Source: a virus. Taken from it: a stretch of DNA of 23,138 bases. The notes beneath the pieces were generated by a model. It was not told the DNA's origin and searched no databases. It saw only the letters and a program-made list of their open reading frames with translations. The stretch spans positions 1 to 23,138 of IMG/VR virus record IMGVR_UViG_3300002835_001139. One strand, given 5' to 3'. Below, piece by piece: positions 1-23,138 of this stretch; position 1 is the first letter of the stretch; every line of letters starts with the position of its first letter. The position numbers were made by a program, and so were the translations under genes.

Positions 1-139
1 CTTCTGCAGGAGCTTCAGCTGGAGCTGCATCATCTGCAACTACTGCTGTATCTTCAACGGCTGCTTCTTCTGCTACTGCTTCGGCTGGTGCCTCAACTGC
101 AACATCTTCGACAACTACGTTTTCTGTATTATCTGACAT
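1..139 (-). CDS. Possible nested in-frame scaffold protein, 3' end outside the window
   Basis: Inside the protease gene an in-frame ATG at codon 264 is preceded by the strongest Shine-Dalgarno in the window (AAGGAGGT, 6-base spacing). The product would start MSDNTENVVVEDV and continue as an acidic Ala/Glu/Val-rich low-complexity chain, typical of scaffolding proteins. Lambda C/Nu3 is the known precedent for a scaffold translated from within the protease frame. Whether it is made separately is inference from the RBS alone. The rest of the gene lies left of the window. Confidence 0.5.
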   Translation of the reverse strand, partial: MSDNTENVVVEDVAVEAPAEAVAEEAAVEDTAVVADDAAPAEAPAE

Positions 140-928
140 TTCATTACCTCCTTCTGCGTTTGCCTGTTTTGCAATTGTTTGTGTTTCAGGCAACGTAAAT
201 CTTGAATGCTTATATGCATCAAGAATTTTATCTATCTCTTTTGACTTATTAACATCTGAACTTTCAACCCAGCCTATTAGTGTGGCTGGCTTTCCAGATA
301 TTGGAGAGTCATATGTTTTTTCTGTTGAGATAAAAACAGAATTGCTGTCTTCGCAATAAAAAATATTTTCAGTTGTAACTTCAGTTGCTATTCCCTTAAA
401 TATCAATGCACCGTTTGCCTTCTGTATAGAAAGAATGTTGCATAGTTCATTTGCTGGAGAATCAACAATAGAAAGCTCAATTAGTTCATAGTTTTTAATA
501 AATCTTACAGTCTTACCGTTTGACTTATTAACTTCGTTGTCTGATTCAAGAATCTTTCCACCTATCGAAAAACCAGAAAGCGTACCATCTAGAACTTTTT
601 CCCAGGTGTCTTGTGCACCCTTTGAAATATATGCATCTACATAGACTCCGTTATAAAATTCTTTTGATGTCGCATCGTAAAAAGTTTCTGGCTTAAATGA
701 AACCATTTTACCTACTGCGTTGGATCCGTGCATCTCACGAATGTTTCCACGGAAACTTTCAAATGCTTTCAGGCTTGACTCTGCTGTTACAACGTCACCT
801 GTTTGATCAACATTGTCTAGTGTGGCAAATCCAGATACAGTTCTTTTTTCACGGTTGACCTTGGTGAAGGGAACCGATAAACTGATGTTGTCGCCATGAC
901 TTGACCACAAAGACTTTTCAATATTCAT
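1..928 (-). CDS. Prohead maturation protease (S78/XkdF-like), 3' end outside the window
   Basis: This protease is expected to process scaffold and capsid proteins during head assembly. I translated it by hand from ATG at 928; the frame stays open to base 1, so the C-terminus is missing. The family signature is visible: His67 in REMHG, Ser118 in LSGFSIGG (51 residues later, much like the His65/Ser115 spacing of HK97 protease), and the downstream block ELIELSIVDSPAN at about 148-160. From about residue 264 the protein becomes Ala/Glu/Val-rich and acidic, as expected of a fused scaffold (delta) region. There is an in-frame stop at 949-947 and no Shine-Dalgarno in front of the ATG, but a TAAAAT box lies 7 bases upstream. 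The gene follows the portal, the usual head-module order. The family call is firm; the exact start is somewhat less so. Confidence 0.85.
   Translation of the reverse strand, partial: MNIEKSLWSSHGDNISLSVPFTKVNREKRTVSGFATLDNVDQTGDVVTAESSLKAFESFRGNIREMHGSNAVGKMVSFKPETFYDATSKEFYNGVYVDAYISKGAQDTWEKVLDGTLSGFSIGGKILESDNEVNKSNGKTVRFIKNYELIELSIVDSPANELCNILSIQKANGALIFKGIATEVTTENIFYCEDSNSVFISTEKTYDSPISGKPATLIGWVESSDVNKSKEIDKILDAYKHSRFTLPETQTIAKQANAEGGNEMSDNTENVVVEDVAVEAPAEAVAEEAAVEDTAVVADDAAPAEAPAE
146..153 (-). promoter_or_regulatory. Strong internal ribosome binding site
   Basis: The minus strand reads AAGGAGGT, an eight-base match to the anti-Shine-Dalgarno, six bases before the in-frame ATG at 139. 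It lies deep inside the protease gene, which has no comparable site at its own start. A second ATG at 144-142 is out of frame and too close to the site. Confidence 0.6.
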
Positions 929-935
929 ATGCTTA

Positions 936-964
936 ATTTTAGCGACTTATACATAAAAAGGCAA
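936..964 (-). promoter_or_regulatory. Candidate promoter, leaderless protease transcript
   Basis: On the minus strand, TTGCCT (964-959) is separated by 17 bases from TAAAAT (941-936), and the protease ATG begins after a further 7 bases. A start site near 928-929 would give an mRNA with almost no leader, which fits the lack of a Shine-Dalgarno. The -35 box is weak (4 of 6). Confidence 0.35.
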
Positions 965-981
965 ATAACAGTTGAGTAGAG

Positions 982-2565
982 TTAGTCAACCTGTCTTCCA
1001 TCGCCCTTAGCATTTCTTCCTTCTCCAGAATTATCTGGGGAAGTTGCCTGTCGGTTTTGGGATCTTTGTCGGGTATTTCCAGCCTGGGCTGTTTGCTCTG
1101 CGGCGTCCTGAGCCTTTAAATCTACTACGTCGTCTCCGCCTTCTAGTGGAATCATTCCCTTTCTAATTCTAACTTCATTAGGGGTAATTACCTGCATTCT
1201 TAAATATCTTTCATCGATTTTAGATTGAGTATCTTCATCGGTAAGGGTTAATTCATTAAATTTAAGAGTTAATGCGTCTGTCTTTTCCTCAAATATTTTA
1301 TTTAATTTTTTCTCTAAAATCATTTGTGCTGGGCGACAAACCTGCTCTTTAAATGTTTTATCTGCATCACGAGCTACCGCTAAATTTACTCCTTCTGGAG
1401 TTCCAATTTTATTAATTGGGACACGGTGGGCCAATAGGATTTCATCTCTATTTGATTTGCGGTAAACATTAAATGAAGATTCCTGTGGATTTGCTTCCAC
1501 TGGCTCCATCTTAAATTCTGTCTTTGAGTCTGGGGTATCTCCTGGAAGTGGAATATATAGGGATCTATGATTCTTTCCTTTTAGTCCCACCTGGAAAAAC
1601 TCAAGCAATTTTCTTTCTGATTCTGCTGAAAGCTTTGCTCCCTTAACTGTAATAATATATCTTGGAACAGCCTTGTTTTCAAAGTAATCTAGGTTGTATC
1701 TGCCAGATAATTCATTACCTGCCAAAGAGACTTGAGCTGCAATAATATCTGCCACTCCATAATAATTATTCATCGGAGTGTACTTCTTCAAATGTATAAT
1801 TTCATTTGGTCGGTCTTCTTGACCAGCAATTGGATTCTCTGTTTCTGTGTCTCCAAAGTTTTTAAAGTAAACAGCCTTTCCGTATAGCAGTTGAATAAAT
1901 CCATCTCTAAGTCTACGCACACGCATTGTCTTTGCTGGGATGTGGCCAATATATCCAATGTTTCCATTTGTCGTTCTACCAATTTCAATATAGCCATTGC
2001 CTGTTGCTTCGTAATCTGTAAAAACCTTAATCAGTGTTTGTGTAAATGTATCTTCATCATTTGTTGTATCAAGCCATGTGTGCAGATCTTGCCTTAGCTT
2101 ACTTAGCTTTCTACGTGCTCTTTCAAGTGACTTGTCGTCTGTAAGTGAATCAATGGCGTCATTTGTTTTCTTTGTCTCTATAAAATCATATCCTAAGCCA
2201 ACAATGTTTGCAACTTTAGCATTAATTGCAGCGTAGTTATATGTTGAAATCTCATATACCTTTGAAAGGTATTCTAGGTTGTATGGAGGTTCTACTAGGT
2301 CGAACATAGCATAGCCAGTAATTGCTTGTGCTAATAAATTTTGCTGTGTGCCAGTCTCTTCTCTACCAGTAAATGATTTAGAAAATTCTCTGCTCATCTT
2401 GCGCTTAAAAGATGTTCCAAGACCTCTTACTTTTTTAAGATCTTCTAGTCCTACCGCAAATGGGTCATTGCTAATTTCATCTTTCTTTAAAGAAAACCAA
2501 TCGGCATTGTTTGAAATATTAATTATGTTTTCTGAGTTGTCCTCATCAAGAAATTCTACGCTCAT
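982..2565 (-). CDS. Phage portal protein (PBSX/HK97 type)
   Basis: The portal forms the dodecameric ring at the capsid vertex through which DNA is packaged and the tail attaches. The 527-aa protein has the PBSX-family pattern: a variable N-terminus, a block around 95-125 where the chain meets the head (VYEISTYNYAAINAKVANI), then TDYEATGNGYIEIGR, a stretch with P-A-x-T-M-R-V-R-R, and a central conserved block with YGVADIIAA and the GRYNLDYFENKAVPRYII motif. HRVPINKIG is another portal hallmark. The last 50 or so residues are polar, Gln/Asn-rich and probably disordered. Its ATG overlaps the stop of the upstream 113-aa gene (ATGA), so the two are probably translationally coupled. Head genes follow directly. 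Length is normal for the family. Confidence 0.88.
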   Translation of the reverse strand: MSVEFLDEDNSENIINISNNADWFSLKKDEISNDPFAVGLEDLKKVRGLGTSFKRKMSREFSKSFTGREETGTQQNLLAQAITGYAMFDLVEPPYNLEYLSKVYEISTYNYAAINAKVANIVGLGYDFIETKKTNDAIDSLTDDKSLERARRKLSKLRQDLHTWLDTTNDEDTFTQTLIKVFTDYEATGNGYIEIGRTTNGNIGYIGHIPAKTMRVRRLRDGFIQLLYGKAVYFKNFGDTETENPIAGQEDRPNEIIHLKKYTPMNNYYGVADIIAAQVSLAGNELSGRYNLDYFENKAVPRYIITVKGAKLSAESERKLLEFFQVGLKGKNHRSLYIPLPGDTPDSKTEFKMEPVEANPQESSFNVYRKSNRDEILLAHRVPINKIGTPEGVNLAVARDADKTFKEQVCRPAQMILEKKLNKIFEEKTDALTLKFNELTLTDEDTQSKIDERYLRMQVITPNEVRIRKGMIPLEGGDDVVDLKAQDAAEQTAQAGNTRQRSQNRQATSPDNSGEGRNAKGDGRQVD

Positions 2566-2903
2566 TTTATACCCCGTAATTTTTTCATTTCGTCTTTATA
2601 GTTTCCAATATCTAGTGGGTCTGGAACTAGTCCCCAGTCTAGTCTTTGCTTTTGGTGTTGGAATTCTTCATCGTCAATCTTTCTTCTTCCAGAAAGAAAT
2701 TTAGGCCCGCCTTCATATATGCCGAATGAGCGAACTTCTCTAGCCAAAGCATCGATCTTGGATCTATTTCCTTTTTTGGACGTGACTGAAAGAAAATTGC
2801 CATCATCGTCTCCAATCCATCTACCATCTGGCATTTGCCAAACATATATCCCAAGAGTTGTTTCCTCTTCAAGGATTTTAGAATTTATTCGGTTGATATC
2901 CAT
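2562..2903 (-). CDS. Small phage protein of unknown function next to the portal
   Basis: A 113-aa soluble, charged protein without signal peptide or membrane segment. The central part MPDGRWIGDDDGNFLSV and the C-terminal part with SGRRKIDDEEF and WGLVPDPLDIGNY look conserved in style, and I have the impression of similar small proteins beside portal genes in actinobacterial phages, but I cannot name a family. It ends in an ATGA overlap with the portal gene, so a role in head or neck assembly is a context guess only. The start at ATG 2903 has no Shine-Dalgarno; a TAAAAT box ends 8 bases upstream, which would suit a leaderless transcript. The 61 bases between it and the LamG gene hold that promoter candidate. 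Confidence 0.7.
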   Translation of the reverse strand: MDINRINSKILEEETTLGIYVWQMPDGRWIGDDDGNFLSVTSKKGNRSKIDALAREVRSFGIYEGGPKFLSGRRKIDDEEFQHQKQRLDWGLVPDPLDIGNYKDEMKKLRGIK

Positions 2904-2911
2904 AGTAATTT

Positions 2912-2940
2912 ATTTTACCATTACTTCCCGCTTAAGTCCA
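2912..2940 (-). promoter_or_regulatory. Candidate promoter for the head genes
   Basis: On the minus strand, TGGACT (2940-2935, 4 of 6) and TAAAAT (2917-2912, 5 of 6) are 17 bases apart; the ATG at 2903 follows after 8 bases and has no Shine-Dalgarno. A perfect TTGACA also lies just upstream at 2951-2946 but is 28 bases from the TAAAAT box. It would drive the small gene, portal and protease. Confidence 0.4.
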
Positions 2941-2964
2941 GCTTTTGTCAACCAGTAGGACAAA

Positions 2965-4737
2965 TTATTTGTTTTGGAGTACAATCCAGTCATTGTCGTA
3001 GAACTCTACTGAGTTTTCTGTCAACGTAATGGACGAATCATCTGCTACAGTAGCAGATCTTCCAATATGCATGTTGTAATGAGACAGTGCGGTAGGGGCT
3101 GTAAATGTAGATGGATAGTAAGAGATATATTGATATAGGCTAGAAGGGCCACCTGTTGCTGAATGATTAAATAATATTTGGCCTGTAATTGGTCCACTTG
3201 TTACAATTATAATATGATAAAGCTCGTTTGGGGTAAATACAGAGCTTATATTTGTCTGAGATGTTCTATCTACCCCATTAACATAAATAGCAGATATATT
3301 AGATTTAGTAATAGTTCCATTAGTAGCCCAAGAATATCCTGCTGCTACAAAGTCTCCATTTGCCGTGCTTGATATAATAGAGTTTGATGTAAGGTCTGAT
3401 AGAGTTAAAAATAACTCTATTGTCTTTATTGATTCTGCGGTGTTAATTTTAAATCCCGCCCCATCTGCTGTTGTCACACCATTTAGCTTTTGGCGGGACA
3501 AGATAGGATATTTAACTCGTCCTAGCGTAATATCTTTTGAGGCAAATCCAGCTGTGCCCTCTATTGTATAAATATAATCGGGGTTGCTTATTGAATATAG
3601 GATCTGATCTTTATAGAAACAAAGTAGTAGGTTGTATAGTCTTGGAATAAATTTAGATGTATCTGATGATGCAAATGTTATCTCAAGATAAAGGGTTCTT
3701 TCAGAACTAAATGATCCTAATTTAAATTGAGGAATTGCTCTTCCATTAGAACAGGCTTGCCATGTTGTTCCATCTGTAGAAGTTCTTACAGACACCCCAT
3801 TATCGCCGCTCCACTCTATCTTAGAGGAGTCTAAGTCGAATCCTGCAGGAATTGCTATGGCATCTACAACAACTACGCTCTTAGAGGCTGCAGAGTCCGT
3901 TTTGTTTATTTCAAGGCATTTCTCTTGGATGTTATATGTTAAATCTTCTGATGCAAAAATTTCTAGCGGCTTATTAGCTGGATAGGCAAAGTTAAATTGT
4001 TTGCTAACGCTATCGTCGTATATTTCAAACAACGTACCGCTATCTGGGTAAGAAACTTGAAATGGTGAAGTAGTGCCAGAATAATTATAATGTTCTAAAA
4101 TTCTATCTGAGCCAAGAGCATACCTGTAAACTGCTGGAGCATCTACAATGAATGAATCGGACGCATTTCCTGTTGGACCTAGTTTTAATGTAATTGTTGG
4201 GCTAGTAAACTTGTAATTATTTAAAGATTTGCTTGCTGCAAATTTGCCGTCTACATATAAAGACATTTCTGTAATAGAATACGTGGCTACAATATGATGA
4301 GATTGGCTAATATTGGGTAAAGTATAATCAAGTCTTTCCGCTTCAAGTTTAAATACTATGTTACCCTTTTCGTAAAAAATACCGATATTATTTGTTGAGT
4401 CTGCAAATATAGTTGTTAACCCAGTTGTAGTAATTTTAGGGTAAATCCAAACTTCTAATGAAAATGCGTTATCTGATGAGTTATTATCTGCAAATCCACC
4501 ATCGGCGGTAGATCCATAGTAATCTTTGGTTACTGGTAAAGTAATGTACTTTGTGTTTGTTATTAATGATCCATTTGCCCCGCCAGCAACAAGTGGAATA
4601 AGCCCCGTAGAAATTGCCCCCGTGTAGGTTCCAGAATTACCACATCCAGAAACGTCGGTTGCGGTAGTGCCAGACAGCTCGTCTAGCGGCCAAAAGCCAA
4701 TAGGGTAATCGTTTATTACTTTAAGTTGGTAGCTCAT
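2965..4737 (-). CDS. LamG/concanavalin A-like domain virion protein
   Basis: A 590-aa protein with a laminin-G-like jelly-roll at the N-terminus. The family signs are YPIGFWPLDELSG at 11-23, SLEVWIYP at 93-100, SHHIVATYS at 146-154 and MSLYVDGK at 158-165. A second region at about 420-530 (IKTIELFLTLSD, then IYVNGVDRT and LYHIIIVTSG) looks like another copy of the same fold. The middle is beta-rich without a recognised motif. Such domains bind carbohydrates or protein surfaces and are frequent in phage tail and baseplate appendages, so a role in adhesion is likely; the precise position in the virion cannot be told. It follows the oxygenase operon after 31 bases and has its own -10-like box; no Shine-Dalgarno precedes the ATG. 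Confidence 0.75.
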   Translation of the reverse strand: MSYQLKVINDYPIGFWPLDELSGTTATDVSGCGNSGTYTGAISTGLIPLVAGGANGSLITNTKYITLPVTKDYYGSTADGGFADNNSSDNAFSLEVWIYPKITTTGLTTIFADSTNNIGIFYEKGNIVFKLEAERLDYTLPNISQSHHIVATYSITEMSLYVDGKFAASKSLNNYKFTSPTITLKLGPTGNASDSFIVDAPAVYRYALGSDRILEHYNYSGTTSPFQVSYPDSGTLFEIYDDSVSKQFNFAYPANKPLEIFASEDLTYNIQEKCLEINKTDSAASKSVVVVDAIAIPAGFDLDSSKIEWSGDNGVSVRTSTDGTTWQACSNGRAIPQFKLGSFSSERTLYLEITFASSDTSKFIPRLYNLLLCFYKDQILYSISNPDYIYTIEGTAGFASKDITLGRVKYPILSRQKLNGVTTADGAGFKINTAESIKTIELFLTLSDLTSNSIISSTANGDFVAAGYSWATNGTITKSNISAIYVNGVDRTSQTNISSVFTPNELYHIIIVTSGPITGQILFNHSATGGPSSLYQYISYYPSTFTAPTALSHYNMHIGRSATVADDSSITLTENSVEFYDNDWIVLQNK

Positions 4738-4743
4738 CTTATT

Positions 4744-4749
4744 ATTATA
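4744..4749 (-). promoter_or_regulatory. Consensus -10 box for a leaderless LamG transcript
   Basis: The minus strand has a perfect TATAAT at 4749-4744, ending 6 bases before the ATG at 4737. No TTGACA-like element lies at 16-18 bases (the positions read AT-rich). There is no Shine-Dalgarno close to the start. The distance puts the expected transcription start on, or one base from, the A of the ATG. Confidence 0.4.
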
Positions 4750-4768
4750 TACCTATTTCCTTTATATA

Positions 4769-5374
4769 TTATTTTCTAAAGAAAAAGATTGCAACCATAT
4801 ACTTTGTACCCTCTGTTGTTGGCAAAGGCTCATGCAAAATTCCATGGGACTTGAATACGACTGCGCTTCCAGGCTTTGGCTTAACAGAAAGGTTGTCATT
4901 AGGAAAAGCCAGGTCTCCACCCTGATAATTATCGTTTAAGTAAAAAACAATTGAAACTGTGCCTGTCAAGTGCTGTGGGCTATAGTCTGGATCCCAGTCA
5001 GTATGTGGGCCCATTTCTGTAGAATTGTTATATTTATATATCTTGCAATGTGTTGGGAGATCCCCTAAATCTATTTGATGTGCCGAAGCGTACTCTTCTG
5101 CTATTTGTATTGCCCTATAATGAATCATACTGGCAAACTTAGAGTTATGCCTGTCTCTATTATTATTATTTAAAACATTTTTATAATTGATTGTTTTTTC
5201 ATAACCATACTGAACAGTTTTGCATGAAGAATTCCATGGCTCCCATTTACTTATCTGAGAGCCCATATCTTGAAATTGATCCATTAATTCAATTTCTTTT
5301 ATTAACTCTTCAGGGTTGTCAAATACTTCTGTATAGTAATGTATATCTGGAGTAAGTATTTCTTTAAGCATCAT
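4769..5374 (-). CDS. 2-oxoglutarate/Fe(II) oxygenase (P4H-like), sixth of the cluster
   Basis: A dioxygenase of the prolyl 4-hydroxylase type, which couples 2-oxoglutarate decarboxylation to hydroxylation of a substrate. Counting from the start chosen here, iron ligands are His124 and Asp126 (GPHTDWD) and His181 (ILHEPLP); Lys191 (EGTKY) would bind 2-oxoglutarate. The block YLNDNYQGGDLAF followed by KPKPG is the typical beta-barrel core. At 201 aa it is little more than the catalytic domain. A longer frame opens at 5419 but lies inside the preceding gene; ATG 5374 has AAAGG five bases upstream and overlaps the previous stop by 11 bases (ATG 5371 is an alternative). It is the last gene of the operon. 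The substrate is unknown. Confidence 0.82.
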   Translation of the reverse strand: MMLKEILTPDIHYYTEVFDNPEELIKEIELMDQFQDMGSQISKWEPWNSSCKTVQYGYEKTINYKNVLNNNNRDRHNSKFASMIHYRAIQIAEEYASAHQIDLGDLPTHCKIYKYNNSTEMGPHTDWDPDYSPQHLTGTVSIVFYLNDNYQGGDLAFPNDNLSVKPKPGSAVVFKSHGILHEPLPTTEGTKYMVAIFFFRK

Positions 5375-6074
5375 ACTTACCTTTATGTGTTGGTGGAGTT
5401 CCCCTTTTCTTAAGATCATTCCACTCTTCGTAAGTTTTTTCTTGTTCTGCTCTTGTTTCTTTAAGTTCGGCTTCCCACTCAGCTATTTGTTCTGGTGTAT
5501 AAACTGCATCAGCATCATCCCAAAACGATCCCACTGTATATCTTTCTGCCTTTTCAACCATCGTGACTTCATGCTCGTTGCCATATCCACCTTTAAAGAA
5601 AGCAAGTCTACCAGGCTTTGGCTTTATTGCAATATCATGATGTTTAAAGTTTAAAAACCCTCCATCAAAATTATCATTTAGATAAAGGAATCCTGCATAT
5701 TTACTTTTATAGAATGCGGAAGGCTTTCCGTCTTCATGGGTATTATCTGAGTGAAAACCTGCAAATGCTCCTATTACCCACTTTTGTGCGTGGTAACTTA
5801 CTTCTGATAACTCTTTGTTAAAACAGGTTTCCCCTGCTAGTTTAACTTTTTCTTTTAGTATAGAAAAATAATCTTTAGGCAAGCCAAATAGAAGTAGGTT
5901 ATCGTCCCAAGGCCAGTAGCCCATGGCAAGAGATCCGTAAAAAGAAATTTGATTCCACTTTAAATGACCAGCGTCGGTAATTGCGTCAAAATAAGCAATT
6001 ATTTTTTGGCATTCTTCTTCTGTAATTAAACCATCAACAACAAAAACATCATCCTTAAGCGATACAATTTCCAT
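5364..6074 (-). CDS. 2-oxoglutarate/Fe(II) oxygenase (P4H-like), fifth of the cluster
   Basis: A 236-aa dioxygenase with a complete facial triad: His108 and Asp110 (GFHSDNTHEDG), His168 (NEHEV), and Arg178 (KAERYTVGSF) for 2-oxoglutarate. The core YLNDNFDGGFLNF plus KPKPG matches its neighbours. Unlike them it carries a C-terminal extension of about 50 residues rich in Glu, Lys and Trp (EWEAELKETRAEQEKTYEEW), probably helical. The start is ATG 6074, sharing one base with the previous stop (TAATG), with GGAG five bases upstream; the GTG at 6080 is ruled out because it overlaps that GGAG. The substrate cannot be predicted; sequence similarity to the other five looks low outside the core. Confidence 0.83.
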   Translation of the reverse strand: MEIVSLKDDVFVVDGLITEEECQKIIAYFDAITDAGHLKWNQISFYGSLAMGYWPWDDNLLLFGLPKDYFSILKEKVKLAGETCFNKELSEVSYHAQKWVIGAFAGFHSDNTHEDGKPSAFYKSKYAGFLYLNDNFDGGFLNFKHHDIAIKPKPGRLAFFKGGYGNEHEVTMVEKAERYTVGSFWDDADAVYTPEQIAEWEAELKETRAEQEKTYEEWNDLKKRGTPPTHKGKYDA

Positions 6075-6934
6075 TAGCACTCCGTCTTATCTTTATCTTC
6101 TAGACTATCGATATAATCTATATGATCTTGTATTTCTTTTTCAGTTGGAACCTTTAGTTTTCCATTTTCAAATACTAGGTTCCCGCCATATACATCTAGG
6201 CTCATTCTTCTTTTTTCCATTTCAGCCCATTTTGTTGCACCGTATTTTAATTGGTTTTCTAGCCATTCATCAGACCCCTTATATGGATAAACCATAAAGT
6301 TTCTGATTAAATATTTATTTCCTTTAGTCGCCGTTCTTACGCCATGATAGTATCCTTCTCCAGAAGGAAATACCATTATGTCTCCTGCCTCTGGCTTGTA
6401 TGCGGGAACAAATTCTCCATTAACATAAAACTCAATTTCTCCGCCTTCATAGTCGTCATTTATATAAACCGTACAGGTTATATAAAATTTATTTCCTGGA
6501 GCATCCTTATCTGTTTGTTTAAAATCTGTGTGATACTGCATTGTTAAATTATTCTTTAAAGAATCTACGTTAGTAAAATATTTGCAAAATGATGATGAGC
6601 CGAGCTCTGCTCCTTCTGGAAGGTCAACATTATATTTCTTTATGTAGTCTTCAAGAGCAATATTATATGCATCCCAAACTGTTTCTGCAGCCCAATACTC
6701 TTTGTCAAAAGTTTCATTTTTGCCACGTAGGTTATCCATAGCACCCTTAAATTTTGTTGATGAGTATGTGCCAAAGGAGCTCCATCTAGTCCACGGAACA
6801 AAATAATGTTCATCTGAATCTTTTTCAATGTTTTCTGTAGACTTTACAACATCAAAAATTTCCTTATGATCTGGAAGTAAACCTTTGTAAATTTCAATTC
6901 TGGGATACAGGGTCTTTGATACTATATTATCCAT
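6074..6934 (-). CDS. 2-oxoglutarate/Fe(II) oxygenase (P4H-like), fourth of the cluster
   Basis: At 286 aa this is the longest oxygenase of the set. His135 and Asp137 (QYHTDF), His197 (YYHGV) and Lys207 (KGNKYLIRNF) form the metal and 2-oxoglutarate site; YINDDYEGGEIEFY and the KPEAGD turn mark the double-stranded beta-helix. The N-terminal 100 residues and the 70-residue C-terminal extension (KWAEMEKRRMSLDVYGG onwards) are not shared with the neighbours and may define substrate or partner binding. It begins 8 bases inside the preceding gene with AGGAG upstream and ends in a TAATG overlap, so it is coupled on both sides. Confidence 0.84.
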   Translation of the reverse strand: MDNIVSKTLYPRIEIYKGLLPDHKEIFDVVKSTENIEKDSDEHYFVPWTRWSSFGTYSSTKFKGAMDNLRGKNETFDKEYWAAETVWDAYNIALEDYIKKYNVDLPEGAELGSSSFCKYFTNVDSLKNNLTMQYHTDFKQTDKDAPGNKFYITCTVYINDDYEGGEIEFYVNGEFVPAYKPEAGDIMVFPSGEGYYHGVRTATKGNKYLIRNFMVYPYKGSDEWLENQLKYGATKWAEMEKRRMSLDVYGGNLVFENGKLKVPTEKEIQDHIDYIDSLEDKDKTEC

Positions 6935-7610
6935 TTATTTTTTCTCCTAATTTAGTTATAGTCCAAAACCAAGGTGAGGTGTATCTTGTTCCTTCTGTAA
7001 TAATATCGACACCATGTATATAGTTTAAATCACCTGGAAAAAAATATGCCGCTCTAGCTTTTGGCTTAAAAGCAATTTCTTGTTTTGGAAAATGCAATCT
7101 ACCACCTTCGTAATCTTCATTTAAATAGATTACTGTCCCAATGTCATACCATGGAAAATTGTTTGCAGTTCCCTTATCTGGTCCTTCGTGCAATTCTTTA
7201 TCTGCGTGTGGCCACTGCATAGAGCCAACTGGCCATCTAACAAGGCATGGGCCTGTAGGCTTTACCTCTACATTAAAATGCTTTTCAATCATTACTCTTA
7301 GTCTTTCAATTATTGACTCTAGCATTACTGAAACAGCTGGATCTGACTCATCTAAAGATTTTCTTGTTGCAACACGGTTTGCCCATACGTTGTGTTGATA
7401 GATGATTGTTCCATTCTCATTTTTAACATCTTGGCCCTGATCCCAAACTTCATTATTTTTAATAAAATTTAAAAGGTATTCGTTTTCTTCTTCCGTTAAC
7501 AAGTTCTCTATTTCAACAATGTTTTCTTTACCATTGCCAAAATAACCAGAAGGCGTGATTGATGTTCTGTGCTTTCTAATATCCGAAGGGTTCTCTACAG
7601 TGTTTTCCAT
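6927..7610 (-). CDS. 2-oxoglutarate/Fe(II) oxygenase (P4H-like), third of the cluster
   Basis: A 227-aa dioxygenase with His135 and Asp137 (WPHADKE), His199 (YIHGVDI) and Arg209 (EGTRYTSPWF). The core reads IYLNEDYEGGRLHFP followed by KPKA. A stretch around 138-155 (HEGPDKGTANNFPW), inserted after the HxD motif, is not seen in the other five and sits at the active-site mouth in this fold, so it may shape the substrate pocket. AGGA precedes the ATG, 9 bases after the stop of the DUF6065-like gene. Chain length and motif spacing are normal for the phage members of the family. Substrate unknown. Confidence 0.85.
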   Translation of the reverse strand: MENTVENPSDIRKHRTSITPSGYFGNGKENIVEIENLLTEEENEYLLNFIKNNEVWDQGQDVKNENGTIIYQHNVWANRVATRKSLDESDPAVSVMLESIIERLRVMIEKHFNVEVKPTGPCLVRWPVGSMQWPHADKELHEGPDKGTANNFPWYDIGTVIYLNEDYEGGRLHFPKQEIAFKPKARAAYFFPGDLNYIHGVDIITEGTRYTSPWFWTITKLGEKING

Positions 7611-7619
7611 TTATTTTTC

Positions 7620-8330
7620 CTATTCATATTTCTTGGGTACCCAGGTATTTTTTTTATATACTCCAGTATTTGCTCTATATATGGCCACATGGTCATTGTG
7701 TCTTTTTTGCATTTCTTGATACGTATACAAATTAAACTCTGATTTCCATTCTTCTCTTTTGATTGGAATTATTTGTGCATAGGGAGTTCCTTTTGGAATA
7801 ATTCCTTTAAAGCCATCTCTAATAAAAAATGGCATTAGCCCTGGCGGGGCATACCTATCACTATCAATTATACCGCCTACCGTTAAAAAAGGCAGCTCAA
7901 AATTATTAATAGGCTGTACAACTAAAGCGCTATACCCTTCTGGAAGGGTAAATCCCCAATTTGGATACCAGTGATAAACAAATTTATAATATCCTTCTGG
8001 ATAATGAAATTCTCCCATGTGCGAACGAATTGAAACAAAGTCATCAAATCCTGGCTCTGCTTGCACTAATGTGTATCCGTCTTTTATAAAAACATTAATG
8101 TCGCATGGTGTTGTAAGCATATATCCTGTCGTAAAAATATCATGTAAGGCTGGACAGGCTTTAAAGCCTGGGCCTCTTTGATTGTCTGGAGGACCGACTA
8201 CATCATTTCCTTCAAAATCTTTCCAGTACTTGCTAGCATTCTTAAACCATCCTGGCATAACATTTTTTGTAGGGCTTGGAACAAGATCTTTATTGTTATA
8301 GTGTCTATTTGAATTAAAAACAATTTTCAT
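7620..8330 (-). CDS. DUF6065-like protein, second copy
   Basis: A 236-aa protein with no signal peptide or membrane segment. It starts with a region containing LVPSPTKNVMPGWFK, then FKACPALHDIFTTGYML, a Tyr/Trp-rich middle (HWYPNWGF), and a block LPEGYSALVVQPINNF, GGIIDSDRY, and finally IIPKGTPYAQIIPIKRE. The last block resembles IKAGQPVIAILPISLTE in the neighbouring upstream gene, so I regard the two as distant paralogues with a probably beta-rich, cupin-like fold. The function of the family is not known to me. Its ATG overlaps the preceding stop (ATGA). Its place within the oxygenase operon suggests a shared task, for example presenting or binding the same substrate. Confidence 0.65.
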   Translation of the reverse strand: MKIVFNSNRHYNNKDLVPSPTKNVMPGWFKNASKYWKDFEGNDVVGPPDNQRGPGFKACPALHDIFTTGYMLTTPCDINVFIKDGYTLVQAEPGFDDFVSIRSHMGEFHYPEGYYKFVYHWYPNWGFTLPEGYSALVVQPINNFELPFLTVGGIIDSDRYAPPGLMPFFIRDGFKGIIPKGTPYAQIIPIKREEWKSEFNLYTYQEMQKRHNDHVAIYRANTGVYKKNTWVPKKYE

Positions 8331-9040
8331 TTGTATTTATTGACTTTCAGCTTAATTGATTTTACTTCATGAGATCCTAGTTTATTTCCTAGATAGTCTG
8401 TGGCATCTCTATAGTAGTCTGTCCAAATTTGTTTTTCTGCCGCCTCTTTAGCTGCAGCAACTGCTCCTTCATAAGTTGGAACATTCTCAAAGTGTGGCTG
8501 TGGCATATGCCTTATATCCTTTACTTCAAGAGTAGAGTTGTTTAGCTCTGTTAAAGATATTGGCAAAATTGCAATTACTGGTTGTCCAGCTTTGATTGTG
8601 ATTGGAACGTATGGCTTTGTAATCTTCCATGCAACTGGCAATGGGCTACCAAAAAAAGATGTTGTTAGTAAGCTTGTTACGGCCTGGGCTCCATCAACAA
8701 ACATATTTGGAACTGGGAAAGATAGCAATGTGTAATTACTTTCTGTTTCAAAAGTTAGATTTGTTTTAAAATTAATTGTTGAGTGACCTCTACCAGTTTC
8801 GCAGTATTTTTGTCCTTGTAAAACCTGAACATTATGTGGATAGGTACTTGTTACTCCATCCCACATAAAAGTTATATCTTCTGGAAAAGATATTCCCCAG
8901 CCTAATTGATTTGCTAGAGTTAGTGGAAAGCACCTGTATGCATGATTATGCTCCGTCTGGTCCATCCAATCTCTTTTTGCAGAGAGTGGCTCTATGTTAG
9001 CTGTATCTTGCAAATTATCATATGCTGTTACCTTAATCAA
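8327..9040 (-). CDS. DUF6065-like protein, first copy
   Basis: A 237-aa protein with the traits I associate with DUF6065: AKRDWMDQTEHNHAYRCFPL at 21-40, then LANQLGWGISFP, TFMWDGV, a GRGHSTINFKTNL block, and the late IKAGQPVIAILPIS strand pair. The C-terminal 50 residues include an Ala/Glu helix (AAAKEAAEK) and a basic end (SIKLKVNKYK). The start is a TTG at 9040 that directly abuts the previous TAA; AAGGG lies 8 bases upstream, and no ATG is available nearby. No catalytic residues can be named. It occurs here between oxygenase genes two and three with no gaps, pointing to a common transcript and probably a common pathway. Confidence 0.65.
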   Translation of the reverse strand: MIKVTAYDNLQDTANIEPLSAKRDWMDQTEHNHAYRCFPLTLANQLGWGISFPEDITFMWDGVTSTYPHNVQVLQGQKYCETGRGHSTINFKTNLTFETESNYTLLSFPVPNMFVDGAQAVTSLLTTSFFGSPLPVAWKITKPYVPITIKAGQPVIAILPISLTELNNSTLEVKDIRHMPQPHFENVPTYEGAVAAAKEAAEKQIWTDYYRDATDYLGNKLGSHEVKSIKLKVNKYK

Positions 9041-9781
9041 TTAATTATCCCTTTGTTCTGCTGGGATAAATTTTTTACCTTCGGTAAAATGGTTATATTC
9101 ATAGCCTGCCTCTATTTCTCTATAAAGAGGTGTGTGTGGAGCCTCTTGATAATCTAACATTGTAACAATTGCATATTTAGTTCCAGATTTTACTGGCATT
9201 GCTGCATGAGAATAAATATAAGAAGAAGGAAAAAGATATAGATCTCCAGCTTTAGGTTTAATCTTTAAGCCAAGCTTATCGAAAAACAACTCTCCGCCTT
9301 CGTAGTCGTCGTTAATATAACCTACTGATGAAAGCACACACACATATGAATATCCGTGATCTGAATGGACATTAAAGTGTTGATTTTTTGCATACTTAAT
9401 AAAGTTAAAAGATTCCCAATAGTTTAAGGGTGGAAGCTGAAACATTTTCATGTAATCTGCTACAGCGTTAAGCTGTACTCCTTTTGAGTCTCTCCATATC
9501 TGTCTTAGCTCTATTTCATCCTCTGTAAGATCTTCTTGCTGAACATGATTTCCATTGCCATACATTAGGGATCCGCCGTCATTTTCTTTAATTTTAAAAT
9601 CCCAGGCATCACGATAATCTGTATTTAGTGTATCAAAGCCTGTTTGAGCCAGGTTCCAGTGCTTCTTGCTTTCTTGTTTTTCTAAAACCTTTTCTAGTCT
9701 TTCTGCCAGATTGTACTCTTTTTTAAAGACGTCTCTGTATACAATAATTCCTGGATATATAGTTTCTGCATTTGGAAGCAT
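9041..9781 (-). CDS. 2-oxoglutarate/Fe(II) oxygenase (P4H-like), second of the cluster
   Basis: A 246-aa dioxygenase. His139 and Asp141 (VHSDHGYSY), His192 (YSHAAMPV) and Lys202 (SGTKYAIVTMLDY) give a full active site; the core is YINDDYEGGELFF with KPKAGD. It is clearly a paralogue of the gene just upstream: both share RDAWDFKI, an N-x-x-x-H-x-D-x-G-x-S-Y segment, FPSSxIYSHxAxPV and VTMLDY at matching spacing, so a tandem duplication is likely. An insertion of about 25 residues at 85-110 distinguishes it. An AGGGGAAA sequence lies upstream of the ATG, which starts one base after the previous gene ends. Confidence 0.85.
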   Translation of the reverse strand: MLPNAETIYPGIIVYRDVFKKEYNLAERLEKVLEKQESKKHWNLAQTGFDTLNTDYRDAWDFKIKENDGGSLMYGNGNHVQQEDLTEDEIELRQIWRDSKGVQLNAVADYMKMFQLPPLNYWESFNFIKYAKNQHFNVHSDHGYSYVCVLSSVGYINDDYEGGELFFDKLGLKIKPKAGDLYLFPSSYIYSHAAMPVKSGTKYAIVTMLDYQEAPHTPLYREIEAGYEYNHFTEGKKFIPAEQRDN

Positions 9782-9782
9782 A

Positions 9783-10406
9783 TTATTTTTTCCCCTTGTG
9801 TTTGTTATCTATCATTCTATCATATTCTTCGGTATGGGCATCATCATTGTAGTCTAGCATGGTAACAAAAGAATACTTGACTCCTGACTCAACTGGAAGA
9901 GCTACGTGAGAATATATAAAAGAGGAAGGAAATATAACTAAATCCCCTATCTCTGGTGTTATATGTAAATTAAATTTAGGAAAATATAGCCCACCGCCAG
10001 TATAACCATCATTTGGATATCCGACTAAAGATACGGCACATTTATATGACCACCCGTCATCTGCATGCTCTTGAAAAAATTGATTAGGGTAATATTTAAC
10101 TACATTAGTCCATTCCCAAAAATCCATTTTAATTGAATACATATTGCAAAAATCTTCAACTGCATCTTTTTGGCAATTATAAATATCTTTGTAAAGTGGG
10201 TGAGATTTTCCAAGAGCAGAGATCTTAAAGTCCCATGCATCCCTGTATGTTTTATCTGTCTCTTCTAAACAAACAGTTGCACTATTCCAGTCAGTTTCTT
10301 TGCTGGATACGCAATCTTCAATACGATTAATTAAATCAAGTTCTTTTGGAAAAGAATTAGGATATACCCATATCCCAGGGTACAACTGTTTTTTGTTGTA
10401 TATCAT
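9783..10406 (-). CDS. 2-oxoglutarate/Fe(II) oxygenase (P4H-like), first of the cluster
   Basis: A 207-aa dioxygenase that opens the operon. His114 and Asp116 (QEHADDG), His167 (YSHVALPV) and Lys177 (SGVKYSFVTMLDY) are in place. One core position differs from the neighbours: YPNDGYTGGGLYF, with PNDG where the others have IND or LND. It is the nearest relative of the second oxygenase. The ATG has no Shine-Dalgarno and sits 6 bases after a good -10 box, so its message is probably leaderless. The last 17 residues are charged. The substrate is unknown; the gene directly upstream encodes a strikingly proline-rich protein. Confidence 0.85.
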   Translation of the reverse strand: MIYNKKQLYPGIWVYPNSFPKELDLINRIEDCVSSKETDWNSATVCLEETDKTYRDAWDFKISALGKSHPLYKDIYNCQKDAVEDFCNMYSIKMDFWEWTNVVKYYPNQFFQEHADDGWSYKCAVSLVGYPNDGYTGGGLYFPKFNLHITPEIGDLVIFPSSFIYSHVALPVESGVKYSFVTMLDYNDDAHTEEYDRMIDNKHKGKK

Positions 10407-10412
10407 TATTAA

Positions 10413-10441
10413 AGAATAGCATTTTTGCGTAATATAGTCAA
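10413..10441 (-). promoter_or_regulatory. Sigma70-like promoter of the oxygenase operon
   Basis: The minus strand reads TTGACT (10441-10436), a 17-base spacer, then TATTCT (10418-10413). Each hexamer differs from consensus by one base. Six bases (TTAATA) separate the -10 from the ATG at 10406, placing the predicted start site on the initiator codon. The 38-base gap after the FFxPP-Hint gene consists almost entirely of this promoter. A small inverted repeat, AGGAT and ATCCT around a 5-base loop (10441-10455), touches the -35 box. Confidence 0.65.
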
Positions 10442-10444
10442 GGA

Positions 10445-12109
10445 TTAGTTATCCTGAAATTCTGCGTCCGACTCTTCTTCATTGTGTGGATTTTCAGCAA
10501 TATGAGGGTCCACATCATTTGGATCTATCTCGCTGTAAGTTTCGCATCCATTATATGCAAGCATTGATCCTGCCACAAGAAGTCCCCACGGTTCTCTGTA
10601 GAATAAAAATACGTCTGTATCTTTTTCTACAAGATCCAAGGACTCAACAACTATTGGATCAGAAGGGTTATCGTAATTAAATATTTCATCGCCAATTTCT
10701 AGGTTAGCTGCTTCTGGAAGCATATATTCATTGCCTCTTTTTATCACAGGTTGTTCTACTAATGACAAATCATATTTAGGATTGTTATTAATTCTTACAA
10801 CTGATGATTTTGTTTCCTTGAATATATTTGTAACCTTTGACTCTAATGTTTTTTGATTAATTAAATTAGAATCTCTCCATGAAGCAACTTGAATCATGCA
10901 GTCTGTGCTTATGTATCCTTGTGCACAGTTAGAAGAATGTTCTGGCAAATTATCAAAATAAGCGGTTAAAAGAATATCATCTATCTTTATATCTTTTGCT
11001 TTTTTGTATCCGTCCTTAGTAAGCACCTCCGTATCTGCTGGTATACAGAATCCTGGAGGGCCAAAGAATCTTGGAGGGCCAAAGAATCCTGGAGGTGCAA
11101 AAAATCTTGGAGGTGAAAAGAATCTTGGAGGGCTAAAGAACCCTGGAGGTGAAAAGAATCTTGGAGGGCTAAAGAATAGTGGAGGTGTAAAGAAGTTTGG
11201 TGGTGTAAAAAATAGTGGTGGCACAAAGAACTGTGGTGGCGCAAAGAACTGTGGCGGCACGAAGAAGTTTGGTGGCGCAAAGAATTGTGGTGGCGCAAAG
11301 AAGTTTGGCGGCACAAAGAAGTTTGGTGGAGCAAAAAAGTTAGGTGGCGCAAAAAAGTTAGGTGGCGCAAAAAAGTTAGGTGGCGCAAAGAAGTTTGGTG
11401 GGGAGAAAAAAGCTGGTGGTGAAAAGAATGTTGTAACTTCACCAGTTGCAGAACCTAAAGAAGTTCCATTTGCGTTTACTGCTTTTACTGTATATATCTG
11501 GGCACTTGCCATAGTCTCTCTAATTGCTATAGATGTTGCTGGGAAATTAGCTTCATATGGTGATGCTAGTCCGCCTGGCTGTGTAGTTAAATCTGAAGAT
11601 GTAATTATATATTTTGATATATCTTTTCCACCAGTTGCTGGGTGCCCCCATGAAACAATATCTTGTCCACGTTGTCCTGGTGTAGTGGTTTGTGTACCTT
11701 CTGTGCTATGGCCTGGACCTGTAGTGTTAGATACTGCTGTAACTGTTCTTGGTGATTGTGGAACTGTTGTAACTAAAAGAGGGGCGGTTGCGGTAGACTC
11801 CTGAGAAGTTCCATTTACATTTGTTGCATTTACTGTTACAAAGCCAGTTAGTCCTGAAGGTATTCCAGTAATTAAAATTGGGGATGTTGCAGAAAAATCT
11901 GTATAAGTTACTGATCCAGTATTAGGAGTAAACTTTGCAGTGTAATTTATAATAGGCAATTGGCCTGTTGGGTATTCAAAAGTAATATTTATAGCCCCAT
12001 TGTTATATGGTCTATTTGTTCCTACATCTGTTGCAACTACATTTATTGGTGGTACTGGATATTCAAAATCTCCAGAAAGTTGCGCTTTTCTACCCGTCTT
12101 TTTACCCAT
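10445..12109 (-). CDS. FnIII - FFxPP repeat - Hint domain surface protein
   Basis: A 554-aa protein of three parts. Residues about 20-112 and 116-227 look like two fibronectin type III modules (TGFVTVNATNVNGTS; YTVKAVNANGTS). Residues 228-353 are 21 uninterrupted FFxPPx hexapeptides (x is mostly Ala, Ser or Val). The next hexad is FCIPAD, and its Cys355 starts a Hint domain (CIPADTEVLTKDGYKKAKDI, later ANLEIGDEIFNYD, ending EPWGLLVAGSMLAYNGC at 522). An acidic 32-residue tail follows. Hint domains cleave or splice proteins at Cys1; here the block-B His position appears to be Gln (LVEQP), so activity is uncertain. The gene sits among fibre genes, hence probably a virion surface protein. GAAGGG is the likely RBS. 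I do not know a named family for the whole protein. Confidence 0.8.
   Translation of the reverse strand: MGKKTGRKAQLSGDFEYPVPPINVVATDVGTNRPYNNGAINITFEYPTGQLPIINYTAKFTPNTGSVTYTDFSATSPILITGIPSGLTGFVTVNATNVNGTSQESTATAPLLVTTVPQSPRTVTAVSNTTGPGHSTEGTQTTTPGQRGQDIVSWGHPATGGKDISKYIITSSDLTTQPGGLASPYEANFPATSIAIRETMASAQIYTVKAVNANGTSLGSATGEVTTFFSPPAFFSPPNFFAPPNFFAPPNFFAPPNFFAPPNFFVPPNFFAPPQFFAPPNFFVPPQFFAPPQFFVPPLFFTPPNFFTPPLFFSPPRFFSPPGFFSPPRFFSPPRFFAPPGFFGPPRFFGPPGFCIPADTEVLTKDGYKKAKDIKIDDILLTAYFDNLPEHSSNCAQGYISTDCMIQVASWRDSNLINQKTLESKVTNIFKETKSSVVRINNNPKYDLSLVEQPVIKRGNEYMLPEAANLEIGDEIFNYDNPSDPIVVESLDLVEKDTDVFLFYREPWGLLVAGSMLAYNGCETYSEIDPNDVDPHIAENPHNEEESDAEFQDN
11051..11428 (-). repeat. 21 tandem 18-bp units encoding FFxPPx
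   Basis: An in-frame 18-base tandem repeat, 378 bp long. Phe, Phe, Pro and Pro are invariant in all 21 units; the third position is Ala (9), Ser (6), Val (3), Thr (2) or Gly... counted by eye, with Gly in the last two units; the sixth is Asn, Gln, Leu, Arg, Gly or Ala. Sixth-position Asn and Gln dominate the first half and Arg and Gly the second. Three copies at 11331-11384 are identical in DNA, which suggests recent slippage or unequal exchange. Confidence 0.95.
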
Positions 12110-12125
12110 TTTTTAAATACCCTTC

Positions 12126-12626
12126 TTACGCTGTCAAGTCTCCGAACAAAAGCCAAGTGTTGGCATCTCTTTTTAATATTGTTGCAATTGACCATTGAAA
12201 TCTTAACTTTTGTCCTGGAGTAAAGTTTAATACTACACCAGGTCCTGCTTGAACCGTAGTTTGTCCTGCTCCTGTTTGTAAAATATCAAGAGTAGTACCA
12301 ACTGGGAAATTGATAACCGTATCTGCTGGAATGGTTACTGTATTTGCAACAGTCATTCTCATATCGATAATGGAATCTCTTTCATTTAAATTACTTAATG
12401 TGTAATTAAAAAATTTAGTATATATAGGTGTTATAGACGGGGTACCTTGTTTTGACTGTACCCCATCTATAAACTGAATATTACCCAATGTGCTGTCAAG
12501 TGTTCCACTTAACTTTACTACTCCAGAAAATGTTGTTATTCCAGAAAGACCGCAGTTATCAGAAACTGATAATGATTTAACCTGCAAATCTGTTTCGTAG
12601 GGAAACTTTCCTTTAGTAATAGACAT
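12126..12626 (-). CDS. Tail fibre or spike protein with conserved C-terminal tip domain
   Basis: A 166-aa protein. The N-terminal 60 residues are short beta-like segments (LSVSDNCGLSGITTFSG) as in fibre shafts. Residues about 90-166 follow a pattern I know from the ends of many phage fibre proteins: VTIPADTVINFPVGTTLDI, then GAGQTTVQAG, GQKLRFQWSIATILKR and a final NTWLLFGDL. That tip is thought to be a beta-structured, probably trimeric cap. AGGA lies upstream of the ATG, and the gene starts 12 bases after the 1004-aa structural gene and ends 16 bases before the FFxPP-Hint gene, so the three are probably one transcript. The precise role (adhesin or decoration) is open. Confidence 0.72.
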   Translation of the reverse strand: MSITKGKFPYETDLQVKSLSVSDNCGLSGITTFSGVVKLSGTLDSTLGNIQFIDGVQSKQGTPSITPIYTKFFNYTLSNLNERDSIIDMRMTVANTVTIPADTVINFPVGTTLDILQTGAGQTTVQAGPGVVLNFTPGQKLRFQWSIATILKRDANTWLLFGDLTA

Positions 12627-12638
12627 TGTTATGTTTTC

Positions 12639-15600
12639 CTATGCCTGTGCCTCAGTCCAGGATAGTCTTGCGAACACTGGAGCTGTTGTTGAACCAAGAT
12701 TTGCAACAACAATTGTTAGTGTGTCTGGACCATCTGGGTAGATGTTTGTATTTGAGTTTACTGATCCTCCACCCACAATTGAGTTTCCAAGATCTCTAAC
12801 GTTTGACAGATCGATTGAGTTAGCTCCAGTTCCTACGAAGAAACCTGCAGTAGTTTCTCCACCAGATAAAGTGGTTGAGCTACCTTGATAATCTACAATC
12901 TGTGCTAGTGATGAGTTTGCTACTCCTGCTACGTTTCCTACCGCATTAGTCCATGCATTTGTTGTTGATGGAACTCCATTTAGAACTGCAGTTACAAGAA
13001 GGTTAGCGTTAGCTAGAGACGTTGTAACATCTAGTGCTTTAAGTGTAAGCTGCATACGGTTAATTAGTTCTCTTTGTCCGAATGCTGCAGCAATACCATT
13101 ATCTACTGAAGGTGCTACACGGATTGCAAATAGTGCTCTTGATTGTCCTGCTGGAATAGAGTTTCCAGTTCTCTGTCCGTATGTAAACACGAGAGACTTA
13201 TCTTCATCAAAGTTACCGTCCATGATTACCGATGTTCCCCAGTGTGATATGGATGCTGAGAATGATGGGAATGCTAACTCAACCATTGTTGGTGAAGTTG
13301 CTGCAAATGTAAAGGCTTGAGCGGATGTGGCTCCCATTGGAGCAATAATTACTCCAGTAGGGTTATCTGTTAAAGCTGCTTTGCTAAACTGAACTGATGT
13401 ACCAGTAATTGAAGAAATAAATGTTCCTTCAGGGAAGGCATTAGATATAACTCTTTGTCCTACCTGAATTCCAGTTGCGCTTGCTACTGTTCCAGTGCTT
13501 GTTCCAGTTGCTATAGTAACAGTTAGTCCTGCTTCTACACCAGCTTTTCCTCTTGTAAGTCCAGTAAATGTTGTTGCTGACTTTCCTGTGTAGTTAACAT
13601 ACTCATAAGTACTTTCGTTTCTTATAACTAGTGTTCCTGAAGGTGGGAATCCAGCTGTAGAAGCAACCGTTAGCGCTGCATCTGTTGTTAAAATTTCTGT
13701 AGTTGCTTTTGTGTAAGGTGGATTGGTTGAGCTTTCATATCTACCTGGAAGGTTACCAGAGCGCATGTAGGCTTCTGTATTGACGTTGTTGTTAGGCATC
13801 TTGTGTACGTAAATAACATCACCCTTTGGACCTCTAACGCCCCATCTTACGAATCCTGCACCATACCATGTATAATCGATATAGAACATTTGCATCTTTC
13901 CAAGATCAATGTTGTACTGAGAAGGCCCTGTACCGTCAATCTTATCTAGATTAAAATCGCTTTGAGCAATTTTTGTATCATCTGTTCTAGAAACAATACA
14001 CATTGAAGCGCTTGCTCCACGGTATGCTGGGCTAATTGTTAGAGATGTGTCTGATGCAATTGAAACAACCTTATATGATTGTCCACGAATTACAATTTTA
14101 TCTCCTGGTATTAGCTGCTTAGAGAAATATGTTGGGAATTCTGCGCTAGATTGTAGAATTGTTGCAGAGTTTTGTGAAACTGTTACCTTACCAGATAGCT
14201 GGAAAGTTGAGCTTCTGCGAACTGCATAAAGTATATTTCCGTCGTACTCCCAGAACAAACCATTCTGCTCATCAAAAGCACCTAGTCTATTTTGGCAACC
14301 ATACCAAGATTCTACTGATGCGTAGAATGGTCCTGTTGCAACTGTGGCTGAAGGAATTGATAGTGCTTGATATTGGAAAGCTGTAGCACTTAATACATTC
14401 GTAATTGTAAATGTTCCATTGTATGCAGTTTCATTACATCCACCAATTTTAATAACTGTTCCTGGTTGTAGATTGTGCTTTTCTTTTGTTTGAACTGTTA
14501 CTGCTACTGTGTTATTTGATGTTATATTTTCAATTCCTGCGTAAGGCTTTAGAACTGTTCCTGAAGAAATCTGAATTCCCTTACCTGATTGATATCTAAA
14601 GTAGCGACGTGTTTGACGAACGCATTGTGCATAGTTAGAGCCTGAGTTAGCACTAAACAAAACACCACCATCATGTGGTCTATGTGCAAATGTAGACTGT
14701 GGTCTTACAAAAATTGCAATTCCACCAGCAATTGTTCCTGTTGGTGCTACATCTACATAGAATGCAAATGTTGTTGTGTTAATTATCTGAGCAACTTCTT
14801 GATTGCCATTTGGAGGATTAGTTGTTGCTGTAGCTCCAAGTACAACAATTTCATTTCCTAGGGCAAGTCCGTGAGGAACTGATGTTACTGCTGTAATCTT
14901 TCTTCCTGAATAAGTTAATGATGCACTTCCGCCAATTTGAGCACCGCTAAAAAGAACTCCCTGATTAACTATTGTCTTGTTTGGATCAAGGATTTCTGTA
15001 ATGCTTGTTCTGTTAATAGCAGAGGCTGTATATGTGAAGCTAGATCCTCCACCGCCGTTTTCGATAATAAAGTTACCATCTGCAATTGCCAAAAATGAAT
15101 CTTGGATTGTAACTGGAGTTCCGTTTGCTGGAGCTGTTCCAGAGCTGAGTGTAACTGTTACTGTTTTTGAGCCTGTTGGGAGATTAATAGAAGAGATATT
15201 AGCAATAGGTGTTGGTCTTGCATAAGCAAATGGTCTATTGTTAATTAATCCTAGGTTTTCCCACTTAGAAGTCTGTGTTCCGTATTCAAAATCAGTGTCG
15301 ATAAGAGCTCTTGGTTGTGAAACTCTAAACTTGTTTGCTGGGTCTAGCTGTGTTTCTGCTGGCTTAAAACTTTCATCAAATGTATCAATTGTAAACATAA
15401 GTTTATCTGTTGATGTCATAGATGCAGTGTTATATGATAGAACAATTGTTGTATTTTCTACCATCGCAGAGTTTGTAGTAGCTGAGTATGATGTTGAGCC
15501 CAAGCTTGGATCTGAAAAATTATAAATAACCTGATTTGTTGTTACGTTCGTGATCAAAAGCAATCTTTCTTTCAAGATTGTTTTTGGAATCGAAATAGTT

Positions 15601-15653
15601 CTTGTTGATGGGGTAAACGTATAAGACGTTTCTAGTAATACTTTTCTTGCCAT
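12639..15653 (-). CDS. Large virion structural protein (T4-like cyanophage type)
   Basis: A 1004-aa protein without membrane segments. It has several regions that recall large structural proteins of T4-like cyanophages: AHRPHDGGVLFSAN, RQTRRYFRYQSGKGIQ, ESWYGCQNRLGAFDEQNGLF, and DYTWYGAGFVRWGVRGPKGD followed by VYVHKMPNNNVNTEAYMRSG-like text (here VIYVHK). Between them are short Ig- or SH3-like beta modules (for example VTSVPHGLALGNEIVVLG and TKEKHNLQPGTVIKIGG, two related copies, and STYEYVNYTGKSATTFTGLT). The C-terminal third is beta-rich. Its place between two fibre genes fits a baseplate or appendage component. AGGAG precedes the ATG, 4 bases after the 1134-aa fibre gene. No enzymatic motif was seen. 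Confidence 0.75.
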   Translation of the reverse strand: MARKVLLETSYTFTPSTRTISIPKTILKERLLLITNVTTNQVIYNFSDPSLGSTSYSATTNSAMVENTTIVLSYNTASMTSTDKLMFTIDTFDESFKPAETQLDPANKFRVSQPRALIDTDFEYGTQTSKWENLGLINNRPFAYARPTPIANISSINLPTGSKTVTVTLSSGTAPANGTPVTIQDSFLAIADGNFIIENGGGGSSFTYTASAINRTSITEILDPNKTIVNQGVLFSGAQIGGSASLTYSGRKITAVTSVPHGLALGNEIVVLGATATTNPPNGNQEVAQIINTTTFAFYVDVAPTGTIAGGIAIFVRPQSTFAHRPHDGGVLFSANSGSNYAQCVRQTRRYFRYQSGKGIQISSGTVLKPYAGIENITSNNTVAVTVQTKEKHNLQPGTVIKIGGCNETAYNGTFTITNVLSATAFQYQALSIPSATVATGPFYASVESWYGCQNRLGAFDEQNGLFWEYDGNILYAVRRSSTFQLSGKVTVSQNSATILQSSAEFPTYFSKQLIPGDKIVIRGQSYKVVSIASDTSLTISPAYRGASASMCIVSRTDDTKIAQSDFNLDKIDGTGPSQYNIDLGKMQMFYIDYTWYGAGFVRWGVRGPKGDVIYVHKMPNNNVNTEAYMRSGNLPGRYESSTNPPYTKATTEILTTDAALTVASTAGFPPSGTLVIRNESTYEYVNYTGKSATTFTGLTRGKAGVEAGLTVTIATGTSTGTVASATGIQVGQRVISNAFPEGTFISSITGTSVQFSKAALTDNPTGVIIAPMGATSAQAFTFAATSPTMVELAFPSFSASISHWGTSVIMDGNFDEDKSLVFTYGQRTGNSIPAGQSRALFAIRVAPSVDNGIAAAFGQRELINRMQLTLKALDVTTSLANANLLVTAVLNGVPSTTNAWTNAVGNVAGVANSSLAQIVDYQGSSTTLSGGETTAGFFVGTGANSIDLSNVRDLGNSIVGGGSVNSNTNIYPDGPDTLTIVVANLGSTTAPVFARLSWTEAQA

Positions 15654-15657
15654 TTTC

Positions 15658-18600
15658 TTAATCTCCTAATAATATATCTGTTGCTCTGAACGGATATCTA
15701 GATTTTTTAACTGTTTGCGTATTTGGTCCTGAGATATACTTTGCCTCAAATGATGACCCAGCTGGAATTGGTTCCCCGAACTGAATATATCCATCATTAT
15801 CTAAAAAGTACCCCTCGGACGGCAATGCGCTGAGCCAGTGCTGATCTTGGTTTCCCAATATTTGAATTATACCATTAATTGTTATAAAAAGCTTATATGG
15901 GTTTGATGGAATAAAATCTACTCCATCAAATTTTAGCTTAAATCTTGAAGTATATCCATCAAACAATTGAGACAATGAGTCTAAAGGATATATATCGCTT
16001 CCTACCGAATCGGCAATTTCTGCTTCAAGGTAAGCTTTATTTACTGCGTGACTTGCAGATACTGGGTCTGCAACAGATATTGGCCCAGTAAAGTTAGGGT
16101 TGCTAATTGTTGGTGCTGTTATTGTTTTATTGGTTAAATTTTGTGTATCTGTTGCTGTTATAATATAGTTAGCTACTGATGCTGAAAGACCTATTCCTGG
16201 AATTTTAAATGCGTTGCTTGCATTATTTCCAATAATAATTTCGTTGCTGGTATTACTTGTAGTCGACTGTACAACATCACCGATAATAATGTTATTACTT
16301 CCGCCGACCAAATTGCTTCCTGCGCTAGTTCCTAATAGGACGTTTCCTATTCCACTTGTTATTAAAGTACCAGCCTGGAATCCTAGCACTGCGTTTCTGC
16401 TTCCTTCTGTTAATGATCTTAAAGATTCATTTCCGAGTGCTGTATTTTCAGTTCCAGTTTCTATATTCTGTAAAGTTAGGCTTCCTAGTGATGTGTTGTC
16501 AACACCAGATGTTGTTACCTTTCCGTATACAGTTCCAAGAGTATTTTCAGTTGCTGCAGAAGTGGCCAGCGTAACCGTTCCACCCAAAGATACTGCGTTC
16601 CCATTAATTGTAATAGAGGAATTTACAAGCTTGTTGTTTTCAATTGATCCAGCTAACATTGCGTTGGTAATTGTATTATTTGGAAGTACTACTGTCCCTG
16701 TAAATGTAGGTGATGCTATTGGAGCCTTGGTACCAAGTGCTGTTGTTATTGTAGCTGCATAGTTTGCGTCATCACCAAGAGCTGCTGCCAACTCATCAAG
16801 AGTATCTAGTGCTCCAGGAGCAGCTGCAATCAAGTCAGCAATCTCTGTTTGCACGTAAGCAGTTGTTGCAATTTGAGTTGTATTTGTGTTGGCTGCTGCT
16901 GTTGGGGCAGTTGGTACACCACTAAGTGCTGGTGACGCAAGTGGTGCCTTAAGGTCAAGTGCTGTTTGTGTAGCAGTTGAAACTGGCTTATTTGCATCTG
17001 AAGTATTATCAACATTTGCAAGACCTACATCAGATTTTGTGATTCCAGTTGGATTATTAATAACTGGAGCAGTTAAAGTTTTATTTGTTAAAGTTTCAAT
17101 ACCAGCACGAGTTGTTACTGTATGTGCACCATTTGCAACTGGAATTGTTGTTGTATTTCCGCTATGACTAAATTGAATATTTCCAGAATCCAACTGCATA
17201 GATGCTGTATCTAGGTAAAGTGTTGTTCCAGACAAATATAGATCTTTAAACTTGTTAGCTGCAGATCCAAGGTCATATGAGGCATTTGCTGATGGAATTA
17301 AGCTTCCACCAATTGTTGCACCATTTATAACTGGAGATGTCAGTGTTTTGTTTGAAAGAGTTTGAGCTGTATTTAAATCTACAGTTGTTCCTGTATTAAT
17401 ACTAAATGTATTTCCATTAAGGCTTAATCCATTACCCGCAAGATATGTACCAGCACCTGAGAACTGTGTAAATACTATTGGGTCCGTTCCAATTGTTGCT
17501 GGTTTATTTGTTTGTACCCATCCAGTGCTAGCATTTGCTGTTCCTGAATATACGAATACAAAATCACCAGAATCAACTTCTGCTGCTGTATCAAAATCGG
17601 CTGCACGTACTGGTTGTCCTGAAGCCTGAACTACGTAAATACCGTTTTCAGATGTAGTTGTCTGATTTTTAACAAGAATTCGGTTGCCAGTTGCAAGGGT
17701 TACTCCGTCAAGAGTGTCACCGTTTTCAAGAGCATTTGCGAGATTAACATTTGTAGTTGTTGCTGCAATTACGGACTCGTGAATATGAAGACCTTCTGTT
17801 ACTGAGTCAACGTAAGCCTTTGTAGCAGCATCTGTTGAATCAGTTGGTGTTCCAAGGCTTGTGATTTTATAGGTAGCAAGAGATACGTTGCCAGTTGGTG
17901 CACCGACTGTATTTAGTGCAAATTCTGAAGGGTCTACAGAAATTGCTCCAGTTGTATCGTTATAAGAAAGGCCTGTTCCAACTGCATTTCCTATTGCATC
18001 TTGAGCATTTTCATCTGTATATGTTACCGCTCCAGTTAAAGAAATTGAATTTGCTACATCATCATAAGATACTGAAATATTTGTATGTGTACCAGCTGCT
18101 AAAGCGGTTGCTACAGCATCCTGTGCTCTATCATCTGTAAAGTATTTATTTGTACCACCTTCAGCTAAGGCGTCTGTTGTAGAGTCCGCCACTCCATTTT
18201 CAGCAGTAATAGTAAGTCCGTTTTTATCTCCTGTAATTGATATATTAGACTTTGTAGCATTTGTAAGCAGCTCTGCTGCAAATGCTTTGGTTGCCAGTTC
18301 TGCTGTATCTGCAATACCATGTATATTTGTTGTATCTGATTCGTGCAAAGAAAGTGCAGATGCTGCTGTTGCTTCTGCGCCAGACTTTGCTGCGTTTGCT
18401 TTTGTTGTAGCATCTGTTGCTGCTTCAGAGATTGCGGCTGCTTGTGCTGCATCTGCTTCGGATTTAGCAAAAGCTGTGGTTGCAATTTGAGTTGTACTTG
18501 TGTCTGCCGCTGCTGTTGGTGCAGTAGGTGTTCCAGTAAGTGCTGGTGAGGCCAGTGGTGCTTTTAAACCAAGGGCTGTTGTTATAGTTGATGCATATGA

Positions 18601-19062
18601 TGCATCGTCATTAATTGCTGCTGCAAGCTCGTTAAGTGTGTCTAATGCGCCTGGCGCACCATCAATAAGATTATTAATTGCTGTTGAAATAGCAGAAGAT
18701 AGCTCTGTGTCTCTAGTTATTCCTGCTGGAATTTGTGAATCTGGGATTTTACCAGTGGCATCAAGTGAGGCAACGCCATCTATATTTCCAACATCTGAAA
18801 GAGGAACATAAGTGGTTGATGCAGTATTTCCTAAAGATGCTACTGCTGCATCTGTATAAGCATTTACTGCTGTAACTGTTGTTGCTAGTTGTGCGGGTGT
18901 AATATTTAGGTAGCTAGATATTTGTGTCCATGTACTGGTGCCATTACCTACCTTTACCTTAAGTGTATCTGTTTCAACACCAAATTCTCCTGCTCTTAAA
19001 ACAGGATTTGCTGAAGTCCAATTTGCTGCTGTGTCTCTGCGTAATTGAATTCTAATTGCCAT
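15658..19062 (-). CDS. Long tail fibre protein with Mtd-like N-terminus
   Basis: A 1134-aa fibre. Residues 1-52 (IQLRRDTAANWTSANPVL, GEFGVETDTLKVKVGNG) match the N-terminal domain seen in major tropism determinant and many fibres, an attachment module. A duplicated block follows: GAPGALDTLNELAAAI...PALTGTPTAPTAAA at 135-200, its partial repeat at 702-740, and AAPGALDTLDELAAAL at 747-790. Residues 424-536 are a separate fibre module (GNRILVKNQTTTSENGIYVV). At 855-945 are YadA-head-like repeats (NTALGNESL, NAVLGFQAG, NVLLGTSAG, NNIIIG). A globular end (1020-1134) has LFITINGIIQILG. It is Ala/Thr-rich and presumably a trimeric receptor-binding fibre. GGAGGT at 19076-19071 is the RBS, inside the previous gene, with a TAATG overlap. 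Confidence 0.8.
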   Translation of the reverse strand: MAIRIQLRRDTAANWTSANPVLRAGEFGVETDTLKVKVGNGTSTWTQISSYLNITPAQLATTVTAVNAYTDAAVASLGNTASTTYVPLSDVGNIDGVASLDATGKIPDSQIPAGITRDTELSSAISTAINNLIDGAPGALDTLNELAAAINDDASYASTITTALGLKAPLASPALTGTPTAPTAAADTSTTQIATTAFAKSEADAAQAAAISEAATDATTKANAAKSGAEATAASALSLHESDTTNIHGIADTAELATKAFAAELLTNATKSNISITGDKNGLTITAENGVADSTTDALAEGGTNKYFTDDRAQDAVATALAAGTHTNISVSYDDVANSISLTGAVTYTDENAQDAIGNAVGTGLSYNDTTGAISVDPSEFALNTVGAPTGNVSLATYKITSLGTPTDSTDAATKAYVDSVTEGLHIHESVIAATTTNVNLANALENGDTLDGVTLATGNRILVKNQTTTSENGIYVVQASGQPVRAADFDTAAEVDSGDFVFVYSGTANASTGWVQTNKPATIGTDPIVFTQFSGAGTYLAGNGLSLNGNTFSINTGTTVDLNTAQTLSNKTLTSPVINGATIGGSLIPSANASYDLGSAANKFKDLYLSGTTLYLDTASMQLDSGNIQFSHSGNTTTIPVANGAHTVTTRAGIETLTNKTLTAPVINNPTGITKSDVGLANVDNTSDANKPVSTATQTALDLKAPLASPALSGVPTAPTAAANTNTTQIATTAYVQTEIADLIAAAPGALDTLDELAAALGDDANYAATITTALGTKAPIASPTFTGTVVLPNNTITNAMLAGSIENNKLVNSSITINGNAVSLGGTVTLATSAATENTLGTVYGKVTTSGVDNTSLGSLTLQNIETGTENTALGNESLRSLTEGSRNAVLGFQAGTLITSGIGNVLLGTSAGSNLVGGSNNIIIGDVVQSTTSNTSNEIIIGNNASNAFKIPGIGLSASVANYIITATDTQNLTNKTITAPTISNPNFTGPISVADPVSASHAVNKAYLEAEIADSVGSDIYPLDSLSQLFDGYTSRFKLKFDGVDFIPSNPYKLFITINGIIQILGNQDQHWLSALPSEGYFLDNDGYIQFGEPIPAGSSFEAKYISGPNTQTVKKSRYPFRATDILLGD

Positions 19063-19478
19063 TATGCACCACCTCCGTCAATATAATCACCTATAAAATT
19101 TGAACTAGCACTGCCTGAACTTGCAAAAATTCTAGAGTCATCAACATACTCTCCATAATTTACTTCTTCTACTATACCACTTGATGCGTTGTGTGTATGC
19201 TCCAAAATTTCTTTTGGTCCCGCAACGTCATACCAAACTTGTCCATTGTAGCCTTTAAATGTACTTTCTGATGTATCAAAATAAAGTTGCCCTAAATCTG
19301 GATTAGATGGTGGTCCCGATAATACTGAAACTCCTGTAGAAACATTTTCCCAAGCCGTACCAGAATAAATCTTTAACTTTCCAGTTAAACTATTATAGTA
19401 AATAGCTCCAGTTATTCCTACAGATGGATCTTCAGTAAGCGCTGGTGGTGCTATAGGCGTTAAGAATTTTTTTGTCAT
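19062..19478 (-). CDS. Small fibre-associated protein
   Basis: A 138-aa protein with two copies of a short beta motif: GAIYYNSLTGKLKIYSGTAW at 24-43 and GQLYFDTSESTFKGYNGQVW at 63-82. The same G-x-I/L-Y-Y/F-D/N pattern is in the first 50 residues of the next fibre upstream, and a relative (GDFYYDKNTTRFYGPK) is in the 145-aa gene. The N-terminus MTKKFLTPIAPPALTEDP is of a type I have seen in actinobacteriophage minor tail proteins. The C-terminus is Ser/Gly-rich and ends in DGGGA; those codons contain the Shine-Dalgarno of the following fibre gene. Probably a connector or chaperone-like companion of the fibres; not proven. AGGATAAAG serves as RBS. Confidence 0.65.
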   Translation of the reverse strand: MTKKFLTPIAPPALTEDPSVGITGAIYYNSLTGKLKIYSGTAWENVSTGVSVLSGPPSNPDLGQLYFDTSESTFKGYNGQVWYDVAGPKEILEHTHNASSGIVEEVNYGEYVDDSRIFASSGSASSNFIGDYIDGGGA

Positions 19479-19481
19479 ACT

Positions 19482-20903
19482 TTATCCTGTAATTACTACT
19501 CTATATGCTCCAGCTGTTGGTGCGATTGCAAATGTTAGTGTAACTGTAGTATCTGATGTATGATCAACATCTACCTCAACCTCGGAATATGGAGTAGAGT
19601 TTGAATAAACTGCAACCGTTACATCACGTGTTCCAAGATTATGCTCTGCCGCAAATGTGTAAGGGGCTTCAGTGGTTGTAGTAATATTAGATTTCCACTT
19701 ACGTACTACTTCATGATAGTTTGTACCATCATTTGTAAGTGTCCATTGATCTGAAGATTCATTCCATACTATTGAAACATTAGCAGATGTTCCACGTTCT
19801 ACTTCAAGTCCTGCGTTTTGGGACGGAGTACCTGTTTCATTGTTATTTAAAACAATAATATTATCATTTAATGTTGTTGTTTCTGTATTTACCGCAGTTA
19901 CTGTACCATTAACTGTTAGGTTTCCGCCAACTGTTAAGTTGTTAGTAATTGATACATCGTCTGGAAGTCCAATTGTTACTGCTGAATTTTCTGTTCCAGA
20001 TCCTGAAACTGTAACTTCATTTTCTGTTCCAGCAATTGTTGCAATATAATTTCCAGTTGTCTGTGTAGCAAGATTCACATTCTTGATTGTTACTGCACCA
20101 GATGTTACTGTAAAGTCATCTGTTGAGAATGAAGCCACACCCTTATTAGTTGTACTTGCATCTTCTCCAGCCACTGTAATTGATGTTCCAGAATGCGTTA
20201 CATCAATTCCTTCTCCGCCAAGAATAGAGAGGCCGTGTGATGATGGAGTAAGAGCTCCAGAGTCTGTTGTAACTGTTTTAACAACTGTATCCTCTAGCTC
20301 TACATGTCCATCTGTTGTATTAAAATCATCTGAATTAAATGACGCAATACCCTTATTGCTTGTAGAGGCATCTTCTCCAGAAATTGTAATTGTGTTGTTT
20401 GTAACAGCTGTATTAATTCCTTCGCCTGCGGCAAAGGTTAGTGTATCTGTTAGAAGGTCTACTGTGTCTGCTGTTCCAGATTCTGCAGCAATTGAAAGAG
20501 CTGTTGCTACGCTTACTGTACTTGCAGCAGTTAAACGACCTTGTGCGTCTACTGTAAATGTTGGAATTGCTGTTGTTGAACCATAAGATCCAGCTGTTAC
20601 TGCTGTATTGTCTAAATCAATTGTTGTTGTTCCAGCGGTGTCATCGTATGTCGCTGTTAAAACATTTCCACCTAATACTGAAGACCCAATAACATCTTGG
20701 ATAACTTCTGTAGAGCCAGACATTGGCATCCATGGACCATTTGGTGAAGGTAATCCATTGTAGTAGTACATGACATTGTTGCCGCTGTCATAGTAAATTT
20801 GTCCAGTTACTGGGCTAGATGGTGCAGCTCCGAGGTTTTGGATTCTGGCATTGAGAAGCTCATTCTTATTGAGATCAACGCTAACTAAAAATTTTCTTGC
20901 CAT
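19482..20903 (-). CDS. Tail fibre protein with duplicated beta modules
   Basis: A 473-aa fibre. The N-terminus [20 protein letters not shown] and [17 protein letters not shown] (34-50) resemble minor tail proteins of actinobacterial phages. A duplicated module is clear: [19 protein letters not shown] at 177-195 and [19 protein letters not shown] at 247-265, 70 residues apart. Residues 319-393 ([29 protein letters not shown]) form a module common in marine phage fibres. The end ([25 protein letters not shown]) resembles the C-terminus of the 145-aa gene product, so both probably share a tip domain. AGGGAG lies upstream of the ATG, 12 bases after the 145-aa gene. Likely a receptor-contacting or connector fibre. 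Confidence 0.77.
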
Positions 20904-20915
20904 TTGCTAACTCCC

Positions 20916-21353
20916 TTAAGACAGGTACGCTGTCCCTGAGAATGGTTGAGCCATTGTCAGTGTTATTTTGTTACTACTATTATAATCTATTCCTGTTTCT
21001 AAAACGTCGCCTGCGCTTGATTTAATTGTAACGTTTGGCTTCATACCTAAATTATGATTAATTTCTACAGAATATACTCCAGATACTGGTCCAGTAACTT
21101 GTGTAAGTTCCCAAGAGTACTCTAAAGTCATGTTTAAAAGGTAATTTGTTGCTCCTGCCCAAGTTAGATCTGTTGGCTTTGGCCCATAGAATCTTGTTGT
21201 ATTTTTATCATAGTAAAAATCTCCTTCAAGACCAAAATTTTCTGCAGGAGCACCTACTCCATTAAGTATGCTTTTTCCTCTTGGGCCTTGGGGGCCAGGA
21301 GTAGAAACTACAACTTCGTTGCTTGGAACTGTTACAACAATTGTCTCTACCAT
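20916..21353 (-). CDS. Collagen-like small fibre protein
   Basis: A 145-aa protein with a short collagen-like stretch GPQGPRGKS (residues 20-28), followed by LEGDFYYDKNTTRFYGPK (42-59), a motif frequent after collagen-like segments in phage fibres. The C-terminal half (INHNLGMKPNVTIKSS, TLTMAQPFSGTAYL) is a beta domain shared with the end of the 473-aa fibre. It starts with TAATG overlap on the preceding gene, so translation is coupled. Its Gly-Pro-x triplets are the kind of site hydroxylated by P4H enzymes in animals and some giant viruses, which matters given the oxygenases downstream, though only two to three triplets exist here. Confidence 0.72.
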   Translation of the reverse strand: MVETIVVTVPSNEVVVSTPGPQGPRGKSILNGVGAPAENFGLEGDFYYDKNTTRFYGPKPTDLTWAGATNYLLNMTLEYSWELTQVTGPVSGVYSVEINHNLGMKPNVTIKSSAGDVLETGIDYNSSNKITLTMAQPFSGTAYLS

Positions 21354-21700
21354 TATATTGTCACCGATCTGCTAAGTGTCATAAAGCCCTCTAGCAATTT
21401 AATTTTATTTGCGTTTGAATCTGTCAGCATAATGTCATATGATGATTTTGGATAGAATAGTTTATTGGTTTGTGTTGGAGTCATTTTAATAGTTAACTTG
21501 CCAAGTAGTGGGGTTATTGTGATTCCGCCTGATGGTGAAGTTAAACTAAAAGCTAATTTAGTTCCACCTTTTGTATCTCTTACCTGCATTTTTGCTGTTG
21601 AGCCTGTTAGGTCAATAGGTAGCCCATTATCGTCTTTGTATTCAACAATAAATGAAAATGTGGCATTTTGATCCACTTCGAAATTCTTTTGCCCTGCCAT
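21353..21700 (-). CDS. Ig-like/BppU-type N-terminal domain tail protein
   Basis: A 115-aa all-beta protein. The pattern FEVDQNATFSFIVEYKDDNG, IDLTGSTAKMQVRDTKGGT, GGITITPLLGKLTIKM and a closing YDIMLTDSN...LLEGFMTLS is one I recognise from many phage tail proteins of the BppU-N or Ig-like kind, where this domain joins fibres to the baseplate. No other domain is present. AGGAG sits upstream of the ATG, just after a hairpin terminator that follows the holin gene, so this is the first gene of the fibre block. The family assignment is by pattern only. Confidence 0.65.
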   Translation of the reverse strand: MAGQKNFEVDQNATFSFIVEYKDDNGLPIDLTGSTAKMQVRDTKGGTKLAFSLTSPSGGITITPLLGKLTIKMTPTQTNKLFYPKSSYDIMLTDSNANKIKLLEGFMTLSRSVTI

Positions 21701-21721
21701 TTTATAGTACTCCTAAATAGG

Positions 21722-21751
21722 AAAACTCCTATGCTTATTTTAGCACAGGAG
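21722..21751 (-). terminator. Rho-independent terminator-like hairpin after the holin
   Basis: On the minus strand the arms CTCCT and TGCT pair with AGCA and AGGAG, with one mismatch and a six-base loop, followed by TTTTCC. It lies in the 74-base gap between the putative holin and the fibre genes. It may give partial termination, since no clear promoter follows before the next gene. Confidence 0.55.
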
Positions 21752-21774
21752 CTATCCTAACAGTAATAATTAAA

Positions 21775-22017
21775 TTACTTGCTTGTAAATCCAAATTCTT
21801 TGTTGCTTGGGCTTAATGCCTTTAGAATTACTGGAGCAATTGCTGCTACGCCAGCTGCAATCAAATCCTTTGGATTTGTATTTCCAGTCATGTATAGAGC
21901 TGTGGCTGCTGCCAAAAATGCTCTTCCGTATGTTCCAATTGCTGCTAAAATTTGTTCTTGCATTGTTACTTTCCCATCTTTGTTCAAGTCAGCCTTATCA
22001 AATTTTTTGATAGCCAT
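21775..22017 (-). CDS. Putative holin (r1t-like) with an EF-hand-type loop
   Basis: An 80-aa protein from ATG 22017, preceded by GGAG with 8-base spacing. The frame continues up to an ATG at 22086 (103 aa) that shares one base with the nrdJ stop (TAATG) but has no Shine-Dalgarno, and the 23 extra codons lie across two hairpins; a dual start cannot be excluded. In 103-aa numbering, DLNKDGKVTMQE (33-44) is a complete 12-residue EF-hand loop (Asp1, Asn3, Asp5, Gly6, Val8, Glu12). Then come two hydrophobic stretches, AFLAAATALYM (57-66) and LIAAGVAAIAPVILKAL (75-91), and a charged end. This fits small phage holins of the r1t type, which open the membrane for the endolysin. No endolysin gene is adjacent. 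Confidence 0.6.
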   Translation of the reverse strand: MAIKKFDKADLNKDGKVTMQEQILAAIGTYGRAFLAAATALYMTGNTNPKDLIAAGVAAIAPVILKALSPSNKEFGFTSK

Positions 22018-22033
22018 TTTATCATCTCCATTT

Positions 22034-22069
22034 TGGGCGGGGTGCCCAGAATTTTGGGTTAATACCCAA
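22034..22069 (-). other. Two small hairpins between nrdJ and holin
   Basis: Two perfect inverted repeats lie back to back: TTGGGT and ACCCAA around a 4-base loop (22054-22069), and TGGGC and GCCCA around a 5-base loop (22034-22048). Neither is followed by a T-run on the minus strand. They sit between the nrdJ stop and the GGAG of the holin start and may affect RNA stability or holin translation. Confidence 0.5.
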
Positions 22070-22085
22070 TACTCATATTCTACCA

Positions 22086-23138
22086 TTAAGCGGAAATATC
22101 TACAAGCTCACAGTTTCCATCTGAGCTGCAGGCAAGAGTGGCATTAGTAGAAGTGCCATCTTCTGTCTCATAAAAAGATAAATCTTCCCAGCGAATTTCT
22201 TTAGGCATCTTTGCAACAAGTGCATCATATTCTGCTTTATCTACTTCTTGGTAGGGAGCCTGCTTGTATGAGTGATCTGAATGAGGCAGGAATGAAATTC
22301 CAGATACCTCATCAAAATGCTTATATACCCATGCCCCAACCTCCATCCACTCATCTTCTTTTACAGAAACTGTAATTGAAGGCTTGTGCTCACACCATGC
22401 ACGTTGATAAACTAACCATGTATTTAGGTGGTCTAATGCTGTTAAATCATTTCTAACAATTGCACCCTCTGGTGCCTTAACTGGAAATGAAAATACGTAT
22501 GTATCATTTGGCTTCATAACATCATCTTCTACTGGAATTCCGACTTCCTTTAAGAATGTAGAAATTGGATCTCCCTTTGAGCCACGAACTGTACGAATGT
22601 AATATGGTGAATGCCAAGGATGCATTCCTGAAGATACCCCGACCAATTGAGATACTGTGCCAGAAGGCTTTACACATGTAATAGCTGCAGACTCAGGAAT
22701 CCCAATTTTCCCAGCCTCTTCTTTATTCGTTTCTCTTGCATATTCACGAAGACCCGATAGAGTTGTTTCCAACTTATCCAAGCCCTGCTTTCCAGAAAAG
22801 AACTTATGTCCAAATTGTCCAGTTAAGGATACACCAAGCAGGCGTTCTTCTTCTGTATTATCTTTCCATATTTTACGTAAATACTTAAAATCTGTTAGCG
22901 TTGATTGCCATGTTCCCAAAATTGTAGCAAGGCGAACTTTGTTTGCAACATCTTCAACTGTATCTTTTTCACGAAGTACGACTTCTGAAAGATTACAAAA
23001 CTGGTAAGGACGTAAGATAATCTCTGAGCATGGGTTAGTTCCGTAGTGAATATCTGGATCTCTTCTTCCATACTTGGCTGCTTGGGCTTGAGCTGCGGCC
23101 ACATTGTATATACCTCGTTCTCCTGATTTTGAATCATA
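22086..23138 (-). CDS. nrdJ: Class II (adenosylcobalamin) ribonucleotide reductase, 5' end outside the window
   Basis: This enzyme reduces ribonucleoside triphosphates to deoxy forms for phage DNA synthesis, using vitamin B12 coenzyme rather than oxygen. The frame is open to the window edge, so what is seen is the C-terminal half (about 350 residues). SKSGERG, then NPCSEI (radical Cys and Glu, matching C408 and E410 of the Lactobacillus leichmannii enzyme) and a Cys 11 residues further on (QFCNL, matching C419, one of the redox pair) are present, as are SAAITCVKPSGTVSQLVGVSSG and a C-terminal CSSDGNC dithiol that would take electrons from thioredoxin. The monomeric RTPR type is therefore likely. 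A GTG at 23102 is internal, not the start. It overlaps the next gene's long frame by one base. Confidence 0.92.
   Translation of the reverse strand, partial: YDSKSGERGIYNVAAAQAQAAKYGRRDPDIHYGTNPCSEIILRPYQFCNLSEVVLREKDTVEDVANKVRLATILGTWQSTLTDFKYLRKIWKDNTEEERLLGVSLTGQFGHKFFSGKQGLDKLETTLSGLREYARETNKEEAGKIGIPESAAITCVKPSGTVSQLVGVSSGMHPWHSPYYIRTVRGSKGDPISTFLKEVGIPVEDDVMKPNDTYVFSFPVKAPEGAIVRNDLTALDHLNTWLVYQRAWCEHKPSITVSVKEDEWMEVGAWVYKHFDEVSGISFLPHSDHSYKQAPYQEVDKAEYDALVAKMPKEIRWEDLSFYETEDGTSTNATLACSSDGNCELVDISA

Follow-up and report, generated by a model that had tools for sequence, protein, structure and literature searches.

The window, by which we mean the whole stretch of viral DNA analyzed here (23,138 nucleotides; IMG/VR record IMGVR_UViG_3300002835_001139), contains on its minus strand an open reading frame (10445..12109) whose 554-aa product, the rod-Hint protein, combines FN3-like domains, a rod of FFxPPx hexapeptides and a Hint tip. 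Residues 20–227 (11429..12052, minus strand) form a beta-sandwich region in the AlphaFold2 model, with block pLDDT values mostly between 64 and 93 and low values around residues 130–146. We read its strands as two FN3/Ig-like domains, and Pfam fn3 is found in four relatives of the protein (L020, L033, L048 and L060 in our numbering of loci). The rod occupies residues 228–353 (11051..11428, minus strand) and is followed by the Hint-fold tip (residues 355–520; 10550..11047, minus strand) and a C-terminal tail beginning GCETYS (residues 521–554; 10448..10549, minus strand), for which pLDDT is below 50. A first-pass annotation had described 21 perfect FFxPPx units running into a Hint domain, and an exact recount gave the same number (DNA 11428..11051). 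The next hexad reads FCIPAD, with Cys355 at its second position. The rod/Hint boundary had been placed at 354/355, in agreement with the structural alignment, where Cys355 is Hint residue 1.

Modeling of the whole protein with AlphaFold2 on 16 aligned relatives gave a mean pLDDT of 66.5, with strands at about 20–227 and the Hint part at 355–519; pLDDT was below 50 for rod residues 230–353, whose fold was not predicted. Searched alone, the protein had no match in Pfam at E up to 1 and none by tblastn among 50,697 phage records at E up to 10. Copies that are 100% identical occur in three other IMG/VR records (L009, L010 and L018), which argues against an assembly artefact.

Next to the rod gene lies a cassette containing six genes for 2OG-Fe(II) oxygenases, all on the minus strand. 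The prolyl-hydroxylase-like oxygenase 1 (9783..10406; PF13640, E 8.8e-8; HxD..H kept) is the nearest, followed by oxygenase 2 (9041..9781; PF13640, 8.7e-12), oxygenase 3 (6927..7610; PF13640, 1.1e-5, at 26.7 bits just below the 27-bit cut-off; HxD..H kept), oxygenase 4 (6074..6934; PF13640, 2.3e-9), oxygenase 5 (5364..6080; PF13640, 2.3e-9) and oxygenase 6 (4769..5419; PF13640, 9.5e-13). Inside the cassette, the minus strand also encodes a DUF6065 protein (8327..9040; PF19541, 5.7e-34) and a phrog_7084 protein (7620..8330; 2e-36). Both have BLAST matches in 26 of 26 loci of 19 kb or more found with oxygenase 2, and since the two proteins resemble each other, one gene may count for both.

The H, D and H of the HxD..H motif are invariant in all six oxygenases, and a Lys or Arg, a residue with a binding role for 2-oxoglutarate, precedes the conserved Tyr. 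The best PDB matches to a joint profile of the six were prolyl 4-hydroxylases (5iax at 2.2e-11, 3itq, 5hv0) and P3H1, followed by PKHD-type hydroxylases, PHD2 and the lysyl hydroxylase LH3. By this profile, the six neighbors can be classed as prolyl-hydroxylase-like. The first-pass annotation drew no connection between the rod and the adjoining oxygenases, which is the strongest signal in the present analysis.

Fold and active site of the tip

The window sequence gave a sub-threshold match to the NCBIfam model intein_Nterm (E 0.064), while a profile of 44 tip rows matched the BIL domain 2lwy in the PDB at 1.6e-7. When the tip was modeled alone with AlphaFold2 from 44 sequences, the mean pLDDT was 87.7, and most core blocks reached 94–98. 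The best PDB matches of this model in Foldseek were BIL2 6tmm (1.8e-6), 6y75, 2lwy and the gp41-1 intein, with hedgehog 1at0 in eighth place. VIA-align superposed the tip on 6y75 with a Z score of 16.0 and an rmsd of 2.2 over 138 residues; in several rows, the aligned range ran from tip residue 8 (Cys355), equivalent to chain residue 1, through tip residue 173 (Asn520). The hedgehog autoprocessing domain (1at0) shares the fold, with a Z score of 13.9 and an rmsd of 2.5 over 132 residues. In a viral library, uncultured-phage proteins of the PASTA, FN3 and Hint types led the fold matches; also among the best were unnamed entries whose lengths, 506 and 153 residues, equal those of two ORFs of phage NCTB. 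The models thus bear out the Hint domain of the first-pass annotation: residues 355–520 are predicted to adopt the Hint fold, with BIL domains, inteins and hedgehog nearest, despite the weak matches of the single sequence.

The catalytic positions were compared in 55 tips at less than 90% identity, which were also used for a tree. They were drawn from 62 tips, left from 131 HMM-positive ORFs on removal of 58 identical ones, 7 without a rod in the ORF and 4 of other tip length. We take Ser449..Glu452 to be block B (the TxxH position) and Tyr519-Asn520 to be block G. Block B of the window reads SLVE rather than the TxxH of active domains, and block G reads YN rather than HN, so that Asn520 is kept and the His is replaced. 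Asn520 is followed by Gly521, with Cys522 one position later, in place of the Cys, Ser or Thr that opens the C-extein of a splicing intein. Compared with the BIL domains 2lwy and 6y75, the closest to the tip in both solved fold and sequence profile, the window has lost both the block B His and the block G His; compared with hedgehog 1at0, it has lost the block B His. Only a 34-residue tail follows the tip, leaving no sterol-recognition region, unlike in hedgehog. In one alignment of 12 tips, Cys355, Cys395, Cys404 and Cys522 are invariant; the Hint fold presumably brings Cys355 and Cys522 close together, where they could act as a redox lock.

Residue 1 is Cys355 in the window and Cys or Ser in all 55 tips. 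The full set of Cys1, [ST]xxH and HN is present in 7 of them, the same number as combine Cys, His and HN at residue 1, block B and block G. The remaining combinations are Cys/Glu/YN or NN (22 tips, the window's clade), Cys/Gln/HN (15), Ser/His/FD or YD (8) and Cys/Gln/IA, which lacks the Asn (3). Relatives with the full set include L033 and L138. Self-cleavage of the Hint domain, in the form given by the first-pass annotation, is not supported by these data, since the catalytic set is broken in the window and complete in so few tips.

Within the window's clade, Cys1 and the terminal Asn are kept in 22/22 tips, and residue −1 is Phe in 22/22, compared with 2/33 of the other tips. The block B Glu maps to one change on the tree (support 93, in a quick tree with some long branches), so Glu together with Phe(−1) may be a single event. 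The linker between the last Phe of the rod and Hint residue 1 has length 0 in 21 of the 22 clade members and 0–10 in the other 33 tips. The proposed register between rod and cleavage site therefore holds in this clade and not in general; as a general mechanism it was dropped because linker lengths vary among tips, and it was kept as a clade-specific clue because Phe(−1) is invariant there. In excerpts of the study by Friedel et al. (PMC6333167), bulky side chains at position −1, Phe included, offset the block B mutation His73Ala: the Ssp DnaB intein recovers its N–S acyl shift, and for the evolved variant M86 the compensation extends even to splicing. Together with the invariant Cys1, Asn and Phe(−1), such rescue leaves room for a slow, strain-driven cleavage. 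From its residues, self-cleavage of the window tip appears doubtful, with a slow reaction possible.

The rod family and its exchangeable tips

The 21 hexads of the window rod are encoded by 19 different DNA units. Compared between units, the codons for the invariant F, F, P and P share their third position in only 63% of cases. The repeat thus looks kept by selection at the protein level, not made by fresh DNA expansion. A DNA pattern of three FFxPP units, searched in IMG/VR and in the genomes of 84,980 prokaryote species, gave at least 119 stretches in the former and 11 in the latter. The prokaryote stretches have 3–6 units each, mostly in short frames; no comparable rod gene was shown among these 11, and the ones in frames longer than 250 aa (L146, L147 and L150) have no FN3-like context by eye.

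The loci collected contain 137 rod ORFs (105 without duplicates), with rods of up to 35 units. Position 3 of the hexad is Ala, Ser or Gly in 1130 of 1189 units (Gly in 161), and position 6 is Gly in 575 (48%), giving PPG, a classic collagen P4H sequence. PPG occurs in only 3 of the 21 hexads of the window rod. Among the 105 ORFs, 50 have a complete tip of at least 140 aa, all aligning as Hint-like; other rods stop after a few residues or carry Cys-rich ends, and that of L035 carries Peptidase_S74. The N-terminal parts vary as well: of six rod proteins scanned, four have fn3 and one has PASTA, and further N-terminal parts are unnamed. These varied tips and N-terminal parts mark the rod as a shaft used with many ends, and the rod-Hint protein belongs to a large phage family with exchangeable tips. 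The first-pass view of the Hint domain as the end of the rod therefore stands for the window, whereas in the family it is one of several tip types; that interpretation as a whole is partly supported.

The rod of L035 (9634-10341, minus strand) is followed by a Peptidase_S74 domain (endosialidase-type chaperone; E 7.4e-10), a domain that is shed after trimerisation, which suggests that such rods can belong to trimeric fibres. Short Cys-rich tips replace the Hint domain on rods of L020, L021, L022, L053, L057, L072 and L124. Some records encode two rod proteins with differing N-terminal parts and the same tip type (L046/L090, L045, L088 and L031/L092); in L046/L090, the tips are 78% identical and the N-terminal parts 43%. 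The tip type is not common to both proteins in the pairs L022/L029, L053 and L072/L052. A comparison of eight pairs for concerted evolution within one genome had a mixed outcome.

To assess selection, we compared the window with L011, L015, L017, L019, L025 and L107, counting the tip together with the tail. The dN/dS of the tip was 0.09 (L011), 0.06 (L015), 0.30 (L017) and 0.32 (L019); tip dS was saturated for L025 and L107, so the ratio was computable in four of the six pairs. For the rod, dN/dS was 0.09–0.14 where computable. The tip is under purifying selection, conserved for function. Its synonymous divergence exceeds that of the FN3 part, with pS values of 0.69 (L011) and 0.74 (L015) for the tip and 0.32 and 0.31 for the FN3 part, respectively. 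This difference fits an exchange of tips, as expected of a recognition or adhesive tip, and the tip has apparently been exchanged by recombination at or near the rod.

Linkage of rods and oxygenase genes

We tested 100 rod-bearing records for PF13640, a picked set of 50, mostly larger, and 50 further records, many of them short. At least one match was found in 97 and at least three in 86, namely in 50/50 of the mostly larger set and 36/50 of the further set. Among rod records of 20 kb or more, 60 of 63 had at least three matches; the exceptions, L040, L087 and L112, had one each, and the records of L040 and L112 end within the rod ORF. Many of the 14 records with fewer than three matches are short or end near the rod gene, and there was no match in those of L043 (8.5 kb), L078 (13.5 kb) and L141 (9.3 kb). 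The median gap between the rod frame and the nearest oxygenase frame is 60 bp (113 rod genes, duplicates included, stop-to-stop frames).

As a control, we chose relatives of the window's portal blind to the rod and took the closest 80 of at least 598. With a local HMM, each of the 6 loci with a rod has 6 oxygenases, and 71 of the 74 without a rod have none. The three rod-less exceptions are L155, a 5-kb fragment with one at its edge; L221, with five and cut off at the cluster; and L227, with one. In 35 whole records of portal relatives, each at least 20 kb long, all five with a rod have at least five PF13640 matches; the 30 without comprise 21 with no match, eight with one or two and a single one with six, namely the record of L221, which ends beside the cluster. 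For three or more matches, this amounts to 5/5 versus 1/30 (Fisher 1.8e-5, kinship not corrected).

A search with oxygenase 2 found 58 loci, and a rod gene is present in all 44 with at least 3.5 kb upstream, 7 of which have no match to the Hint HMM. All 26 oxygenase-2 loci of 19 kb or more also match the window's portal and are therefore not independent. However, only 14 of 46 rod loci at least 11 kb long include the portal in the piece covered, against 41 with an oxygenase 2 BLAST match, so the link between rod and oxygenases seems wider than one head type. The oxygenases accompany rods on unrelated N-terminal parts and tips. L186, a rod-less portal relative, encodes FN3 proteins with a Gly-rich shaft, and its record has no PF13640 match; the related FN3 proteins with such shafts lie at L186:1321-2886 and 2865-5396. 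PF13640 matches also occur in the rod-less S-H9-1 (7, of which 5 over the cut-off), S-SKS1 and NCTB (2 each, with 1 over the cut-off) and AG-345-O18 (1). These two cyanophages, NCTB and a marine virus show that the enzymes are not exclusive to rods. Rods are usually accompanied from phage to phage by the prolyl-hydroxylase-like gene cluster.

A WhiB gene, an actinobacterial marker, is present in a 109-kb record with an identical rod-Hint copy, in 8 of 26 rod-bearing records tested (that record included) and in 1 of 4 rod-less ones. The window's portal is 58–60% identical to Streptomyces phage portals (20 listed of 186 matches). The phage probably infects freshwater Actinobacteria, where the freshwater habitat is our assumption from IMG study names. 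A LamG protein and orf113 upstream of the portal (window 2562-4737) are matched in 27/27 rod-less portal loci with a full upstream flank. The genes adjoining this pair differ in the rod-less portal loci compared, and in six rod-less relatives that share the head genes, the position of the rod is taken by quite different genes.

Proposed function and related systems

The rod-Hint protein is the only proline-rich protein among the 22 of the window, with 12.8% Pro and 22 PP, against at most 8.9% and 3 PP in the others. We hypothesize, and consider it moderately probable as a whole, that it is a virion-borne adhesin with a hydroxylated rod and an exchangeable Hint tip. The FN3-like domains would lead into a stiff FFxPPx shaft, with the Hint-fold domain as its distal, exchangeable tip. 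The neighboring oxygenases could hydroxylate prolines of the shaft (PP, and often PPG in relatives), as collagen P4Hs do on collagen, and thereby stiffen it or add a hydroxylated surface. In a polyproline-II helix with three residues per turn, the repeat would place F1/P4 and F2/P5 in two Phe-Pro ladders and x3/x6 on a third face. The tip may be retained chiefly for its fold, as a recognition or end domain, and cleavage in the window's clade, if any, would be slow and not its main role. Hydroxylation, virion exposure, adhesion and the polyproline-II-like shaft are what we infer, whereas the architecture, the Hint fold, the rod–oxygenase linkage, the purifying selection and a synonymous divergence fitting tip exchange are observed. 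Six enzymes are more than one repeat needs, which counts against rod hydroxylation, as does the presence of PPG in just 3 of 21 hexads of the window rod. A narrower, tentative proposal, for which we see the case as nearly balanced, is that the co-inherited phage enzymes hydroxylate the rods and that the Glu-clade Hint, with its Phe(−1) from the rod register, draws on the rod, which may supply the strain driving the N–S acyl shift.

The oxygenases could instead act on another target, such as other fibre proteins, glycans or host proteins, and merely travel with the rod in an adsorption module. Other differences between rod-bearing and rod-less loci would fit such a module: str166 is found in 5/6 rod-bearing and 0/27 rod-less portal loci, and six rod-less portal relatives, compared gene by gene, carry quite different genes upstream of LamG. 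Oxygenases without rods also exist, and some rod records have few. Yet the rod protein alone is proline-rich in the window, the oxygenases stay with rods despite unrelated N-terminal parts and tips, and the record of L186, with similar FN3 domains on a Gly-rich shaft, is free of PF13640 matches; we regard another target as rather unlikely, though a serious contender. Unlikely, too, is the view that the Hint domain, through an N–S acyl shift at Phe354-Cys355, cleaves itself off and leaves a rod-end thioester that joins a nucleophile. The Hint fold from structural comparison, the invariant Cys1, terminal Asn and Phe(−1) of the clade, the complete catalytic set of 7/55 tips, the Peptidase_S74 end of the L035 rod and the bulky (−1) rescue of block-B-His mutants in an engineered intein (PMC6333167, in excerpt) are in its favor. 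Throughout the window's clade, however, Glu takes the place of the block B His, and Tyr or Asn that of the block G His; a second clade combines Ser1 with FD/YD, and a third lacks the Asn, ending in IA. The rescue described in that excerpt concerns His to Ala, not Glu, in one engineered intein, and the pairing of Glu with Phe(−1) may reflect one event.

An intein-like fold with degraded motifs could also be a mobile mini-intein or its remnant, useless to the phage. The tip is the last domain of the chain, followed by little or no C-extein (several tips terminate in HNK), and its dN/dS of 0.06–0.32 where computable speaks for function, which makes this very improbable. That the repeat is chance low-complexity or antisense sequence can be practically dismissed: its low-complexity character and the short FFxPP runs in bacterial genomes (11 stretches of 3–6 units) are outweighed by the varied codons of the 21 perfect units, by rods that reach 35 units, by the fn3 or PASTA parts of five of six scanned rod proteins and by the low dN/dS of the rod. 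The hydroxylated, Hint-tipped adhesin is the reading that we favor.

Parallels to parts of this adhesin exist elsewhere. Eriksson reportedly described in 1999 that the virus PBCV-1 encodes a prolyl 4-hydroxylase and Pro-rich viral peptides. As here, enzyme and proline repeats would both be virus-encoded; unlike here, the virus is algal and its repeats are said to be PAPK, differing from FFxPPx. To our knowledge, the Pro-rich peptides of PBCV-1 have no Hint tip. Collagen-like phage tail fibres likewise have a proline-containing repeat shaft, and PPG is frequent in the window's relatives, but the FFxPPx rod has paired Phe and lacks the regular Gly of collagen at each third position. According to excerpts of one paper (PMC3368898), bacteria and viruses do not have the prolyl hydroxylases that collagen requires; excerpted text elsewhere ranks 2OG-Fe(II) oxygenases first by number among the auxiliary genes of one marine cyanophage (PMC10436341) and calls the use of viral prolyl 4-hydroxylase cryptic (PMC9301287). 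The rod family offers viral 2OG oxygenases a concrete, testable candidate substrate encoded next door and, if our reading is true, would provide an example of a bacteriophage structural protein with hydroxylated prolines. The larger find here is a family of phage rods linked with prolyl-hydroxylase-like genes. In the literature searched (sources outside subscription, in part as excerpts), we found no description of an FFxPPx rod or its hydroxylation, and FFxPPx rods with plug-in tips would be a class of phage adhesion shaft that we found named nowhere in it. At one structural position, the tips offer a series of natural Hint domains whose catalytic sets range from complete to broken, and the Glu clade with Phe(−1) is a natural parallel to the bulky-(−1) rescue of the engineered intein (PMC6333167, in excerpt).

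A C-terminal Hint domain on a fibre-like protein is likewise found in phage NCTB, in the tail protein SBV38305.1 and its neighbors (LT598654, ‘contains intein domain’). The shaft there is collagen-like or of another type, not FFxPPx, and the NCTB genome has no match to the rod pattern; unlike the window tip, the NCTB Hint domain has TxxH and HN by eye. A short NCTB gene annotated as an intein domain protein (L142 8480-8941) lies between a gene for a Hint-ended tail protein and genes for collagen-like tail fibres.
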